Below are positions 1 to 64,000 of a DNA stretch of 64,000 nt, piece after piece (position 1 is the first letter of the stretch; the number at the start of each line of letters is the position of its first letter). The position numbers and the translations under genes are program-made. The notes beneath the pieces are model-generated. The model saw only the letters and a program-made list of their open reading frames with translations. It was not told the DNA's origin and made no database searches. This stretch comes from Streptomyces lienomycini (lineage in GTDB: Bacteria > Actinomycetota > Actinomycetes > Streptomycetales > Streptomycetaceae), in the NCBI RefSeq assembly GCF_027947595.1, contig NZ_CP116257.1, positions 3,224,001 to 3,288,000 of the forward strand. The letters are read 5' to 3'.

Positions 1-63
1 CGACTGGGACCGGACGGGCCCACCGGGGGATACGTCGACGCGTCGGGCCCGCTGCCCTGGTGA
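1..63 (+). CDS. C-terminal end of a gene cut by the window edge
   Basis: The first 21 codons read as an open frame ending in TGA at 61-63, giving a Gly/Pro-rich tail that ends in PLPW. Third codon positions are nearly all G or C, as expected for a real Streptomyces gene. The gene converges on the zinc-ribbon gene with a five-base gap. Too little is present to suggest a function, and a chance open frame cannot be excluded. Confidence 0.45.
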   Translation, partial: RLGPDGPTGGYVDASGPLPW

Positions 64-67
64 CGCC

Positions 68-271
68 TCAGCGGCCCGCGGGCGTGGGCCTGCCGCGCGA
101 GACCACGCGGGTGCCGTGGCCGTCGACGACGCGGGCCTGGAGGGAACCGCAGGCGCACCGGGTCCACAGCGTGCCGCCCGCCGCGGTCGGGTGCGCGGAC
201 ACCACCTGGAAGGGCTCGGCACCGTCGGGCCACCCGCAGTGCGGGCAGACGACACCGGTCGTGCTGGACAT
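68..271 (-). CDS. small zinc-ribbon protein
   Basis: This 67-residue protein has a CPHCGW motif near its N-terminus and a TRCACGS motif about 27 residues later, a CxxC...CxC arrangement expected to bind one zinc ion. The chosen ATG at 271 has a GAGGAG ribosome binding site a few bases upstream; an in-frame start at 328 lacks one. Small zinc ribbons of this kind are common Streptomyces hypotheticals. No partner or role is evident. Confidence 0.7.
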   Translation of the reverse strand: MSSTTGVVCPHCGWPDGAEPFQVVSAHPTAAGGTLWTRCACGSLQARVVDGHGTRVVSRGRPTPAGR

Positions 272-397
272 GGCGACTCCTCGTGCGTGAGTGGTACGTC
301 GGAAGGCTGGTGCGGATCGTGGGCCCACCGGGGCGCCACTGACAGGGTGCGGCCACGGATCCGTTCACGTCCAGGTTGACTTTACGGACTCCACCGT

Positions 398-411
398 GAA
401 GCGTGCGCTTC
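398..411. promoter_or_regulatory. palindrome abutting the LysR start codon
   Basis: GAAGCG-TG-CGCTTC is a perfect inverted repeat with a two-base centre that ends at the base before the ATG at 412. A TTGACT hexamer lies at 376-381. The position suits an autoregulatory operator for the LysR gene, which is inference. Confidence 0.4.
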
Positions 412-1317
412 ATGATTGATCTGCGCAGGCTGCACGTGCTGCGGGCCGTCTCCCACTACGGCACCGTCACCGCGGCGGCCCGCGCCCTGCACTTCACCCC
501 CTCGGCCGCCTCCCAGCAGATCCGGCAGCTGGCGCGGGACCTCGGCGTCGACCTGCTGGAGCCGCAGGGGCGCGGGGTGCGGCTCACCGCGGCCGCGGAG
601 AGCCTGCTGGGACACGCCGACGCGATCGAGGCCCGCTGGGACGAGGCGGAGCTGGAGCTGCGGGCGGGGGAGGGGGCCCTCGCGGGACCGCTGCGGGTGA
701 CGGGTTCCTCCGTGGCCGTCTCCGTCCTGCTGGCCCCGTTGGCGGCACGGCTGCGGGAGTGCCACCCGCGGCTGTCGGTGCGGATCCGGGAGGTCGAGGT
801 CGCGGAGAGCTTCGACCTGCTCTTCGAGGGGGAGAGCGATCTGGCGGTGGTGGAGGCGACCCCGGCCAGTCCGCCGTCGGCCGACGCGCGCTTCGACCAG
901 CGGCCGCTGCTGGACGACCCGTTCGACCTGGTCGTCCCCGCGGACCATCCGCTGGCCGGACGGGACGGCGCCGACCTCGCCGACGCGGCGCACGAGGCCT
1001 GGATCGCGCCGATGCCGCAGAGCCCCTGCCGGACGCACGTCATGTCGGCCTGCGGTGCCGCCGGGTTCACCCCCGACGTGGTCCATCACGCGGTGGACTG
1101 GAACGTCACCGCCCACCTGGTCGCCCACGGGCTCGGCGTCGCGCTGGTGCCCCGGCTCGCCCGGCTCGCCCCCGAGCTGCCGATCGTCCGGGTGCCCTGC
1201 GCGCACCGGCCGCACCGCAAGCTGCTCACCTGCACGCGCGGCGGCGGTCACCGGCGCCCGGCGGTCGCGGCGGCGCTGGCGGAACTGCGCACGCTGGCCG
1301 CGTCCGCGATGGCCTGA
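412..1317 (+). CDS. LysR-family transcriptional regulator
   Basis: The 301-residue protein has the LysR layout: an N-terminal winged helix (LRRLHVLRAVSHYGTVTAAA followed by SAASQQIRQLARDLGVDLLE, residues about 1-60), a linker helix, and a periplasmic-binding-like effector domain from about residue 85 to the end. Length is normal. The ATG at 412 is preferred over a GTG at 403 because it matches family alignments. It converges with the FMN reductase gene across a strong terminator, so its target is not obvious from context. A palindrome touching the start codon could be its own operator. The effector is unknown. Confidence 0.9.
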   Translation: MIDLRRLHVLRAVSHYGTVTAAARALHFTPSAASQQIRQLARDLGVDLLEPQGRGVRLTAAAESLLGHADAIEARWDEAELELRAGEGALAGPLRVTGSSVAVSVLLAPLAARLRECHPRLSVRIREVEVAESFDLLFEGESDLAVVEATPASPPSADARFDQRPLLDDPFDLVVPADHPLAGRDGADLADAAHEAWIAPMPQSPCRTHVMSACGAAGFTPDVVHHAVDWNVTAHLVAHGLGVALVPRLARLAPELPIVRVPCAHRPHRKLLTCTRGGGHRRPAVAAALAELRTLAASAMA

Positions 1318-1362
1318 CGCGCGCCCCCGACGCGGGACGCGGGACGTACCGCGTCCGCCCGG

Positions 1363-1410
1363 ACGCACGACGGGACCGGAGCTCGCCCGAGCTCCGGTCC
1401 CGTCGTGCGT
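1363..1410. terminator. bidirectional terminator, 23-bp perfect stem
   Basis: Bases 1363-1385 are exactly complementary to 1388-1410 with only CC between them. The hairpin lies between the convergent LysR and FMN reductase genes and should stop transcription from both sides. Confidence 0.85.
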
Positions 1411-1424
1411 GGTGCGGACGCCGG

Positions 1425-1988
1425 TCAGGCGGCGACGGCCTCGTCGGCGTGACCGTGCAGCCGGGCGACGACCTCGGTGAGCTGTGCGGCGACCTCGGCG
1501 TCGTCCGCCGGGTGGGTCTCGGCGAAGCGGGTCATCGAACCGGGGATCGACAGCTTGATGTCCTCGATCACCTTGCCGCCGGCGATGCCCACGGCCTTGC
1601 GGGCCTCGTCCTGCGCCCACACGCCGCCGTACTGGCCGAAGGCGGTGCCGACCACGGCGACCGGCTTGCCGGTGAAGGCGCCGACGCCGAAGGGCCGCGA
1701 CAGCCAGTCGATGGCGTTCTTGAGGACGGCCGGGATGGTGCCGTTGTACTCGGGCGAGAAGAGCAGGAAGGCCTGCGCGCCCTGGGCGGCCTCGCGCAGC
1801 TTCACGGCGGCGGCCGGGACGCTGCCCTCGACGTCGATGTCCTCGTTGTAGAAGGGGATGTCGGCGAGCCCCTCGAACACCTGCACCTCGGCGCCCTCCG
1901 GTGCGAACCTGACGGCCGCCTCGGCGAGCTGGCGGTTGTGCGAACCGGCGCGAAGGCTGCCGACGAGCGCGAGAATGCGGACAGACAT
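1425..1988 (-). CDS. NAD(P)H-dependent FMN reductase (flavodoxin-like fold)
   Basis: The 187-residue protein belongs to the NADPH-dependent FMN reductase family, cytosolic enzymes that pass electrons from NAD(P)H to FMN, quinones or azo compounds. The phosphate-binding loop LVGSLRAGSHNRQLAEAA is at residues 7-24 and the flavin-contact motif SPEYNGTIPAVLKNAIDWL at about 75-93. The ATG at 1988 starts directly before the first strand; the longer frame would add a low-quality extension. It is divergent from a TetR gene with two matching palindromes between them, so repression by that TetR and induction by an electrophile or quinone is likely. Substrate is unknown. Confidence 0.9.
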   Translation of the reverse strand: MSVRILALVGSLRAGSHNRQLAEAAVRFAPEGAEVQVFEGLADIPFYNEDIDVEGSVPAAAVKLREAAQGAQAFLLFSPEYNGTIPAVLKNAIDWLSRPFGVGAFTGKPVAVVGTAFGQYGGVWAQDEARKAVGIAGGKVIEDIKLSIPGSMTRFAETHPADDAEVAAQLTEVVARLHGHADEAVAA

Positions 1989-2076
1989 GAGTACTCCCAA
2001 TGCAGGAACGGGTGGCGGAGCGGGAACAGCGGAAACGGCGGACGCAGGGCGGTGCCGAAACACCGCCGCAACAATC

Positions 2077-2090
2077 CGGACCGGGGTCCG
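2077..2090. promoter_or_regulatory. putative TetR operator, copy 1
   Basis: CGGACC-GG-GGTCCG palindrome in the divergent region between the FMN reductase and TetR genes. A second copy of the core GGACC-N2-GGTCC is centred 35 bases away. Confidence 0.6.
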
Positions 2091-2112
2091 TTTAATTTCT
2101 AACATCCCAAAC

Positions 2113-2124
2113 GGACCGCGGTCC
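2113..2124. promoter_or_regulatory. putative TetR operator, copy 2
   Basis: GGACCGCGGTCC is a perfect 12-base palindrome 32 bases upstream of the TetR start. It shares the GGACC-N2-GGTCC core with copy 1, which argues for a real binding site rather than chance GC-rich symmetry. Confidence 0.6.
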
Positions 2125-2155
2125 AGTTTTCTTCCCGATGCTTTACGCTGGCGAC

Positions 2156-2824
2156 ATGCCCGCCACCCTGCCGCCCTTCCCGCAGCCTCAGGAGAACGTC
2201 GGTCCGACCGAGTTGCTGCAACTCGGCGCCGGGACCGAGGAGGGCGAGCCCTGCCTGCGCGCCGACGCCGCGCGCAACCGCGCCCGGCTCCTGGAGGCCG
2301 CCGAGCGGCTGGTCGCCGAGCACGGCGCGGCCGCCCTCACCATGGAGGCGGTGGCCACCGCGGCCTCGGTGGGCAAGGGCACGGTCTTCCGCCGCTTCGG
2401 CGACCGCACCGGGCTGCTCGCGGCGATGCTCGACCACTCCGAGCGCAAGTTCCAGGCCGCGCTCCTGAGCGGTCCGCCGCCCCTGGGACCCGGCGCACCG
2501 CCGGTCGAGCGACTGCGGGCCTTCGGCTGCGCGCTGCTGAGCCGCTCCGTCGACCAGCTCGACCTGCTCCTGGCCGGGGAGCCCGGCCCCGAACGCCGCC
2601 ACACCTTCCCCCCGCGCCGCTTCCTGCGCCAGCACGTGGCGCTGCTGCTGCGGGAGGCCGTGCCGGACGCCGACAGCGAACTCCTCTCGCACACCCTGAT
2701 GGCCTACCTCGACGCCGCCCTCATCCACCACCTCACCGAGCAGTGCGGGCTGCCCGCCGAACGCGTCCGGGCGGGCTGGCTCGACCTCGTCGCCAGGGTG
2801 ACCCGCACCGCCACCCCGTCCTGA
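2156..2824 (+). CDS. TetR-family transcriptional repressor
   Basis: The 222-residue protein has a TetR DNA-binding domain at about residues 38-85 (RNRARLLEAAERLVAEHGAA, then MEAVATAASVGKGTVFRRFG) preceded by an unusually long 35-residue leader. The C-terminal ligand domain is helical and unassigned. ATG 2156 is chosen over an ATG at 2138 because the latter runs into the promoter region. It is divergent from the FMN reductase and the 167-base intergenic region carries two GGACC-N2-GGTCC palindromes, suggesting that it represses both itself and the reductase. The ligand is unknown. Confidence 0.9.
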   Translation: MPATLPPFPQPQENVGPTELLQLGAGTEEGEPCLRADAARNRARLLEAAERLVAEHGAAALTMEAVATAASVGKGTVFRRFGDRTGLLAAMLDHSERKFQAALLSGPPPLGPGAPPVERLRAFGCALLSRSVDQLDLLLAGEPGPERRHTFPPRRFLRQHVALLLREAVPDADSELLSHTLMAYLDAALIHHLTEQCGLPAERVRAGWLDLVARVTRTATPS

Positions 2825-2896
2825 ACTCCGCGCGCGGCACACGGCGTTGACCCGCCCGCGGCCCCGCGCCCGGCTTCTGCCAGGATGCGGTACGTC

Positions 2897-3931
2897 ATGG
2901 TGCAGATACCGAATCCGCCGTCCCCCGACTCCCCGGCCCCGCGTTCCGTCCCCACGAGCGCCGACGTGGCCCGCCTGGCCGGCGTCTCGCGCGCGACCGT
3001 CTCCTACGTCCTCAACAACACCGGCGCCGTCCGGATCAGCGAACCCACGCGCCGCCGCGTCCACGAGGCCGCCCGGGAACTGGGGTACGTCCCGCACGCG
3101 GCGGCCCGCTCACTGCGCGCCGGACACAGCCGCATGGTCCTGATGCCGACGCCGTCCTTCCCCGCGGGCCCGCTCTACACCCGCTTCCTCGGCGAGCTGC
3201 AGTGGGCGCTCGGCCGCCTCGACTACACCGTCGTGCAGTACGGCACCGCCGCCCCGCACGAGGAGGACGCCGCCCGCGCCTGGGCCGAACTGCGCCCGGT
3301 CGCCGTCCTCGCACCCGCCTCCGACCTCGGCCCGCGCGGCGTGGACGTCCTCAAACGGTCCGGGGCCCGGGCGGTCCTCACCCTCGGACCCGAGCCCGTC
3401 GACGGAGCGCACGCCCTGCTCACGGACCAGGAAGGCGTCGGCCGCGGCGCGACCCGACACCTCTACGACCGAGGACGCCGCAGCATCGGCGTCGTCGTGC
3501 CCGCGGAGAGCGGACTGGACGTCTTCTCCGCCCCGCGCCTGGCCGGCGCCCGCCACGCGGTCGAGGGCACCGACGCCACCGTCACCGTCCTGCCCCTCGC
3601 CTACGAGGAGCAGGACGCCGCACGTCTCGCCGCCCGCTGGGGCTCTCTGGGGCTCGACGCGGTCTTCGCCTACAACGACGAGTACGCGATGCTGCTGATG
3701 CGGGCCCTTCAGGACGAGGGACTCGACATCCCCGGCGACGCGGCCGTCATCGGCGCCGACGACCTGATGCTGGGCCGGCTGCTGCGGCCCCGCCTGAGCA
3801 CCGTCCACCTGGAGCTGCCCGCCGGCCGGGACCTGGCCGCCCTCGTCGACCGGGCCGTGCACGACCCCGGCGCCCCGCCCGAGCGCCACAAGGTGCTGGG
3901 CGCGACGGTGGTGCACCGGGAGTCGAGCTGA
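2897..3931 (+). CDS. LacI-family transcriptional regulator
   Basis: The 344-residue protein starts with a LacI helix-turn-helix (TSADVARLAGVSRATVSYVL, about residues 20-40, with the hinge region to about 75), followed by a periplasmic-binding-protein sugar domain containing FAYNDEYAMLLMRAL and VIGADDLMLGRLLRPRLSTV. Start ATG 2897 is a choice; GTG 2900 and ATG 2885 are alternatives. It is flanked by convergent thioredoxin and a TetR gene in the same direction, with no sugar genes adjacent, so its regulon lies elsewhere or it acts only on itself. Confidence 0.88.
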   Translation: MVQIPNPPSPDSPAPRSVPTSADVARLAGVSRATVSYVLNNTGAVRISEPTRRRVHEAARELGYVPHAAARSLRAGHSRMVLMPTPSFPAGPLYTRFLGELQWALGRLDYTVVQYGTAAPHEEDAARAWAELRPVAVLAPASDLGPRGVDVLKRSGARAVLTLGPEPVDGAHALLTDQEGVGRGATRHLYDRGRRSIGVVVPAESGLDVFSAPRLAGARHAVEGTDATVTVLPLAYEEQDAARLAARWGSLGLDAVFAYNDEYAMLLMRALQDEGLDIPGDAAVIGADDLMLGRLLRPRLSTVHLELPAGRDLAALVDRAVHDPGAPPERHKVLGATVVHRESS

Positions 3932-3950
3932 GCGGCGGCCGGACCGCCCG

Positions 3951-4340
3951 CTACTGGCCGCCCTCCTGGCCCGCCTGGGCCTGCTGCTCGGCGACGGCCT
4001 TGCGGACCTCGTCCATGTCCAGGTTCCGGGCCTGGCCGATCACGTCGGTGAGGGCCGCCTCCGGCAGCGCGCCCGGCTGCGCGAACACGGCCACCTGGTC
4101 CCGCACGATCATCAGCGTCGGGATCGAACTGATGCCGAAGGCCTGCGCCAGCTCGGGCTGCGCCTCGGTGTCCACCTTGCCGAACACCAGGTCCGGATTG
4201 GCCTTGGCCGCCTTCTCGTAGACCGGCCCGAACTGCTTGCACGGACCGCACCACTCCGCCCAGAAGTCGATCAGCACGAACTCGTTGTCCGTGACCGTCT
4301 GGTCGAAGTTCTCCTTGGTGAGTTCCACGGTGCTGGTCAT
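3951..4340 (-). CDS. thioredoxin
   Basis: The 129-residue protein is a thioredoxin, a cytosolic protein disulfide reductase. The active site is FWAEWCGPCKQF at about residues 26-37, and the cis-proline loop SSIPTLMIV lies at 71-79. It is about 20 residues longer than E. coli TrxA because of a Gln-rich helical tail (VRKAVAEQQAQAGQEGGQ). ATG 4340 is the natural family start, and the frame upstream is shadow. It is divergent from a pyridine-nucleotide disulfide oxidoreductase with 120 bases between them. It does not sit beside a thioredoxin reductase gene, so it may be an accessory thioredoxin. Confidence 0.93.
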   Translation of the reverse strand: MTSTVELTKENFDQTVTDNEFVLIDFWAEWCGPCKQFGPVYEKAAKANPDLVFGKVDTEAQPELAQAFGISSIPTLMIVRDQVAVFAQPGALPEAALTDVIGQARNLDMDEVRKAVAEQQAQAGQEGGQ

Positions 4341-4460
4341 GAGGTAATCCCTCTTCCTGGTATCGGGGGAGTAGCCGTCGGCACAACACTGCCGACCTGG
4401 TGGGTATTCCGCGCACGTACCCATGTGGCCACGTCGCACACCACCCACCAGACTGGCCCC

Positions 4461-5894
4461 ATGACGCAATCGGATTCCCTCACGTACGACGTCGTCGTGA
4501 TCGGCGCGGGCCCCGTCGGCGAGAACGTCGCCGACCGCACCCGCGCGGCCGGGCTGTCCACCGCGATCGTGGAGAGCGAACTGGTCGGCGGCGAATGCTC
4601 CTACTGGGCCTGCATGCCCAGCAAGGCCCTGCTGCGCCCGGTCATCGCCCGCGCGGACGCCCGCCGCCTGCCCGGCCTCGCCCAGTCGCTCCAGGAGCCG
4701 CTCGACGCGGCGGCCGTCCTCGCCCGCCGCGACGAGTTCACCTCGCACTGGAAGGACGACGGCCAGGTCCAGTGGGTCGAGGGCATCGGCGCCGACCTGT
4801 ACCGCGGCCAGGGACGCCTCGCCGGACCGCGCGCCGTGGAGGTGGCCGCCCCCGACGGCACCCGCCGGACCCTGACCGCCCGGCACGCGGTCGCCGTGTG
4901 CACCGGCAGCGGCGCCGCACTGCCCCCGCTGCCCGGACTCGCCGAGGTGCGCCCCTGGACCAGCCGCGAGGCCACCAGCGCGAAGAGCGCGCCCGGCCGC
5001 CTCATCGTGATCGGCGGCGGAGTCGTCGCCGTCGAGATGGCCACCGCCTGGCAGGCCCTCGGCTCCCGGGTCACGATGCTGGTCCGCGGCGACGACGGCC
5101 TGCTCGCCCGCATGGAGCCGTTCGCCGGGGAACTCGTCGCCGAGGCGCTCACCGAGGCCGGCGTGGACATCCGCACCGGCGTCTCCGTCGAGTCCGTCAC
5201 CCGCGAGAACGGCACCGTCGTCGCCGTCACCGACACCGGCGACCGCCTGGAGGCCGACGAGATCCTCTTCGCCACCGGCCGGACGCCCCGCACCGGCGAC
5301 ATCGGCCTGGACACCGTCGGACTCGAACCGGGCTCCTGGCTGGAGGCCGACGACAGCCTTCGGGTGCCGGGCCACGACTGGCTCTACGCCGTCGGCGACG
5401 TCAACCACCGCGCCCTCCTCACCCACCAGGGCAAGTACCAGGCGCGCATCGCGGGCGCCGCCATCGCCGCCCGCGCCTCCGGCGTGCCGATCCTGGAGTC
5501 CGACCCGTGGGGCGCGCACGCCGCGACCGCCGACCACGACGCCGTGCCCCAGGTCGTGTTCACCGACCCCGAGGCCGCCTCCGTCGGCCTGACCCTGGCC
5601 GAGGCCGAACGCGCCGGACACCGCGTCCGCGCCGTCGACGTCCCCATCGCGGTGGCGGGCTCCAGCCTGTACGGCGACGACTACAAGGGCCGCGCCCGCA
5701 TGGTCGTCGACCTGGAGGACGAGATCGTCCGCGGCGTCACCTTCGTCGGCCCCGGCGTCGGCGAGCTGATCCACTCCGCGACCGTCGTGGTCGCCGGCCG
5801 GGTGCCGGTGAGCCGCCTGTGGCACGCGGTCCCCTCCTACCCGACGATCAGCGAGGTGTGGCTGCGGCTCCTGGAGACCTACCGGGACAACTGA
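4461..5894 (+). CDS. pyridine nucleotide-disulfide oxidoreductase, class I
   Basis: This 477-residue flavoprotein has an FAD-binding motif VVVIGAGPVGENVA near the N-terminus, the redox-active disulfide GGECSYWACMPSK (Cys-x4-Cys, about residues 42-54), an NAD(P)H-binding motif LIVIGGGVVAVEMA at about 182-195, the second FAD motif LYAVGDVNH at about 311-319, and a dimerisation domain. The C-terminal HAVPSYPTISEVW has the His and Glu pair of the dihydrolipoamide, mercuric and mycothione reductase branch. It lacks the lipoyl-domain or metal-binding N-terminal extension. The substrate could be a low-molecular-weight disulfide; that is inference. Start ATG 4461 lies directly before the FAD motif. 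Divergent from thioredoxin. Confidence 0.88.
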   Translation: MTQSDSLTYDVVVIGAGPVGENVADRTRAAGLSTAIVESELVGGECSYWACMPSKALLRPVIARADARRLPGLAQSLQEPLDAAAVLARRDEFTSHWKDDGQVQWVEGIGADLYRGQGRLAGPRAVEVAAPDGTRRTLTARHAVAVCTGSGAALPPLPGLAEVRPWTSREATSAKSAPGRLIVIGGGVVAVEMATAWQALGSRVTMLVRGDDGLLARMEPFAGELVAEALTEAGVDIRTGVSVESVTRENGTVVAVTDTGDRLEADEILFATGRTPRTGDIGLDTVGLEPGSWLEADDSLRVPGHDWLYAVGDVNHRALLTHQGKYQARIAGAAIAARASGVPILESDPWGAHAATADHDAVPQVVFTDPEAASVGLTLAEAERAGHRVRAVDVPIAVAGSSLYGDDYKGRARMVVDLEDEIVRGVTFVGPGVGELIHSATVVVAGRVPVSRLWHAVPSYPTISEVWLRLLETYRDN

Positions 5895-5930
5895 CCGGGC
5901 CCTTCGCGCCGGTGCGGGCCCGGCGGCCGC

Positions 5931-6587
5931 TCAGACCGCCGGGCCGGGCAGCTCGAACCCCAGCGCCGACGCCGCCCGCTCCGGCGTCGGCTGGGACCAC
6001 AGGTGCGCCACCGCGGCGTTGGACGCCAGCGAACGCGACTCTGCCCGGTCCAGGTACAGCGTGCCGTCGAGATGGTCCGTCTCGTGCTGCACGATCCGGG
6101 CGGGCCAGCCCGTGAACACCTCGTCCACCGCCCGCCCGTGCTCGTCCCGCGCCGACAGCCGCACCCGGGCGTGGCGCGCGACGACCGCCTGCCAGCCCGG
6201 CACGCTCAGACAGCCCTCGTAGAACGCCGCCCGCCCGCCGCCGAGGGGCTCGTACGACGGATTGACCAGCACCCGGAAGGGCTGCGGCACCCGTCCCCGC
6301 GCCACCCGCACCTCGTCCGGCACCGGCGCCGGATCCTCGATCACCGCGATCCTGAGCCCCACCCCGACCTGCGGCGCCGCCAGGCCGACGCCTGGAGCCG
6401 CGTGCATGGTCAGGCGCAGCGCCCCGACGAACCGCGCGAGCAGCGCGGGCTCCAACTGTCCGTCGAACGGCTCGGCCGCCCGCCGCAGTACCGGGTCGCC
6501 CGCGGCGACGACGGGCAGCGGGCCGTCGACGGCGAGCAGTTCCTCGACCCGCTCGGCGAGCGGGGCACGATCACTCGGAGTTCCCAT
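5931..6587 (-). CDS. def: peptide deformylase
   Basis: The 218-residue enzyme removes the formyl group from nascent proteins. All three signature motifs are intact: GVGLAAPQVG (about residues 65-74), EGCLSVPG (about 124-131, with the metal-ligand Cys) and QHETDHLDG (about 167-175, with two His ligands and the catalytic Glu). An N-terminal extension of about 25 residues precedes the usual start of the domain, common in Streptomyces paralogues. It stands alone rather than beside fmt, so it is probably an additional copy; some such copies give resistance to actinonin-type inhibitors, but nothing here shows that. Confidence 0.93.
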   Translation of the reverse strand: MGTPSDRAPLAERVEELLAVDGPLPVVAAGDPVLRRAAEPFDGQLEPALLARFVGALRLTMHAAPGVGLAAPQVGVGLRIAVIEDPAPVPDEVRVARGRVPQPFRVLVNPSYEPLGGGRAAFYEGCLSVPGWQAVVARHARVRLSARDEHGRAVDEVFTGWPARIVQHETDHLDGTLYLDRAESRSLASNAAVAHLWSQPTPERAASALGFELPGPAV

Positions 6588-6650
6588 CGCGCCAGGATGC
6601 CACGGCGTACCGGACCCACCGGCGCCGCCGAAGCGGCGGTGACACGCGAG

Positions 6651-6679
6651 GGCGCGGCGGTGACGTGCACCGCCGCGCC
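6651..6679. terminator. hairpin between TPR gene and def
   Basis: GGCGCGGCGGTG (6651-6662) is exactly complementary to CACCGCCGCGCC (6668-6679) with a five-base loop. It lies directly after the minus-strand TPR gene and upstream of def, so it probably ends the TPR transcript. Confidence 0.6.
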
Positions 6680-6714
6680 GTTCACGCGTCGTTCAGGCGT
6701 CACTCATGCGCCGC

Positions 6715-7062
6715 TCAGAGGCCGGCGAAGTCGCCCGCGAGGGCGGAGGCGATCCGCAGCTGGGTGTCGGCCTCCTCCTGCCGCCCCTGCCGTTCGAGGG
6801 TGCGGCCCAGCATCAGCCGGGCGTACTGCTCGACGGGATCGCGCTCGACGACGACCCGCAACTCGGCCTCGGCCCGACGCAGTTGGGCCGAGTGGTAGTA
6901 GGAGCGCGCCAGCAGCAGCCGCGGTCCGGTCTGCTCGGGCACCTCCCCGACCAGCGCGTCCAGGACGCGTGCCGCGGCGGCGTAGTCCTTGGCGTCGAAG
7001 AACATCCGCGCGCGCTCCCAGCGCTCCGCCGGTGTTCCGTGGTCGTAGTACGTCGTGTCCAC
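6715..7062 (-). CDS. tetratricopeptide-repeat protein
   Basis: The 115-residue protein contains about two to three TPR helical pairs: RWERARMFFDAKDYAAAARV, then RLLLARSYYHSAQLRRAEAE, then YARLMLGRTLERQGRQEEAD. The GTG at 7062 was chosen because a GGAGG ribosome binding site lies about 6 bases upstream and the reading frame above it is not coding; no longer frame starts with a plausible site. Such small TPR proteins usually mediate protein contacts. It lies between the monooxygenase and def on the same strand, separated by about 100 bases on either side, so it is probably a separate unit. Confidence 0.8.
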   Translation of the reverse strand: MDTTYYDHGTPAERWERARMFFDAKDYAAAARVLDALVGEVPEQTGPRLLLARSYYHSAQLRRAEAELRVVVERDPVEQYARLMLGRTLERQGRQEEADTQLRIASALAGDFAGL

Positions 7063-7163
7063 TGGTGACCTCCATCGGTGCACTGCAACCACGCCGTACG
7101 GTTGAAAATTCCACAAGTTGGCGTCCGCCCGGTCCGCCCGGTCCGCCCGTCCGTCCAGGCCCC

Positions 7164-8975
7164 TCAGCTCCGGGCGGCGGTCCTGGGCCGGAGGATCTCG
7201 TCCATGGACTGCTCGCGCCACCGCTTCAGGAGCGCGTGGAAGGCGACGGCGCCGTGGGGGTAGGCGGTGGGGCCGTTCGGCCGGCCGCGCCCCTCGGCGT
7301 TGTAGTAGCCGGGGGTGCACTCGGCGTGGAACCACTCGTGGTCCGGCGCGTTCTCGGCGAGCGAGGCGATCCAGGCGTCCTCGGCCTCGGGGGACGGTTC
7401 GACGAGGCAGTCCCCGGCCTCGGCGGCCGCGACGAGTGCCGCGGCGTGCACGGCGTGTTCGTCCAGTACGTGCGTGTAGTTGACGCTGCTGGCGCTCTGC
7501 GTCCCGCCGAGCTGGATCAGGTTCGGGAAGCCGTTGCCCGTGAAGCCGTGCAGCGTGCGCGGGCCCCGCGCGGCCCACGCGTCGCGCAGCAGTGTGCCGC
7601 CCCGGCCGGTCACGGGCAGCCGCCCCGAGTGGACGCCGGAGACCCCGACGGAGAACCCGGTGGCGAAGACCAGGCAGTCCAGGGCGTACTCGGTGCCGCC
7701 GACCACGACGCCGTGCGCGGTCATCCGCTCGATGCCGTGGGTGTCGGCCGTGTCGACCAGGGTGACGTTGTCCCGGTTGAACGCGTCGAGGTACAGGTCC
7801 GAGAAGGTGGGGCGCTTGCACGCGTACCGGTACCAGGGCTTGAGCCGGTCCGCCGTGGCCGGGTCGGTGACGATCTCCTCGACACGCGCCCGGATCCCGT
7901 TCATCCTGCCGGCGTCCGCGATCTCGTAGGCCGCTTCGAACGCGGCCCGGTCGCCCGGCGGCCGGCGGAAGCTCGGCAGGAGCTTCTCCAGGAGTGCGGC
8001 CGACGCGGTCCACCCGTCCGCGACGAGGTCCTCCCCGGCGTCCTCGCCCGAGACGATGCGCAGGAAGTTGTCGCGCCGCGCGCTCGCCCAGCCGTGGTGG
8101 TCGGCGCCGACGTCCCGGGCGGTGGTGCGGCGGTTGGCGCGGACGTCGACGCTGGACGGAGTGCGCTGGAAGACGTACAGGTGCCCGGCGTCCTCGGCCA
8201 GCTTCGGCACGACCTGGACGCCGGTGGCCCCGGTGCCGACGACGCCCACGCGCTTGCCCGCGAGGCCGCTCAGACCGCCGTCCGGGGTGCCTCCCGTGTA
8301 GGCGTAGTCCCAGCGCGAGGTGTGGAAGGTGTGGCCCTCGAAGTCCTCGATGCCCGGGATGCCAGGCAGCTTCAGATCCGAGAGGGTCCCGGTGGCCGTG
8401 ACGGCGTAGGTGGCCCGGAACTCGTCGCCCCGGTCCGTCGTGACGGTCCATGCCTCGCAGGCGTCGTCCCAGGTCAGTGACGTGACCGCGGTGGAGAACA
8501 GGGCGTCCGCGTACAGGTCGCACTTCTCGGCGATGCGCACCGCGTGCCGGCGGATCTCCTCCCCGGGCGCGTACTTCCACTCCGGCACGTAACCGGTCTC
8601 GTCGAGCATCGGCAGGTACACGTGCGACTCGATGTCGCAGTGGATCCCCGGATACCGGTTCCAGTACCAGGTGCCGCCGAAGTCACCGCCCTTCTCGACG
8701 ACGCGGACACGCGCGACGCCCTGCCCGCGCAGCCGTGCCGCCGCGAGGATGCCCCCGAACCCGCCGCCGACGACCGCGACGTCCACCCGGTCCCGCACCG
8801 GCTCGCGCTCGGTGGGCCCGGCCGTGTACGGGTCGGCGGCGTAGTAGCCGAACCGGGCGTCGGCGCCGAGGTACTGCCGGACCCCGTCGGGGCGCACGCG
8901 TCGCTCCCGCTCGGCCCGGTAACGCTCCCTGAGTCCGGCGAGCGCCTCCGGTGTCAGCTCCTGTGAACGTGTCAT
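7164..8975 (-). CDS. Baeyer-Villiger-type flavin monooxygenase
   Basis: The 603-residue enzyme inserts oxygen next to a ketone to make an ester or lactone, using FAD and NADPH. The FAD-binding motif VAVVGGGFGGILAA is at about residues 66-79, the Baeyer-Villiger fingerprint FEGHTFHTSRW (FxGxxxHxxxW) at about 212-222, and the NADPH Rossmann motif VGVVGTGATGVQVV at about 244-257. Length matches cyclohexanone or phenylacetone monooxygenases. ATG 8975 is used; the frame upstream reaches into the operator. It is divergent from an SMP-30-like lipoprotein across a 22-base palindrome, so both are probably controlled together. The ketone substrate is unknown. Confidence 0.92.
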   Translation of the reverse strand: MTRSQELTPEALAGLRERYRAERERRVRPDGVRQYLGADARFGYYAADPYTAGPTEREPVRDRVDVAVVGGGFGGILAAARLRGQGVARVRVVEKGGDFGGTWYWNRYPGIHCDIESHVYLPMLDETGYVPEWKYAPGEEIRRHAVRIAEKCDLYADALFSTAVTSLTWDDACEAWTVTTDRGDEFRATYAVTATGTLSDLKLPGIPGIEDFEGHTFHTSRWDYAYTGGTPDGGLSGLAGKRVGVVGTGATGVQVVPKLAEDAGHLYVFQRTPSSVDVRANRRTTARDVGADHHGWASARRDNFLRIVSGEDAGEDLVADGWTASAALLEKLLPSFRRPPGDRAAFEAAYEIADAGRMNGIRARVEEIVTDPATADRLKPWYRYACKRPTFSDLYLDAFNRDNVTLVDTADTHGIERMTAHGVVVGGTEYALDCLVFATGFSVGVSGVHSGRLPVTGRGGTLLRDAWAARGPRTLHGFTGNGFPNLIQLGGTQSASSVNYTHVLDEHAVHAAALVAAAEAGDCLVEPSPEAEDAWIASLAENAPDHEWFHAECTPGYYNAEGRGRPNGPTAYPHGAVAFHALLKRWREQSMDEILRPRTAARS

Positions 8976-9078
8976 GTGGGGGCCCTGCTTCCTTCCGGTT
9001 CGCTGCCAGGAGGCCGTCCCGTCCATGAACAGAGCGCGCCGTCACAGGACTTGAGCAGCCATGCACTACGGTAACAAC

Positions 9079-9100
9079 AACCGGACAGCGTTGTCCGGTT
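9079..9100. promoter_or_regulatory. 22-base palindrome, putative TetR operator
   Basis: AACCGGACA-GCGT-TGTCCGGTT has perfect nine-base arms. It lies between the divergent monooxygenase and SMP-30 genes, 49 bases upstream of the latter. The TetR gene at 10190-10786 is the obvious candidate to bind it. Confidence 0.65.
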
Positions 9101-9148
9101 CGTGTGGCGGTTGCTTCCGCATACTTTCGGACAGGAAGAGTGATTCGC

Positions 9149-10174
9149 ATGCGACGACTCCCCACCCGCCCGCTGGCCGTGCTCGCCGCGATCGGGGTGC
9201 TGGCCCTCGCCGGATGCGGTACGCAGCCGGCAGGCGCCCCGGCGGACCCGGGCGGCGTCCCCGGAGCGGACCGGACCATCCGCGCGCAGCAGGTCATGCG
9301 CCTGACGCAGGTGCACGAGCAGACCGGCATGACCCTCCTGGAGGGGCCCGTCCTCGACGAGCACGGCCGGCTCCTCGTCGTGGACGTCACCGCCCCGGCC
9401 GGCGAGCCGAAGGTGCTGCGGGTGAATGTCCGGAAGAAGACGTCGGAGCAGCTCCACACCGACGACCGCGGCACCTACACCTCGGCCCAGTTCAGCCCGT
9501 ACGACGGGCGGATCTACCTGACCGACTTCTCGCACGGGGACATCGTCAGCCTGGCACCGGACGGCGGTGATCCGCGCACCTTCTTCTCCGGCGAGGTCGA
9601 CGGGGCGCCGATGAACCCGGACGACCTCGCCTTCGACCGGGAGGGCAACCTGTACGTGAGCGACTCACGCGGCATGGCCGACGGCGCGGCCCACGGCCGC
9701 GTGGTGCGCATCGACCGTACGGGGAAGGACGCCACCGTCCTGGCCGACGGCCTCGCCGCGCCGAACGGCATCTCCTTCGACGCGGACTACCGGGGGCTGT
9801 GGTTCAGCGAACTGACGCAGAACCGCATCTCCTACCTCCGCCTGGACGCCGACGGCGCCGTCTCCTCGCGCCACACCGCCGTCCGGGTCGACGGCGGCGT
9901 CGCGCAGACCGACTCCATCGCCGTGGACGCGGACGGCAACCTCTACCAGGGACTGCACGGCCGCCCCGCGATGGCGGTGTACAGCGAGAACGGTGAGCGC
10001 CTGGCGACCGTCGAGGTCCCGGCCCGCGCCGCCGACGGGCTGGAATCCGCGACCAACGTGGCCATCACGCCCGGCGGGACCCGGGCCTACATGACCGTCA
10101 GCGGACCGGACGGCGGTTACCTCTACACCTTCGACGCGCTGGCGCGGGGGGTACGGCAGTCCAACGGCGGCTGA
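9149..10174 (+). CDS. secreted SMP-30/gluconolactonase-like lipoprotein
   Basis: The 341-residue protein has a lipoprotein signal peptide with the lipobox LAGC at about residues 22-25, so it should be anchored outside the membrane. The mature part is a six-bladed beta-propeller of the SMP-30/gluconolactonase type, with motifs such as PDDLAFDREGNLYVSDS, GLAAPNGISFDADYRGLWFS and TDSIAVDADGNLYQGL that carry the metal-binding Asp/Asn residues of the family. ATG 9149 has GGAAGAG upstream. Divergent from a Baeyer-Villiger monooxygenase, so hydrolysis of a lactone product is a sensible hypothesis, although the lipoprotein is external and the oxygenase cytosolic. Confidence 0.85.
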   Translation: MRRLPTRPLAVLAAIGVLALAGCGTQPAGAPADPGGVPGADRTIRAQQVMRLTQVHEQTGMTLLEGPVLDEHGRLLVVDVTAPAGEPKVLRVNVRKKTSEQLHTDDRGTYTSAQFSPYDGRIYLTDFSHGDIVSLAPDGGDPRTFFSGEVDGAPMNPDDLAFDREGNLYVSDSRGMADGAAHGRVVRIDRTGKDATVLADGLAAPNGISFDADYRGLWFSELTQNRISYLRLDADGAVSSRHTAVRVDGGVAQTDSIAVDADGNLYQGLHGRPAMAVYSENGERLATVEVPARAADGLESATNVAITPGGTRAYMTVSGPDGGYLYTFDALARGVRQSNGG

Positions 10175-10189
10175 CGCCCGCGCCCGTCC

Positions 10190-10786
10190 TCACTCCCCGG
10201 CGGGCCGCACCGGGCCCACCTCGACGCCGAGCAGCCGCCAGGCCGCGCGCGCCCGGTGCTCCCGCTGCTCGCGGGCCGCGCCGGTCACGGCCCCGGAGAC
10301 CATGCCGACGGCGATCATCAGGTCGTCGGGTTCGGCGGCGAGCGGATGGCTTGGCGGCAGATGCCTGCGCAGGGCCGTCTCCACGCGCCGGGACAGCTCC
10401 AGGGCGTACGCGGGGACGGCGGCACGGCTGCCCGCCCCGTCGATGTGCAGCATGCTGATGAAGGCCGCCGACTCCTTCAGGTGCCAGGTCAGGACGCCGA
10501 GGACGCGTGCCAGGTCGGTGTCCTGACCGGCCGTCCGCTCGATCTGCCCGACGTTCTCCTCGAGCACCGCGCTCGCCACGGCGGCCCGGTCGGGGAAGTG
10601 CCGGTACAGCACCCCCTGGCCGACACCGGCCCGGCGTGCGATCGCCGACAGCGGCGCGTCCAGCCCCTGCTCCGCGTAGACCTCCCGGGCGGCGGCGACC
10701 AGTGCGGCCCGGTTGCGGGCGGCGGCCCTCGGGCCACCGCTCGCGGGCCGCCGGGTGTCGGTGCCGGGCACGGGTCGCTGCGTCAC
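10190..10786 (-). CDS. TetR-family transcriptional repressor
   Basis: This 198-residue protein carries a TetR helix-turn-helix at about residues 22-70 (RNRAALVAAAREVYAEQGLD, then LSAIARRAGVGQGVLYRHFP) and a helical ligand domain. GTG 10786 is the only plausible start. It converges with the SMP-30 gene, 15 bases apart, and is the nearest regulator to the divergent monooxygenase/SMP-30 promoter with its 22-base palindrome, which makes it the likely repressor. No palindrome was seen upstream of its own start. The ligand may be the ketone or lactone metabolised by its neighbours; that is inference. Confidence 0.88.
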   Translation of the reverse strand: MTQRPVPGTDTRRPASGGPRAAARNRAALVAAAREVYAEQGLDAPLSAIARRAGVGQGVLYRHFPDRAAVASAVLEENVGQIERTAGQDTDLARVLGVLTWHLKESAAFISMLHIDGAGSRAAVPAYALELSRRVETALRRHLPPSHPLAAEPDDLMIAVGMVSGAVTGAAREQREHRARAAWRLLGVEVGPVRPAGE

Positions 10787-10945
10787 CCCGAGAGGGTATC
10801 GGGTCGCCCCGGCCGCCCCCGGCGGCGGAAACGACCGGTCGGCCGCCCGGTCCGGCGCGGGTGCGCCGGTCCGGGCGGCCGAGTCCGGTCAGCGGCGGCC
10901 GAGCGGCTCACCGACGGCCGAGCGGCCCGGTGGGGCCGCGACGGC

Positions 10946-11341
10946 TCAGTGGTGGCCGTGCGGCCGCAGCCACTGCGGTCGGTGTCCGGTCGGGCGACGG
11001 GGTCCGGCCGGCTCGTCCGCGCTGCTGCCGGGACGGCCCTCGAGGCGGTCGTTCAGCGCGTCACGCTCGGCGGAGGCCCGCTCGGCGGTTGCCCGTTCCC
11101 TGCGCCGCTTCTTGCCGCGGTGGCGAGCCAGCACGGTCCCGGCCAGGAGCATCCACATGCCCAGGCCGAAGATCAGTGTCAGGGCGATACCGCCGAGGAA
11201 CGCCCCGAGCGTGCTGATCGTGAATGGCTCGCTCCCCAGCAGGGTCACGGTGTAGTCCGGACCGCCGGACAGGTTGTACGCGATCAACAGGCCTGCGAAG
11301 GCGGCGGCGCCCGCCATGAGCAGGAGACCCAGCACCAGCAT
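10946..11341 (-). CDS. small two-helix membrane protein (LapA-like)
   Basis: The 131-residue protein has two transmembrane helices, at about residues 2-22 (MLVLGLLLMAGAAAFAGLL) and 44-66 (GAFLGGIALTLIFGLGMWML), followed by a very basic cytoplasmic helix (RHRGKKRRRERATAERASAE) and a Pro/His-rich tail ending in HGHH. The layout resembles the LapA/DUF1049 family of small envelope proteins. ATG 11341 has a GAGGTGA ribosome binding site; GTG 11350 is an in-frame alternative. No operon partner. Confidence 0.75.
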   Translation of the reverse strand: MLVLGLLLMAGAAAFAGLLIAYNLSGGPDYTVTLLGSEPFTISTLGAFLGGIALTLIFGLGMWMLLAGTVLARHRGKKRRRERATAERASAERDALNDRLEGRPGSSADEPAGPRRPTGHRPQWLRPHGHH

Positions 11342-11543
11342 GTTTCTCACCTCGTCGCACGTGGATGTCGTCCATCCGGGTCACCATGAGGAATCAGGCA
11401 AAACGCATGAATCGGGCTTGGTGGTGCGGGCGGGCGAAAGTCCGGTCCGCGCCGGGTACGGGAGGGCGGGACGCGGGTGAGGTGCGGTGGCGACCTACGC
11501 TGGCGGCCAGCACCTCACACCCCCCGGAGAAGGAGACCAACCC

Positions 11544-12176
11544 GTGGATCTGCGAGCGGCCCTCGCCGCCCACCGCCTTGTCGCCATCGTGCGCGGAGAC
11601 GACGCCGACGCCGCGCTGCGCACCGTACTGACCCTGGTCGAGGAGGGCCTGGAGCTCATAGAGGTGTCGCTGACCGGCAAGGACGCCCTTCGGGTCATCG
11701 AACGGGCCAGGGCGGCCCTCGGCCCCGGACGGCCCCTGGGCGCCGGAACGGTCCTCACCGCCGACGACGCCCTCGCCGCCCACCGCGCGGGCGCCGACTT
11801 CGCCGTCACCCCCGGCCTGGGGGAGGGCGTCACGACGGCCCGCGCGTGCGGCATGCCCGTACTGGCCGGGGTCATGACACCCACCGACATCATCGCGGCC
11901 CGCGCCCTCGGCGCCACCGCGTTGAAGATCTTCCCGGCGGCCCAGGCGGGCGGACCGGCCTACGTCAAGGCCCTGCGCGGCCCCTTCCCGCACGACCCCC
12001 TCGTGCCCGTCGGAGGCGTCGACGAGGCGGCGGCCCGCGCCCATCTGGCGGCGGGTGCCACGGCGGTCGGGGTCGGTTCCCCACTGATCGGCGACGCCGC
12101 GGACGGAGGCAGCCTCGACGACCTCCGCGTCCGCGCCCGCGCCTTCCGCGCCGCGGTGCGGGAGGCCCGGCCGTGA
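11544..12176 (+). CDS. eda: 2-keto-3-deoxy-6-phosphogluconate aldolase
   Basis: The 210-residue class I aldolase splits 2-keto-3-deoxy-6-phosphogluconate into pyruvate and glyceraldehyde 3-phosphate. Visible family features are LVAIVRGDDAD near the start, the strand with EVSLTGKDALRVI, LGAGTVLTADDALAA, and the Schiff-base lysine in ATALKIFPAAQAGG. GTG 11544 is chosen because AAGGAG lies 8 bases upstream; the ATG at 11487 has no such site. It overlaps the KDG kinase by four bases (GTGA), forming a two-gene unit that takes 2-keto-3-deoxygluconate through phosphorylation and cleavage. Confidence 0.92.
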   Translation: MDLRAALAAHRLVAIVRGDDADAALRTVLTLVEEGLELIEVSLTGKDALRVIERARAALGPGRPLGAGTVLTADDALAAHRAGADFAVTPGLGEGVTTARACGMPVLAGVMTPTDIIAARALGATALKIFPAAQAGGPAYVKALRGPFPHDPLVPVGGVDEAAARAHLAAGATAVGVGSPLIGDAADGGSLDDLRVRARAFRAAVREARP

Positions 12177-13261
12177 CCCGGGCGACCGGCACCGCACCGT
12201 CCCGCGCCTCGGGCACCGGCACCGGGCCGTCCCGCGCCTCGGGCACCGGCATCCGCGCGGTGGGAGAAGAAGCGAGCGGCGCGAGCCCCTGGCGGCCGCC
12301 GCGGGGACCCGTGGTGTGCCTCGGCGAGACCATGGCGGCCGTGGCCCCGGCCCCGCCCCACTCGCTGGACGGCACCGAGTCCCTCGGCCTGTCGGTCGCG
12401 GGCGCCGAGTCGAACGTGGCCATGTACCTCGCCGACCTGGGCCTGTCCGTCTCCTGGCTGTCGGCGGTCGGTGACGACGCCCTCGGCCGACGGGTGCGGG
12501 CGACCGTCGCGCGGGCGGGCGTGGACGTCTCGGGTGTGCGGACCGACCCTGCACGGCCGACCGGCCTGCTCCTGAAGGACCCGGGCGCCGCGGGGACCCG
12601 CGTGCACTACTACCGGACGGGCTCGGCGGCCTCGGCCCTCGGCCCCGGCCTCCTGGACGACGAACGGCTCGGCGACGCCGCCCTCGTCCATCTGACCGGG
12701 GTGACGCCCGCCCTGTCCCCGTCCTGCCGGGCCCTGGTGGAAGCGGTCCTGCGCACCCCGCGGGAGCGGCGGACCCACGCCGTCAGCTTCGACGTCAACC
12801 ACCGGCCCGCGCTGTGGCCGCCGGGCACGGCCGCCCCGGTGCTCCGGGACCTGGCCGACCTCGCCGACATCGCCTTCGTCGGCCTGGACGAGGCACAGGA
12901 CCTGTGGGGGGCGGACCTGACCGGCACGGACGTCCGCCGCCTGCTGAGCGGCCCGCGGATCCTCGTCGTGAAGGACGGCGGGCGGGGCGCCACCGCGTTC
13001 ACCGCGCGCGGCGCGTGCACGGTGCCCGCCCTGCGCACGGAGGTGGTGGAGCCGGTCGGCGCGGGGGACGCGTTCGCCGCCGGATTCCTCGCCGGACTGT
13101 CGAGGGGCACGGACCTCACCCGCGCCCTGCGCCTCGGCCACATCACGGCCGCCTCCGCGCTGAAGGTCGTCGGGGACCACGGCCCGCTGCCGGACGAGGA
13201 CACGATCGCCGCCCTGCTGGCCCGCGCCGACCAGGACTGGAGTACGCCCGTCGGCACCTGA
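12173..13261 (+). CDS. kdgK: 2-keto-3-deoxygluconate kinase (PfkB family)
   Basis: The 362-residue protein is a PfkB-family sugar kinase. The core begins at about residue 46 with VVCLGETMAAVAP; the substrate-side glycine motif SVAGAESNVAMYLADLG follows, and the C-terminal signature VEPVGAGDAFAAGFLAGL carries the catalytic Asp. The start GTG overlaps the aldolase stop and has GGAGG upstream. About 45 residues precede the domain and include two 10-residue repeats (SRASGTGTGP, SRASGTGIRA) encoded by a 25-base direct repeat, so an internal start is possible. With the aldolase it forms the KDG branch of sugar-acid breakdown. Confidence 0.9.
   Translation: MTRATGTAPSRASGTGTGPSRASGTGIRAVGEEASGASPWRPPRGPVVCLGETMAAVAPAPPHSLDGTESLGLSVAGAESNVAMYLADLGLSVSWLSAVGDDALGRRVRATVARAGVDVSGVRTDPARPTGLLLKDPGAAGTRVHYYRTGSAASALGPGLLDDERLGDAALVHLTGVTPALSPSCRALVEAVLRTPRERRTHAVSFDVNHRPALWPPGTAAPVLRDLADLADIAFVGLDEAQDLWGADLTGTDVRRLLSGPRILVVKDGGRGATAFTARGACTVPALRTEVVEPVGAGDAFAAGFLAGLSRGTDLTRALRLGHITAASALKVVGDHGPLPDEDTIAALLARADQDWSTPVGT
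12197..12251. repeat. tandem 25-base direct repeat in the KDG kinase N-terminus
   Basis: Bases 12197-12221 are repeated exactly at 12227-12251, a 30-base period that keeps the frame and duplicates ten residues of a low-complexity extension. Confidence 0.8.
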
Positions 13262-13301
13262 CGCGCGACGCCCCCGGCGCCCGCTGGTGCCCGGGGTGGG
13301 A

Positions 13302-13739
13302 TCAGCGGGTGCCGCGCGTCGCTCCGTCGACGACGAACCCGATCCCGATGCCCAGCATCCAGGTGTCCTTCGCCAGGGCCGTGCCCTCCTGCGTCGGGCG
13401 CAGGCTGCCCTCCTCGCGCATCCCGGGCGTACGGAGGTACAGACCGACCAGCCCGGCCGAGAACGCCGTCAGGCCGATGCCCGCCACGGCCGTGGGCACC
13501 ACCGGCAGGAGCAGGGCGGCACCCAGCGTGATCTCACCGGCCGAGAGCAGCCGGACGAACGTCGACGGCCGCAGCCTGCCGAGGAACGGGTAGGTGTTCT
13601 TCGCCATCCCGTGCATCATGGCGGCGGCCTGTTCGTCGGCCCCGCGCTTGGCCAGACCGGAGTTGAGGATGAAGGCTCCGGTGGCCAGCCGCGGGGCGAC
13701 GTGCCGGAGTTCGACGGGCAGACGATGACGCAGACGCAT
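13302..13739 (-). CDS. DoxX-like membrane protein
   Basis: The 145-residue protein is a DoxX-family membrane protein with about four helices. Helical stretches include the segment around LATGAFILNSGLAK, EITLGAALLLPVVPTAVAGI and GLTAFSAGLVGLYL, and TWMLGIGIGFVVDGA at the C-terminus. Family members are linked to quinone and oxidative-stress functions, though this one could be simply an uncharacterised membrane protein. It converges on the KDG kinase and is divergent from the quinone oxidoreductase, which gives a weak functional hint. Confidence 0.75.
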   Translation of the reverse strand: MRLRHRLPVELRHVAPRLATGAFILNSGLAKRGADEQAAAMMHGMAKNTYPFLGRLRPSTFVRLLSAGEITLGAALLLPVVPTAVAGIGLTAFSAGLVGLYLRTPGMREEGSLRPTQEGTALAKDTWMLGIGIGFVVDGATRGTR

Positions 13740-13882
13740 GGGGACTCCCGGCGGTGCTTCCTGGGTCTCGCGGCTCAGCGTAGGCCGCCCCGGCGTGCCT
13801 CGCAGCGCGGGCCGCTCCCGTCACGCCGTTCCGCGCGGCCACCTGCGTCGCCGAGCCGGCGGCCTCCTCGTAGCATGAGGCC

Positions 13883-14884
13883 ATGAACGGCACAGTCCCC
13901 GACACGATGCGGGCGGCGTACATCGACGCCGTCGGACCGGCCGAGGCCGTCCGGTACGGGGAACTGCCGGTGCCGCCCGTGGGACCCACGGACGTCCTCG
14001 TGCGGGTGGCGGCCGTCGCCGCCGACCCCGTGGACACCTTCGTACGTTCCGGTGCGTACGCCACACCGCTGCCGCTGCCCTTCGTCGTCGGCCGTGACCT
14101 GGTGGGCGAGATCGCCGCGGCCGGGCCCGGCGCCGCCGGCTTCACCGTCGGGCAGCGGGTGTGGTGCAACAGCCTCGGGCACGCCGGCCGGCAGGGCTCC
14201 TTCGCCCAGTACGCGACCGTCCCGGCCGAACGCCTCTACCCGGTGCCGCCCGGCGTCGACGAGGAGCACCTCGTGGCAGCCGCCCACCCGGCCGCCTCCG
14301 CCTGGCTCGCACTGTTGCGGCACGGGCGGCTCGGAGCGGGGGAGACCGTGTACGTCGGGGGCGGCGCCGGGAACGTGGGCGGCGCCGCCGTGGCCCTGGC
14401 CTCCCGCGCCGGGGCCCGGGTGGTCGCCACGGCGCGCGCCGAGGACGCCCGGGCGGTGCGGGAGCTGGGCGCCGCCGAGGTCCTCGACCACCACGCGCCC
14501 GACCTCGGCGAGCGCGTACGCCGGGCCGCGCCCGACGGCTACGACGTGCACCTGGACACGTCCGGCCACGGGGTGCTCGCCGACGCGGTGGACTCACTGG
14601 CGCGGGGCGGGCGGCTGGTCGCGATGGTGGGCCTGGGCACCGGGCCCGCCGCACTGCCGGTGAGCCGGCTCTACACCCGGGACGCGAGCATCGTGGGGTT
14701 CGCCATCAGCAACGCCACGACCACCGACCTCGCCGAGGCGGCGCGGGGCGTCGCGGGCGTCCTCACCGGCACTCCCTGGCGTCCTCGCATCGCCGACCGG
14801 CTGCCCCTGTCGAGGACGGCCGAGGCCCACCGCAGACTGGAGGCCGGGAAGGTGCGGGGGCGTCTGGTCCTCACGCCCTCTTGA
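13883..14884 (+). CDS. NADPH:quinone oxidoreductase-like MDR enzyme
   Basis: The 333-residue protein is a zinc-independent medium-chain dehydrogenase/reductase. It has a GroES-like N-terminal domain (LPFVVGRDLVGEIAAAGPGA) and a Rossmann domain with VYVGGGAGNVGGAAVALASR at about residues 156-175 that binds NADPH. The GHE zinc ligands of alcohol dehydrogenases are missing (GRD in their place). It should reduce quinones or enones in the cytosol. ATG 13883 lies 13 bases after an ATG in another frame, and no strong ribosome binding site was seen. Neighbour of a DoxX protein. Confidence 0.85.
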   Translation: MNGTVPDTMRAAYIDAVGPAEAVRYGELPVPPVGPTDVLVRVAAVAADPVDTFVRSGAYATPLPLPFVVGRDLVGEIAAAGPGAAGFTVGQRVWCNSLGHAGRQGSFAQYATVPAERLYPVPPGVDEEHLVAAAHPAASAWLALLRHGRLGAGETVYVGGGAGNVGGAAVALASRAGARVVATARAEDARAVRELGAAEVLDHHAPDLGERVRRAAPDGYDVHLDTSGHGVLADAVDSLARGGRLVAMVGLGTGPAALPVSRLYTRDASIVGFAISNATTTDLAEAARGVAGVLTGTPWRPRIADRLPLSRTAEAHRRLEAGKVRGRLVLTPS

Positions 14885-14963
14885 TCGTCTTTCCGACCGG
14901 GCGGCGGCGGTCCATGATGGACGTGTTCCGACAATCCCGTCACCAGCGTGTGGGGGCCCAGAC

Positions 14964-15428
14964 ATGCGCCGTGAAGACCTGCCGGCACCGGAGTCCGGAC
15001 TGCTGCTCACCCACTTCCTCACCGTGGCCGACGTGCCGCGCTCGCGTGCCTTCTACTCCGAGGTGCTCGGCGGCGAGGTCGTGCTCGCGGAGAACCCGTG
15101 CATCGTCAAGCTCGCGAACAGCTGGCTCATCATGAACCCGGGCGGCGGACCGACGCCCGACAAACCCGACGTCACCCTGCGTCCGCCGGAGGACCCCGGG
15201 ACGGCGACGAGCTTCCTCAACATCCGGGTGGCCGACATCGAGCGCTGCCACCGCGAGTGGAGCGCGCTCGGCGCCGAGTTCCTCACCCCGCCGATCGACC
15301 GCAAGGCCGAACTGCGGTGCTACCTGCGCGACCCGGACGGCTACCTCATCGAGGTCGGCCAGGCCACCGGGCTGCTGCAAGGCATCCTCGCCGATCCGCC
15401 CGCGGGCCCGGGCCGGGACCCGGGCTGA
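14964..15428 (+). CDS. glyoxalase/bleomycin-resistance (VOC) protein
   Basis: The 154-residue protein has one complete vicinal-oxygen-chelate fold: FLTVADVPRSRAFYSEVLGG at about residues 18-37 and the second half FLNIRVADIERCHREWSALG, ending with the family motif YLRDPDGYLIEVGQ containing the conserved Glu metal ligand. Members bind small molecules or act as metal-dependent dioxygenases, lyases or resistance proteins; the substrate cannot be told. ATG 14964 was chosen. It is convergent with the thioesterase, 19 bases apart. Confidence 0.82.
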   Translation: MRREDLPAPESGLLLTHFLTVADVPRSRAFYSEVLGGEVVLAENPCIVKLANSWLIMNPGGGPTPDKPDVTLRPPEDPGTATSFLNIRVADIERCHREWSALGAEFLTPPIDRKAELRCYLRDPDGYLIEVGQATGLLQGILADPPAGPGRDPG

Positions 15429-15447
15429 CGCGTCGGGGCGGCCCCGC

Positions 15448-16248
15448 TCAGGGCTGCGGACGGACCGTCAGCATCTGCTGGGCGTGGCCCACGGGGCCGT
15501 CCACGTCGTGCAGCACGGTGCTGGTGATGCCCTGGCCGGTGGGCCCGAAGACGACGGTGGTGTCCAGGCCGGTCCAGCGGCCGCGCGGCGCCCGGTGCAG
15601 GTGCAGGGTCAGATCGACGTTCGGGAACATCCACTCCCGCGGCGACTGCCGCACCGCGATGCCGTTGGCCGTGTCCACCAGCGCGACGTAGGAGGCCAGC
15701 GGGCTCGCGCTCTCCCCGGCGACCAGGTCGAGGCCGGTGGAGACCCAGGCGGTGGTGCGGCCGGGGGAGGGCGGCGCGAGCGGCCGTACGTCCAGGGAGG
15801 CGATGTAGCCGCCGGGCCACTCGGTGTCCATCGGCCACGGTGCCAGCGTGTCCGGCGCGGTGAGCCGGTCGGCACCGCCCCCGGCGACGGCGCTCGTGTC
15901 CACGTCCGCCAGCAGCCAGACCCTCGCGCGTGCCACCGACCGGCCCGCTATGAGCACGGTCGCCTCGACCAGTTCGATGGTGCGCCCCGGCCGGACGGTC
16001 TCCACCCGAATCTCGCACTCGTCCAGCGCCGGGCGGCCCAGGATGTCGAAGCTGATCCGGCTCGGCGACATGGCCGCGCCGACGCGGTCCGCCAGCTGCC
16101 GTTCGACGGCGTGGACGATGAGACCCCCGAGCGGGCTGAAGTGCTGCTCGTCGGAGCTCCACGCCCCGCCCGCGTGCGGGGTGGGCTTGTAGCGGTGCTC
16201 GTCGATCCGCTCGTAGTAGCTGTCCGGGGTCGCTGTGCTGGTGTTCAA
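15448..16248 (-). CDS. acyl-CoA thioesterase-like double-hotdog protein
   Basis: The 266-residue protein resembles the TesB-type double hotdog thioesterases. The first half contains SPLGGLIVHAVERQLADRV and SRISFDILGRPALDECEIRV; the second has WVSTGLDLVAGESASPLASY and DLTLHLHRAPRGRWTGLDTT. The start is a TTG at 16248, with AGGAG seven bases upstream; no ATG or GTG in frame has a better site. It should hydrolyse an acyl-CoA, but chain length and pathway are unknown. It stands alone between a VOC protein and a divergent stress-type operon. Confidence 0.8.
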   Translation of the reverse strand: MNTSTATPDSYYERIDEHRYKPTPHAGGAWSSDEQHFSPLGGLIVHAVERQLADRVGAAMSPSRISFDILGRPALDECEIRVETVRPGRTIELVEATVLIAGRSVARARVWLLADVDTSAVAGGGADRLTAPDTLAPWPMDTEWPGGYIASLDVRPLAPPSPGRTTAWVSTGLDLVAGESASPLASYVALVDTANGIAVRQSPREWMFPNVDLTLHLHRAPRGRWTGLDTTVVFGPTGQGITSTVLHDVDGPVGHAQQMLTVRPQP

Positions 16249-16425
16249 CGGGCTGCTCCTGGAACGACGGCGGTGACGACGACACGGCCCCCGGACGCCG
16301 GCGCCGGGGCCGCGACCAGGATAGGTCGGCGCCGGATCGCCCCCGGCCCGAGTGGGGCGCCCCCGGCGGGGAACCCAGACGTTCCAGGAAGCCGGAGGGG
16401 GAACGGCAGGCGAAGGAGCACGGCC

Positions 16426-16656
16426 ATGGCGAAGAGGCACGAGGACGGCGAGAACCTGAAGAAGGGCGACAAGGTCGGCTGGAGCAGCCACGGCTCCCGC
16501 ACCGAGGGCACGGTGGAGAAGAAGATCACCGAGCGCACGGAGGCGGCCGGCCGCACCGTGGACGCCTCGTCCGACGACCCGCAGTACCAGGTCCGCAGCG
16601 ACAGGTCCGGCCGGTCGGCCGTGCACAAGCCGTCCGCGCTCAAGAAGAAGAAGTGA
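16426..16656 (+). CDS. DUF2945 / Tudor-like small basic protein
   Basis: The 76-residue protein starts LKKGDKVGWSSHGSRTEGTV, the signature of the DUF2945 hypervirulence-associated Tudor-like family, and is rich in Lys/Arg with a poly-Lys end (KKKK). A GAAGGAG site lies upstream of the ATG. It is the first gene of a three-gene unit; DUF2945 and DUF3140 genes are often found together in bacteria. Function is unknown; the small beta-barrel could bind nucleic acid. Confidence 0.82.
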   Translation: MAKRHEDGENLKKGDKVGWSSHGSRTEGTVEKKITERTEAAGRTVDASSDDPQYQVRSDRSGRSAVHKPSALKKKK

Positions 16657-16662
16657 GGTGCC

Positions 16663-17004
16663 GTGGACGGCGACGAGCAGAAGGAGACCCGGGACGAGTT
16701 CCGCGAGCTGGTGAACATGACACCGGCCGCACTGGACAAGTGGCTCGACAGCGACGAGTCGCGGGACGCCGGGCACCACAAGGACGGGGGCGAGTCCGTC
16801 GGGCACGCGTCCGGCCGCCGCATCGTGGAGATCCTGCGGAAGAACAAGGGCGACCTCTCGGACGAGGACTACGAGCACATGCGCAAGGTCGTCGGCTACG
16901 TCCGCCGGCACCTCGCCCAGCGCCCGTCGGGCGACGTCGAGGACACCCGCTGGCGGTACTCGCTGATGAACTGGGGCCACGACCCCCTGGAGCACCATGG
17001 CTGA
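16663..17004 (+). CDS. DUF3140 family protein
   Basis: The 113-residue protein has the pattern FRELVNMTPAALDKWLDSDE ... GRRIVEILRKNKGDLSDEDYEHMRKVVGYVRRHLAQRP ending in WRYSLMNWGHDPL, matching the DUF3140 family that is fused or linked to DUF2945. GTG 16663 lies six bases after the preceding stop, so the genes are co-transcribed. It is helical and acidic, the opposite charge to its basic neighbour, which could mean they interact. Its biochemical role is unknown. Confidence 0.82.
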   Translation: MDGDEQKETRDEFRELVNMTPAALDKWLDSDESRDAGHHKDGGESVGHASGRRIVEILRKNKGDLSDEDYEHMRKVVGYVRRHLAQRPSGDVEDTRWRYSLMNWGHDPLEHHG

Positions 17005-17455
17005 CGACCCGCACCGGCGCCCCGAGGGCGTCAGCGACGAGACGGTCGAGGCGCTCGGGGCCCTGTCCAAGGCACTGGAGACGACCGAGTGCGCCCGCGG
17101 CCACCTGTTCGCCTTCCACCAGCACACCGGAGCGGCGGACTTCGAGCTGGACCGCGCGGTCGAACTGCTGCGGGCCGCCGGACACGCGGACTGGGCGGAG
17201 CGGGTGCGGACCGAGATCCTGGGCCGCAACGTCATCCCGGGCCACTGGACGTTCCAGATCGTCGAGGCGTACGACCGCACGTACTACCAGCCGTTCGGGG
17301 ACCTGGAGCGGGAAGCGGTGTCCCGCCTCGCCGACGGCCGGCACCACCTCTACGAGGCCGAACTGAAGGAGGCCCGCCGGACCCGGGACCACCCGGACCA
17401 CACGCCCCGCCCCGACACCCCCGGCAGCCGCGCACCGGACAGTCCCCTCACCTGA
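16997..17455 (+). CDS. conserved hypothetical protein
   Basis: The 152-residue protein overlaps DUF3140 by eight bases and is the last gene of the unit. The first 115 residues are helical and include TTECARGHLFAFHQHTGAAD and GHWTFQIVEAYDRTYYQPFG; the tail is charged and Pro-rich (RDHPDHTPRPDTPG). I do not recognise a named domain. Conserved His, Trp and Tyr residues suggest a compact helical fold. Its operon position points to the same stress or nucleoid-related role as the two upstream genes, which is inference. Confidence 0.75.
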   Translation: MADDPHRRPEGVSDETVEALGALSKALETTECARGHLFAFHQHTGAADFELDRAVELLRAAGHADWAERVRTEILGRNVIPGHWTFQIVEAYDRTYYQPFGDLEREAVSRLADGRHHLYEAELKEARRTRDHPDHTPRPDTPGSRAPDSPLT

Positions 17456-17477
17456 AGGGCCGCGCCCTGCCCGGGGG

Positions 17478-18854
17478 TCAGTCCCGTCCGCGGGCCCGCT
17501 TGAAGCGGTCCAGGCCCTCGGCGAGGTCGACGATCGGGTCCGGGTAGGCCGCGTACGCGGACCGCTCCGCCTTCGGCAGCCGCCACGGCTCGTGCACGGC
17601 CCGCCCCTCCAGCCCCGCCAGCTCGGGCACCCACCGCCGGACGTACGTCCCCTCGGGGTCGAACCGGCGTGCCTGCGTCGTGGGGTTCAGGACCCGGTGC
17701 GGGCGGGTGTCGGTGCCGGTGCCCGCGGCCCACTGCCAGTTGAGCTGGTTGTTCGCCACGTCGCCGTCGACGAGCAGCTCCAGGAAGTGCCGGGCGCCGA
17801 CCCGCCAGTCCACGTACAGCGTCTTGGTGAGGAAGCTCGCCACCAGCAGGCGGCCCCGGTTGTGCATCCAGCCCTCGTGCCGCAGCTGGCGCATCGCCGC
17901 GTCCACGATCGGGTAGCCCGTGCGCCCGTCCTTCCACGCGGCCGTGTCCGCCTCGGCGGCGGCACCGGTGCGCCAGCGGTCGTGCCGGGTGCGGTAGTCG
18001 GCGGCCGAGGCGTGCGGGCGGGCGGCGAGGACCTGGTGGTGGAAGTCCCGCCAGGCCAGCTGCCGCACGAACGCCTCGGCGCCCTCGCCGCCCGCGCGCC
18101 GCGCCCGGTGGACCAGCTCGACCGGGGACAGCGCGCCGAAGTGCAGGTCGGGGGAGAGCCGGGAGGTGGCGTCGCCGGACAGGTCGTCGTGGCGGTCCGC
18201 GTAGCCGAAGACACCGGTGCGCAGCCAGGCCGCCATCCGCTTCCTGGCCTCCCGCTCCCCGCCGGCCGGCAGCCCCGGGGACAGCGCGGCCGGGTCCCCG
18301 CGGTCGGGCACCGGCTCCGAGCCGACCCCGCCCGGGACCCGCACCCTGCGCGGCGCGGCCAGCGGCTCGCGCACGGAGTGCTCGCCCCAGCGCCGGAAGT
18401 ACGGCGTGAAGACGGCGAAGTGGTCGGAGGCGGCCGGGGTGACGGACCCCGGCGCCAGCACGGTGGTCACGGCGTCGTGGACGTGGAGCCGGCGGCCCCG
18501 TGCCTCGAGCGCGGACCGCAGGCGTTCCTCGCGACGGTGGGCGTGCCCGCTCACGTCGGCCGCCATGTGCACGTCGTGGGCGTCGGCCTCCCCGGCCGCC
18601 GCGCACACCTCCTCCACCAGGTCGCCGGAGCGGACGATCAGCCGCCCGCCCCGCTCCCGGAGCCCCGCGTCCAGGTCCCGCAGGCAGTCGGCGAGCAGGG
18701 CGAGGCGGTTGGGCGCGGCGAAACCGGCCGCGTCCACGGCCCGGTCGCGGACGAACACCGGTACGACGGTGTCGGAGCCGTCCAGCGCCGCGCGCAGCGG
18801 CGGATGGTCGTGCAGCCGCAGATCGCGGGTGAACAGGACGACCGACGTGGTCAT
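17478..18854 (-). CDS. phr: deoxyribodipyrimidine photolyase
   Basis: The 458-residue flavoenzyme repairs UV-induced cyclobutane pyrimidine dimers using light. The antenna domain (VVLFTRDLRLHDHPPLRAAL) occupies about residues 1-130. The FAD domain shows GYPIVDAAMRQLRHEGWMHN, RLLVASFLTKTLYVDWRVGA, NNQLNWQWAAGTGTDTRP and FDPEGTYVRRWVPELAGL, with the tryptophans of the electron-transfer chain. Length fits class I CPD photolyases. It follows an SDR/DUF2867 gene on the same strand, 195 bases downstream; photolyases next to such genes occur in light-induced carotenoid loci, but no carotenoid gene is present here. Confidence 0.95.
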   Translation of the reverse strand: MTTSVVLFTRDLRLHDHPPLRAALDGSDTVVPVFVRDRAVDAAGFAAPNRLALLADCLRDLDAGLRERGGRLIVRSGDLVEEVCAAAGEADAHDVHMAADVSGHAHRREERLRSALEARGRRLHVHDAVTTVLAPGSVTPAASDHFAVFTPYFRRWGEHSVREPLAAPRRVRVPGGVGSEPVPDRGDPAALSPGLPAGGEREARKRMAAWLRTGVFGYADRHDDLSGDATSRLSPDLHFGALSPVELVHRARRAGGEGAEAFVRQLAWRDFHHQVLAARPHASAADYRTRHDRWRTGAAAEADTAAWKDGRTGYPIVDAAMRQLRHEGWMHNRGRLLVASFLTKTLYVDWRVGARHFLELLVDGDVANNQLNWQWAAGTGTDTRPHRVLNPTTQARRFDPEGTYVRRWVPELAGLEGRAVHEPWRLPKAERSAYAAYPDPIVDLAEGLDRFKRARGRD

Positions 18855-18999
18855 GGCGCTCCTCGCAGAGGGTGTCGGGCGACGGTACCGGACCGGCGGA
18901 CGCCCCGATCGAGGACGCGCGGGGGTGCGAAAGGGGACGGAACGGGCGTGAGGCCCCCTCGGTGAGGCGCGTGCCGGACGGCGGCCCCGGGCCGGTCCG

Positions 19000-19040
19000 C
19001 CGCAGCGGGGGCCGGCCCGGGGCCCCGCAGCGGGGGCCGG
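19000..19040. repeat. 16-base direct repeat in the phr leader
   Basis: CCGCAGCGGGGGCCGG occurs at 19000-19015 and 19025-19040 with very GC-rich sequence around it, between the SDR gene and phr. It may form the terminator of the SDR gene, but the symmetry is imperfect. Confidence 0.5.
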
Positions 19041-19049
19041 TGCGCGGGG

Positions 19050-20612
19050 TCAGGGCGCGGACGCGTCCGGTACCGGGACGGTCGGCCGCGGGGCCCGGGA
19101 CGCGGCGCGGGCGATGTTGCGGGCCATACCGCCGAAGACCACGGCGTGGAAGGGCGACACGCTCCACCAGTACGCCTGGCCCGCCAGCCCGTGGGGGTGG
19201 AACAGCGCCCGCTGGCGGTACCGCGTCCGACCCGCGTCGTCGGTCTCGGCGTGCATCTCCAGCCAGGCGAGTCCCGGCAGCCGCATCTCGGCGCGCAGCC
19301 GCAGCAGCCGGCCGGGGACGATCTCCTCCACCCGCCAGAAGTCCAGGGAGTCGCCGACCCGCAGCCGCGCGGCGTCCCGGCGCCCCCGGCGCAGGCCCAC
19401 CCCGCCCACCAGCCGGTCGAGCCAGCCCCGTACCGCCCAGGCCAGCGGGAAGGAGTACCAGCCGTTGTCGCCGCCGATGCCCTCGATGACCCGCCACAGC
19501 GCGTCGGGCGGCGCGTCGACGGTCAGCGCGCGGTGGTCGGTGTAGAGGCTGCCGCCGGCCCAGTCGGGGTCGGTGGGCAGCGGGTCGCTGGGCGCCCCCG
19601 GCACGGACGCGGACGACCAGCGGGTGGTGACCTGGGCGTCCCGCACCCGTCGCAGGGCCAGGCGCAGCGCCTCGTCGAAGCCGAGCGGATACCCCGGCGG
19701 GGGCGGCACGTACCGGACGATGTCGTTCTCGCGGCACACCACCTCGTGCCGCAGGGACTCGGTCAGCGGGCGCGCGATGGCCGCCGGGACCGGCGTGACC
19801 AGTCCGACCCAGTGGCTGGACAGGCCGGGGGAGAGCATCGGCACCGGCAGGATCAGCCGCCTGGGCAGTTCGGCGACCTCGGCGTAGCGGACCATCATGT
19901 CCCGGTAGGTGAGGATGTCCGGGCCGCCGATGTCGAAGGCCCGGGACACCTCGGACGGCATGGCCGCGCTGCCGACCAGCGCGCGCAGCACGTCCCGGAC
20001 GGCGACCGGCTGGGCGCGGGTGTGGACCCAGCTGGGCGTGACCATCACCGGCAGCCGCTCGGTGAGGTAGCGCAGCATCTCGAAGGAGGCCGAGCCGGAG
20101 CCGATGACGATCGCCGCGCGCAGCACGGTCGCGGGCACCGAGGAGGCCAGCAGGATGCGGCCGACCTCGGCACGGGAGCGCAGGTGCGGCGACAGGTCCC
20201 GTTCCGGCACGCCGGCCGGGGTCAGACCGCCCAGGTAGACGATGCGCCGCACCCCGGCCGCCTCGGCCCGCTCGGCGAAGACCCGCGCCGCCCGCCGGTC
20301 CGTCTCCTCGAAGTCGTCGCCGCTGCCGAGCGCGTGCACCAGGTAGTAGGCCACGTCGACGCCCACCATGGCCCGCGCCACCGAGTCGGCGTCGGTCACG
20401 TCGCCCCGCACCACCTCGGCCCTCCCCGCCCACGGGTGGTCGCGCAGCTTGTGCGGGGAGCGGGCCAGGCACCGCACCCGGTGCCCGGCGTCGAGCAACT
20501 CGGGCACCAGACGGCCCCCGATGTACCCCGTCGCGCCGGTGACCAGGCACCGCGGACCCGCTCCGCCGCCCTCGCCGCTCGTCCGGCCGGTTCCTTCGCT
20601 TCCCTGGCTCAT
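19050..20612 (-). CDS. NAD(P)-binding SDR with C-terminal DUF2867
   Basis: The 520-residue protein has an atypical short-chain dehydrogenase domain (CLVTGATGYIGGRLVPELLD at about residues 22-41, then YYLVHALGSGDDFEETDRRA and VRRIVYLGGL) and a C-terminal DUF2867 domain from about residue 335, containing WRVIEGIGGDNGWYSFPLAW and FHPHGLAGQAYWWSVSPFHA. Members resemble NmrA-type and epimerase proteins with a SRPBCC-like module. The substrate is unknown. It is transcribed towards phr and is divergent from a MarR gene 104 bases away. Confidence 0.85.
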   Translation of the reverse strand: MSQGSEGTGRTSGEGGGAGPRCLVTGATGYIGGRLVPELLDAGHRVRCLARSPHKLRDHPWAGRAEVVRGDVTDADSVARAMVGVDVAYYLVHALGSGDDFEETDRRAARVFAERAEAAGVRRIVYLGGLTPAGVPERDLSPHLRSRAEVGRILLASSVPATVLRAAIVIGSGSASFEMLRYLTERLPVMVTPSWVHTRAQPVAVRDVLRALVGSAAMPSEVSRAFDIGGPDILTYRDMMVRYAEVAELPRRLILPVPMLSPGLSSHWVGLVTPVPAAIARPLTESLRHEVVCRENDIVRYVPPPPGYPLGFDEALRLALRRVRDAQVTTRWSSASVPGAPSDPLPTDPDWAGGSLYTDHRALTVDAPPDALWRVIEGIGGDNGWYSFPLAWAVRGWLDRLVGGVGLRRGRRDAARLRVGDSLDFWRVEEIVPGRLLRLRAEMRLPGLAWLEMHAETDDAGRTRYRQRALFHPHGLAGQAYWWSVSPFHAVVFGGMARNIARAASRAPRPTVPVPDASAP

Positions 20613-20716
20613 GGGGCTCCGTCGCTCGCGGGACAGTGGTCACCCTGACCCCTTCCCCCGGCCGGGCCGCGGTGGATGCGTTCCGGCGCAGGTTGACCCT
20701 TCTATACGCTGATCGC

Positions 20717-21223
20717 GTGGCGACAGCGAACCAGCGCGGGCAGCACGCGCACGAGCGGGGGGCCGGCTCCGGTCCCGAGGCGAGTGACCTGCACGTCCTC
20801 GCCGCACAGTTGCGGCGGATGAACGGCGAGATCAACCGGCTCGTGCACGGTTTCGCCGGCACCCACGCCCTGCACGCCACCGACGTCCAGGCGCTCGCCG
20901 CGATCCTGGACGCGCGCGAGCCCATGACGCCGGGGCGGCTGCGCGAGCACCTGGGGCTCACCTCCGGAGCGGTGACGGCGTGTGTGGACCGGCTGGAGCG
21001 CGCCGGGCACGTGCGCCGGGTCCGGGAGAGCACCGACCGCCGGGTCGTGCACCTGCGCTACGTGCCCGAGGCCCGGGAGGCGGCCCGGACGTACTTCCTG
21101 CCGCTGGCCGAGGCCGCCGCCACCACCCGCTCGCGCTTCGACGACGGCGAGCTGGCGGTCGTGGTCCGCTTCCTGACGGCCCTCAACGAGGAACTGCACC
21201 TCGTGCGGTCGGACGACCGCTGA
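20717..21223 (+). CDS. MarR-family transcriptional regulator
   Basis: The 168-residue protein has a MarR winged helix: ALHATDVQALAAILDAREPM, then TPGRLREHLGLTSGAVTACV and the wing VRRVRESTDRRVVHLRYVPE, at about residues 58-125. Start GTG 20717 is preferred to the earlier frame because a TATACG hexamer lies 9-14 bases ahead, suggesting a leaderless transcript. It lies in tandem with an MMPL exporter 141 bases downstream, and the gap has a long A+T-rich inverted repeat, so it probably represses the exporter and responds to an exported compound. Confidence 0.88.
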   Translation: MATANQRGQHAHERGAGSGPEASDLHVLAAQLRRMNGEINRLVHGFAGTHALHATDVQALAAILDAREPMTPGRLREHLGLTSGAVTACVDRLERAGHVRRVRESTDRRVVHLRYVPEAREAARTYFLPLAEAAATTRSRFDDGELAVVVRFLTALNEELHLVRSDDR

Positions 21224-21297
21224 TTCCACCCGGCGGTTACCGCATCCGGGGGAGTGCCCGGGGCACAAGGCGGTGTGTCACGAGGACCCGAAGTAAT

Positions 21298-21324
21298 TCG
21301 ATCATTGAGATTGTTTATGATCGA
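21298..21324. promoter_or_regulatory. A+T-rich inverted repeat, putative MarR operator
   Basis: TCGATCAT (21298-21305) and ATGATCGA (21317-21324) are perfect complements separated by 11 bases. The stretch stands out in a GC-rich setting and lies 40 bases ahead of the MMPL gene, a typical MarR binding position. Confidence 0.65.
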
Positions 21325-21364
21325 GCTACTTTCCGCGCCGCTAGGACCTGGAGACCCGACACCG

Positions 21365-23464
21365 ATGTCCATCCCCTCCCGACGGGCCCGCTGGCTCGTC
21401 CCCGTCCTGCTGCTCCTGGTCTGGCTCGGCATCGGCGGAGCGCTGGGCCCCTACGCCGGGAAACTCGGCGAGGTCGCCACCAACGACCAGGCCGCCTTCC
21501 TGCCCCGCAGTGCGGAGTCCACCCGGGTCATCGACGCCCAGAAGGCCTTCCAGCAGAACGAGACCCTCCCGGTGATCGTCGTGTGGACCGCCGACGGCGG
21601 CGGCCCGGCCACCGGGCACCGGGAGCAGGCCACCCGGTCCCTCGCCGCCCTCGAAGGCGAACCCGGCATCGTCGGACCCGCGTCGCCCGCGCTGCCCTCC
21701 GAGGACAAGGAGGCGCTCCAGGCCGTCGTCCAGATCGAGCCCGGCCTCGGCGACGCCCTGCCCGACGTCCTCGAGCGGATCGGCGACGCCGCCGGACAGG
21801 TCCCCGGCACACAGGCCCAGCTGGCCGGACCCGCGGCCTCCCAGGCGGACCTCTCCGACGCCTTCTCGGGCATCGACGGACTGCTGCTCGGCGTCGCGCT
21901 GATCACCGTGCTGGTGATCCTGCTGCTCGTCTACCGCAGCGTCCTGCTGCCCCTGGTCATCATCCTCGGCGCCGTGTTCGCCCTCGGCCTGGCCTGCGCG
22001 ATCGTCTACGCCCTCGCCGACCGCGACGTCGTCCGCGTCGACGGCCAGGTCCAGGGCATCCTCTCCATCCTGGTCATCGGCGCCGCCACCGACTACGCCC
22101 TGCTGCTCACCGCCCGCTTCCGCGAGGAACTGGCCCGGCGCCCGGACCGCTTCACCGCCGTGCGCGCCGCCCTGCGGGCGTCCTGGAGTGCCGTCGTGGC
22201 CAGCGCGGCGACCGTCGCCCTCGCCCTGCTGGCGCTGCTGCTCAGCGACCTGACCAACAACCGCGCGCTCGGACCCGTCGGCGCCATCGGCATCGTCTGC
22301 GCCGTCCTGAGCACGCTCACCTTCCTGCCCGCCGTCCTGGTCCTGCTCGGCCGGGCCGCCTACTGGCCCGCGCGGCCCGCACCGACCGGCGACCCGGAAG
22401 CGGCAGGCGGACACCGTCTGTGGCACCGGGTCGCCGCACTGGTGGACCGGGCCCCGCGCCGCATCTGGGCGATCTCCCTGGCCGCACTGGTCGCCTGCGC
22501 CGCCTTCGCGCCGACCCTGACCTCCAAGGGCGTCCCCCTGGACGAGATCTTCGTGAACGACACGCCGTCGGTCGCCGCGCAGCAGACCCTGGCCCGGCAC
22601 TTCCCCGGCGGTTCCGGCAACCCGGCCGTCGTCATCGCCGAGGCCGACCGTCTCGACCCCGTCCTCGCGGCCGCCCGGGACACCCGCGGCGTCGCCTCCG
22701 CCGACCCGGTGACCGCCTCCGGCCGCCCCGGCGGCGGCGAGCCCAAGGTGGTCGACGGGCGGGTCAGGATCGACGCGACACTCGAGGCGCCGGCCGACAG
22801 CGACGCCGCCAAGAGCGCGGTGGCCCGCCTCAGGTCGGCCGTCCACGACGTGCCCGGCGCGGACGCCCTCGTCGGCGGCTACACCGCCCAGCAGTACGAC
22901 ACCCAGCACACCGCCGAGCACGACCGCACGCTCATCGTGCCGGTGGTCCTCGCCATCATCCTGGTCATCCTGATCGCGCTGCTGCGCTCCCTGCTGATGC
23001 CCGTGCTGCTGGTGGCGACGGTGGCGCTGAACTTCCTGGCCACCCTCGGCATCTCCGCGCTCGTCTTCACCCACGTCTTCGGCTTCAGCGGCACGGACGC
23101 CTCCGTCCCGCTCTACGGGTTCGTCTTCCTGGTCGCCCTCGGCGTGGACTACAACATCTTCCTCATGTCCCGGGTCCGGCAGGAGTCCCTGCACCACGGG
23201 GTGCGGGAGGGCATCCTGCGCGGTCTCACGGCCACCGGCGGCGTGATCACCTCGGCCGGCGTCGTCCTCGCCGCCACCTTCGCCGCGCTCGGCGTGATCC
23301 CGCTGGCCTTCCTGGTGCAGATCGCGTTCATCGTGGCCTTCGGCGTCCTGCTGGACACGCTGGTGGTGCGCTCGCTGCTGGTCCCGGCGCTGGCCCGCGA
23401 CATCGGCGCCGTCGCCTGGTGGCCGGGGCGGCTGGGCCGGCGCACCCCGGAACGGGAGGAGTGA
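21365..23464 (+). CDS. MMPL/RND-family exporter
   Basis: The 699-residue membrane protein has the MMPL layout, two repeats of one helix, a large extracytoplasmic domain and five helices: N-terminal helix at about 8-30, helices around GLLLGVALITVLVILLLVYR and following to about 345, a second external domain, then LIVPVVLAIILVILIALLRS to the end. The conserved GAATDYALLLTARFREEL and GVDYNIFLMSRVRQESL carry proton-relay Asp-Tyr pairs. Such proteins export lipids or antibiotics (ActII-3 type). ATG 21365 is chosen. It lies after a MarR gene with an operator-like repeat between them. Confidence 0.92.
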   Translation: MSIPSRRARWLVPVLLLLVWLGIGGALGPYAGKLGEVATNDQAAFLPRSAESTRVIDAQKAFQQNETLPVIVVWTADGGGPATGHREQATRSLAALEGEPGIVGPASPALPSEDKEALQAVVQIEPGLGDALPDVLERIGDAAGQVPGTQAQLAGPAASQADLSDAFSGIDGLLLGVALITVLVILLLVYRSVLLPLVIILGAVFALGLACAIVYALADRDVVRVDGQVQGILSILVIGAATDYALLLTARFREELARRPDRFTAVRAALRASWSAVVASAATVALALLALLLSDLTNNRALGPVGAIGIVCAVLSTLTFLPAVLVLLGRAAYWPARPAPTGDPEAAGGHRLWHRVAALVDRAPRRIWAISLAALVACAAFAPTLTSKGVPLDEIFVNDTPSVAAQQTLARHFPGGSGNPAVVIAEADRLDPVLAAARDTRGVASADPVTASGRPGGGEPKVVDGRVRIDATLEAPADSDAAKSAVARLRSAVHDVPGADALVGGYTAQQYDTQHTAEHDRTLIVPVVLAIILVILIALLRSLLMPVLLVATVALNFLATLGISALVFTHVFGFSGTDASVPLYGFVFLVALGVDYNIFLMSRVRQESLHHGVREGILRGLTATGGVITSAGVVLAATFAALGVIPLAFLVQIAFIVAFGVLLDTLVVRSLLVPALARDIGAVAWWPGRLGRRTPEREE

Positions 23465-23466
23465 CC

Positions 23467-23483
23467 CGCCCCGCAGCGGGGCG
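23467..23483. terminator. short GC hairpin between convergent genes
   Basis: CGCCCCGC and GCGGGGCG are perfect complements with one central base (effective loop of about three or five). It immediately follows the MMPL stop and faces the F420-type gene. Confidence 0.4.
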
Positions 23484-23512
23484 CCGGGCGTCCGGGCGCC
23501 GGGGCCCGGGCG

Positions 23513-23938
23513 TCAGGCGTCCGGACGCCCCGCCCCCGGGCGCACCGAGCCGAGGAAGCGCCGTACGGCGATCTCGATGACGACCCGCTCCGGATTGGCC
23601 CGGGGCTGCCGGTAGCGGGCGGCGTACCGGGCCTCCGCGTCGCGGACCGCCCCGGCGTCGTCCCGCACGGACGCGACGCCCTCCAGCGTGGACCAGCGCC
23701 TGCCCTCCACCTGGCCCACGGCGACGACGACCCCCGCGGCCCGCCGCACGTTGCGCGCCTTCGCGGTGTCCCGGCCCGTGATGACCCGTGCCGTACGGGT
23801 GGCGTGGTCGTACGTCACCCCGACCGGGACCAGGTGGGGTGTCCCGTCGGCCCGCGGCGTCGACAGGAAGCACACCCGGCGCTCCTGCCAGAACCGGACG
23901 AACTCCTCGTCCGCGTCGTGCCGTTCCCCGGTGTCCAT
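23513..23938 (-). CDS. PPOX-class F420-dependent oxidoreductase-like protein
   Basis: The 141-residue protein has a split-barrel flavin-binding fold: FVRFWQERRVCFLSTPRADGTPHLVPV near the N-terminus and strand pattern ARVITGRDTAKARNVRRAAG, typical of the actinobacterial pyridoxamine-oxidase-like family that often uses F420. ATG 23938 has GAGGAG at a good spacing; the GTG at 23944 sits on the site. It converges on the MMPL gene. Whether the cofactor is F420, FMN or heme cannot be decided from sequence. Confidence 0.8.
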   Translation of the reverse strand: MDTGERHDADEEFVRFWQERRVCFLSTPRADGTPHLVPVGVTYDHATRTARVITGRDTAKARNVRRAAGVVVAVGQVEGRRWSTLEGVASVRDDAGAVRDAEARYAARYRQPRANPERVVIEIAVRRFLGSVRPGAGRPDA

Positions 23939-24040
23939 CCGCACTCCTCGTCCGCGTCGCGTGCCCCCGTCCGGGACAAGGATCGCCCGGCGGACCGGAC
24001 GTCCGCCCGGTGGGGTCCGGGTGGCGGCGGGGGACCGGGG

Positions 24041-24253
24041 TCAGGCGGCGTCCCGTCCGGACGCGCGGGCCCCGGCCGGTTCCGTGCGCGGGCCCGGCGA
24101 GCGACGGTCCCGGCCGCCCGGGAGCAGACGCAGATGCCGCCGGCGCGCGTGCCGGGGCGGCCCCGGATCACCGAACAGCCGGTCCTCCAGGTACGTCATG
24201 GTGAACAGCAACAGCCCCATCCCGGGCAGTAGCAGGACGGCAACGGTAACCAC
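24041..24253 (-). CDS. small single-helix membrane protein
   Basis: The 70-residue protein has one N-terminal transmembrane helix (VAVLLLPGMGLLLFTMTYLE) followed by an Arg/Pro-rich cytoplasmic tail with RRRHLRLLPGGRDRRSPGP. The GTG at 24253 starts directly before the helix. Short proteins of this design with a LEDRLFG-like motif after the helix recur in Streptomyces and are unassigned. It is divergent from the MscS channel gene. Confidence 0.65.
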   Translation of the reverse strand: MVTVAVLLLPGMGLLLFTMTYLEDRLFGDPGPPRHARRRHLRLLPGGRDRRSPGPRTEPAGARASGRDAA

Positions 24254-24464
24254 GCCGCAGGTCCCCCTCCGCAGTGGACGACTCCCTGCGGGTGCCCAGG
24301 GCGGCGCCGGTGATGGGCCCGCGGGGAGTGAAGATGACGCGACTGTCCGACATAAGGGGCAAGTGCCGGTAAGGGGGACGAGTGTGCCGGGTCATGTTCG
24401 TGTCGCGCGCGGGTAGGCGGCTCCGACGGCAGACATGTCCCCCAGGAACGGAGCACCCGAGCCG

Positions 24465-25451
24465 ATGTCGCACACCTTCCCGCCCGCCGCCCAGTCCCCG
24501 CCTCCCGCCCTGGCGGCCTCCTGGTCGGACTGGATCGGCGACCACACCACGGCACTGATCGGGATACCGCTGCGCATCGCGCTCATCGTCGTGATCCTGC
24601 TCGTGCTGCGCGCGGTGGCCAAGCGGGCCATCACCCGGGTCGTCCAGCGGGTCCTGGAACCGTCGGCGGGCGAGCACGACCGCAGCCGCCCCCGCAGGCC
24701 GACGCGCGGCGCCGCCGTCCTGCACCGCGACCGGTCCCGGGCCCGCCAACGCCGCGAACAGCGGGCCCGCACCATCGGTTCGGTACTCAGCAGCGCCGTG
24801 ACCATCGTGCTGTTCATGGTCGGCGTGGCCATGGTGCTCGACCAGGTCGGCATCGCCCTCGGCCCGCTGCTGGCCAGCGCCGGAGTGGTCGGCCTGGCCA
24901 TCGGTTTCGGCGCCCAGAGCCTGGTCGCGGACTACCTGTCCGGGCTGCTCATCATGGTCGAGGACCAGTACGGCGTCGGCGACTCGGTCGATCTCGGTGA
25001 GGCCGTCGGCGAGGTCGAGCACGTCGGCCTGCGCCTGACCCATGTGCGCGACCTCAACGGCGGCCTGTGGCACATCCGCAACGGCGAGATCCTGCGCGTC
25101 CGCAACGACAGCCAGGAATGGGCCCGCGCCGTCCTGGACGTCGCCGTGTCCCACGACGCGGACCTCGACACCGTCTACCGGGTGCTGGAGGAGACCGGCC
25201 GCACGCTGCGCGAGGAGCCGGACTTCGCCGACGTACTGCTGGAGGAGCCCGCGGTGTGGGGCGTGCAGTCCCTCGACGTCGACGGGGTGCTGGTGCGCCT
25301 CGCCGTCAAGACGGTGCCGCTCCAGCAGTGGGGCGTCACCCGCGAGCTGCGCCGCCGGGTCAAGGAGGCGCTGGACGAGGCGGGCGTCGAGATCCCCTTC
25401 CCGCGGCGGCCGGTATGGGTGCACGGCGGAGCCGCCGAGGGCGAGACGTGA
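24465..25451 (+). CDS. small-conductance mechanosensitive channel (MscS family)
   Basis: The 328-residue membrane protein belongs to the MscS family, which releases solutes when turgor rises. Helices lie at about 27-50 (IPLRIALIVVILLVLRAV), 100-122 (SAVTIVLFMVGVAMVL) and the pore-lining helix with GLAIGFGAQSLVADYLSGLL, followed by the beta-domain (DQYGVGDSVDLGEAVGEVEH) and a cytoplasmic alpha/beta vestibule. A 50-residue Arg-rich loop (DRSRPRRPTRGAAVLHRDRS) lies between the first two helices. ATG 24465 is preferred, with GGAG 11 bases upstream; ATG 24435 is also possible. Confidence 0.9.
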   Translation: MSHTFPPAAQSPPPALAASWSDWIGDHTTALIGIPLRIALIVVILLVLRAVAKRAITRVVQRVLEPSAGEHDRSRPRRPTRGAAVLHRDRSRARQRREQRARTIGSVLSSAVTIVLFMVGVAMVLDQVGIALGPLLASAGVVGLAIGFGAQSLVADYLSGLLIMVEDQYGVGDSVDLGEAVGEVEHVGLRLTHVRDLNGGLWHIRNGEILRVRNDSQEWARAVLDVAVSHDADLDTVYRVLEETGRTLREEPDFADVLLEEPAVWGVQSLDVDGVLVRLAVKTVPLQQWGVTRELRRRVKEALDEAGVEIPFPRRPVWVHGGAAEGET

Positions 25452-25477
25452 CGCGCTGACGCATGACGCGCGCGCGA

Positions 25478-25498
25478 TGCCGGTTTGCCGAACCGGCA
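25478..25498. promoter_or_regulatory. inverted repeat upstream of methyltransferase
   Basis: TGCCGGTT (25478-25485) and AACCGGCA (25491-25498) are perfect complements five bases apart, followed by an A+T-rich ATCTTTG. It lies after the MscS gene and about 105 bases before the methyltransferase start. It could be an operator or a weak terminator. Confidence 0.45.
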
Positions 25499-25602
25499 AC
25501 GATCTTTGCGTCTCTCGTCGTGTGAGGGGCAGCCTGCACACGGGGCGCGCGGCCGTCGCGCGCCCTGCCGAGCAGACGACCGCGCCCGCCCCAGGAGGCA
25601 CC

Positions 25603-26238
25603 ATGACCGACACCCCCGCGCCGGCCCCCGCCGCGGAGTTCTGGGAAGCCCGCTACCGCGACACCGGCCACGTCTGGAGCGGGCGCCCCAACGAACTGCT
25701 GGTCCGCGAGGCGGACGGCCTCGCCCCCGGCACCGCGCTCGACCTCGGCTGCGGCGAAGGGGCGGACGCCGTGTGGCTGGCCTCCCGCGGCTGGCGGGTC
25801 ACCGGCGTGGACATCTCCGCCACCGCGCTCGAACGCGCCGCCGGACACGCCGCCGAGGCCGGGGTCGGCGACCGCGTCGCCTGGGAACGCCACGAACTGG
25901 GGCCCTCGTTCCCCGAGGGCTCCTTCGACCTGGTGAGCGCCCACTACCTGCAGTCCCCGGTCGCACTCGACCAGCGGGCGGTGCTGGGCGCCGCAGCACG
26001 GGCCGTGGCGGCCGGCGGCACCCTGCTGGTCGTCATGCACGCGGGCTGGCCCTCCTGGCAGACCGAGCCGCCCTTCGACGCCGTCTTCCCCACCCTGGAC
26101 GGCGTCCTCGCCGAACTCGCCCTGCCGGACGGCGAGTGGACCGTCGAGACCCGGCGGACCGTCCGCCGGCCCAGCGTCTCGCCCGAGGGCACCGAAGGCT
26201 TCCGCGAGGACAACGTGTGGCGCCTGCGCCGGGCGTGA
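25603..26238 (+). CDS. SAM-dependent methyltransferase, class I
   Basis: The 211-residue protein is a class I methyltransferase resembling the thiopurine/tellurite-resistance (TehB) branch: FWEARYRDTGHVWSGRPNEL near the N-terminus, then the SAM-binding motif ALDLGCGEGADAVWLASRGW at about residues 46-65, VTGVDISATALERAA, and FDLVSAHYLQSP. ATG 25603 has an AGGAGG site eight bases upstream. The acceptor is unknown. It is monocistronic or precedes the peptide cassette in the same direction, but an A+T-rich intergenic island of about 150 bases separates them. Confidence 0.88.
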   Translation: MTDTPAPAPAAEFWEARYRDTGHVWSGRPNELLVREADGLAPGTALDLGCGEGADAVWLASRGWRVTGVDISATALERAAGHAAEAGVGDRVAWERHELGPSFPEGSFDLVSAHYLQSPVALDQRAVLGAAARAVAAGGTLLVVMHAGWPSWQTEPPFDAVFPTLDGVLAELALPDGEWTVETRRTVRRPSVSPEGTEGFREDNVWRLRRA

Positions 26239-26261
26239 GGCCCTCCCGGCGCCTCCGCGAC

Positions 26262-26334
26262 AACGCGCGACATATGCCCCATTTGTTGAAGAAGTTATCT
26301 TCTGAGAATTTTGAGAAGAGGGGCATGTTTTGAG
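26262..26334. promoter_or_regulatory. A+T-rich regulatory island upstream of the peptide cassette
   Basis: This stretch is strikingly A+T-rich for the genome. It contains near-repeats TTGAAGAAG (26286-26294) and TTGAGAAGA (26311-26319) 25 bases apart, a small palindrome AGAAG-TTAT-CTTCT (26290-26303), and outer arms ATGCCCC (26274-26280) and GGGGCAT (26320-26326). It probably holds the promoter and activator sites for the downstream operon. Confidence 0.5.
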
Positions 26335-26391
26335 ACTTCCCGGACACCCTTGGACGTGAAGGCCATTTGGCTACCAGAGGGAGATGGTGAA

Positions 26392-26580
26392 ATGCCTTCC
26401 AAGGACAAGGTGCTCGAGGAAGTCACCCGCACCGAGAACATCGACATCGACGCGGCACTCGACCCCGCCGAGCCCGACGGAGTCTTCCGCGACAGCCGCG
26501 AGTGCGCCGCGCTCGCCCTGCAGTCCGGAGGCACCAGCCTCCTGCTCTCGCCGCCGACCCCGCGCCCGAAGAAGGGCTGA
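26392..26580 (+). CDS. 62-residue peptide, candidate RiPP-like precursor
   Basis: The peptide starts MPSKDKVLEEVTRTENIDID, an acidic helical segment resembling a leader, then a Pro/Asp-rich linker, and ends with CAALALQSGGTSLLLSPPTP plus the basic tail RPKKG. It has one Cys, at residue 38, so lanthionine rings are unlikely. GAGGGAGA lies seven bases before ATG 26392; in-frame TTG 26311 and GTG 26356 are less likely. No signal peptide is present. It is followed after 20 bases by four overlapping genes that appear to serve it. The small size, leader-like acidic start and operon position suggest a modified peptide; that is inference and no modifying enzyme of a known class is present. Confidence 0.7.
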   Translation: MPSKDKVLEEVTRTENIDIDAALDPAEPDGVFRDSRECAALALQSGGTSLLLSPPTPRPKKG

Positions 26581-26600
26581 CGGACCGACGGGAGAGTGAC

Positions 26601-27308
26601 ATGGAGCAGTCGAGCACGTCGGCCCTCCTGCAGGGCACGGTGCTGGACCTCGCTTCCGACGTGGTCTCCGCTCTTCGGAGCGGAGACCACGTGCGAGCGG
26701 GGAGCACCCTGACGACAGGCGGCGCGGGCGAGGGCGTCGCGCGTGCGGCGGTGCGCGTCCTGGGCGCCGACACCCTGCTGCCCAGCGTCCTGCTGCGCAT
26801 CGCGCCCGACCCCGGACAACTCGCCGTGTTCAAGGACGCCGTGGCGGCCCATCCGCCGCGCGAGGACGCACCACCCACCGTCGTGTGGAGCCACTGGGCC
26901 ATGGCCCGCGCCCTGCGCCGGACCGAGCAGCCCCTCGCCGGCCCGCTCGCCGACGAGCCGGAGGCCGCACCCGACGCCCGCTGGCTCGACGACGCGAGCT
27001 GGCAGTTCCTGACCCACCAACTCGCCGTGCTCGCCCCGCTCGCGCTGCCCGGCGAGGAGTGCGCGGTGACCCGCGCCGCGCGCCGCCGTCCCGTGGACGT
27101 CGCCCGCGGCTTCGTACGGGCAGTACGCCGCCGCGACTGGCAGCAGGCGGCCGGAGCAGGGCGCTGGCTCACCCTCCTGGACGGGGTGCCCGACACCCTC
27201 GGCCTCGACTCCGGGCTCGACTTCGTACGCCTCATGGGCGGCTCCGACCCCCGGGTGGCGCTGCAACTGGAGGCGGCGCGGCTGATGCCGGCCGGGGTCC
27301 TCCTGTGA
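26601..27308 (+). CDS. unknown helical protein of the peptide cassette
   Basis: The 235-residue protein has no domain I can name. It is predicted helical and Ala/Leu-rich, with conserved-looking elements VVWSHWAMARALRRTEQPLA and WLDDASWQFLTHQLAVLAPL, and a C-terminal half (FVRAVRRRDWQQAAGAGRWL, LDFVRLMGGSDPRVALQLEA) that may form a helical bundle. The ATG at 26601 has GGAGAG five bases upstream. The coding region contains a 15-bp hairpin at codons 20-31. It overlaps the next gene by four bases (GTGA). It could recognise the peptide, but nothing shows this directly. Confidence 0.8.
   Translation: MEQSSTSALLQGTVLDLASDVVSALRSGDHVRAGSTLTTGGAGEGVARAAVRVLGADTLLPSVLLRIAPDPGQLAVFKDAVAAHPPREDAPPTVVWSHWAMARALRRTEQPLAGPLADEPEAAPDARWLDDASWQFLTHQLAVLAPLALPGEECAVTRAARRRPVDVARGFVRAVRRRDWQQAAGAGRWLTLLDGVPDTLGLDSGLDFVRLMGGSDPRVALQLEAARLMPAGVLL
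26659..26692. promoter_or_regulatory. 15-bp hairpin with TTCG loop inside the second cassette gene
   Basis: Bases 26659-26673 pair exactly with 26678-26692 around TTCG, the most stable RNA tetraloop. It sits 58 bases after the start codon of the unknown protein, just downstream of the peptide gene. It could attenuate transcription or stabilise the peptide mRNA, giving more precursor than enzyme. Confidence 0.65.
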
Positions 27309-28318
27309 GCGTCCGCGATGTGCGGGCCCGCGCCGTGCGGGTCCGCCGCGCGAGCGTTCGGGGCGTCGAGGAGGCCGCTCTCGACTGGGTGTGGGCCCAC
27401 CGCGACCGCTTCGCGCTCGGCGACGACGCGCTGGCGGCCGACGGCCAGGTCAACCGGACCTGGAAACCCCTGGGCGAACTGACCCAGGTGTGCGCCTCCG
27501 TGTCCCGGAGCACCCCGCCCGGCGACCCCCTGCACACCCGCGTGTCCGAACTGCTGGACTTCGCCTGGCAGCAGACCCACCGGGGCGAACTCTTCCCGCT
27601 CATGCAGTCGCTGGAGCCCTTCGCGACCTACCCGCTGGAGGTGTACGCGGCCTTCGCATCGGCCGGACTGCGGCACCCCGGCTACGAGGCGTCCGCCGCC
27701 GTGGTGGCCCGCACCCGCGGATGGCGGCTGACCGAGCAGTACCCCACCCGCCGGCTCGGCGTGCTCGAGGCCGAGCGGCGCAGCGGCCTCCCCCCGCACG
27801 GGCGCGTCCCGCAGGCACTGGACCGCACCTGGCTGGGCGGTCTGCCGGAACCGTGGACCTTCGAACGCGCGGCCGGTTACGCGCTCACGCACGTCGTCTT
27901 CCACCTCACCGACTGGGGACGCGCCGCCCGGGGCGTGCCGGCGGACCTGGCGGACTACCTGCTGCACTGGCTACCGCCCTGGCTCGACACCTGCCTGGAC
28001 GCCCGGATGTGGGACCTGAGCTGCGAACTGCTCGCGGTGGCGGCCAGCCTGCCGCGCCCCCTGGAACCGGCCGTCCTGGACGACGCCTGGCAGCGTGTCG
28101 CCGCCGCCCAGGACACCTCCGGCGCGGTCCCCGAGGAGGGCGCGGCCCAGGACGCCGCCGGGGCCGACCCGGGCCCCGACCCCTACGCCTTCACCGACTG
28201 CTACCACTCCACCCTGATGGCCGCGTTCGCGGCGTCCCTCACCACGGCCCGGCCGCGGGACGTGCGCGAGGGCCCGCGGCCCGCCGGGCGGCCCGCCGGA
28301 CAAGGAGCGCAGGGATGA
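27305..28318 (+). CDS. DUF6895-like helical protein, paralogue 1
   Basis: The 337-residue protein shares clear motifs with the next gene: LDWVWAHRDRFALG, TWKPLGELTQVCAS, PTRRLGVLEAERRSGL, LPEPWTFERAAGYALTHVVF followed by HLTDWG, and FTDCYHSTLMAAFAAS at the end. I recall this pattern as DUF6895, a family of unknown function; the label is from memory. Its DNA starts with a GTG overlapping the previous stop and ends in an ATGA overlap. The His, Asp and Tyr residues in FHLTDWG and YHSTL are candidates for a catalytic or metal site. The protein has no signal peptide or membrane helices, so it acts in the cytosol, plausibly on the peptide. Confidence 0.8.
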   Translation: MSVRDVRARAVRVRRASVRGVEEAALDWVWAHRDRFALGDDALAADGQVNRTWKPLGELTQVCASVSRSTPPGDPLHTRVSELLDFAWQQTHRGELFPLMQSLEPFATYPLEVYAAFASAGLRHPGYEASAAVVARTRGWRLTEQYPTRRLGVLEAERRSGLPPHGRVPQALDRTWLGGLPEPWTFERAAGYALTHVVFHLTDWGRAARGVPADLADYLLHWLPPWLDTCLDARMWDLSCELLAVAASLPRPLEPAVLDDAWQRVAAAQDTSGAVPEEGAAQDAAGADPGPDPYAFTDCYHSTLMAAFAASLTTARPRDVREGPRPAGRPAGQGAQG

Positions 28319-29235
28319 CGGACACCCGCCTGATCCACCGCGTCGGAGCCGGTGCCCTGGAGTGGCTGTGGGCCCACCGCGACGGGTTCCGGCTGGAGCC
28401 GGACGTGGACCCCGAGACCGGGTTCCTGGAGCGCTTCAAGCCGATCGGTGAACTCGCCCTCATCTGCAAGGTGCTCTTCCGCGAGGGCGTGGCCGGGTCG
28501 CGGCAGGCGCAGCTCGCGCGCCAACTGCTCGACCACACCTGGCGCGAGACCCTCGACGGCGGACGCATGCTGGTGCGCGGCCAGCGCGTCGAGCCCTTCT
28601 CGCCCGTCCCCTTCGAGGTGTACCTGCCGTTCAAGGAACTGGGCTACAGCCAGCCCGAGGTGGAGCGCGCCACGGTCCTCAACCACCGGCTGGACAGCTG
28701 GGCGCGGTTCCCGGTGACCCCGACCAGGCGCCTGGGCCTGTCCGCCTTCCAGCGCCGCTTCGGCCTGACCGCGCGGCCGCCCGAGGCGGACCTGGCCGCC
28801 GCCACCTGGCTGGCCGGCACCCCCGAACCGTGGACGGTCGAGGGCCACACCGCGTACGACATCACGCACACCGTCTTCCACCTCACCGACTGGGGCGAGA
28901 ACCCCGGCGGCCTGCCGCCCTCCGTCGCCGACTACCTCGCCACCTGGCTCCCGGTCTGGATCGACGACTGGCTGGACCTCGAACGCTGGGACCTGCTCGG
29001 CGAACTCCTCGTCGTCGACGCCTGCCTGCCCCGGCCCACCCTCGACGAGGCCGCCTGGCAGGGCTTCGCCGCCGCGCAGCAGCCCGACGGCGCCATGCCC
29101 GCCGTGCGCACGATGCCCGAGGGGGAGCCCGACGCCGTGTTCGACCTGGTGTACCACCCGACGCTGGTCGCCGCCTTCGCCTCCCTGCTGGCCACCTCCC
29201 GCGCCCTCGCCGAGCTGGCGCACTCCGCGTCATGA
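28315..29235 (+). CDS. DUF6895-like helical protein, paralogue 2
   Basis: The 306-residue protein is a paralogue of the upstream gene: LEWLWAHRDGFRLEPD, FKPIGELALICKV, PTRRLGLSAFQRRFGL, EPWTVEGHTAYDITHTVFHL plus TDWG, and DLVYHPTLVAAFAS. It lacks the Asp/Gly-rich insertion present before the last motif in paralogue 1. The segment WQGFAAAQQPDGAMPAV resembles the Q-x-x-DG repeats of terpenoid-cyclase-type alpha-alpha toroids, so an (alpha/alpha)6 barrel is possible. Translational coupling through ATGA overlaps on both sides implies that the two paralogues are made together, perhaps as a heterodimer. Confidence 0.8.
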   Translation: MTDTRLIHRVGAGALEWLWAHRDGFRLEPDVDPETGFLERFKPIGELALICKVLFREGVAGSRQAQLARQLLDHTWRETLDGGRMLVRGQRVEPFSPVPFEVYLPFKELGYSQPEVERATVLNHRLDSWARFPVTPTRRLGLSAFQRRFGLTARPPEADLAAATWLAGTPEPWTVEGHTAYDITHTVFHLTDWGENPGGLPPSVADYLATWLPVWIDDWLDLERWDLLGELLVVDACLPRPTLDEAAWQGFAAAQQPDGAMPAVRTMPEGEPDAVFDLVYHPTLVAAFASLLATSRALAELAHSAS

Positions 29236-30314
29236 CGGGCCGTCGCACGCCCTGGCCGGGCGAACCGGCCCCCGACGAGCACACCCCGCCTGAGCCCCCC
29301 GTACCGGCTGACGAGGAGAGGCTGCGCGAACGGCTGGCCGAGGCCGTCGACGCCGCCGACGCACCCGACGTCGTCCTCGCCGTCTCCCGGCGCGGCCGGC
29401 GCACCCTGCACAGCGGCGGCACCGCCCCGCCGCCCGACGTCCCCCGCGAGGACCTGCGCTACGAGATCGGGTCGGCCTCCAAGACCTTCACCGCACTGCT
29501 GCTGACCCGGCTGATCAGGCGCGGTGTGCTCACCGGCGGCGAGGCGGCCGTCACCTGCCTGGAACCCGGGCGCCCGGCGGGCCCGCACCCCGTGACGCTC
29601 GCGCACCTGATCACCCACACCGCGGGACTGCCCGCCCTGCCGGCCGACTTCGTACGCCGGGGCCTGCCCGCCTGGCGCACCAACCCCTACGCCCGCTACC
29701 CGGCCGAGCGGCTGACCGGCGCCTTCCTCGGCCACCGTCCCCGCCACCGCCCCGGCACCCGCTGGCACTACTCCAACTACGGCGTCTCCGTGCTCGGCCA
29801 CGCGATGTCCGCGACCATCGGGACCGCCTGGGAGGACCTGATGACCGGGCAGGTGCTGCGCGCGCTCGGCCTCAGCGGTACCGCCCTGCGCGCGGAGGGC
29901 CCGCTGACCGACGCGGTGGGCCACCGCAAGGACGGCCGTACCCCTGTCCCCGCCTTCGACGCGGGCGGCTTCCAGGCGGCCGGTGCCGTCCGGTCCACCC
30001 CGCACGACCTGCTCACCTTCCTCGAAGCCCATCTGGACCCGGCCCGCTCACCGGCCGCCGGGGCGCTGCGGGCGGCGCGGGTTCCGGTGCTCAGGCGGGG
30101 GCTGGGGCACCGGCACGTGCACACGGTGGGGTGGTTCCGGCACCCCACCGACGGCGGGCCGATGTACTTCCACAGCGGCGCCACCCTGGGCCAGCAGGCG
30201 TTCCTGGGCTTCCGGCCGGACACGGACACGGCCCTGGCCGCGGTGTGCTCCCGGCGGTTCCGCGCCCGGGACCCGTTCATCGCCACCGCCTACGCCCTGC
30301 TCGCGGAGGGATAG
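29232..30314 (+). CDS. beta-lactamase-fold serine hydrolase of the peptide cassette
   Basis: The 360-residue protein is a class C beta-lactamase/esterase-type serine hydrolase. The nucleophile motif is GSASKTFTALLLTRLIRRGV (S-x-x-K) at about residues 77-96, the second motif YSNYG (Y-x-N) at about 178-182, and the C-terminal strand region has MYFHSGATLGQQAFLGF, where HSG replaces KTG as in esterases and D-peptidases. There is no signal peptide, which is unusual for the fold and places it in the cytosol. It ends the cassette and overlaps paralogue 2 by four bases. It could cleave an ester or peptide bond in the cassette product; inference. Confidence 0.88.
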   Translation: MTGRRTPWPGEPAPDEHTPPEPPVPADEERLRERLAEAVDAADAPDVVLAVSRRGRRTLHSGGTAPPPDVPREDLRYEIGSASKTFTALLLTRLIRRGVLTGGEAAVTCLEPGRPAGPHPVTLAHLITHTAGLPALPADFVRRGLPAWRTNPYARYPAERLTGAFLGHRPRHRPGTRWHYSNYGVSVLGHAMSATIGTAWEDLMTGQVLRALGLSGTALRAEGPLTDAVGHRKDGRTPVPAFDAGGFQAAGAVRSTPHDLLTFLEAHLDPARSPAAGALRAARVPVLRRGLGHRHVHTVGWFRHPTDGGPMYFHSGATLGQQAFLGFRPDTDTALAAVCSRRFRARDPFIATAYALLAEG

Positions 30315-30329
30315 CGGCCGGACGCGCGA

Positions 30330-30362
30330 AGGCGCGGGGCCCCGTCGAGCGGCCCCGCGCCT
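30330..30362. terminator. bidirectional terminator closing the peptide cassette
   Basis: AGGCGCGGGGCC (30330-30341) and GGCCCCGCGCCT (30351-30362) form a perfect 12-bp stem with a nine-base loop between the serine hydrolase and the convergent protease. Confidence 0.8.
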
Positions 30363-30386
30363 CTTCCGTCCGTCGGAGTCCGCCCG

Positions 30387-31598
30387 TCAGACCCGCTGCC
30401 ACAGGGCCGGCGTGCTCGCCGGCGAGCCGACGCCCTGGGCCTGGTGGCTCTGCAGGCACCGGTAGCGCGCGCCGTCGTAGGACACCGTGGTGCCGACCTC
30501 GTAGACCCGGCCGGCGGCCCAGGCGTCCCCCGCCGCGTTGTCCTGCGGCGCGGGAGTCCCGGTCGCGGCGGAGGTGGTCTTCAGGGTCAGCCCGAAGTCG
30601 CTGAGCAGCGGATTGACCGGCTGGTAGAAGGTCGTCCCGCCGTTCGTGCAGTCGCCCGAGCCGCCGGACGTGGTGCCCTGCGCCTGGGTGCCCGACACGA
30701 ACGGGCCGCCGGAGTCGCCGGGTTCGGCGCACACCGTCGTCTCGGTCAGCCCGTCGACGGTGCCCTCGGGGTAGGTGACGCTCGTGTCGTGCTGCTGGAC
30801 GGTTCCGCAGTGCCACCCCGTGGTCGAGCCGGAACGGCACACCGAGGCACCCACGAGCGCCTCCACCGACCCGGCGACCTGGATCTTCTCGCCGCCCTCG
30901 CCCTTCACGTCCGGCGTGGCGGTCCAGGCGGAGTTGACGCCCACCCAGGCCATGTCCTTGCCGGGGAACGTCGAGGCCTGGAAGGTGCCCTGAGCGGTCT
31001 CGTCGTACCCGGTGGTGGTGGCGCCCGGGTCGCCGCAGTGCCCGGCCGTGGCGAAGCCCTGCTGGTCGTCCTTGGTGACGGAGAAGCCGATGGAGCAGCG
31101 GGCCTGGCCGTCGATGTAGTAGGCGTCGCCGCCGACCAGGTCGGTCAGCACCCGCGGCTGGTCGGGGGAGACGCGGACGCCCACGCCCTGGTCCGGCACT
31201 CCGGCGGCCTCGACGAAGGCGGTCGCGGCGGACCGGCTGGTCGCCTGGACCGTGACCCGGTTGGTCCGCAGGTCGACGTACCAGACCGGTGTCTGCCGGG
31301 TCGCGGTACGCACCGCGGCCGCGTCCAGCTTCTCCTTGACCGCGCGCAGTTCGGCCAGGTTCCTGCCGACGACGGCCGCCTTGGCGCCCTGCGCCTCGAT
31401 GGCCGCGGTGTCCGCGGTGTCGGTGGTGGCGACGGTCAGCTCGGCCGAGGTAGCGCCGCTCACCCAGGCCCCGGCGAACCGGTCGCCCAGCGTGTTGCGC
31501 AGCATGCCCGCGCGGGTGCCCGCCTCCGCCTCGTTGACCAGCCGGGCCGCCGCCTGACCGGGCGCCAGCTTCAGGTCGCGTTCCATGGCGCTCAGCAT
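30387..31598 (-). CDS. secreted S1-family serine protease with chitin-binding tail
   Basis: This open frame gives 403 residues: an alpha-lytic-type propeptide (about 1-135), a chymotrypsin-fold protease domain (GFSVTKDDQQGFATAGHCGD with the His, Asp in FPGKDMAWVG, and EPGDSGGPFVSGTQAQGTTS with the nucleophile Ser), and a C-terminal carbohydrate-binding module (WAAGRVYEVGTTVSYDGARY, then LWQRV). This is the layout of Streptomyces SAM-P20/SGPD-like proteases. The frame begins after the signal peptide: the real start is probably ATG 31761 in another frame, see the next entry. It converges with the peptide cassette. Confidence 0.85.
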   Translation of the reverse strand: MLSAMERDLKLAPGQAAARLVNEAEAGTRAGMLRNTLGDRFAGAWVSGATSAELTVATTDTADTAAIEAQGAKAAVVGRNLAELRAVKEKLDAAAVRTATRQTPVWYVDLRTNRVTVQATSRSAATAFVEAAGVPDQGVGVRVSPDQPRVLTDLVGGDAYYIDGQARCSIGFSVTKDDQQGFATAGHCGDPGATTTGYDETAQGTFQASTFPGKDMAWVGVNSAWTATPDVKGEGGEKIQVAGSVEALVGASVCRSGSTTGWHCGTVQQHDTSVTYPEGTVDGLTETTVCAEPGDSGGPFVSGTQAQGTTSGGSGDCTNGGTTFYQPVNPLLSDFGLTLKTTSAATGTPAPQDNAAGDAWAAGRVYEVGTTVSYDGARYRCLQSHQAQGVGSPASTPALWQRV

Positions 31599-31761
31599 CC
31601 GCGCCGGCGCGGTGCCCGTGCCGGGGTGCGGGCCACGGCGGGCCGCGGTCCCGGGGCGGGCGGCGGTGCGGCCGACGCGGCCGAGGGAGCGCGGTCAGGA
31701 CCAGGGCGCCGAGCGCGGTGAGGGCCGCGCGGCGGCTGCGCGCGGCATGTCTGCCGACCAT
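31599..31761 (-). other. protease signal-peptide region in shifted frames
   Basis: ATG 31761 has an AAGGAGG site nine bases upstream and starts MVGRHAARSRRAALTALGAL, a good signal peptide, but the frame does not join the protease. A second frame from about 31688 continues PSAASAAPPPAPGPRPAVAR, a typical cleavage region, and the third frame resumes at about 31620 as APARMLSAMERD. Two one-base losses, near 31688 and between about 31603 and 31640, would restore a full pre-pro-enzyme. This is either a pseudogene lesion or a sequencing error in GC-rich runs. Confidence 0.7.
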
Positions 31762-31929
31762 GCGATGTGCCTCCTTCGAGTGCTGTGCGAGACAGCGGTG
31801 TCCGGTGGGCGACCGTGGGTCACGGTGCCCGCGACGAAGTCACAGGCCTTGCCGCAAAGATCCGCGGCGATGCCCGACCCGGGGCCGTTTCGCGCTATGG
31901 GGGACGTCGTGGGTGCCATGTGCAGTACG

Positions 31930-31955
31930 CGCCCGCCCCTTCGGCGGGGCGGGCG
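31930..31955. terminator. terminator of the PhoD-like phosphatase
   Basis: CGCCCGCCCC (31930-31939) pairs exactly with GGGGCGGGCG (31946-31955) around TTCGGC, immediately after the minus-strand phosphatase stop. Confidence 0.65.
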
Positions 31956-31958
31956 GGG

Positions 31959-33620
31959 TCAGGCGGGCTTCAGGCCCGGCTCGCCCGCCTCGGTGACGAA
32001 GGACGCGGCGGTGGTGACGGGAGCGCCGGGCGTGCTGATGGCGGCGACCGTCTTGAAGTCGAGGTGCGTGGCCTGACGGCCGAGTTCGGCCCGGACGTAG
32101 CCGCGTCTGCCGTTGTAGAACTTCATGTGCGGGTTGGCCCGCATGTACAGGTCCCAGTTGGCGGGCTGCTCCACGCCGTCCCGGCCGCTGGCCACCGAGG
32201 TGCAGGTGACCTCGGTGGCGACGGTGGCGGACGCCGGGTCGTCGAAGTCGTCCTTGACGTCGAGGGCGTAGCCCACGTGGACGTCGCCGGTGAGGATCAG
32301 CCAGTTGTCGACCCCCGCGGCCTTCGCCCCGGCGACCACCCGGTCGCGCGAGGCACGGTAGCCGTCCCAGGCGTCCATGGAGAGCGCGGCGTCCGCGGTC
32401 ACGTCGAACTTGCGCTGGGAGAAGCACACCTGCTGGGGCATCACGTTCCACAGCGCGGTCGAGCCCTTCCAGCCGTCCAGCAGCCACTGCTCCTGCTCGG
32501 CGCCGGTGATGGTGCGTGCCGGATCGTCGGACTCGGCGCCGGGGGCGTGCGGCCGGTCGTCGTAGGCCTGGTCGGAGCGGTACTGGCGGGTGTCGAGGAT
32601 GTCGAACTGGGCGAGCGTGCCCCAGTGCAGCCGCCGGTACAGGCGGGCGTCGGGACCCTGCGGCAGCTGGGCGGCGCGCAGCGGCTGGTTCTCCCAGTAC
32701 GCGCGGTACGCGGCGGCCCGGCGCAGCAGGAACTCGGAGGGCGGGATGTCGTTCTCCGGAGTGCTGCCCGCGTAGTTGTTCTCGGTCTCGTGGTCGTCCC
32801 AGGCGACGACGAACGGGTGCGCGGCGTGCGCGGCCCGCAGATCCTCGTCGCTCTTGTACAGCGAGTAGCGCAGCCGGTAGTCCGCGAGGGTCATCGTCTC
32901 GCGATTGAACACGTCGGGCAGCGTGACGTCGGTGTAGCGGCGCTGCCCGCCCGCCGAGTCGACCGCGTACTCGTACAGGTAGTCGCCGAGGTGGAACACC
33001 ACGTCGACGTCGTCCTGGGCGACATGGCGGAGCACGGTGTAGTAGCCGTCCATGTAGGCCTGGCAGGCGACCGCCGCGAGCTTCAGCGACGAGGTGGCGC
33101 TGCCCGCCGCCGGGGCGGTGCGGGTGCGGCCCGCCGGGCTGAGCCAGGCACCGGCGCGGAAGCGGTAGTAGTAGACCGTCCCGGGCGTCAGGCCCTTCAC
33201 GTCGACGTGGACGCTGTGGTTGTACTCGGCGTGGGCGTCGGCGGTGCCCCGGAACAGGACGCCCGCGAAGTACTCGTCCAGGGCCACCTCCCACTCGACC
33301 GCGACCCGCTCGGTGCCCATCCCGCCGTCCTCCAGGAACGGCTCGGGCGCCAGCCTGGTCCACAGCAGCACCGAGTCCGGCAGCGGGTCGCCGGAGGCGA
33401 CGCCGAGGGTGAAGGGGTCCTTGCTGATCCGGGCGGCGCGTTCGGGAGCGGCGACCGCGCCGCGGGCCGGCACGTTGGTGGAGAACGCGAGGGCCGCGGC
33501 GGCCGCGGTCACGGTGAGGAAGCGCCGGCGGCCGAGGTGCCGGGCGGCGGCGCCCAGCACGGCGTCGTGCGGGGAGAAGGCGTGCTCGGCCAGTGCGCTG
33601 GGACGGCCCGTGGGCGCCAT
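31959..33620 (-). CDS. PhoD-family alkaline phosphatase/phosphodiesterase
   Basis: The 553-residue enzyme has a Tat signal (GRRRFLTVTAAAAALAFSTN, about residues 30-49) and the PhoD domains: an N-terminal fibronectin-like region (VALDEYFAGVLFRGTADAHA ... LTPGTVYYYRFRAG) and the metallophosphatase core with AAVACQAYMDGYYTVLRHVA, DVVFHLGDYLYEYA, FVVAWDDHETENNYAG, DTRQYRS and WLILTGDVHVGYALDVKDD, carrying metal-binding Asp/His/Cys residues. It should be exported folded and release phosphate from phosphodiesters. ATG 33620 is chosen because it directly precedes the Tat region; the longer frame is not plausible. No clear PHO box was identified. Confidence 0.9.
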   Translation of the reverse strand: MAPTGRPSALAEHAFSPHDAVLGAAARHLGRRRFLTVTAAAAALAFSTNVPARGAVAAPERAARISKDPFTLGVASGDPLPDSVLLWTRLAPEPFLEDGGMGTERVAVEWEVALDEYFAGVLFRGTADAHAEYNHSVHVDVKGLTPGTVYYYRFRAGAWLSPAGRTRTAPAAGSATSSLKLAAVACQAYMDGYYTVLRHVAQDDVDVVFHLGDYLYEYAVDSAGGQRRYTDVTLPDVFNRETMTLADYRLRYSLYKSDEDLRAAHAAHPFVVAWDDHETENNYAGSTPENDIPPSEFLLRRAAAYRAYWENQPLRAAQLPQGPDARLYRRLHWGTLAQFDILDTRQYRSDQAYDDRPHAPGAESDDPARTITGAEQEQWLLDGWKGSTALWNVMPQQVCFSQRKFDVTADAALSMDAWDGYRASRDRVVAGAKAAGVDNWLILTGDVHVGYALDVKDDFDDPASATVATEVTCTSVASGRDGVEQPANWDLYMRANPHMKFYNGRRGYVRAELGRQATHLDFKTVAAISTPGAPVTTAASFVTEAGEPGLKPA

Positions 33621-33765
33621 CTGGTGTCCTCTCGTACAACGGGGCGATGCGCGGACCCCGCATGCTAAGCAGACAAAACGTCCTAAACGGGCAGGGCTTG
33701 CGGAGTGATCACACAGGAGGAGGTACGCGCGTGTGGGCGCGCTCCCTCCGGGGCACCCGGGAGCC

Positions 33766-34071
33766 ATGGCCAGGACACGGCGCTACGACGTTGCGGCGTC
33801 CGGCGGCTGGTGGGACGAGGACGACAACCGCCGCCTGCCGGCCGGCGAGGTGCACGCGTGGGAGCAGGGCAGGAACGAGACGGTGTGCGGACTGTCGCTG
33901 CACCGTTCCCGGCTCACGCGGTTCCCTGGGATCGTCTGGACCGACGTCCTGCCCGAGTCCGGCGGCGCGGCCGACGCCGTCCGCCGGGTCTGCCCCCGCT
34001 GCGCCGCCGCGGCCGGGCGCCGGGGCGCGGACTCCCGGCCCATCTGGCGGCGTGTCGACCCGCGCCCGTAG
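33766..34071 (+). CDS. small hypothetical protein with a CPRC motif
   Basis: The 101-residue protein begins MARTRRYDVAASGGWWDEDD and contains two widely spaced Cys (NETVCGLSL and RRVCPRCAAAAGRR). The pattern of a Trp-rich start, a central His/Arg segment and a C-terminal CxxC is common to Streptomyces hypotheticals of unknown role; the Cys residues may bind zinc. ATG 33766 has GGAG five bases upstream. It is divergent from the PhoD-like gene, and converges with a methyltransferase across a terminator. Confidence 0.6.
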   Translation: MARTRRYDVAASGGWWDEDDNRRLPAGEVHAWEQGRNETVCGLSLHRSRLTRFPGIVWTDVLPESGGAADAVRRVCPRCAAAAGRRGADSRPIWRRVDPRP

Positions 34072-34095
34072 GGGCCGGACGCACGGTCCGGCCCC
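34071..34095. terminator. bidirectional terminator
   Basis: GGGGCCGGAC (34071-34080) and GTCCGGCCCC (34086-34095) form a perfect 10-bp stem with a five-base loop between the small hypothetical gene and the convergent methyltransferase. Confidence 0.7.
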
Positions 34096-34116
34096 GGCAG
34101 TGACGCGATCGGCCTC

Positions 34117-34917
34117 CTACACGGGCAGCGGCGAGCGGCTCACCCGGATCTTGGACTGGCCGTGCGGCCGCTTCTCCCAGTCCTCCATGAACCGCGCGTG
34201 CAGGTGGTGCTGGGCGGCGAGGGTGAGCAGGGTGTCCGTGCGGTAGTAGAAGTCCTCGCGCAGCACCTGGTGCTCGGTGCCCTCCGTCCGGTCGAAGGTG
34301 AAGTCGAAGAACCCGGTGCGGGTCAGGACCCGGCCGACGTGTGCGAGGCACTCGTCGATGACGCTCAGCGGCGAGTGCGAGAAGACGCTGTGCGCGTGGA
34401 TGACGTCGAAGTGGTCGTCGGGCAGGAACTCCAGCCGGAGGTCCCCGGTGATGGTCAGGTGGGGCAGTTTCGCCTGGAGGCCGCGCTCGGTCAGGGTCCG
34501 CTTCGCGGCGATCAGGATGTCCGGCGAGATGTCGACGCCGTAGTAGTGACCGGTGTCGAGGTGGTCGATGAACCGCCAGCCGCCGCGCAGGTTGCCGCAG
34601 CCGATGTCGAGCATCCGGTGGTCGGGGCGCAGTCCGTGCTCGACGAGGTAGTCGAACTGCATCTGCCCGAGCGCCAGCCACCGGTCGTGCGTCCGGCTGC
34701 CCACCGCGGCCTCGGGATCGCGCCGGGTGTCGGAGGCCATCACCGCCCGGTAGTAGCCGACGTGGTCGGGGTGCCTGACCCGCAGCCACGCGTCCCGGCC
34801 GGCCCGGCGGACGTAGGGGCCGACACGCTCGGGATGGCGCAGCGCGTACCCGACCTTGTGGGTGAGCGCGGCGCGGTTGCTGCGCAGTTTCTTCGGGGAC
34901 TTGGCGTCCTTGGACAT
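34117..34917 (-). CDS. SAM-dependent methyltransferase
   Basis: The 266-residue protein is a class I methyltransferase: HRMLDIGCGNLRGGWRFIDH (SAM motif I, about residues 99-118), YYGVDISPDILIAAKRTLTE, then FDVIHAHSVFSHSPLSVIDE and the late strand GFFDFTFDRTEGTEHQVLRE. The long N-terminal region is basic (SPKKLRSNRAALTHKVGYAL). The acceptor is unknown; relatives modify glycans or small molecules. ATG 34917 is the first codon. It follows the ABC permease on the same strand after 57 bases, so it may belong to the GntR-ABC operon. Confidence 0.83.
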   Translation of the reverse strand: MSKDAKSPKKLRSNRAALTHKVGYALRHPERVGPYVRRAGRDAWLRVRHPDHVGYYRAVMASDTRRDPEAAVGSRTHDRWLALGQMQFDYLVEHGLRPDHRMLDIGCGNLRGGWRFIDHLDTGHYYGVDISPDILIAAKRTLTERGLQAKLPHLTITGDLRLEFLPDDHFDVIHAHSVFSHSPLSVIDECLAHVGRVLTRTGFFDFTFDRTEGTEHQVLREDFYYRTDTLLTLAAQHHLHARFMEDWEKRPHGQSKIRVSRSPLPV

Positions 34918-34974
34918 GGCGGAACGACCTCCGTACGAGGGGTTCGGGCAGTGAGAGGGGGCCGGACGGGGCTG

Positions 34975-35931
34975 TCAGACCCGGCGGCGCAGGAGAAGGG
35001 CCGTGACGAGGACGAGGACGAGGGCGAGGCCGCCGAGCAGCGCCGTGTCGGTCCACTGGAAGGACCAGTAGTCGCCGGCCGGGTTGGCCTCGTAGTAGCG
35101 GGAGACATACCCGTGCCGGGTCATGCACTCCCGCAGTTCCGAACCGGAGGGGAAGGCGCACTCCAGCACGGAGTCCCGGCGGCCGGAACCCGTGATCAGC
35201 CCGTAGTGCCCGGTGGACCACTTGTCGCCCATCGGCGCCTTGGGCTGCCAGCCGTCGCTGACGTACCGGTGCGGCGGCACCAGCAGGCGGGCCCGGTGCG
35301 TCCACTGCACCAGCACCGCCGCCGCGCCCGTGACCAGCAGCGTCCAGGCCATGGCGGAGAGCACCCGCCGCGTCAGCAGACCGGCGAGGGTGCCCACGGC
35401 CAGCCCGAACAGCGCGGCGGCGACCAGGGAGGGGCCGGAGCCGGTGAGCGCGGTGGCCTCGTACCAGAACACGCCGTAGCTGCGGTTGACGGCGGGCTCC
35501 CACCACCACCGGAACAGCAGGGCCAGCGCCCCGGAGAGCACCGTGGTGCCCAGCGCGGCGAGGGCGAACCGGGAGGCGAACCACTGGGCGCGGCCGACGC
35601 CCTGGGACAGGATCATCCGGTGGGTGCCCAGCTCCCGGTCCCGGCCCAGCAGCGGAGCGCCCCAGAACATGCCGACCAGGACGGGCAGCGCCAGGTTGAG
35701 CGCGCCGAGCAGCTTGAGCGGCTCGACGTCCAGGAACTGCGGCAGCCCGTCCTGGGGCCGGGAGCAGTACAGCGGACCGGGGTCGCAGTGGTCGAACAGT
35801 CCGCTGCGCAGGTCGTCGAGCATGCCGGCGCGGAAGTACGCGGCGAGCGCGGCGGCTGTCAGCAGGACCGCCGCGCCGCACACGACCAGCGTCCGTTGCC
35901 GGCGCCAGGCCAGCCACAGCGTGCCCTTCAC
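34975..35931 (-). CDS. ABC-2-type transporter permease
   Basis: The 318-residue membrane protein has about six helices, with an early one at 15-35 (LVVCGAAVLLTAAALAAYFR), LLGALNLALPVLVGMFWG, GTTVLSGALALLFRWW, LVAAALFGLAVGTLAGLLTR, AMAWTLLVTGAAAVLVQW, and the last at about 295-315 (ALLGGLALVLVLVTALLLRR). A 100-residue external loop precedes the last helix. GTG 35931 overlaps the ATPase stop (GTGA). It is the membrane partner of the ATPase and resembles ABC-2 permeases controlled by YtrA-type regulators, usually linked to envelope stress. The substrate is unknown. Confidence 0.85.
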   Translation of the reverse strand: MKGTLWLAWRRQRTLVVCGAAVLLTAAALAAYFRAGMLDDLRSGLFDHCDPGPLYCSRPQDGLPQFLDVEPLKLLGALNLALPVLVGMFWGAPLLGRDRELGTHRMILSQGVGRAQWFASRFALAALGTTVLSGALALLFRWWWEPAVNRSYGVFWYEATALTGSGPSLVAAALFGLAVGTLAGLLTRRVLSAMAWTLLVTGAAAVLVQWTHRARLLVPPHRYVSDGWQPKAPMGDKWSTGHYGLITGSGRRDSVLECAFPSGSELRECMTRHGYVSRYYEANPAGDYWSFQWTDTALLGGLALVLVLVTALLLRRRV

Positions 35932-36818
35932 GCCACCGCCTCCTTCGCGGCACCGGGGCCGTCCCGGAGGTGGCCGAGCAGGATCTCCTCCAGGCCCGGC
36001 CGCTCGACGTGCCAGTCACCGCCGACCGGACCGCGCGGCCGCACCAGGGCGGTCAGCTGCCGTCCGTGCGTACGGCGGTGCACCACGGTGTGCCCCCGCA
36101 GCGACGGCTCCTCGTCGACGTGCCCGGTGAGCAGGGCGTGGCCCTCGCGCAGCGTGTCGGTGTCCTCGCTCAGCTCCACCCGTCCGGCCCGCAGCAGCAT
36201 CACCCAGTCGCAGGTCTGCTCCAGGTCGGGCAGGACGTGCGAGGACAGCACGATGCTCACCTCGCGCTCCGCCGCCTCGGCCATCAGCGTCGCCATGATC
36301 TCGCCGCGCACCACCGGGTCGAGGTCGGCCAGCGGCTCGTCCAGCAGGAGCAGGTCCGGCCGCTTGCCGAGCGCGAGGGCGAGCGCCACGCGAGTGCGCC
36401 GGCCCGGCGACAGCTCGCCCACCCGGGCCGTCAGGGCGATGCCGCCCTCGCGCACCACCCGCTCGGCGACCGACCCGTCCCACGAGGCGTTCAGCTTGCG
36501 GCCCATGAGCAGGGTGTCGGCCACGGTGAAGCGGGGGTAGAGCGGCTTGTCCTGGGTCAGCAGGGCGACCCGGGTGCGGGCCGCGGCCGTGTCCGGCGGG
36601 ATGTCCAGCACCCGTATCTCCCCGTGCGCGGGGCGCAGCAGTCCGCCGGCCAGGTGCAGCAGGGTGCTCTTGCCGGCGCCGTTGCGGCCGACCAGGGCGG
36701 TGATGCGGCCGCGGGGCAGTGTGAACCCGCAGTCCCGCAACGCCCACTCGCCGCGAGCCCGGTAGCGGAACCCGAGGTCCGTGGCGTGCAGCGCGGCGGG
36801 CTCGTCAGGCCCGGTCAT
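35928..36818 (-). CDS. ABC transporter ATP-binding protein
   Basis: The 296-residue protein has all nucleotide-binding motifs: Walker A GRNGAGKST, the Q-loop region ALLTQDKPLYPRFTVADTLL, a signature-like LSPGRRTRVALALAL and Walker B DLLLLDEPLADLDP, with a switch His in LSSHVLPDLEQT. A 60-residue tail follows the domain. The start ATG 36818 overlaps the GntR stop by four bases. It powers the ABC-2 permease encoded next. Confidence 0.92.
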   Translation of the reverse strand: MTGPDEPAALHATDLGFRYRARGEWALRDCGFTLPRGRITALVGRNGAGKSTLLHLAGGLLRPAHGEIRVLDIPPDTAAARTRVALLTQDKPLYPRFTVADTLLMGRKLNASWDGSVAERVVREGGIALTARVGELSPGRRTRVALALALGKRPDLLLLDEPLADLDPVVRGEIMATLMAEAAEREVSIVLSSHVLPDLEQTCDWVMLLRAGRVELSEDTDTLREGHALLTGHVDEEPSLRGHTVVHRRTHGRQLTALVRPRGPVGGDWHVERPGLEEILLGHLRDGPGAAKEAVA

Positions 36819-37225
36819 GCGTCCTCCTGTTGTTGCTCGTCGTGCTCTTCGAGGGCCGCCGTGACCAGGGCGAGTACGTCGTCCCGCCCCAGTCCGGCCG
36901 CCAGGGCCCGTGCGACCCACGCGGCGAGGTCCGCCCGCAGGGGCGAGTCGTCCTCCGCGCCGGGCCGCGCCAGCGACCGCGTCACGAAGGTGCCGAGCCC
37001 GCGCCGCGAGCGGACCAGGCCCGCCTGCTCCATGTCGCGGTACGCCCGGAACACGGTGTTGGGGTTGATCGCAGTGGCGGCGACGACCTCCTTGGCCGTC
37101 GGGAGCTTGTCCCCGACCCGCAGCACACCCATCCGGAGTGCCTGTTCGGTCTGCCGCACGATCTGCACGTAGGCGGGGATGCCGCTCCGCCGATCGATCC
37201 GGTACTCGACCACGTCACCTTCCAT
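36815..37225 (-). CDS. YtrA-type GntR regulator
   Basis: The 136-residue protein has a GntR winged helix (VEYRIDRRSGIPAYVQIVRQ, LPTAKEVVAATAINPNTVFR, LVRSRRGLGTFVTR, to about residue 82) and only a short helical tail, as in the YtrA subfamily that regulates adjacent ABC genes. ATG 37225 is the family start. It overlaps the ATPase gene as ATGA and leads the operon. The promoter region holds a perfect 18-base palindrome and the repeat CATTAATTCATTAG, so self-repression relieved by envelope stress is likely. Confidence 0.9.
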   Translation of the reverse strand: MEGDVVEYRIDRRSGIPAYVQIVRQTEQALRMGVLRVGDKLPTAKEVVAATAINPNTVFRAYRDMEQAGLVRSRRGLGTFVTRSLARPGAEDDSPLRADLAAWVARALAAGLGRDDVLALVTAALEEHDEQQQEDA

Positions 37226-37254
37226 GCTTTCATTAATTCATTAGTAGAAGCATG

Positions 37255-37272
37255 ATCGGATCATGATCCGAT
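37255..37272. promoter_or_regulatory. perfect 18-base palindrome in a divergent promoter region
   Basis: ATCGGATCATGATCCGAT is a perfect palindrome in the 105-base gap between the GntR and YheO-type genes, 30 bases upstream of the GntR start. It is A+T-rich for the genome and next to the TTAATTCATTAG repeat. Confidence 0.65.
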
Positions 37273-37330
37273 GTCAAACGGCGTCCGTCATGGACTCCTT
37301 GTCCAGAGGCTGGACGTGTAGTCTGAGTTG

Positions 37331-38023
37331 ATGAACGAATCCGCGCTGGACTCCGAACGCGACGCCGTCCTCGCCGCGCTGCGCCCCGTCGTCGAGGGCA
37401 TCGCCGCGACGTTCGGGCCCGTCTGCGAGGCCGTACTGCACGACTACCGGCACCCCGAGCAGTCGGTCGTGGCCGTCGCCGGATCGGTGACCGGGCGGAC
37501 GGTGGGCGGGGCGATGAGCGAGATCGGCATGCGCGTGCTGGCCCGCGGCGACGAGGCGCGCGACGAGCTGAACTACGTCACGCGCACCGCCGACGGCACG
37601 CTCCTCAAGTCCTCCACCATCGTGCTGCGCGACTCCACGGACGCCGTGTTCGGAGCTCTGTGCGTCAACCTGGACGTCACCGCCGTCGACCGCGCCCACG
37701 CACTCCTCGGCGCCCTCGCCGGGACCGCGCGCGCCCCCGCCGAAGTGCCCGCGACCACGTTCGGCGACGACATCGACGCCGTGGTCGACGCCATCGTCGA
37801 CGACCACCCGCTGCGCCGGGACACCAGCTGGGCGGCGCTGGACCGGGACCGGCGACTGGAGCTGTTCCGCGACCTCGACGGGCGCGGCGTGTTCGCCGTA
37901 CGCCGCTCGGTCGAGCACGTCGCCGCCCGGCTCGGCATCTCCCGCGCCTCCGCCTACCACTACCTCTCCCAGGCCCGCGCCGTCACCGGCCCGGCCGCCG
38001 ACTCCGCCGGAGGACACCCGTGA
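37331..38023 (+). CDS. YheO-like PAS/helix-turn-helix regulator
   Basis: The 230-residue protein has a YheO-type PAS domain at about residues 15-120 (FGPVCEAVLHDYRHPEQSVV, LKSSTIVLRDSTDAVFGALC plus VNLDVT) and a C-terminal HTH (FRDLDGRGVFAVRRSVEHVA, then ARLGISRASAYHYLSQAR). Such proteins sense amino acid derivatives or small metabolites and control adjacent catabolic genes. ATG 37331 is used; a TTG three bases earlier is also in frame. GTGA overlap couples it to the PLP dehydratase. An inverted repeat TCCAG-AGG-CTGGA lies at 37302-37314 ahead of it and could be its site. Confidence 0.82.
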   Translation: MNESALDSERDAVLAALRPVVEGIAATFGPVCEAVLHDYRHPEQSVVAVAGSVTGRTVGGAMSEIGMRVLARGDEARDELNYVTRTADGTLLKSSTIVLRDSTDAVFGALCVNLDVTAVDRAHALLGALAGTARAPAEVPATTFGDDIDAVVDAIVDDHPLRRDTSWAALDRDRRLELFRDLDGRGVFAVRRSVEHVAARLGISRASAYHYLSQARAVTGPAADSAGGHP

Positions 38024-38994
38024 CGACCACCACGCCGGTCACCCTCGACGACGTCCGCTCCGCCGCGGCCCGCCTCGAGGGCGTCGCGCACCGCACGCCG
38101 GTGCTGCGCTCGCGCACCCTGGACGCCCTGGTCGGCGCCGAGGTCCACCTCAAGTGCGAGAACCTCCAGCGGGTCGGCGCCTTCAAGTTCCGCGGCGCCT
38201 ACAACGCGGCCTCCCGCCTCGCGCCGGAGCAGCTGGCCCGGGGCATCGCCGCCTACTCCTCGGGCAACCACGCCCAGGCGGTCGCCCTGGCCGCACGCGA
38301 GCTGGGCACCACCGCGGTGATCGTCATGCCCGAGGACGCGCCGCCCTCCAAACGGGACGCCACCGTCGGCTACGGCGCCGAGATCGTCACCTACGACCGC
38401 TACACCGGCGACCGCGTGGCCCTCGCCGAGGCCCTCGCCGCCGACCGGGGCCTGACCCTGATCCCGCCCTACGAGCACCCGCACGTCATCGCGGGCCAGG
38501 GCACCGCCGCCCTCGAACTGGTCGAGGAGACCGGACCGCTGGACGTGCTGGTCGCACCCGTCGGCGGCGGCGGACTGATCGCCGGGAGCGCCACCGCGGT
38601 CAAGGGCCTGCACCCCGGCACCCGGGTCGTCGGCGTCGAACCGGAGGCCGGTGACGACACCCGGCGCTCCCTGGAGGCGGGCCGGCGTGTGACGGTGCCC
38701 GTCCCCCGCACCATCGCCGACGGCCAGGCCCTGCCCACCCCGGGCGAGCTGACGTTCTCCCTCAACCGGCGGCTCCTCGACGGGATCGTGGTGGTCTGCG
38801 ACGACGAGATCCGGGACGCGATGCGATTCGCCTTCGAACGGCTCAAGACCGTCCTCGAACCGAGCGGTGCCACCCCGCTCGCGGCCCTCCTGAGCGGGAG
38901 GATCGACGCCCTGCCGGGCCGCGTCGGAGTGATCCTCTCCGGCGGCAACGTGGACGCCGCCCGCTTCGCCGCACTCTGCGCCGCCCCGCGCTGA
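38020..38994 (+). CDS. PLP-dependent threonine/serine dehydratase-like enzyme
   Basis: The 324-residue fold-type II enzyme has the PLP-lysine motif GAFKFRGAYNAASRL at about residues 48-62, the substrate loop SSGNHAQAVALAAREL at about 77-92, and the phosphate-binding glycine loop APVGGGGLIAGSA at about 177-189. The length without a regulatory domain fits catabolic threonine/serine dehydratases, threo-3-hydroxyaspartate ammonia-lyases and serine racemases, among which sequence alone does not decide. It starts with a GTG overlapping the YheO-type gene, so that regulator probably senses its substrate. Confidence 0.88.
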   Translation: MTTTTPVTLDDVRSAAARLEGVAHRTPVLRSRTLDALVGAEVHLKCENLQRVGAFKFRGAYNAASRLAPEQLARGIAAYSSGNHAQAVALAARELGTTAVIVMPEDAPPSKRDATVGYGAEIVTYDRYTGDRVALAEALAADRGLTLIPPYEHPHVIAGQGTAALELVEETGPLDVLVAPVGGGGLIAGSATAVKGLHPGTRVVGVEPEAGDDTRRSLEAGRRVTVPVPRTIADGQALPTPGELTFSLNRRLLDGIVVVCDDEIRDAMRFAFERLKTVLEPSGATPLAALLSGRIDALPGRVGVILSGGNVDAARFAALCAAPR

Positions 38995-39072
38995 CCACCC
39001 GCCTCCCCCGGATGGCGCCGTCGAGTTGACAGGCGGACGATGGAGTGGTGGAGCCAGGGAAGGAGGAGCGTC

Positions 39073-39432
39073 ATGCTGGAGGCAAAGACGCTCGACAAGC
39101 CGGACGAGCGGCGCGATTTCCCCCGCGGACACATCGAGGCCGTCCACATGGAAGGGCTGGACTTCGCCGTCGCGACCTTCGAACCGGGCTGGCGCTGGTC
39201 GGAGTCCGTGGCGCCGATCGCGGGCACCGGCAGCTGCATGATCCACCACAACTGCTACGTGGTGGAGGGACGCATGCACGTCCGCATGGACGACGGCGCC
39301 GAGAGCGAGGTGGGCCCCGGCGACGTCTTCGTCTGCTCACCGGGCCACGACGCCTGGGTCGTGGGCGACGGACAGTGCGTGGTGTACGACTTCGCCGGCA
39401 GCATGGCGAAGGAGTACGCCAAGGCCGACTAG
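39073..39432 (+). CDS. cupin-domain protein
   Basis: The 119-residue protein is a small single cupin: WRWSESVAPIAGTGSCMIHH followed by NCYVVEGRMHVRMDDGAESE (about residues 60-79) and the second motif PGDVFVCSPGHDAWVVGDGQ. Metal-ligand His and Glu residues occur in part (HHNCYVVEG, GHDAW). AAGGAGGAG lies upstream of ATG 39073. The function is unknown. It is followed by a strong terminator and stands alone. Confidence 0.82.
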   Translation: MLEAKTLDKPDERRDFPRGHIEAVHMEGLDFAVATFEPGWRWSESVAPIAGTGSCMIHHNCYVVEGRMHVRMDDGAESEVGPGDVFVCSPGHDAWVVGDGQCVVYDFAGSMAKEYAKAD

Positions 39433-39448
39433 CCGGACGCCCGGCGGC

Positions 39449-39492
39449 GGGAAGGAAGGGGCGACCGCCACGGCGGTCGCCCCTTCCTTCCC
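39449..39492. terminator. bidirectional terminator, 21-bp perfect stem
   Basis: Bases 39449-39469 pair exactly with 39472-39492 with a two-base centre, between the cupin gene and the convergent FtsX-type permease. Confidence 0.85.
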
Positions 39493-39518
39493 GTCTTCCC
39501 CCGCCTTCCGCTTCGGCC

Positions 39519-40829
39519 TCACGCGGCCAGTCCCACCGCCCCCACCGCCGGCGTCCGCAGCACCCGCCGGGCCGTGCCCACACTCGTCCCCAGCGTCACC
39601 GCCGCGGACACCGACACCATGGCGAGCCACACCCCGAGGAACTGGTCCGGCAGCACCGCGTCGGTACGGACCACCGTGAACGGCACCACACCGGCCAACG
39701 CGGCCACCGTGCCGAAGAACACCCCCGTCACCGTGAGGACGACGCCCTCGACGGCCACCACGCCCAGCACCTGCCCGGGCGTCGCCCCCGCCAGCCGCTG
39801 TTGACCGAATTCACGCGAGCGGTACGTCGTCGCCGCGTACAGCGAGTTGACCAGCATCACGCAGACGAACACCGCGATGACGCCGACCACCGTGAGGTTG
39901 AGCGTCTCCAGGTTCTTGGCGTCGACCGACTTCACCAGACCCGAGGCCCGCACCGCGTCGCTCTCCACCGCCTGCATCGTGAGCGTCGCCGTCGACACCG
40001 CTGTGAACAGGATCAACGACACGAGAATCCCGGCCGGCTGACTCGCCCGTTCCCGCAGGTTGCGCACGGCCAGCCAGCCACTCGCACCGCTCAGCGGCAG
40101 CCGCTCCAGCACGCCCTTCAGCAGCCGCGGCGACAGCAGCGCGAAACCGACCGAGAGGAGGATCGCCCCGTAGGCCGGCGGCGCCATCAGCGCCTCGTCC
40201 GTCGCGGAGAACAGGAACGTGGAGCCGGCGCCCACGGCCCCGGTGCCGAGCGCCGCACAGGCCAGGAAGCGCTTCGCCCCCGCCCGCTCCCGGCCGCCCC
40301 GCGTCAGACGCCGCACCGCCAGGAACGCCGCGCCCGCCGACGCGAGCAGGGTGATGCCCATGCCGCTCAGCAGTGCGACGGGCCCGAAGGAGTAGTCCAC
40401 GGACCGCGCCACCTGACCGCTGTCCTGGAACATGTCCAGCAGCGCCCGCCCACCGAGCGACGCCGGGCCGATCGCCAGTGCCACGCCCACCAGCGCCACG
40501 GCCACCCCCTCACCCACGACCATCCGCTTGATCTGCGCCGGAGTCGCCCCCGAGCAGCGCAGCAGGTCCAGTTCGGCGGTGCGCTGACGCACGTTGACCG
40601 TCAGCGTCGAGGCCACCGCGAAGAACACCAGCAGGGCCCCGTACCCGCCGACGACCCCCGCCGCCGTGCCCAGCGTCTCCGAGCTGACCGGGTCGACGCC
40701 GTCCTGCGCTGCCGTGTCGTGCATCGAGTTGAACGTCATGACGACCGCCGCCCCCAGGAAGGCGGACAGCAGCGTCGCGAGGAACCGTCCGGGGCGGCGC
40801 CGGATCGACCTCAGAGCCAGTGCGAACAT
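39519..40829 (-). CDS. FtsX/MacB-type ABC permease
   Basis: The 436-residue membrane protein has an N-terminal helix (FLATLLSAFLGAAVVMTF) and two FtsX-type modules: LVFFAVASTLTVNVRQRTAE with LDLLRCSGATPAQIKRMVVG, a middle helix set, and a second module VIAVFVCVMLVNSLYAATTY with RSREFGQQRLAGATPGQVLG. Permeases of this type export peptides, lipids or antibiotics, or act in mechanotransmission. The start is ATG 40829, three bases after the ATPase stop, so the pair is translationally linked. Confidence 0.88.
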   Translation of the reverse strand: MFALALRSIRRRPGRFLATLLSAFLGAAVVMTFNSMHDTAAQDGVDPVSSETLGTAAGVVGGYGALLVFFAVASTLTVNVRQRTAELDLLRCSGATPAQIKRMVVGEGVAVALVGVALAIGPASLGGRALLDMFQDSGQVARSVDYSFGPVALLSGMGITLLASAGAAFLAVRRLTRGGRERAGAKRFLACAALGTGAVGAGSTFLFSATDEALMAPPAYGAILLSVGFALLSPRLLKGVLERLPLSGASGWLAVRNLRERASQPAGILVSLILFTAVSTATLTMQAVESDAVRASGLVKSVDAKNLETLNLTVVGVIAVFVCVMLVNSLYAATTYRSREFGQQRLAGATPGQVLGVVAVEGVVLTVTGVFFGTVAALAGVVPFTVVRTDAVLPDQFLGVWLAMVSVSAAVTLGTSVGTARRVLRTPAVGAVGLAA

Positions 40830-40832
40830 CGC

Positions 40833-41618
40833 TCACACCCCCGCCGGCACGTCGTCGCCCAGGTGGGCGAGGCGCTCCGCGACCGCGTCCGGCGTCGGGT
40901 CCTCCATCCGCCCGGCCAGCCGGCCGTCGGCGAGGAAGACCACCGAGTCGGCGTACGACGCGGCGACCGGGTCGTGCGTCACCATCACCACGGTCCGCCC
41001 GTGCACCCGCACCGCCTCCTGGAGCAGCAGCAGCACCTGTCGCGCGCTGCGCGTGTCCAGCGCGCCCGTCGGCTCGTCCGCGAAGATCACCCGGGGTTCG
41101 GTGACCAGCGCCCGGGCGATCGCCACCCGCTGCCGCTGACCACCGGAGAGCTGGTCGGGACGGTGGCCGAGCCGGTCCCCGAGACCGACCGACGTCAGGA
41201 TCTCCCGTGCCCGCCTCCGGTCGACGCGCCGTCCGGCCAGCTTCAGGGGCAGCACCGTGTTCTGCGCGACGGTCAGCGTCTCCAGCAGGTTGTACTGCTG
41301 GAACACGAACCCGACCCGGCCGCGCCGGAACCTCGTCAGCTCCGCCTCGCCGCCACCGGTCAGCTCCTTGCCGTCCACGCACACGATGCCGGCGTCCGGC
41401 CGGTCGAGACCGGCCGCGCACTGCAGCAGCGTGGACTTGCCCGAACCCGACGGCCCCATCACCGCCGTGAACGTGCCGCGCCCCAGGCTCAGCGTGACAC
41501 CGTCCAGGGCGGTCACGGCGTTCTCCGCCGAGCCGTAGGTCCGGGTCACCTTGACGAGCCGGAGGGCCTCGGGGGCGGGGCCCGGGTCGTGGTTGCCTCG
41601 TGCGCCGGAGCGGAACAT
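40833..41618 (-). CDS. MacB/LolD-type ABC ATPase
   Basis: The 261-residue protein has Walker A GPSGSGKST, signature LSGGQRQRVAIARAL, Walker B VIFADEPTGALD and the switch His in MVTHDPVAASYADS, the typical MacB/LolD subfamily. ATG 41618 is preferred because GGAAGG lies eight bases upstream; ATG 41624 would place it too close. It precedes the FtsX permease on the same strand. No sensor kinase or regulator adjoins the pair, and the transported compound is unknown. Confidence 0.9.
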   Translation of the reverse strand: MFRSGARGNHDPGPAPEALRLVKVTRTYGSAENAVTALDGVTLSLGRGTFTAVMGPSGSGKSTLLQCAAGLDRPDAGIVCVDGKELTGGGEAELTRFRRGRVGFVFQQYNLLETLTVAQNTVLPLKLAGRRVDRRRAREILTSVGLGDRLGHRPDQLSGGQRQRVAIARALVTEPRVIFADEPTGALDTRSARQVLLLLQEAVRVHGRTVVMVTHDPVAASYADSVVFLADGRLAGRMEDPTPDAVAERLAHLGDDVPAGV

Positions 41619-41755
41619 CGTCATCACCTTCCGTGCGGCACGCCCTGTGCGGTGCCTCGTGGAAGACGCTACGGAGAGCGGATCCGGGCCGCACTGGGCA
41701 CAGAACCCGTATGCGGGGGTGTACTCAGTGACACCCCGCCCCCGCATGCGCCACC

Positions 41756-42412
41756 ATGACCGCCATGACCGACGGAATACGGTGGCTCGCCGAACCCCAG
41801 TGCCTCTCCCGCGACGGCTACAGCGTGGTGATGTCCCGCGAACTGGCCTCCGACGAACTGGTGTCGCGTCTCACCAGGACCGCACGCGGAGCGAAGCGCA
41901 CGGCACACGCCATCGGCGAACTCACCCACACCCAGGTCTACGACGTGCTGGAGGGGTTCTACGGGGAGAGGCCCCACGACGGTCTCGCCCTGCGGCACGG
42001 AGAGCGCGGCGAATGGTCGTTCGCCGTCAAGTGCGGGGACTGGCCCGCGGAGTTCGGCGAGGAGCCCCCGCTCTCCCGCGGCGGCGCCCACGTCTTCCAG
42101 CTGGAGTACGACGAGCAGAACGTCAAGTCGGTGCCGCCGCGGTTCGCGTACCGCCACGACGGGCGCGACATGTGCGCCTTCAACCTGCATCTGAACGGTT
42201 CGTGGGGCCCCGGGGGCGTCGTCGGCGACCCGGAGATCGCCCCTCGTGTGGAGGCCGTCCTGGCGGCCGCCGGGCTGCCCGACGACGACCTCGACCCGCG
42301 TACGGCGCACCGGACCTCGCTGGAGGTCCTGGAGGCCCTCTTCGAGCTGTCACTGCCCCGGGAGGCGATCGTCAGCGGCACGCTGCCCGCCGTCGTCCTG
42401 AGGACCGGGTGA
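41756..42412 (+). CDS. DUF6461-like hypothetical protein
   Basis: The 218-residue protein begins IRWLAEPQCLSRDGYSVVMS, followed by a pattern of strands and acidic loops (WSFAVKCGDWPAEFGEEPPL, FQLEYDEQNVKSVPPRFAYR, HDGRDMCAFNLHLNGSW), resembling the DUF6461 family of actinobacteria. ATG 41756 is chosen; a second ATG lies nine bases later. It is divergent from the ABC ATPase and converges with lutC. Function is unknown; such families are sometimes linked to contact-dependent or toxin-immunity functions, but no evidence is present here. Confidence 0.65.
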   Translation: MTAMTDGIRWLAEPQCLSRDGYSVVMSRELASDELVSRLTRTARGAKRTAHAIGELTHTQVYDVLEGFYGERPHDGLALRHGERGEWSFAVKCGDWPAEFGEEPPLSRGGAHVFQLEYDEQNVKSVPPRFAYRHDGRDMCAFNLHLNGSWGPGGVVGDPEIAPRVEAVLAAAGLPDDDLDPRTAHRTSLEVLEALFELSLPREAIVSGTLPAVVLRTG

Positions 42413-42434
42413 CCACCCGGCCCGGTCAGTAGCC

Positions 42435-43067
42435 TCAGCCCTCCACCAGCACCACCTCCAGGGTGCGCGGACCGTGCACCCCCTCGACCCGGTCCAGCTC
42501 GATGTCACTGGTCGCGGACGGACCGGAGATCCACGTCAACGGGCGGGCCGGGTCGAGGCGTTCGAGCGCGAGCGGCACCGACGCGACCACCTGGTCCGGC
42601 ACCCGGACGACGCAGATGTGGTGGTCCGGGACCAGGGTGATGCGGCGGCGGCCCTGGTCGGGGGAGCCGTCCAGGACGATGGTGCCGGTCTCGGCGACGG
42701 CCACGGCGCAGCCGGTGACCACGCTGTCGACCCGGTCGAGTTCCCGCGCGGTGCTCGCCGCCCGGTCCTGGACCAGGTCCGCGTCGACAGCCCGCGACCA
42801 CTCCTTCGGCAACCCGTGGGGGACCACCACGCTCGTGGACCCGTGCGCGGACAGGAGACCGGCGATCAACTCGGGCAGTTCCCCCTGCGCGCAGCGGTGC
42901 ACGAGCGCCCGGTAGTCCGCCAGGTTCTCGGCGAGCAGGTCCACCGTCCTTGCGGCGGACCGCTGCCCGTGCTCGCGCAGATAGTCCCGGGCGACGGGCG
43001 CCTCGTCGCCCGGCACGTCCGCCAGCGCGCGCCGGACCCGGCCCAGGATGCGTTCCCTGCTGCTCAC
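42435..43067 (-). CDS. lutC: L-lactate utilisation protein LutC
   Basis: The 210-residue protein is a LUD-domain protein, one of three subunits that oxidise L-lactate to pyruvate. Typical regions are SSRERILGRVRRALADVPGD at the start, VDSVVTGCAVAVAETGTIVL, and PDHHICVVRVPDQVVASVPL with ATSDIELDRVEGVHGPRTL at the end. GTG 43067 overlaps lutB by four bases. It completes a lutABC operon. LutC orthologues have no iron-sulfur motif and are believed to be structural. Confidence 0.92.
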   Translation of the reverse strand: MSSRERILGRVRRALADVPGDEAPVARDYLREHGQRSAARTVDLLAENLADYRALVHRCAQGELPELIAGLLSAHGSTSVVVPHGLPKEWSRAVDADLVQDRAASTARELDRVDSVVTGCAVAVAETGTIVLDGSPDQGRRRITLVPDHHICVVRVPDQVVASVPLALERLDPARPLTWISGPSATSDIELDRVEGVHGPRTLEVVLVEG

Positions 43068-44542
43068 TTCGCTCCGCCCTTCCCGCCGTGCGTGCGCTGC
43101 CACCAGTCCCGGAACGGCTCCGCGGGCACTGCCGGGAGGTCCCGGCTGCCGCTCCACGCCCGGCCGGGACCGGGCAGCGTACGCGGATGCAGGCGGCGGG
43201 TGCGCGAGGCCAGCCGCTGCCCCGTCCGCAGCGCGCCCGGGTGCGTGAACGCCCACTGCGCCGCCCGCATCGCCGCACGCTCGGCGGCGTGCCCCTTGGC
43301 GGGCCTCAGCACCACCCGGTTGCCGTTCCGGACGGCCGGACCGCCCTGCACCACCCGCTCCCGCAGGTGCACCAGCACCTCCGGGATGTCGATGGCGACC
43401 GGGCACACCTCGTAGCAGGCGCCGCACAAGGAGGACGCGTACGGCAGCGAGGCGTCGATCTCGCTGCCAGTGCCCCGCAGTTGGGGGCTGAGGATGGCGC
43501 CGATCGGGCCCGGGTACACCGAGCCGTAGGCGTGGCCGCCGGCCCGCTCGTACACCGGGCAGACGTTCAGGCAGGCCGAGCAGCGGATGCAGCGCAGCGC
43601 CTGGCGGCCCACCTCGTCGGCGAGGGTGTCGGTGCGCCCGTTGTCCAGCAGCACCAGGTGGAAGGCGCGCGGACCGTCCTCGTCGGTCGTGCCGGTCCAC
43701 ATGGACGTGTACGGGTTCATGCGTTCGGCCGTCGAGGAACGGGGGAGGGTCTGCAGGAACACCTCCAGGTCCTGCCACCTCGGCACGATCTTCTCGATGC
43801 CGACGACCGAGATCAGCGTCTCGGGCAGGGTCAGGCACATCCGCCCGTTGCCCTCGGACTCCACGACCACCAGCGTGCCGGTCTCGGCCACCACGAAGTT
43901 GGCGCCGGAGATGCCGACCCTGGCCCGCAGGAACTTCTCCCGCAGGTGCAGCCGGGCCGCCTCCGCGAGTTCGGCGGGCGTGTCCGTCAGGTTCTCGGGC
44001 GCGGGACGGCCCCACTCGCTCATCTCGGAGCGGAAGATGTCCCGGATCTCGCCGCGGTTGCGGTGGATGGCGGGCACCAGGATGTGCGAGGGCCGGTCCT
44101 TGCCCAACTGTACGATCAACTCGGCGAGATCGGTCTCGTAGGCGTGGATCCCCCGCGCCTCCAGGGCCTCGTTGAGGGCGATCTCCTGCGTCGCCATCGA
44201 CTTGACCTTGACGACCTCCGACTCGCCGGTCTCCTCGACGAGGCGGGCGACGATCTCGTTGGCCTCGTCCGCGTCGGCGGCCCAGTGGACCGTGCCGCCG
44301 GCCGCCGTCACCGCCTCCTCCACCTGCACCAGGTAGCGGTCGAGGTGGCGCAGCGTGTGGTCCTTGATCTGCTTCCCGGCCTCGCGCAGCGCCGCCCAGT
44401 CGTCCAGCTCCGCGACCGCGCGGGCCCGCTTGTCCCGGATGGTGTGGGTGGCGTGGCGCAGGTTGCCGCGCAGGGTCTCGTTGCCCACGGCCTCCCGGGC
44501 CGCGACCGGAAAGGCCGGCATTCCCACGAACGTCCCGCTCAT
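43064..44542 (-). CDS. lutB: L-lactate utilisation protein LutB, iron-sulfur subunit
   Basis: The 492-residue protein has a LUD domain (about residues 70-290, with NFVVAETGTLVVVESEGNGR) and a C-terminal ferredoxin-type region with two [4Fe-4S] motifs, CIRCSACLNVCPVY at about 340 and CGACYEVCPVAIDIP at about 388. It is the electron-transferring subunit of L-lactate oxidation. ATG 44542 overlaps lutA as ATGA. The C-terminal 50 residues are basic and Trp-rich. In the same unit as lutA and lutC. Confidence 0.93.
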   Translation of the reverse strand: MSGTFVGMPAFPVAAREAVGNETLRGNLRHATHTIRDKRARAVAELDDWAALREAGKQIKDHTLRHLDRYLVQVEEAVTAAGGTVHWAADADEANEIVARLVEETGESEVVKVKSMATQEIALNEALEARGIHAYETDLAELIVQLGKDRPSHILVPAIHRNRGEIRDIFRSEMSEWGRPAPENLTDTPAELAEAARLHLREKFLRARVGISGANFVVAETGTLVVVESEGNGRMCLTLPETLISVVGIEKIVPRWQDLEVFLQTLPRSSTAERMNPYTSMWTGTTDEDGPRAFHLVLLDNGRTDTLADEVGRQALRCIRCSACLNVCPVYERAGGHAYGSVYPGPIGAILSPQLRGTGSEIDASLPYASSLCGACYEVCPVAIDIPEVLVHLRERVVQGGPAVRNGNRVVLRPAKGHAAERAAMRAAQWAFTHPGALRTGQRLASRTRRLHPRTLPGPGRAWSGSRDLPAVPAEPFRDWWQRTHGGKGGAK

Positions 44543-45291
44543 ACGGCCGCCTCCCGCGTGCTCGCCAGGATCTCCGCGATGTGCACCGGACGCATGCCCG
44601 TGCGCAGCCGCGTCATCGTCCCGCCGATGTGCATCAGACAGGAGTTGTCGGCAGCGCACAGCACGTCCGCGCCGGTGGACTCGGCGTTGCGCACCTTGTC
44701 CGTGCCCATCGCCGCCGACACGTCGGAGTTCTTCACGGCGAAGGTGCCGCCGAACCCGCAGCACTCCTCGGCGCCCGGCAGCTCCACCAGCTCCAGCCCC
44801 TCCACCGCCTCCAGCAGGCGCCGGGGCCGGTCGCCCAGGCCCAGGCTGCGCAGACCGTGGCAGGTCGGGTGGTACGTCACCGCGTGCGGGTAGTACGCCC
44901 CCACGTCGGTCACCCCCAGCACGTCCACGAGGAACTCCGTCAGCTCGTACGTCTTCGGCACCACCGGCGCCAGCGTGGCCGCGAGCGCGTCCCCGCGCCC
45001 CTCCGCCCGCGCCCGCTCGCCCATGCGCGGATACAACTCCCGCACCATCGCGCCGCACGATCCCGAGGGCGTCACGATCGCGTCGTGGTCCGTGAACACG
45101 TCGGCGAAGTGCCGGGCCAGCGGCTCGGCCTCGTGCCGGTAACCCGTGTTGTAGTGCGCCTGCCCGCAACAGGTCTGGGCCATGGGGAAGTCGACGTCGA
45201 CGCCCAGTCGGGTGAGCAGCTCCACCACGGCCCGGCCGGTCTGCGGATAGAGCGTGTCGTTGACGCAGGTCAGGAACAGGGCGACACGCAT
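44539..45291 (-). CDS. lutA: L-lactate utilisation protein LutA
   Basis: The 250-residue protein contains two CCG domains of the glycolate oxidase/heterodisulfide reductase iron-sulfur type: MAQTCCGQAHYNTGY near residue 40 and GAEECCGFGGTFAVK at about 175. Together with LutB and LutC it converts L-lactate to pyruvate in the cytosol. The gene leads the operon; rhaB ends 79 bases upstream on the same strand, so a rhamnose transcript may run into it. Confidence 0.93.
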   Translation of the reverse strand: MRVALFLTCVNDTLYPQTGRAVVELLTRLGVDVDFPMAQTCCGQAHYNTGYRHEAEPLARHFADVFTDHDAIVTPSGSCGAMVRELYPRMGERARAEGRGDALAATLAPVVPKTYELTEFLVDVLGVTDVGAYYPHAVTYHPTCHGLRSLGLGDRPRRLLEAVEGLELVELPGAEECCGFGGTFAVKNSDVSAAMGTDKVRNAESTGADVLCAADNSCLMHIGGTMTRLRTGMRPVHIAEILASTREAAV

Positions 45292-45370
45292 CGCGGCTCC
45301 TCGTGTTCGATGGTCGGGCGCATGCCCAGAGCAGGGTAGTCGTCGGGACCGAGGGCGGGGGAGACCCGGT

Positions 45371-46825
45371 TCACCGGTCGGCGAGTCGGGTCTCGGCGGC
45401 CCGCCAGCGGGCCGTGTCGCCGCGCGGCTCGTAGCGGGTCGGCGACTGGGTGCGGGCCAGCAGCCGGCGCATCCCGCCGAGGTCGCCGACCCGTCCGTGG
45501 GCGCGGGCCTGCACGAGGACGTTGCCGAGCGCGGCGGCCTCGGTCGGCCCGGCCACCACCGGCAACCCGCAAGCGTCGGCGGTCAGTTGGCACAGCAGCG
45601 CGTTGCGGGTGCCGCCGCCGACCACGTGGACCACGTCGACCGGGTGCCCGGCCAGCCGCTGGGCGTCCGCCACGGCCCCGCGGTGGGCCAGCGCCAGCGA
45701 GTCGAGGATGCACCGGGTCACCTCGGCGGGCGTCCCGGGCACCGGCTGCCCCGAGGCACGGCACGCCTCGGCGATCCGCTCCGGCATCCGGCCCGGCGCC
45801 AGGAACGCCGGGTCGCCCGCGTCCACCACCGACCGCAGCGCCGGCACCCGGGCCGCCTCGGCCAGCAGCGCGCCGAGGTCCGGGTCGCCCCAGGCCCGTA
45901 CGCACTCCTGGAGCAGCCACAGCCCCATGATGTTGCGCAGATACCGGACGGTGCCGTCCAGACCGAGTTCGTTGGTGAAGTTGGCGGCGCGGCTCTCCTC
46001 GGTCAGCACCGGAGCGGTCAGCTCCAGCCCGGCCAGTGACCAGGTGCCGGTGCAGATGTACGCGAACCGCTCGTCCGCGGCCGGTACGGCGGCCACCGCG
46101 GAGGCGGTGTCGTGCGAACCGACCGTCGTCACCGGCACGGGCCCCGTGAGCCCCGTCTCCTCCAGCACCTCGGGCCGCAGCACCCCGGCCGGGTCGCCGG
46201 GCCGGCGCAACGGGGCGAACAGGCCCAGGTCGATGCCGAGCCGGCCGGCCACCTCGTGCGACCAGTCGCCCGTGCGGGGGTCGATCAGCTGGGTGGTGGA
46301 GGCGTTGGTCAGCTCCGTGCCCTGCTCGCCGGTCAGCCAGTAGGTCAGCAGATCGGGGATCAGCAGCAGCCGTCGCGCCGCCGCGAACTGGGCCGTGCCC
46401 CGGGCGGCGGCGAGCTGGTACAGGGTGTTGAACGGCGCGTACTGCAACCCGGTCGCCGCGTACAGCTCCTCGGCCGGCAGCGTGGCCCACACCCGCTCCG
46501 CGACGCCCTCGGTGCGGGCGTCCCGGTAGTGCACGGGGTTGCCCAGCAGCGCCCCGTCCGCGTCCAGCAGCCCGTGGTCGACGGCCCAGCTGTCCACGCC
46601 CACCGAGTCCACCGGCCCGGCCGACCGCAGCCCGTCCAGCACACCGGCGTACAGCGCGAGGACGTCCCAGCGCAGCCCGTCGGGCGTACGGACCGGACGG
46701 TTGGGGAAGCGGTGCGCCTCGGTCAGCTCCAGCCGGTCGGGGCCGACGCGGCCGACCATGACGCGCCCGCTGGACGCGCCGAGGTCGACCGCGGCGTACG
46801 ACCCGACGTCCCCGGAGTCGCTCAT
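45371..46825 (-). CDS. rhaB: L-rhamnulose kinase
   Basis: The 484-residue FGGY-family kinase phosphorylates L-rhamnulose. Motifs are YAAVDLGASSGRVMVGRVG at the N-terminus (phosphate-binding), VGVDSWAVDHGLLDADGALL, TELTNASTTQLIDPRTGDWS and the late nucleotide motif VDVVHVVGGGTRNALLCQLT. ATG 46825 overlaps the aldolase-dehydrogenase stop by four bases. It is the last rha gene on this strand. Length agrees with other rhamnulokinases. Confidence 0.93.
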   Translation of the reverse strand: MSDSGDVGSYAAVDLGASSGRVMVGRVGPDRLELTEAHRFPNRPVRTPDGLRWDVLALYAGVLDGLRSAGPVDSVGVDSWAVDHGLLDADGALLGNPVHYRDARTEGVAERVWATLPAEELYAATGLQYAPFNTLYQLAAARGTAQFAAARRLLLIPDLLTYWLTGEQGTELTNASTTQLIDPRTGDWSHEVAGRLGIDLGLFAPLRRPGDPAGVLRPEVLEETGLTGPVPVTTVGSHDTASAVAAVPAADERFAYICTGTWSLAGLELTAPVLTEESRAANFTNELGLDGTVRYLRNIMGLWLLQECVRAWGDPDLGALLAEAARVPALRSVVDAGDPAFLAPGRMPERIAEACRASGQPVPGTPAEVTRCILDSLALAHRGAVADAQRLAGHPVDVVHVVGGGTRNALLCQLTADACGLPVVAGPTEAAALGNVLVQARAHGRVGDLGGMRRLLARTQSPTRYEPRGDTARWRAAETRLADR

Positions 46826-48861
46826 CGCAGGAACGCGGCGGCGACGCCGGCGTCGACCGGGACGTGCAGGCCGGTGGTGTGGGTGAGGTCGCCGCCGGTC
46901 AGCGCGAACACGGCGTTCGCGACGTGCTCGGGCAGCACCTCGCGCTTGAGCAGCGTGCGCTGCGCGTAGAACTCGCCCAGCTTCTCCTCCGGCACCCCGT
47001 ACACGGCGGCGCGCTTGGCGCCCCAGCCGCCCGCGAAGATCCCGGAGCCGCGCACCACGCCGTCGGGGTTGACGCCGTTGACGCGGATGCCGTGCTCGCC
47101 CAGTTCGGCGGCGAGGAGACGCACCTGGTGGGCCTGGTCGGCCTTGGTGGCGGAGTAGGCGATGTTGTTCGGGCCCGCGAACACGGCGTTCTTCGACGCG
47201 ATGTACACGATGTCGCCGCCCAGCTGCTGCGCGGTCATCACCCGGGCCGCCTCGCGCGAGACGAGGAAGGAGCCGCGGGCCATGATGTCGTGCTGGAGGT
47301 CCCAGTCCTTCGCCGTGGTCTCCAGGAGCGGCTTGGAGATGGAGATCCCCGCGTTGTTGACCACCAGGTCGACCCCGCCGAAGGCCAGCACCGCCGCCTC
47401 GAAGGCGTCCGCGATCTGCTCCTCGGAGGTGACGTCGACGGTCACGGCGACCGCCCTGTCCGCCCCGCCCAGCTCCTCGGCGACCTTGGCCGCGTTCCCG
47501 GCGTTCAGGTCCGCGACGACCACGCACGCGCCCTCGTCGACCAGCCGCCGCGCGATCGCCCTCCCGATCCCGCTGCCCGCGCCTGTGACGAGGGCGACGC
47601 GGGTGGCCAGCGGCTTCGGCTTCGGCATCCGCCGGAGCTTGGCCTCCTCCAGCGCCCAGTACTCGATGCGGAACTTCTCCGACTCCTCGATCGGCGCGTA
47701 CGACGACACCGCCTCCGCCCCGCGCATCACGTTGATCGCGTTGACGTAGAACTCGCCGGCCACCCGCGCGGTCTGCTTGTCCTTGCCGAAGCTGAACATG
47801 CCCACGCCCGGTACCAGCACGATCGCCGGGTCCGCGCCCCGCATGGCGGGGGAGTCCGGCTCGGCGTGCCGCCGGTAGTAGGCGGCGTACTCCTCGCGGT
47901 AGGCCGCGTGCAGCTCCCTGAGCCGGGCCACCGCCTCGTCCAGCGGCGCGGTCGGCGCCACGTCCAGGACCAGCGGCCGCACCTTGGTGCGCAGGAAGTG
48001 GTCGGGGCAGGAGGTGCCGAGCGCCGCGAGCCGGGGGTGCTCGGCGCGCGCGAGGAAGTCGAGGACCACGTCCGCGTCGGTGAAGTGCCCGACCTGCGGC
48101 CGGTCCTGGGAGGCCAGACCGCGGACGTACGGCGCCAGCGCCGCCGCCCGCTCCCGCCGCCCGGCCTCGGGAAGCGCCGCGTACCCCTCGATCACCGGAC
48201 CGAACGGCTCGGCCTTCCCGCGCTCGGCGAGGAAGGCCTCGGCGGTGCGGATGATGTGCAGGGAGTTGCGCTCGCACTCCTCGGAGGTGTCGCCCCAGGC
48301 GGTGATGCCGTGCCCGCCGAGCACGCACCCGATGGCCTGCGGGTTGGCCTCCTTGACGGCCGCGATGTCCAGCCCGAGCTGGAACCCGGGCCGCCGCCAC
48401 GGCACCCACACGACGGTGTCGCCGAAGCACTCGGCGGTCAGCTTCTCGCCGTCCGCCGCGCAGGCCAGCGCGATCCCGGAGTCCGGGTGGAGGTGGTCGA
48501 CGTGGGCGGCCTCGACGAGTCCGTGCATCGCCGTGTCGATCGAGGGCGCGGCGCCGCCCTTGCCGTGCAGGCAGTAGTCGAAGGCGGCGACCATCTCGTC
48601 CTCGCGCCCGACGCCCGGGTAGACGTCCTTGAGCGCCCGCATGCGGTCCAGCCGCAGCACGGCGAGCCCGCCCTCGGTGAGCGTCCCGAGATCCCCGCCG
48701 GACCCCTTGACCCACATCAGTTCCACATCACCCCCGGTGACGGGGTCGGTTCCGGCGCCCTTGGCGGACGCGTTGCCGCCGGCGTAGTTGGTGTTGCGCG
48801 GATCGGCCCCGAGCCGATGGGAACGGGCGAGGAGGGCGGCGGCTTCAGGGTGAGATGTCAT
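46822..48861 (-). CDS. rhaEW: bifunctional rhamnulose-1-phosphate aldolase / lactaldehyde dehydrogenase
   Basis: The 679-residue fusion has a class II aldolase domain at about residues 1-420 (GGNASAKGAGTDPVTGGDVE, HVDHLHPDSGIALACAADGE with the zinc His) and a short-chain dehydrogenase domain from about 425 (VALVTGAGSGIGRAIARRLV, then YSATKADQAHQVRLL with the YxxxK site). Family members split rhamnulose 1-phosphate to DHAP and L-lactaldehyde and oxidise the latter to L-lactate. The gene lies 112 bases after rhaI and overlaps rhaB as ATGA. No fusion artefact: a single frame covers both domains. Confidence 0.93.
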   Translation of the reverse strand: MTSHPEAAALLARSHRLGADPRNTNYAGGNASAKGAGTDPVTGGDVELMWVKGSGGDLGTLTEGGLAVLRLDRMRALKDVYPGVGREDEMVAAFDYCLHGKGGAAPSIDTAMHGLVEAAHVDHLHPDSGIALACAADGEKLTAECFGDTVVWVPWRRPGFQLGLDIAAVKEANPQAIGCVLGGHGITAWGDTSEECERNSLHIIRTAEAFLAERGKAEPFGPVIEGYAALPEAGRRERAAALAPYVRGLASQDRPQVGHFTDADVVLDFLARAEHPRLAALGTSCPDHFLRTKVRPLVLDVAPTAPLDEAVARLRELHAAYREEYAAYYRRHAEPDSPAMRGADPAIVLVPGVGMFSFGKDKQTARVAGEFYVNAINVMRGAEAVSSYAPIEESEKFRIEYWALEEAKLRRMPKPKPLATRVALVTGAGSGIGRAIARRLVDEGACVVVADLNAGNAAKVAEELGGADRAVAVTVDVTSEEQIADAFEAAVLAFGGVDLVVNNAGISISKPLLETTAKDWDLQHDIMARGSFLVSREAARVMTAQQLGGDIVYIASKNAVFAGPNNIAYSATKADQAHQVRLLAAELGEHGIRVNGVNPDGVVRGSGIFAGGWGAKRAAVYGVPEEKLGEFYAQRTLLKREVLPEHVANAVFALTGGDLTHTTGLHVPVDAGVAAAFLR

Positions 48862-48973
48862 GACGGTGCCTTTTCGACGGAGGGGAGGAGGTGCGCCCCT
48901 TCAGGGGCGCGGGGAACTGCGCGATCAACCACGATCAACCGCAGCCCGCCAACGACGGAAACCCGGCAGACGC

Positions 48974-50134
48974 CTACGCCCCCCACCCGGCCTGCTCGCC
49001 ACCCACCCGTTCGGCAACGACCTTCTCCGCCCACCCGCAGGAGCGATACGCCTTCATGGGCTCGGGGTCCAACCCCGACTCCTCCCGCACCTCCCGAAGA
49101 AGCGGACGCACGTCCGTGTTGTACGCGTCCATCAACACCGCGTTGGCCTCCAGCACATCCCCCGAGTCCTGCGCGGCGGCCAGCGCCGGACCGTCGACCA
49201 GCAGCGCCTTCGCCGTGGCCTCCTGCACGTTCATCACCGACCGGATGATGGCCGGGATCTTCGCCTCGATGTTGTGGCACTGGTCGAGCATGAACGCCAC
49301 GTCGGACGTGAACCCGCCGCCGCGCACCACCTCGTACATGATCCGGAACAGCTGGAAGGGGTCGGCCGCGCCGACCATCAGGTCGTCGTCCGCGTAGAAC
49401 CGCGAGTTGAAGTCGAACCCGCCGAGCTTCCCCTCCCGCAGCAGCGTCGCCACGATGAACTCGATGTTCGTGCCCGGCGCGTGGTGCCCCGTGTCGACCA
49501 CGACCTGCGCCTTCTCGCCCAGCTTCAGGCAGTGCGCGTACGCCGTGCCCCAGTCCGGCACGTCCGTCGTGTAGAACGCCGGCTCGAAGAGCTTGTACTC
49601 CAGGAGCATCCGCTGGTTCTCGCCGAGCCGCCCGTACACCTCGGCCAGGCCCTCGGCCAGCCGGTCCTGCCGGGAGCGGATGTCGTCCTGCCCGGGGTAG
49701 TTGGTGCCGTCGGCGAACCACAGTTTCAGGTCGCGCGACCCGGTCGCGTCCATGATGTCGACGCACTCCAGCAGGTGGTCGACGGCCTTCCTGCGCACCG
49801 CCGCGTCGGGGTGGCAGATGCTGCCGAGCTTGTAGTCGTCGTCCTGGAAGGTGTTGGAGTTGATCGCGCCGATGCGCACGCCCCGCTTCTCGGCGTGCGC
49901 GGCCAGCGCGGCGTAGTCCTCGACCCTGTCCCACGGGATGTGCAGGGCGACGGTCGGGGCCGCGCCGGTGAACTCGTGCACCTTCGCCGCGTCGTCCAGC
50001 TTCTCGAACGGGTCGCGTGGCACGCCGGCCTGGGCGAACACCTTGAAGCGGGTGCCCGAGTTGCCGTACGCCCACGACGGCGTCTCGACGGCCTGGGTCT
50101 TGAGCGCGGCCTTCACCGCGGCGAGCTCGGTCAC
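48974..50134 (-). CDS. rhaI: L-rhamnose isomerase
   Basis: The 386-residue protein is the TIM-barrel RhaI-type isomerase converting L-rhamnose to L-rhamnulose with a metal ion. Motifs include LHIPWDRVEDYAALAAHAEK, SNTFQDDDYKLGSICHPDAA, LWFADGTNYPGQDDIRSRQD, VVDTGHHAPGTNIEFIVATL and FDFNSRFYADDDLM, with many Asp/His ligands. GTG 50134 is the start. It leads the minus-strand rha operon and shares a 278-base divergent region with the rhamnose importer, with LacI-type operator sequences at both ends. Confidence 0.92.
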   Translation of the reverse strand: MTELAAVKAALKTQAVETPSWAYGNSGTRFKVFAQAGVPRDPFEKLDDAAKVHEFTGAAPTVALHIPWDRVEDYAALAAHAEKRGVRIGAINSNTFQDDDYKLGSICHPDAAVRRKAVDHLLECVDIMDATGSRDLKLWFADGTNYPGQDDIRSRQDRLAEGLAEVYGRLGENQRMLLEYKLFEPAFYTTDVPDWGTAYAHCLKLGEKAQVVVDTGHHAPGTNIEFIVATLLREGKLGGFDFNSRFYADDDLMVGAADPFQLFRIMYEVVRGGGFTSDVAFMLDQCHNIEAKIPAIIRSVMNVQEATAKALLVDGPALAAAQDSGDVLEANAVLMDAYNTDVRPLLREVREESGLDPEPMKAYRSCGWAEKVVAERVGGEQAGWGA

Positions 50135-50187
50135 TTCGGCGCTCCTGTGGCATCGGGTCGTGACCAGCGGTGAGGCACGACCATGTG

Positions 50188-50199
50188 TGAAACGATTCA
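50188..50199. promoter_or_regulatory. LacI-type operator before rhaI
   Basis: TGAAACGATTCA is an imperfect palindrome (TGAA/TTCA arms) 54 bases upstream of rhaI, matching the operator at 50355 in its TGAAAC half. Confidence 0.55.
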
Positions 50200-50284
50200 G
50201 AACGCGAAGTTATGAGCCGCCCGATGGGGTGTCAACCCTTCCGGCCGTTCCACGTGTTCGTGACTCGGCTGTGACCTTCGGATA

Positions 50285-50299
50285 TCGAAAGGTTTTCGA
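50285..50299. promoter_or_regulatory. inverted repeat in the rha divergent region
   Basis: TCGAAA-GGT-TTTCGA is a perfect inverted repeat between the two rha operons. It may bind the LacI regulator with reduced affinity, or a different protein. Confidence 0.4.
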
Positions 50300-50309
50300 C
50301 CCAAACCCA

Positions 50310-50339
50310 TTGACGTGACATGCCCTGACTGCGCTAACG
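50310..50339 (+). promoter_or_regulatory. candidate promoter of the rhamnose importer
   Basis: TTGACG (50310-50315) followed after 18 bases by CTAACG (50334-50339) resembles a primary sigma promoter. It lies 75 bases before the ABC ATPase and just upstream of an operator-like repeat. Confidence 0.45.
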
Positions 50340-50354
50340 TCCCGGCAACCGAGT

Positions 50355-50366
50355 TGAAACCTTTCA
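50355..50366. promoter_or_regulatory. LacI-type operator before the rhamnose importer
   Basis: TGAAA-CC-TTTCA is a perfect palindrome with a two-base centre, 16 bases downstream of the candidate -10 hexamer, so a bound repressor would block the start. Confidence 0.6.
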
Positions 50367-50412
50367 CGACGCCGTGAGGGCCGTCCCGCCCGGCGTCGTC
50401 GAGGAGCCCCCA

Positions 50413-51930
50413 ATGACCCACCCGTCCGACACGGGTACGGCCCCGGTTCTGGCGCTCAGGGACGTCTCCAAGTCCTTCGGCGCGGTCCGTGCGCTGCGGG
50501 ACGTCTCCCTGGAGCTGTTCCCCGGCGAGGTGCACGCCCTCGCCGGAGAGAACGGCGCCGGAAAGTCGACCCTCATCAAGACGCTGGCCGGAGTGCACCG
50601 GCCGGACGCCGGCCAGGTGCTGCTCGACGGCACGCCGGTCGTGTTCCACGGCCCCGGCGACGCCCGCGACGCCGGCATCGCCGTGATCTACCAGGAGCCC
50701 ACCCTCTTTCCCGACCTCTCGATCGCCGAGAACATCTTCATGGGCCGCCAGCCGCGCCGCGCCCTCGGCCGCATCGACCACAGGGCGACCCGCGCCGCCA
50801 CCGCCGAACTGATGCTGCGCCTCGGGGTCGAACTCGACCCCGACCGGCCCGCGCGCGGCCTGTCCATCGCGGACCAGCAGATCGTGGAGATCGCCAAGGC
50901 GCTCTCCTTCGACGCCCGCGTCCTCATCATGGACGAGCCGACCGCCGCCCTCACCGGCAGCGAGGTGGCCCGGCTCTTCGGCGTGGTGCGCACCCTGCGC
51001 GAACAGGGCGCCGCGGTGCTGTTCATCTCCCACCGCCTGGAGGAGATCTTCCGGATCTGCGAGCGGGTCACCACCCTGCGCGACGGTGCCTGGATCGCCA
51101 GCGAGCCTCTGGAGGGCATGGCCGAGGACGACCTGGTGCGCCGCATGGTCGGCCGCGACCTCGACGAGCTGTACCCCAAGCAGGAGGTCACCCCGGGCGA
51201 GAAGGCCCTCAGCGTGCGCAGGCTGACCCGCGAGGGCGTCTTCACCGACGTCTCCTTCGAGGTGCGGCGCGGCGAGATCGTAGCCCTCGCCGGACTCGTC
51301 GGCGCCGGACGCACCGAGGTCGCCCGCGCCGTCTTCGGCGTCGACCGCTGGGATGCCGGGGAGGTCGAGGTCGACGGGAAGCCGCTCGTCAACGGCGCCC
51401 CCTCCACCGCGATGGCCGCCGGCCTCGCCCTCGTCCCGGAGGACCGCCGCGCCCAGGGCCTGGTGATGGACATGTCCATCGAGCGCAACATCGGCCTCAC
51501 CGGCCTGCGCACGACCGTGCGGGCCGGCCTCGTGGACCGGGGCGCCGAACGCAGCCGCTCCCTCGACTGGGCGGTCAAGCTCCAGGTCAAGTACGCCCGC
51601 ATCGCCGACACCGTCGCCACCCTCTCCGGCGGCAACCAGCAGAAGGTCGTCCTCGCCAAGTGGCTGGCCACCGGCCCCAAGGTGCTGATCGTCGACGAGC
51701 CCACCCGCGGCATCGACGTCGGCACCAAGGCCGAGGTGCACCGGCTTCTCTCGCAGCTGGCCGCCGACGGCGTGGCCGTCCTGATGATCTCCTCCGACCT
51801 GCCCGAGGTCCTCGGCATGGCCGACCGCGTCCTGGTGATGCACGAGGGCCGGCTGACCGCCGAGATATCCCGCACCGACGCCACCGAGGAGACCGTGATG
51901 GCCGCAGCCACGGGGAGGGCCGCCGCATGA
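50413..51930 (+). CDS. rhaT: rhamnose ABC importer, double ATPase subunit
   Basis: The 505-residue protein has two ATPase domains as in CUT2 sugar importers. The first has GENGAGKST and [12 protein letters not shown]; the second has a degenerate Walker A ([18 protein letters not shown]) but a full signature [16 protein letters not shown] and [17 protein letters not shown]. Only the first site is likely to be fully catalytic, a family feature. ATG 50413 has GAGGAG ahead of it. It overlaps the first permease gene as ATGA and drives rhamnose uptake. Confidence 0.9.
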
Positions 51931-52967
51931 CGGTCACCGCACCCGACCAGGCCCCCGTGGCCGACGTGCCCAAGGCCGGTGCCACCCGCCTGGTGGACCG
52001 CATCTTCAAGATGCGCGAACTCGCCATCCTGCTCGTCTTCCTGGTGATGATCGCCGTCACCCAGGCCGGCAACAGCGAGTTCCTGTCCGAGCAGGGCATC
52101 AAGGACCTGCTGCTGAACGCCACCATCCTCGTCCTGGTCGCCACCGGGCAGTCCCTGGTCGTCATCACCCGCAACGTCGACCTGTCCGTCGGCTCCACCC
52201 TCGGCATCAGCGCCTTCGCCGCCGGCACCTACCTCCAGGGCGGCGGCAACCCGGTCGTGGCCGTGCTGCTCGCCGTGCTGACGGGCGTCGGATTCGGCCT
52301 GCTCAACGGTGCGCTGGTCAGCCTCGGCCAGGTGCCCGCCCTGGTCGTCACCCTCGGCACCCTCTACATCATCCGCGGCATCGACTCCATCTGGGTCGGC
52401 TCCCGGCAGATCACCGCGGCCGACCTGCCCGGCGGCTTCGTCGACTTCGGCTCCGGCGGCATCTCCGCCGTGCCGTGGCTGGCCATGATCGCCCTCGCGG
52501 TGCTCGTCGCCACGGCGTACTACCTCAAGCAGTTCGGCAGCGGACGCGAGCTGTACGCCCTCGGCTCCAACCCGGAGGCCGCCCGGCTGGCCGGCATCCC
52601 GGTCCGCAAGCGGATCCTGGCCGCCTACACGTTCTGCGGTGCCCTCGCCGGACTCGCCGGCGCCCTCTACCTCGCCCGGTTCGGCAACGTCGACTCCGGC
52701 ACCGGCAACGGCTACGAACTGACCGTCGTCAGCGCCGTGGTGGTCGGCGGCGTCGTCTTCACCGGCGGCTCCGGCAGCGTGTACGGCGCGGCGCTCGGCG
52801 CGCTGCTGCTGACCTCCATCAACAGCGTGCTGCCCGCCCTCGGCGTCAGCTCGGTGTGGGTGCTGGCCATCAACGGCATCCTGCTCATCCTCGCCATCGC
52901 CGTCGACCGGATCGTCGCGCTGCGCGTGGCCAACGCCCTGAAGAAGAGGAACGCCCGCCATGGCTGA
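51927..52967 (+). CDS. rhaP: rhamnose ABC importer permease 1
   Basis: The 346-residue membrane protein is a CUT2 permease with about ten helices, from [20 protein letters not shown] at about residue 31 to [20 protein letters not shown] at the end. The conserved region [20 protein letters not shown] with [19 protein letters not shown] lies in the typical cytoplasmic loop for ATPase contact. ATG 51927 overlaps the ATPase stop. Paired with the next gene, it forms a heterodimeric pore. Confidence 0.9.
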
Positions 52968-53973
52968 CAGCTCCCTCGCGCGCGCCGTCCGCTGGGACAC
53001 GGTCGTCGGCGCTCTCCTCGTGGTCGTGCTGCTGCTCTCCTTCGGCTTCGTCGACGGGTTCGGCAACGCCCTCAACCTGTCCTTCCTCATCGGCAACACC
53101 CTGCCGATCGCGCTCATCGCCCTGCCGATGACGCTGCTGGTCGTCTCCGGCGAGATCGACCTGTCGGTCGCCTCCACCGCGGGCCTGTCCGGCGCGGTGA
53201 TGGGCGCCCTGTGGAACCAGGGCATGACCATCGAGGCGATCATCCCGATCTGCCTGCTGCTCGGCGTGGTCTGCGGTCTGGTCAACGGCCTCCTGGTCAC
53301 CCGGCTCGGACTGCCCTCCCTCGCCGTCACCATCGGCACCATGGCCGCCTACCGGGGCATCGCGCAGATCGTGCTCGGCTCCGACGCGGTGACCGACTTC
53401 CCCGCGCAGTACCTGGACTTCGCGGCCGGACGCATCGGCGACACCTTCCTCCCGTACGCGTTCCTGCCGTTCCTGGTGCTGCTGGCCATCGCCGTCGTCG
53501 CCCTGCACGCCACGCCGATGGGTCGGTCGCTGTTCGCCATCGGGGCCAGCGAGGAGGCCGCCCGCTTCGCCGGCATCCGGGTCAAGCGGCAGAAGCTGGT
53601 CCTGTTCACGCTGACCGGGCTGATGTCGTCCCTCACCGGCGTCTTCTGGGCCCTGCACTACGCCAGCGCCCGCTACGACAACGCCACCGGCCTCGAACTC
53701 TCCGTCGTCGCCGCCGTACTCCTGGGCGGCATCGACTTCGACGGCGGCAAGGGCACCCTCGGCGGCGCGATCGCCGGTGTGTTCCTGCTCGGCGCGCTGC
53801 AGAACGTCATGAGCCTGAAGGACGTCTCCGCGCAGTCGCAGATCGTCGTCACCGGCGTCCTGCTCGTCCTGTCCGTGCTCGGCCCCCGGGTCGCACGGCA
53901 GATCTCCCTCGCGAGAGCCGGACGCAGGGCGGTATCGGCGCCCCCGTCCAAGGCCCCCGCGCCGACCCCGTAA
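52960..53973 (+). CDS. rhaQ: rhamnose ABC importer permease 2
   Basis: The 337-residue protein is the second CUT2 permease. Helices include ALLVVVLLLSFGFVDGFGNA, LIGNTLPIALIALPMTLLVV and LLVLSVLGPRVA near the end; the coupling loop reads AIGASEEAARFAGIRVKRQK. It overlaps the first permease by eight bases. Homology to its neighbour is clear but distant, as expected for paired permeases. Confidence 0.9.
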   Translation: MADSSLARAVRWDTVVGALLVVVLLLSFGFVDGFGNALNLSFLIGNTLPIALIALPMTLLVVSGEIDLSVASTAGLSGAVMGALWNQGMTIEAIIPICLLLGVVCGLVNGLLVTRLGLPSLAVTIGTMAAYRGIAQIVLGSDAVTDFPAQYLDFAAGRIGDTFLPYAFLPFLVLLAIAVVALHATPMGRSLFAIGASEEAARFAGIRVKRQKLVLFTLTGLMSSLTGVFWALHYASARYDNATGLELSVVAAVLLGGIDFDGGKGTLGGAIAGVFLLGALQNVMSLKDVSAQSQIVVTGVLLVLSVLGPRVARQISLARAGRRAVSAPPSKAPAPTP

Positions 53974-54013
53974 CCCTGTCACCGGCTCCGTCCACCCTCA
54001 GAAGGAACCCACC

Positions 54014-55096
54014 ATGCGCAAGTCGTCCATCCGCCGCACCTGCGCGGCGCTCGCCGCCGTCACCTCCCTCGCCCTGGCCGCCACCGCCTGCGGCGGCACC
54101 ACGAAGGAGGACGTCAAGGACGAGGGCGGCAAGGCCGCCACGGCGGGCAAGGCCGACCCGAACGCCGAGACGAAGAAGGGGCTGACCGTCGGCTTCCTGC
54201 CCAAGCAGGTCAACAACCCCTACTTCACCGTCGCCGACAAGGGCGGCGAGAAGGCCCTCAAGGAGCTGGGTTCCAGCTACAAGGAGGTCGGCACCTCCAG
54301 CGGCACCGACACCGCCGGCCAGGTCTCCTACGTCAACACACTCACCCAGCAGCAGGTCGACGCCATCGCCGTCTCCGCGCAGGACCCGGGCGCGCTGTGC
54401 ACCGCGCTCAAGCAGGCCATGAAGAACGACATCAAGGTCGTCACCTACGACTCGGACGCCAACCCCGACTGCCGCAACGCCTTCATCTCCCAGGCGTCCG
54501 CCGACGACATCGGCCGCACCCAGGTGCAGCAGATGGCCGAGCAGATCGGCAACAAGGGCGAGATCGCGATCCTGTCCGCCGCGCAGACCGCGACGAACCA
54601 GAACGCCTGGATCGAGATCATGAAGGACGAGCTGAAGGATCCGAAGTACAAGGACATCAAGCTGGTCAAGGTCGCCTACGGCGACGACGACGCCCAGAAG
54701 TCCTTCCAGCAGACCCAGGGCCTCCTCCAGGAACACCCGAACCTGAAGGGGATCATCTCCCCGACCACCGTCGGCATCAAGGCCGCCGCCCAGTACCTGT
54801 CCGGCTCCAAGTACAAGGGCAAGGTCAAGCTGACCGGCCTCGGCACGCCCAACGACATGCGCAACTACGTCAAGAACGGCACCGTCGAGGCGTTCGAGCT
54901 GTGGGACCCGGCCAAGCTCGGCGAACTGGCCGCCCGCACCGCCGTCGCCCTGTCCTCCGGCCAGATCACCGGCAAGGAGGGCGAGACCTTCAAGGCCGGC
55001 GCGCTGGGCGAGTACACCATCGGCAAGGACGGCGTGATCAACCTCGGCAAGCCGACCGTCTTCAACGCCGGCAACATCGACCAGTTCGACTTCTAG
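54014..55096 (+). CDS. rhaS: rhamnose-binding lipoprotein
   Basis: The 360-residue protein has a lipoprotein signal (LAAVTSLALAATACGG, Cys near residue 21) and a periplasmic-binding-protein fold of the ribose/rhamnose type (LTVGFLPKQVNNPYFTVADK, DAIAVSAQDPGALCTALKQA, VVTYDSDANPDCRNAFISQA, IISPTTVGIKAAAQYLSGSK). It should capture rhamnose outside the cell and deliver it to the two permeases. It lies 40 bases after rhaQ with AGAAGGA upstream of the start. Confidence 0.9.
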   Translation: MRKSSIRRTCAALAAVTSLALAATACGGTTKEDVKDEGGKAATAGKADPNAETKKGLTVGFLPKQVNNPYFTVADKGGEKALKELGSSYKEVGTSSGTDTAGQVSYVNTLTQQQVDAIAVSAQDPGALCTALKQAMKNDIKVVTYDSDANPDCRNAFISQASADDIGRTQVQQMAEQIGNKGEIAILSAAQTATNQNAWIEIMKDELKDPKYKDIKLVKVAYGDDDAQKSFQQTQGLLQEHPNLKGIISPTTVGIKAAAQYLSGSKYKGKVKLTGLGTPNDMRNYVKNGTVEAFELWDPAKLGELAARTAVALSSGQITGKEGETFKAGALGEYTIGKDGVINLGKPTVFNAGNIDQFDF

Positions 55097-55133
55097 TCCC
55101 CGTCTCGGGACTCTCGTACGGGAGCGGTACTTC

Positions 55134-55454
55134 ATGCAGCGCGTCTGTTTCCTGCTCAAGGTCCGCCAGGACCGCATCGCGGAGTACCGCGAACGCCATG
55201 CCGCCGTGTGGCCGGAGATGTGCGAGGCGCTCTCCGCCACCGGCTGGCACAACTACTCGCTCTTCCTGCGCGACGACGGCCTGCTCGTCGGCTACCTGGA
55301 GACCGAGGACTTCGCCGCCGCCCAGGCCGGCATGGAGGCCACCGAGGTCAACGGCCGCTGGCAGGCGGAGATGGGCCCCCTGTTCGAGTCCCTCGACGGG
55401 GCCCGCCCCGACGAGGCGATGAAGCCCCTCACCGAGGTGTTCCACCTCGCCTGA
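55134..55454 (+). CDS. rhaM: L-rhamnose mutarotase
   Basis: The 106-residue protein is the YiiL/RhaU family mutarotase that interconverts alpha- and beta-L-rhamnose. Motifs: QRVCFLLKVRQDRIAEYRER, HAAVWPEMCEALSATGWHNY with the catalytic His, LFLRDDGLLVGYLETEDFAA and the C-terminal LTEVFHL. It closes the importer operon; the next gene, a LacI regulator, follows after about 90 bases. Confidence 0.93.
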   Translation: MQRVCFLLKVRQDRIAEYRERHAAVWPEMCEALSATGWHNYSLFLRDDGLLVGYLETEDFAAAQAGMEATEVNGRWQAEMGPLFESLDGARPDEAMKPLTEVFHLA

Positions 55455-55543
55455 CCGGGTGCCGGTCGGGGCGGCCCGGTACTGTGTGAAGGTCCTGCGG
55501 CCGCCCCCCCCCACATCCACCCGACCTCGGAGGTCCCTGCCCG

Positions 55544-56569
55544 ATGGCCCATTCCGTGGGTATCAAGGATGTCGCCCGCGCCGCCGGAGTTTCCGTGGGC
55601 ACGGTCTCCAACGTCATCAACCGCCCCGACACCGTCGCCACCGAGACACGCGCGCGCGTGCTGTCCGCGATCGAGCGGCTGGGCTACGTCCGCAGCGAGT
55701 CCGCGCGCCAGCTGCGCGCGGGCCGCAGCCGGATCATGGGGCTGCTCGTCCTCGACATGGGCAACCCCTTCTTCGTCGACCTCGCGCGCGGCGCCGAGCG
55801 CGCCGCACGCCAGGCCGGACTCGGCGTGATGGTCTGCAACAGCGCCCAGAACCCGGGCGAGGAGGCCGAGTACCTGTCGCTCTTCGCCGAGCAGCGGGTG
55901 CGCGGCGTCCTGCTCACCCCCGCCGACGCCACCGGCCGCAACATCGAGGGCTTCCGGCGCCACCACATCCCCTTCGTGCTGGTCGACCGGGTCGCCGAGG
56001 GGACCACCGAGTGCTCGGTCTCCGTCGACGACGTCGCGGGCGGCGCGCTGGCCGTGCGCCACCTCGTGGACGCCGGGCACCGCTCCCTCGCCTACGTCAG
56101 CGGACCGCCCGGCCTCAACCAGGTCCGCGACCGGCGCACCGGTGCCCTCGCCGCGCTCGCCGAGGCCGGACTCGGCCCCGAAGCGCTGCGTGAACTGCCC
56201 ACCGAACGGCTCGACGTCGCCGCCGGCCGGGACGCCGGCGCCCGCCTCCTCGGCCTCGCCGACCGGCCGACCGCCGTCTTCTGCGCCAACGACCTGCTCG
56301 CCCTCGGCGTCCTCCAGGCCATGTACGCCGCCGGGGTCGGCGTCCCCGACGACCTCGCGATCGTCGGCTACGACGACATCGAGTTCGCCGCCGCCGCGGC
56401 CGTCCCGCTCACCTCCGTGCGCCAGCCCGCCGTCACCATGGGCGCCATGGCCGCCGAGCTGCTCCTGGAGGAGACCGAACTCGAGGGCACCGACCGCACC
56501 CACCCGCACCGTCGGGTCGTGCTCCAGCCGGAACTGGTGGTGCGGCGCTCCAGCCTCGCCGCACGCTGA
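55544..56569 (+). CDS. LacI-family regulator of the rhamnose locus
   Basis: The 341-residue protein has a LacI HTH (IKDVARAAGVSVGTVSNVIN, about residues 6-25), hinge to about 60 (LRAGRSRIMGLLVL) and the sugar domain ending with IVGYDDIEFAAAAAVPLTSV. It follows the mutarotase in the same direction. Its position and the TGAAAC-type palindromes flanking the divergent rha promoters suggest that it represses both operons until rhamnose is present, but the effector has not been shown here. Confidence 0.88.
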   Translation: MAHSVGIKDVARAAGVSVGTVSNVINRPDTVATETRARVLSAIERLGYVRSESARQLRAGRSRIMGLLVLDMGNPFFVDLARGAERAARQAGLGVMVCNSAQNPGEEAEYLSLFAEQRVRGVLLTPADATGRNIEGFRRHHIPFVLVDRVAEGTTECSVSVDDVAGGALAVRHLVDAGHRSLAYVSGPPGLNQVRDRRTGALAALAEAGLGPEALRELPTERLDVAAGRDAGARLLGLADRPTAVFCANDLLALGVLQAMYAAGVGVPDDLAIVGYDDIEFAAAAAVPLTSVRQPAVTMGAMAAELLLEETELEGTDRTHPHRRVVLQPELVVRRSSLAAR

Positions 56570-56644
56570 CCGACCACTCAGCAGAGCATCCGGCACGCTT
56601 GCCCGATCCCGGGGGTCGGCGGCCTCGGGACGGTGTGCTGAACT

Positions 56645-56675
56645 GGGACACGGCCGAAAGCGTCGGCCGTGTCCC
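56645..56675 (+). terminator. terminator after the rhamnose regulator
   Basis: GGGACACGGCCGA (56645-56657) and TCGGCCGTGTCCC (56663-56675) form a perfect 13-bp stem with a five-base loop, between the LacI and aminopeptidase genes. Confidence 0.75.
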
Positions 56676-56740
56676 CTCCGTCCGCCAGATCTGCGCCGCC
56701 ACCTTCGCACCGTCAGGTCCGTCCGCCCCCGGGAGCCCCG

Positions 56741-58042
56741 TTGAGCGTCAGCTACCGCCAGCCAGGCGTCGTCCTCACCGACCGCCGTTTCACCGTGCCC
56801 CTCGACCACGCCGACCCCGCCGGGGAGACGATCGAGCTGTTCGCCCGCGAGGTCGTCGCGAGCGACAAGGCGGGCCAGGACCTTCCGTGGCTGGTCTACC
56901 TCCAGGGCGGCCCCGGCTTCGGGGCGAACCGTTTCATCGGCCGTCCCGCCTGGCTCGGCCGCGCCCTGAAGGAGTACCGCGTCCTGCTCCTGGACCAGCG
57001 CGGCACCGGCGCCTCCACCCCGGCCAACCGCCAGACGCTCCCGCTGCGCGGCGGCCCCGCCGAGCAGGCCGACTACCTCACCCACTTCCGTGCCGACGCC
57101 ATCGTCCGCGACTGCGAGGCCATCCGCCCCCAGGTCACCGGCGGCGCCCCCTGGGCCGTCCTCGGCCAGAGCTTCGGCGGCTTCTGCACCGTCGCCTACC
57201 TGTCGCTGGCCCCCGAGGGCCTGAGCACCGCCCTGATCACCGGCGGCCTGCCCTCCCTCGACGCCCACGCAGACGACGTCTACCGGGCCGCCTTCCCCCG
57301 CATCGAGCGCAAGGTGGCCGCGCACTACGCCCGCTACCCGCAGGACGTCGAGCGTGCCCGCCGCATCGCCGACCACCTCCTCACCCACGACGTGGTCCTG
57401 CCGAACGGCTACCGGCTCACCGTGGAGGCCTTCCAGTCCCTCGGCATCCTCCTGGGCGGCAGCGAGGGCAGCCACCGCCTGCACTTCCTCCTGGAGGACG
57501 CCTTCGTCCCCGCCCCCGGCGGACCCGAGCTGTCCGACTCCTTCCAGGAGCAGGTCCAGGGCCAGCTGTCGTACGCCGGCCACCCCCTCTACGCCCTCGT
57601 CCACGAGGCCATCTACGGCCAGGACGCGCGCCCCACCGCCTGGTCCGCCGAGCGGGTCCGCGCCGAGTTCCCCCGCTTCGACGCCGCCAAGGCCCTCGCG
57701 GGCGACGAGCCGCTGCTCTTCACCGGCGAGTCCGTCCACCCCTGGATGTTCGACTCCGACCCGGCGCTGCGCCCGCTGCGCGAAACGGCCGAAGCGCTCG
57801 CCGCCCGCACCGACTGGACGCCGCTGTACGACCCCGCCCGCCTCGCCGCCAACGAGGTGCCCGCCGCCGCGGCCGTCTACCACGACGACATGTACGTCGA
57901 CACCGCCCACGCCCTCGCCACCGCCCGCACGGTCCGGGGCCTGCGCACCTGGGTGACCGACGAGTTCGAGCACGACGGCGTACGGGCCGGCGGCCCCCGC
58001 GTCCTGGACCGGCTGCTCGCCCTCGCCCGCGACGAGGCGTAG
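56741..58042 (+). CDS. prolyl aminopeptidase-type alpha/beta hydrolase
   Basis: The 433-residue protein is a proline iminopeptidase-like alpha/beta hydrolase. The oxyanion loop LVYLQGGPGFGANRFIG lies at about residues 48-64, then LLLDQRGTGASTPAN, the nucleophile elbow WAVLGQSFGGFCTVAYL at about 145, and the late Asp and His in DEFEHDGVRAGG. It should remove N-terminal proline from peptides. TTG 56741 is preferred, with GGGAG upstream; the ATG-like frame start at 56669 runs over the terminator. It stands alone. Confidence 0.88.
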   Translation: MSVSYRQPGVVLTDRRFTVPLDHADPAGETIELFAREVVASDKAGQDLPWLVYLQGGPGFGANRFIGRPAWLGRALKEYRVLLLDQRGTGASTPANRQTLPLRGGPAEQADYLTHFRADAIVRDCEAIRPQVTGGAPWAVLGQSFGGFCTVAYLSLAPEGLSTALITGGLPSLDAHADDVYRAAFPRIERKVAAHYARYPQDVERARRIADHLLTHDVVLPNGYRLTVEAFQSLGILLGGSEGSHRLHFLLEDAFVPAPGGPELSDSFQEQVQGQLSYAGHPLYALVHEAIYGQDARPTAWSAERVRAEFPRFDAAKALAGDEPLLFTGESVHPWMFDSDPALRPLRETAEALAARTDWTPLYDPARLAANEVPAAAAVYHDDMYVDTAHALATARTVRGLRTWVTDEFEHDGVRAGGPRVLDRLLALARDEA

Positions 58043-58110
58043 GGGCGAAGGCCGACGGGCCGCGCCCGAATTCCGGGTGGGCGGCGGGCGGCACGGGTTA
58101 GTGTGCGGGC

Positions 58111-58854
58111 ATGACGGAGCCGACGCCCGCACAACTGGAGCCCATGCCCGGCGACTGGCGCCGCGCCCTCGCCGTCGTCGCCCACCCGGACGACCTGGAG
58201 TACGGCTGCTCGGCGGCGATCGCGGCCTGGACCGACGAGGGGCGCGAGGTCGCCTACGTGCTCGCGACCAGGGGCGAGGCCGGCATCGACACGCTGCCGC
58301 CCGCCGAGTGCGCCCCGCTGCGCGAGCGCGAGCAGCGGGCGAGCGCCGCCGTCGTCGGGGTGAGCGAGGTGGAGTTCCTCGACCACCGGGACGGTGTCGT
58401 CGAGTACGGCACCGCGCTGCGCCGCGACATCGCCGCCGCGATCCGCCGCCACCGGCCCGAACTGGTCATCACCATGAACCACCGGGACACCTGGGGCGGC
58501 GTCGCCTGGAACACCCCGGACCACGTCGCCGTCGGCCGCGCCACGCTCGACGCGGCGGCCGACGCGGGCAACCGGTGGATCTTCCCGGAGCTGACCGAGC
58601 GGGGCCTGGAACCCTGGGACGGCGTGCGCTGGGTCGCGGTCGCCGGTTCCTCCTCGCCCACCCATGCCGTGGACGCCGCCCCGGGGCTCGAGCGCGCCGT
58701 GCGCTCGCTGCTCGAACACCGCACGTACATCGAGGTGCTGACCGACGAGGACCCGGAGACGTACGTGCGCGGATTCCTCACCGGCTTCGCCCGGGCGGCG
58801 GGGGAGCGGTTCGGCGGGAAGCCCGCGGTGACCTTCGAAGTCTTCGGACGGTAG
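58111..58854 (+). CDS. PIG-L family N-acetylglucosaminyl deacetylase
   Basis: The 247-residue protein belongs to the LmbE/PIG-L zinc deacetylase family that includes MshB and mycothiol amidase. The zinc motif AVVAHPDDLEYGCSAAIAAW is at about residues 16-35, and the third ligand His lies in NTPDHVAVGRATLDAA. The substrate could be a mycothiol precursor, a glycolipid or an antibiotic; sequence does not decide. TTAGTG lies just before ATG 58111, so a leaderless transcript is possible. It precedes a sigma factor gene by four bases. Confidence 0.85.
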   Translation: MTEPTPAQLEPMPGDWRRALAVVAHPDDLEYGCSAAIAAWTDEGREVAYVLATRGEAGIDTLPPAECAPLREREQRASAAVVGVSEVEFLDHRDGVVEYGTALRRDIAAAIRRHRPELVITMNHRDTWGGVAWNTPDHVAVGRATLDAAADAGNRWIFPELTERGLEPWDGVRWVAVAGSSSPTHAVDAAPGLERAVRSLLEHRTYIEVLTDEDPETYVRGFLTGFARAAGERFGGKPAVTFEVFGR

Positions 58855-58858
58855 CGCC

Positions 58859-59833
58859 GTGACGGGGGAGCGGGGCGTGCGGGGGGAGAGCGGCATGCGG
58901 GGGGAGCGGCACACGTCCGCGGAGCGGGACGTGCCGGGCCGGGAGCGGCTGGCGGAGCGGTTCGAGGAGCACCGGGGACAGCTCCAGGCGGTGGCCTACC
59001 GCATGCTCGGCTCACTGGCCGAGGCGGAGGACGCCGTGCAGGAGGCCTGGCTGCGGCTCGACCGCTCCGGCGCGGACGGCGTCGACAACCTCGGCGCCTG
59101 GCTGACCACCGTGACCGGCCGGATCTGCCTGGACCACCTGCGCTCACGCACCGCACGCCGCGAGCAGCCGATGACCGAGGGCTTCGACTCCTTCGTGCCC
59201 GACCCCGTACTGCGCGCGCTGCCGCCGACCGACCCGGAGCAGGAGGCCCTGCACACCGACTCGGTGGGCATCGCCCTGCTGGTCGTCCTCGAAACCCTGG
59301 AGCCCGCCGAGCGGCTGGCGTTCGTCCTGCACGACATGTTCGCCGTGCCCTTCGACGCCATCGCACCGGTCGTCGAGCGCAGCCCGGCCGCCACCCGGCA
59401 ACTCGCCGCCCGGGCGCGGCGCCGGGTGCGCGACGCCACCCCCGCCACCGAACCGGACCTCGGCCGGCAGCGCCGGGTGGTCGAGGCGTTCCTGGCCGCG
59501 AGCCGCGCCGGCGACTTCGAGGCCCTGGTGTCCGTCCTCCACCCGGACGTGGTCCTGAGGGCCGACGCCGGTGCACTGGCCGAGGGCATCGCCGCGTCGA
59601 AGGTGGTACGCGGGGCGCGGAAGGTCGCCACCGGGGCGTTCCACTTCCGCCACCTCGCCGGGCTCGCCCGCGTCGTCCTGGTCAACGGGGCGGTCGGCAC
59701 CGTCGCCGTGTCCGAGGGACGCCCGCGGTCGGTCACCTGCGTCACCGTCGCCGACGGGCTCGTCACGGGCCTGTACATCCTCTCCGACCCGGAGCGGCTG
59801 GCCCGGCTGGACCTGTCCGCGCTGGACGCCTGA
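58859..59833 (+). CDS. SigJ-like ECF sigma factor with SnoaL domain
   Basis: The 324-residue protein has sigma-70 regions 2 (LQAVAYRMLGSLAEAEDAVQ, EAWLRLDRSG) and 4 (LEPAERLAFVLHDMFAVPFD, IAPVVERSPAATRQLAARAR) and a C-terminal SnoaL/NTF2-like domain from about residue 205 (VEAFLAASRAGDFEALVSVL, HPDVVLRADAG). This layout is typical of SigJ-type sigma factors controlled by the C-terminal domain instead of an anti-sigma factor. GTG 58859 is accepted; internal starts at ATG 58894 or GTG 58931 are possible. Its regulon is unknown. Confidence 0.87.
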   Translation: MTGERGVRGESGMRGERHTSAERDVPGRERLAERFEEHRGQLQAVAYRMLGSLAEAEDAVQEAWLRLDRSGADGVDNLGAWLTTVTGRICLDHLRSRTARREQPMTEGFDSFVPDPVLRALPPTDPEQEALHTDSVGIALLVVLETLEPAERLAFVLHDMFAVPFDAIAPVVERSPAATRQLAARARRRVRDATPATEPDLGRQRRVVEAFLAASRAGDFEALVSVLHPDVVLRADAGALAEGIAASKVVRGARKVATGAFHFRHLAGLARVVLVNGAVGTVAVSEGRPRSVTCVTVADGLVTGLYILSDPERLARLDLSALDA

Positions 59834-59900
59834 CCGGGGGCGCGGAGCCGCCCGTGGACGTCTGCGCCGACGCGTTCCGGCGGCCCGTATCCTCGACGAC

Positions 59901-60749
59901 ATGCGAGAACACACGGCGGACCGGACGGAGCCCCCGGCCCGGGCGGAACTGCGCGGCGACTGCGGGAGCTGCTTCGGGCTGTGCTGCGCGGCCCTGCCGT
60001 TCGCCCGCTCGGCGGACTTCGCGATCGACAAGGACGCCGGCACCCCCTGCCCGAACCTGCGCACCGACCACCGCTGCGGCATCCACGCGACGCTCCGGGA
60101 CCGGGGCTTCACCGGCTGCACCGTCTACGACTGCTTCGGCGCCGGGCAGCGGGTCTCGCAGGTCACCTTCGGCGGCCAGGACTGGCGCACCGGCCCGCCG
60201 GAGCAGGCCCGCCGGATGTTCGACGTGTTCCCGGTCGTCCGCCAACTCCACGAACTCCTCCGGTACCTGACCGAGGCCGTGACCCTGCCCGCCGCCCGTC
60301 CGCTCCACGCCGACCTGCGCCGCGCCCTCGCCGACACCGAGCGCCTCGCCGCAGGGACGCCCGAGGAACTGGCCGCCCTCGACGTGCCCGCCCACCGGCA
60401 GCGGGCCAACGTGCTTCTGCTGCGCACCAGCGAACTGGTCCGCGCCGGCGCCCGCGGCCGCAGGAAGAACCGCCGCAACGCCGACCTGATGGGCGCCCGG
60501 CTGCGGGGCGCCGACCTGGCCGGCGCCGATCTGCGCGGGGCCCTCCTCATCGCCGCCGACCTCACCGGCGCGGACCTGCGGGGCGCCGACCTGATCGGCG
60601 CGGACCTGCGCGACGCCGACCTGACGGACGCGGACCTGACGGGCGCCCTCTTCCTGACCCAGCCGCAGGTCAACGCGGCCCGGGGCGGCGAGGGCACCGG
60701 GCTGCCGGACTCAGTCACCCGCCCGGTGCACTGGGCAGCGGGGCTCTGA
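59901..60749 (+). CDS. cysteine-cluster plus pentapeptide-repeat protein
   Basis: The 282-residue protein has an N-terminal cysteine-rich region (CGSCFGLCCAALPFARSADF, TPCPNLRTDHRCGI and GCTVYDCFG), likely an iron or zinc site, a helical middle, and a C-terminal array of pentapeptide repeats (A[DN]LxGADLRGA, about ten units, residues 185-260). Pentapeptide domains form right-handed quadrilateral helices and sometimes mimic DNA. The ATG at 59901 follows a GTATCC-like hexamer. The 3' end overlaps the convergent P450 gene by 39 bases. Confidence 0.82.
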   Translation: MREHTADRTEPPARAELRGDCGSCFGLCCAALPFARSADFAIDKDAGTPCPNLRTDHRCGIHATLRDRGFTGCTVYDCFGAGQRVSQVTFGGQDWRTGPPEQARRMFDVFPVVRQLHELLRYLTEAVTLPAARPLHADLRRALADTERLAAGTPEELAALDVPAHRQRANVLLLRTSELVRAGARGRRKNRRNADLMGARLRGADLAGADLRGALLIAADLTGADLRGADLIGADLRDADLTDADLTGALFLTQPQVNAARGGEGTGLPDSVTRPVHWAAGL

Positions 60750-62264
60750 CGCGGGCTCCCCGGCCGCCTCCGGCCCGGGCGCGCGGTCCGGCGTGGACAC
60801 GGTCCGCCGGTCCAGGCGCAGCCGCAGCCCGTCCGGCATCAGCGTCAGCCGCTCGGTCACCCGCAGCCGGTAGGCCGGGTCGGAGCGCAGTTCGTAGCGG
60901 CGCAGCAGCAGCCCGAGGACCAGCGTCGCCTCGTGCAGCGCGAACTGCCGCCCGATGCACGCCCGTGCGCCCGTCCCGAACGGCTTGAAGGTGTGCGGGG
61001 CACGCGACCGTACGGCCTTCGCCTCGAAGCGGTCCGGGTCGAAGCGCTCCGCGTCCGGCCCCCACACCTCGGGATCGCGGTGCAGCATGCCCGCGAGCAC
61101 CAGCGCCCAGGCGCCGCGCCGCATCGGATGCCTGCCGCCGAGCACCGTGTCCTCGCGTGCCTCCCGCGAGAAGCCGGGCGCCGTCGGCCACAGCCGCAGC
61201 GACTCGTCCAGTACCCGGCGCACGTAGCGCAGCTTGGCCACCTGGTCGTAACCGGGTGCCTCGGCGTCGCCCCAGACGGCGTCCACCTCGGCACGGGCAC
61301 GGGCGGCGATCTCGGGGTGCCGGGCCAGGTAGTGCAGCGCGAAGGAGAGCGCGCCCGAGGTGGTCTCGTGACCGGCTATCAGGAAGGTGATGACCTGGCG
61401 GCGGACGTTCTCCGGGGACAGCCGCTCACCGGTCAGCGGGTGCGCCGTCTCCAGCATCCGGTCCAGCAGGTCGCCGTCGCCGCCCGCGCCGCCGGTCCGG
61501 CCGTCCGCCCGGCGTTCGCGGACGAGTTCGTCGACGGTGCGGTTGAGGTACGCGATGTCGGCGGCGTTGCGCCGGGTCGCCCCGCGCAGCAGCCAGGGGG
61601 CGAGGGGCGCGGGCACCGTGTTCAGGCGCTGGGCGTAGCCGAGTGTGCCCACCATCGCGGTGACGAAGGGGTGGGGGCGGGAGCGTTCGAAGGAGCCGAA
61701 GTCGTGCCCGAACCCGGTGCGCGCGATGGTCTCCAGCGTCAGCTTGGTCATGTCGCCGGGCACGTCCACCGGTCGGCCCGACGCCTCGGCCCGGTCCCAG
61801 TGGTCGGTGAGCCGGGCGGCCACGTCCAGCATCATCACGTGGTACCCGGCCATGGCCTCGCGGCTGAAACCGGGCGCGAGCACGTCGTGCGCGAGCTGCC
61901 AGTTGGGCTCGTGGTTGTACGCGGTGAACAGCCCGTCCCTGGCGACCGGCCGCAGATTGGCCACTCCCAGGCCCACGTGCTTGGCGAACCGCGTCTCGTC
62001 CGCCAGTTCGGCGGCGAGGGAGGCGCCCCACACGAAGACGAACTCCTTGCCGAAGGCCCGGCGCCGGAAGATCGGGCCCAGTTGCCGCGCGTACCGCAGC
62101 GAGTCCTGCATCGGGGTGCGTGTGCTCGCCCCCACCACATCGCCGACCAGCGGGAGCCGGTGCGGCGGGTGCGGTATGCGGTGCAGTTCGGGCCAGTCCA
62201 GCTCGGCACTGCGAAAGCCCTTCCGCAGTCCGTCCCGGGTCGTTTCCCTCGCGGTCGGGGCCAT
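60711..62264 (-). CDS. cytochrome P450, CYP102B-like
   Basis: The 517-residue P450 has the oxygen-binding helix FLIAGHETTSGALSFALHYL, the ExxR motif VLDESLRLWPTAPGFSRE and the heme loop FKPFGTGARACIGRQFALHE with the cysteine ligand. The N-terminal PPHRLPLVGDVVGASTRTPM matches the CYP102 family, and S. coelicolor CYP102B1 is a well-known relative that lacks the fused reductase; the same appears true here, since the protein ends about 110 residues after the cysteine. Long-chain fatty acids are likely substrates. ATG 62264 is chosen over the longer frame. Divergent from a TetR gene. Confidence 0.93.
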   Translation of the reverse strand: MAPTARETTRDGLRKGFRSAELDWPELHRIPHPPHRLPLVGDVVGASTRTPMQDSLRYARQLGPIFRRRAFGKEFVFVWGASLAAELADETRFAKHVGLGVANLRPVARDGLFTAYNHEPNWQLAHDVLAPGFSREAMAGYHVMMLDVAARLTDHWDRAEASGRPVDVPGDMTKLTLETIARTGFGHDFGSFERSRPHPFVTAMVGTLGYAQRLNTVPAPLAPWLLRGATRRNAADIAYLNRTVDELVRERRADGRTGGAGGDGDLLDRMLETAHPLTGERLSPENVRRQVITFLIAGHETTSGALSFALHYLARHPEIAARARAEVDAVWGDAEAPGYDQVAKLRYVRRVLDESLRLWPTAPGFSREAREDTVLGGRHPMRRGAWALVLAGMLHRDPEVWGPDAERFDPDRFEAKAVRSRAPHTFKPFGTGARACIGRQFALHEATLVLGLLLRRYELRSDPAYRLRVTERLTLMPDGLRLRLDRRTVSTPDRAPGPEAAGEPASEPRCPVHRAGD

Positions 62265-62385
62265 GACGCGATCTCCCTTGGCGCAGCGGTGTGTTGCACG
62301 GGTCGGGGCAAGCGTGTTGTACATGGATTCAATAGCGCGCCCAGTCTCGTCCCGTTGTTGAACCGGCGTCAAGTAAGGTGCGGGC

Positions 62386-62994
62386 ATGGTCGCGAACCAG
62401 GGCGAGCGGACCCGCCGCCGGCTCAGTACGGGGGAGCGCCGGGAGCAGTTGCTGTCGGTGGGCGCGCGACTGTTCTCGGAGAGCCCCTACGACGAGGTCC
62501 GCATCGAGCGGGTCGCCGAGATCGCCGGGGTCTCCCGCGGGCTCCTGTACCACTACTTCCCGAACAAACGGGACTTCTTCGCCGCGGTCGTCGAGCGCGA
62601 GAGCGAGCGCATGCTGCGGCTGACGGCGGCCGTGCCCGGCGTCCCGGTCCGCGAGCAGCTCACCACGGGCCTCGACGCCTATCTGGAGCACGTCCGCGCC
62701 CACGCGCACGGCTACCGCGCCTTCCAGCGCGCCGACGCGACCGGCGACCGGGCCGTGCGGCGGATCTACCGTCGGGCGCTCGCCGCGCAGGAACGGCAGA
62801 TCCTCGCGGCCCTGGCCGCCGACCCGGAGTTCGGCCCGGCCTTCGGGGAGCGCGGGGACGTGCGGCTCGCGGTGCGCGGCTGGCTGGCGTTCACCACCGC
62901 GGTCTGCCTGGAGTGGCTGCGTGATCCGGAACCGGCCCGGGAGCAGGTGCGCGATCTGTGCGCGCGGGCGCTGCTGGGCGCCATCGCGCGCTGA
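62386..62994 (+). CDS. TetR-family repressor divergent from the P450
   Basis: The 202-residue protein has a TetR HTH at about residues 15-62 (GERREQLLSVGARLFSESPY, IERVAEIAGVSRGLLYHYFP) and a helical ligand domain. ATG 62386 is close to a TAAGGT hexamer at 62374-62379, suggesting a short or absent leader. The 121-base divergent region with the P450 makes it the probable repressor, presumably responding to fatty acids. No obvious long palindrome was found in the gap. Confidence 0.88.
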   Translation: MVANQGERTRRRLSTGERREQLLSVGARLFSESPYDEVRIERVAEIAGVSRGLLYHYFPNKRDFFAAVVERESERMLRLTAAVPGVPVREQLTTGLDAYLEHVRAHAHGYRAFQRADATGDRAVRRIYRRALAAQERQILAALAADPEFGPAFGERGDVRLAVRGWLAFTTAVCLEWLRDPEPAREQVRDLCARALLGAIAR

Positions 62995-63049
62995 GAACGC
63001 GCCGCCGGACCCCGCGTCGTGGTTGGCGGGACCCCCGATCTCCGATAGG

Positions 63050-63068
63050 TTAGGTGAGCCTTACCTAA
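63050..63068. promoter_or_regulatory. iron box (DmdR/IdeR operator)
   Basis: TTAGGTGAGCCTTACCTAA differs by two bases from the 19-base consensus TTAGGTTAGGCTAACCTAA and related forms known for actinobacterial iron repressors. It lies 43 bases upstream of the DUF2470 gene. Confidence 0.85.
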
Positions 63069-63110
63069 TGACCCTTTGCCCCATGGGATGAACTGTGAAC
63101 GGAGGTCGGG

Positions 63111-63836
63111 ATGGGAGACAGCCACGCCTGGACGGCCGCACCCGCCGCGGCGGAGCAGGCCCGCTCCGTACTCGCCGCCGCCTGGTCCTGCGCGGTGACC
63201 GCGGAGGGCGGTCGCGAGGAGTTCGTCGGCGCGCACACCGTGGCCGACGACGGCCGGGTGCTCCTGCACGTGCCCGAGGACAGCGCCCTGCTCACGGCGG
63301 CCGTCTGCGCGCCCCGCGGGGAGCCGACCGCCGTGCTGGAGTTCGCCGACGTGGCACCCGTCCCGGTGCGGGGCCGGATCAGGGCCCGGCTCTGGATCGC
63401 GGGCTGGTTCGCCGTGGCGGACGGGCACCTGGCCTTCCGGCCCACCCGCGTGGTGCTGCGGCGGCCGTCCGGTGCCGTGGTGGTCGACGTCGACGAGTTC
63501 ACCGCCGCCGAGCCCGACCCGCTGGCCCTGGCCGAGGCCCGGCTGCTGACCCACCTCGCCGACTGCCACGGCGACGCCGTACAGCGGCTGACGCGGCTCG
63601 TCGACCCGGACAGCCTGCACGGCGCGGTGCGGGTGCGGCCGCTCGCGGTCGACCGGCACGGGCTGACCCTGCGCGTCGAGCGCACCCGCGGCCACGGCGA
63701 CGTACGCCTGCCCTTCCACGCGCCCGCCGACGACGTCGCGCAACTCACGGAGCGGGTCCACGTGCTCCTCACCCAGGCGAGCGCCGCCTCCTGCCCGCGG
63801 TCCCTGCAGCGGCAGCGCACGGACGGCGACGGCTGA
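63111..63836 (+). CDS. iron-regulated HugZ-like protein with DUF2470 domain
   Basis: The 241-residue protein has an N-terminal split-barrel-like region (SAVTAEGG-like strands; LLHVPEDSALLTAAVCAPRG, VRGRIRARLWIAGWFAVADG) and a C-terminal DUF2470 domain (LLTHLADCHGDAVQRLTRLV, LTLRVERTRGHGDVRLPFHA), as in HugZ-type heme oxygenases. Strong control by iron is implied by the iron box 43 bases ahead and by the GGAGGT site. The role may be heme or siderophore iron release; whether it has the His heme ligand of HugZ is not clear, so heme oxygenase activity is only a possibility. Confidence 0.82.
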   Translation: MGDSHAWTAAPAAAEQARSVLAAAWSCAVTAEGGREEFVGAHTVADDGRVLLHVPEDSALLTAAVCAPRGEPTAVLEFADVAPVPVRGRIRARLWIAGWFAVADGHLAFRPTRVVLRRPSGAVVVDVDEFTAAEPDPLALAEARLLTHLADCHGDAVQRLTRLVDPDSLHGAVRVRPLAVDRHGLTLRVERTRGHGDVRLPFHAPADDVAQLTERVHVLLTQASAASCPRSLQRQRTDGDG

Positions 63837-63877
63837 GCCCCGCCCCTCCCGGTCCCCGCCCCTCCCGGTCCCCGCCC

Positions 63878-64000
63878 CTACCAGTCCCCGTCCCGCACGG
63901 GCTTGCCAGGGGTGTCCCCGAGGGGGTTGATCTGCGGGGGCGCGGGTGCCTGCCACGGTTCGTGGTCGTCCCCGATCCAGTCCCCGACCGGCTTGACGTC
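63878..64000 (-). CDS. C-terminal end of a hypothetical gene, cut by the window edge
   Basis: Forty residues of an open frame end in TAG at 63878-63880. The tail is DVKPVGDWIGDDHEPW, then a Pro-rich stretch (APAPPQINPLG), then KPVRDGDW, so the KPV-x-DW motif appears twice. Codon positions are G/C-ending. The function is unknown. Confidence 0.55.
   Translation of the reverse strand, partial: DVKPVGDWIGDDHEPWQAPAPPQINPLGDTPGKPVRDGDW

Follow-up and report, generated by a model that had tools for sequence, protein, structure and literature searches.

A widespread five-gene Streptomyces cassette that is probably an uncharacterized route to a modified peptide with mirror-image amino acids

Introduction

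Precursors of the cyanobactin type carry a short variable core flanked by conserved recognition sequences. MslH, the lasso-peptide epimerase of MS-271, belongs to a protein family other than DUF6895. It acts on a ribosomal precursor, as we propose here for DUF6895, but is described as metal-dependent in the accessible part of its report (PMC10406935). A lasso-peptide epimerase of the DUF6895 family has also been reported (Shi et al., ACS Catal. 2026, 10.1021/acscatal.5c08590, as cited in PMC13352647), and epimerization is the only activity in print that our literature search found for DUF6895. In nonribosomal peptide synthesis, the accessible text on the PBP-type thioesterases, such as SurE, describes enzymes that connect an N-terminal L-residue to a C-terminal D-residue by means of a serine catalytic domain with a Ser/Lys motif and that carry a second, lipocalin-like domain (PMC11735501).

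Here, we describe a five-gene cassette in a window of 64,000 nucleotides of the Streptomyces lienomycini chromosome (NZ_CP116257.1, positions 3,224,001 to 3,288,000). With the reported DUF6895 epimerase it shares the domain name and, presumably, a ribosomal peptide substrate, a likeness that goes by the title of that report, but no lasso cyclase or leader peptidase was found in it, and it carries instead two DUF6895 paralogues, a gene of no known family (gene B), and an S12-type serine hydrolase. This hydrolase resembles the SurE-type thioesterases in its Ser/Lys catalytic domain and in the D-residue proposed at the junction, and differs in having one domain and a ribosomal peptide as its likely partner (compared with the accessible text of PMC11735501). 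Unlike cyanobactin clusters, the five genes include neither a subtilisin-like protease nor a YcaO protein by Pfam, and the peptide tail is different. The preliminary description of the locus had pointed to SCO0753-SCO0756 of Streptomyces coelicolor as a parallel. That operon is likewise headed by a small peptide, but the parallel fails, as the peptide there is hydrophobic and Cys-free and is accompanied by an HlyD homologue and ABC transporter components, with DUF6895 and a hydrolase unmentioned in the accessible part of the article (PMC6629963).

Results

The coordinates, frames, and overlaps of the cassette, all on the forward strand, matched the earlier observation base for base. A GGAG ribosome-binding site (26380..26383) precedes the gene of a 62-residue peptide with one Cys (26392..26580, ATG at 26392 and stop at 26578-26580), and GGAGATGGTG is prominent 5′ of the ATG in an alignment of 79 upstream sequences. 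The window DNA is G+C rich, and short open reading frames (ORFs) are common in it. After a gap of 20 bases from the peptide stop follow gene B (26601..27308, 235 aa), DUF6895 paralogue 1 (27305..28318, 337 aa, GTG start), DUF6895 paralogue 2 (28315..29235, 306 aa), and the hydrolase (29232..30314, 360 aa), joined by successive overlaps of GTGA, ATGA, and ATGA. Both paralogues contain FHLTDWG. The layout of the preliminary description, with its 62-residue peptide, 20-base gap, four coupled genes, single Cys, and paralogue pair, was thus confirmed from the sequence.

The cassette is real and widespread in Streptomyces. DUF6895 was detected in 92 of 199 sampled Streptomyces genomes, and the peptide of the double-DUF6895 cassette was detected in 60 of them (61 matches). 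All 61 peptide matches lie less than 2.5 kb upstream of a listed DUF6895 gene, and all 56 tandem DUF6895 pairs among those listed have the peptide, the co-occurrence that the preliminary description had suggested looking for; these counts draw on a list of 150 DUF6895 places from 90 genomes, out of a larger number of matches. The same five-gene order was found in 74 of 80 named loci, with the remaining 6 interrupted by contig ends; these loci, the top 80 among 376 that were confirmed using paralogue 2, are therefore biased towards close kin. In a second set of 20 loci with a DUF6895 pair (pair loci), hand-picked among the top-scoring places, all five genes were matched in every locus. The 60 stretches compared were hand-picked out of hit lists, and genes in the fetched loci were called with a home-made GC-frame caller.

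Across 21 pair loci, that of the window among them, no flanking gene family is common to all. Neighbors encoding MMPL, MscS, and methyltransferase proteins were rejected as members of the unit, being present in only 4 of these loci, as were a downstream opposite-strand protease and a PhoD gene, which occur in 11 and 7 of the 21, respectively, and are missing from the others. The five genes include no exporter, regulator, or immunity gene. The missing exporter had earlier been singled out as notable; no dedicated exporter is indeed evident, but since no flanking family recurs in all loci, its absence is not peculiar to this genome. A lasso peptide cluster was rejected because neither the B proteins (leader-binding or peptidase) nor the asparagine-synthetase-like C protein was found among the five genes or in a Pfam search of nine flanking proteins. 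An anti-phage defense system was also rejected, with no PADLOC family matched by any of the five proteins at an E value of ≤0.1.

The peptide has 310 relatives at an E value of ≤0.01 in the protein database, of which the best 120 were listed. Its conservation was measured on 92 peptides (85 distinct), comprising that of the window, 78 from the named loci, and 13 from the 20 pair loci. Per-column entropy across the 85 distinct peptides delimits a conserved candidate leader or recognition part at residues 18 to 43 (26443..26520, DIDAALDPAEPDGVFRDSRECAALAL), a hypervariable hexamer at residues 44 to 49 (26521..26538, 1.1 to 2.9 bits), which is the candidate core, and a near-invariant tail at residues 50 to 62 (26539..26577, LLLSPPTPRPKKG, 0 to 0.5 bits), which is the candidate follower. 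Residues 2 to 17 (0.8 to 2.8 bits) are roughly as variable as the hexamer, so the core is not singled out by variability alone.

In a codon test on 79 peptides, 93.5% of the differing codons in residues 50 to 62 were synonymous versus 15% in residues 44 to 49, based on 2,851 of 3,081 pairs that are not independent of one another; the tail figure is somewhat inflated, as the script filter left out 230 pairs with differences in residues 54 to 61. Synonymous change dominates in the tail and in the conserved part of the peptide, while the median dN/dS of the whole peptide is only moderately low (0.47). Independently of the codon test, six tail residues are invariant in all 85 distinct peptides. 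One genome carries two tandem precursor genes with a single set of enzymes.

Sequence comparison thus gives good support to the peptide being a precursor with a conserved middle, a hypervariable hexamer, and a near-invariant tail. Two features expected of ribosomally synthesized and posttranslationally modified peptides (RiPPs) were found, namely, a short, conserved precursor that is constrained as coding sequence and has a fixed place beside candidate enzymes, and a leader and core evolving at different rates, though residues 2 to 17 also vary. The frequency of short ORFs in G+C-rich DNA might suggest a chance or nonfunctional frame upstream of an enzyme operon; the database relatives, the 61/61 co-occurrence, and the synonymous change in the tail and conserved part refute this reading, whose probability is close to nil. 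A better case can be made for an intracellular or membrane small protein, such as a microprotein for regulation or stress, with a Leu-rich and Pro/Lys tail to which the four proteins bind, and with the hydrolase as a housekeeping esterase. The lack of an exporter, regulator, or immunity gene, the commonness of the unit (60/199 genomes), and the extreme conservation of the tail would all fit. We nevertheless hold it to be improbable, given the strong variability of the hexamer, the duplication of the precursor gene, and the recurrence of DUF6895 beside RiPP-type enzymes.

Gene B is predicted to be all-helical and is a candidate adaptor. Pfam returned nothing for the peptide or gene B, a gene B profile found nothing credible among solved-structure sequences, and its model had no match of note in Foldseek (best E value, 0.41). 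Two proposed kinships were rejected, those with a degenerate DUF6895 (hhalign probability, 0.6) and with a 164-aa ORF that precedes DUF6895 in Cupriavidus (E value, 0.60).

Both paralogues are clear members of DUF6895 (PF21836), with scores of 305.7 and 283.1 bits against a cut-off of 23.8 and E values of 4.4e-91 (paralogue 1) and 3.4e-84 (paralogue 2), and the hydrolase is a clear member of PF00144 (2.3e-48). The earlier "DUF6895-like" and beta-lactamase-fold assignments were right about kinship and too cautious in stopping at likeness. T184, H185, F188, G194, and D226 (numbered as in paralogue 2) do not vary either among eight diverse DUF6895 members or in a 40-member alignment, which suggests one chemistry; D192 and Q255 are likewise invariant in the eight, but in the 40 their conservation is only 90% or more.

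Elsewhere, DUF6895 genes adjoin the gene of a radical SAM protein, where a short acidic peptide lies upstream, and, in Cupriavidus, that of a LanB-type dehydratase. Of 28 examined loci of a sister cassette with a single DUF6895, 24 encode another peptide, built to the same plan and with LLL-SPKEPKE at its end. No lasso genes were found beside DUF6895 in the flanking proteins scanned, which cover part of the loci. Together with the DUF6895 epimerase in print, known by its title, these neighbors make the earlier statement that no protein here matches a known RiPP enzyme too strong.

DUF6895 might instead perform another acid-base chemistry of alpha/alpha barrels (cyclization, dehydration, or sugar or prenyl work) within a RiPP-like cassette, the hydrolase serving as a leader or follower peptidase. 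The all-helical model of paralogue 2 has weak Foldseek matches (best E value, 0.014; none at ≤0.001) to the alpha/alpha-barrel proteins AprG, glycoside hydrolases GH154, GH105, and GH88, and class II terpene cyclases; no known peptide epimerase is among them, and a DUF6895 profile found nothing credible among solved-structure sequences. Paralogue 2 also shares only 23 to 25% identity with the two DUF6895 proteins encoded in a radical SAM cluster, which leaves room for different functions. Against this stand the five residues invariant in both alignments and epimerization as the sole DUF6895 activity that our search found in print, and we regard the alternative as possible but unlikely.

PF00144 spans residues 33 to 357 of the 360 in the hydrolase, which has the S12/class C-type motifs SASK, YSN, and HSG (KTG-equivalent). 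Among 66 relatives, SxxK, YxN, and HxG were present in all, and the stricter H[ST]G was present in 52. Its best solved-structure matches are class C beta-lactamases, and other relatives of solved structure include alkaline D-peptidase, D-Ala-D-Ala carboxypeptidases, and ClbP; these three kinds of enzyme act on D-residues. A class C resistance beta-lactamase was rejected (NCBIfam NF033085, 66.3 bits versus a cut-off of 415). By the span of its PF00144 match, the hydrolase also lacks the C-terminal lipocalin-like domain of PBP-type thioesterases. The first 60 residues contain no hydrophobic segment indicative of secretion (maximum 19-residue mean, 0.75), consistent with a cytosolic enzyme. The earlier idea of a small precursor with a co-conserved paralogue pair and a cytosolic hydrolase withstands the refuting conditions set for it: homologous operons keep the peptide, with conservation of its frame.

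Discussion

We favor, with a probability of roughly 0.58, the reading that the five genes form one RiPP-like pathway. The part shown by comparison is a conserved peptide under coding constraint that did not turn up without the enzyme genes. Support for a precursor role is good; the chemistry we infer, including modification of the peptide itself. The gene B protein would hold or present the leader, and the two DUF6895 proteins, by analogy with the reported lasso-peptide epimerase, would epimerize residues in or beside the hexamer. The S12-type hydrolase may form an acyl-enzyme at a D-residue and either cut the tail off a short product that contains a D-residue or join the ends of this product. 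The product could leave through a general transporter or act intracellularly.

A bolder version, which we consider doubtful, is a separate RiPP class in which DUF6895 sets one or two D-residues at the edges of the hexapeptide and the S12-type enzyme frees it from the PPTPRPKKG follower, possibly as a head-to-tail ring. If true, it would amount to a ribosomal version of the nonribosomal PBP-type thioesterase logic, present in about 30% of the sampled Streptomyces genomes.

Literature searches, in which subscription journals were thinly covered, found no description of the cassette; a search by motif gave no match, and for such a hydrolase with a RiPP only nonribosomal peptide work was found. 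According to the accessible part of its report, the strict filter of decRiPPter demands a transporter, a regulator, and a peptidase (PMC7794033), so a cassette of this kind could be dropped.

Streptomyces has been much mined for natural products, yet this cassette occurs in 60 of 199 genomes with no description found. It is probably an uncharacterized route to a modified peptide with mirror-image amino acids. If the peptide is epimerized and released by the S12-type enzyme, the cassette would offer a compact way of making short D-residue peptides with four proteins, and gene B and this branch of DUF6895 would gain a function.

Gene content and constancy of the cassette

The cassette consists of a peptide gene (26392-26580), gene B (26601-27308), two tandem DUF6895 genes (paralogue 1, 27305-28318; paralogue 2, 28315-29235), and a serine hydrolase gene (29232-30314), with successive overlaps of GTGA, ATGA, and ATGA. 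The preliminary description had placed these five genes exactly, and all of its coordinates were reproduced. Both paralogues belong to PF21836 and the hydrolase to PF00144, while the peptide and gene B have no Pfam family; an NCBIfam scan of the cassette gave nothing beyond sub-threshold matches of the hydrolase, chiefly to class C beta-lactamases. The genome is a single contig of 7.86 Mb, of which the window covers positions 3224001-3288000, and its two DUF6895 matches are both in the cassette. Proteins of the window have close homologues that bear the name Streptomyces.

PF21836 was found in 92 of the 199 sampled Streptomyces genomes, in 66 of 121 genomes at the family level (14 of the 66 belonging to Streptomyces), and in 7 of 396 at the phylum level; one of the seven comes from outside the genus and is a weak match below threshold. 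The cassette peptide is present in 60 of the 199 Streptomyces genomes; each of its 61 matches there has a listed DUF6895 place no more than 2.5 kb downstream, and every tandem DUF6895 pair among those listed comes with the peptide (56/56). Four further peptide-bearing places have one DUF6895 among the matches listed: paralogue 2 is broken across frames in two genomes (G027 and G197), a second DUF6895 exists outside the listed matches in G112, and the match in G073 begins 85 bases from the contig end.

All five genes were matched in each of 20 fetched loci with a tandem pair, including one with a split paralogue 2 (L043) and one whose hydrolase match falls in two stretches (L051). Among named loci, 74 of 80 carry the five genes in order; the other six, four without the hydrolase and two without the peptide, are incomplete because the contig ends there. 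Of 21 pair loci, 4 share the upstream neighbors seen in the window (MMPL, MscS, and methyltransferase genes), 11 have the downstream opposite-strand protease gene, and 7 have the PhoD gene on that strand. Flanking genes thus recur in only some loci, the constant part is the five genes, and the cassette is a unit of five genes. A Streptomyces fungicidicus plasmid also bears it, with the same protease and PhoD neighbors. In L043 and L193, paralogue 2 is broken across two frames, reflecting either decay or sequencing error.

The peptide as a candidate precursor

Across 85 distinct peptides, L23, P25, E27, R33, D34, and R36 are invariant, as are P54, P55, P57, R58, P59, and K60; the single Cys is kept in 83, and variability is high at positions 2-17 and 44-49. 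The synonymous share of differing codons was 64% for residues 18-43, 15% for the hexamer at 44-49, and 93.5% for the tail at 50-62 (79 peptides; 2,851 of 3,081 pairs, which are not independent). The tail figure is somewhat inflated by the exclusion of 230 pairs differing at residues 54-61, and the gap between hexamer and tail stays large despite this. Whole-gene NG86 dN/dS against the window's copy had a median of 0.47 (90 pairs). In one genome, two precursor peptide genes stand in tandem ahead of one enzyme set (L192, 1737-2314). The peptide looks like a precursor, and we put the probability that this is a precursor cassette at about 0.8.

Predicted folds and conserved residues of the associated proteins

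The gene B model is all-helical with good confidence (pLDDT, 87.5; pTM, 0.86). Comparison with solved structures gave no credible relative (E of 0.41 or worse), the best, non-significant matches being mostly helical-repeat proteins. The all-helical model of paralogue 2 (pLDDT, 89.2; pTM, 0.90) best matched AprG, GH154/GH105/GH88 glycosidases, and class II terpene cyclases; these matches are weak (E of 0.014 or worse; TM about 0.3-0.5) and tentatively suggest an alpha/alpha-barrel-like fold. Within DUF6895, T184, H185, F188, G194, and D226 are invariant both in eight diverse members and in a 40-member alignment. D192 and Q255 likewise never vary among the eight, and their conservation in the larger alignment is 90% or more. 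Such residues would suit acid-base catalysis.

SxxK, YxN, and HxG are present in all 66 hydrolase relatives, and no hydrophobic segment was found at the hydrolase N terminus. Class C beta-lactamases top its solved-structure relatives, which include alkaline D-peptidase, D-Ala-D-Ala carboxypeptidases, and ClbP, enzymes that act at D-residues. The hydrolase (29232-30314) also matches phrog_382 (3.4e-19), a minor-tail family of phages annotated as having lysin activity, probably through nothing more than the common beta-lactamase fold.

Sister and distant DUF6895 systems

A sister version has four genes, with one DUF6895 and a different peptide (consensus of 24 sequences, ...epEa..SdAP.y.Pea..G.Lll.llLl-SPKePke), found in 24 of 28 examined single-DUF6895 loci with gene B. 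Two single-DUF6895 loci (L172 and L187) have divergent candidate peptides, and none was seen in L054 or L182, the latter also giving no hydrolase match. At L185, DUF6895 was matched alone, the other cassette genes not being found. A Kitasatospora fiedleri plasmid (NZ_OX419520.1, 6950-9945) carries the single-DUF6895 cassette with its peptide; the match to its hydrolase is in two pieces, and the annotation gives a short serine hydrolase only. In the DUF6895 tree, paralogue 2 forms one clade (100/100) adjoining the single-DUF6895 clade; the tree does not show paralogue 1 to be a single clade.

Another RiPP-like type of cluster, with a pair of DUF6895 genes, is represented by four loci (L061, L062, L064, and L066); in all four the pair is equally spaced and an acidic peptide (MPENTN...GCI[IV]NNSSD[IL]S) is encoded upstream. 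At L061 these genes flank a radical SAM protein closest to TIGR04463-type RiPP maturases, far under the cut-off (115.9 versus 525 bits), with a GT-like gene before this group and MFS and prolyl oligopeptidase genes after it. A plasmid of the betaproteobacterium Cupriavidus oxalaticus (NZ_CP038636.1, 1577-14293) carries a DUF6895 gene with two genes nearby on the opposite strand, one for a cupin about 2 kb away and one for a LanB-type dehydratase about 3 kb away; the DUF6895 gene is followed by large open reading frames (1040 and 705 aa) that match no Pfam family. A small conserved MSC...RKALxFL protein precedes DUF6895 in L057, L065, L067, and L181, and the DUF6895 proteins of the first three, whose lengths were seen, exceed the usual length.

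Proposed maturation scheme

RiPP-like pathways are already known as a kind, as is one published DUF6895 epimerase, of a lasso peptide (cited in PMC13352647). Within the reach of our literature search, which took in few subscription papers, no description of the cassette was found. Because they belong to the same family as that epimerase, the two paralogues would be expected to epimerize the peptide. PBP-type thioesterases are described as joining a C-terminal D-residue to an N-terminal L-residue (PMC11735501). By analogy with both, and given the hydrolase's kin, an epimerase acting first, followed by the hydrolase as a D-preferring serine acyl-enzyme, would make a coherent two-step scheme. We lean modestly toward the whole scheme, in which gene B would present the leader, the DUF6895 pair would epimerize the peptide, and the hydrolase would cut or cyclize it at the D-residue.
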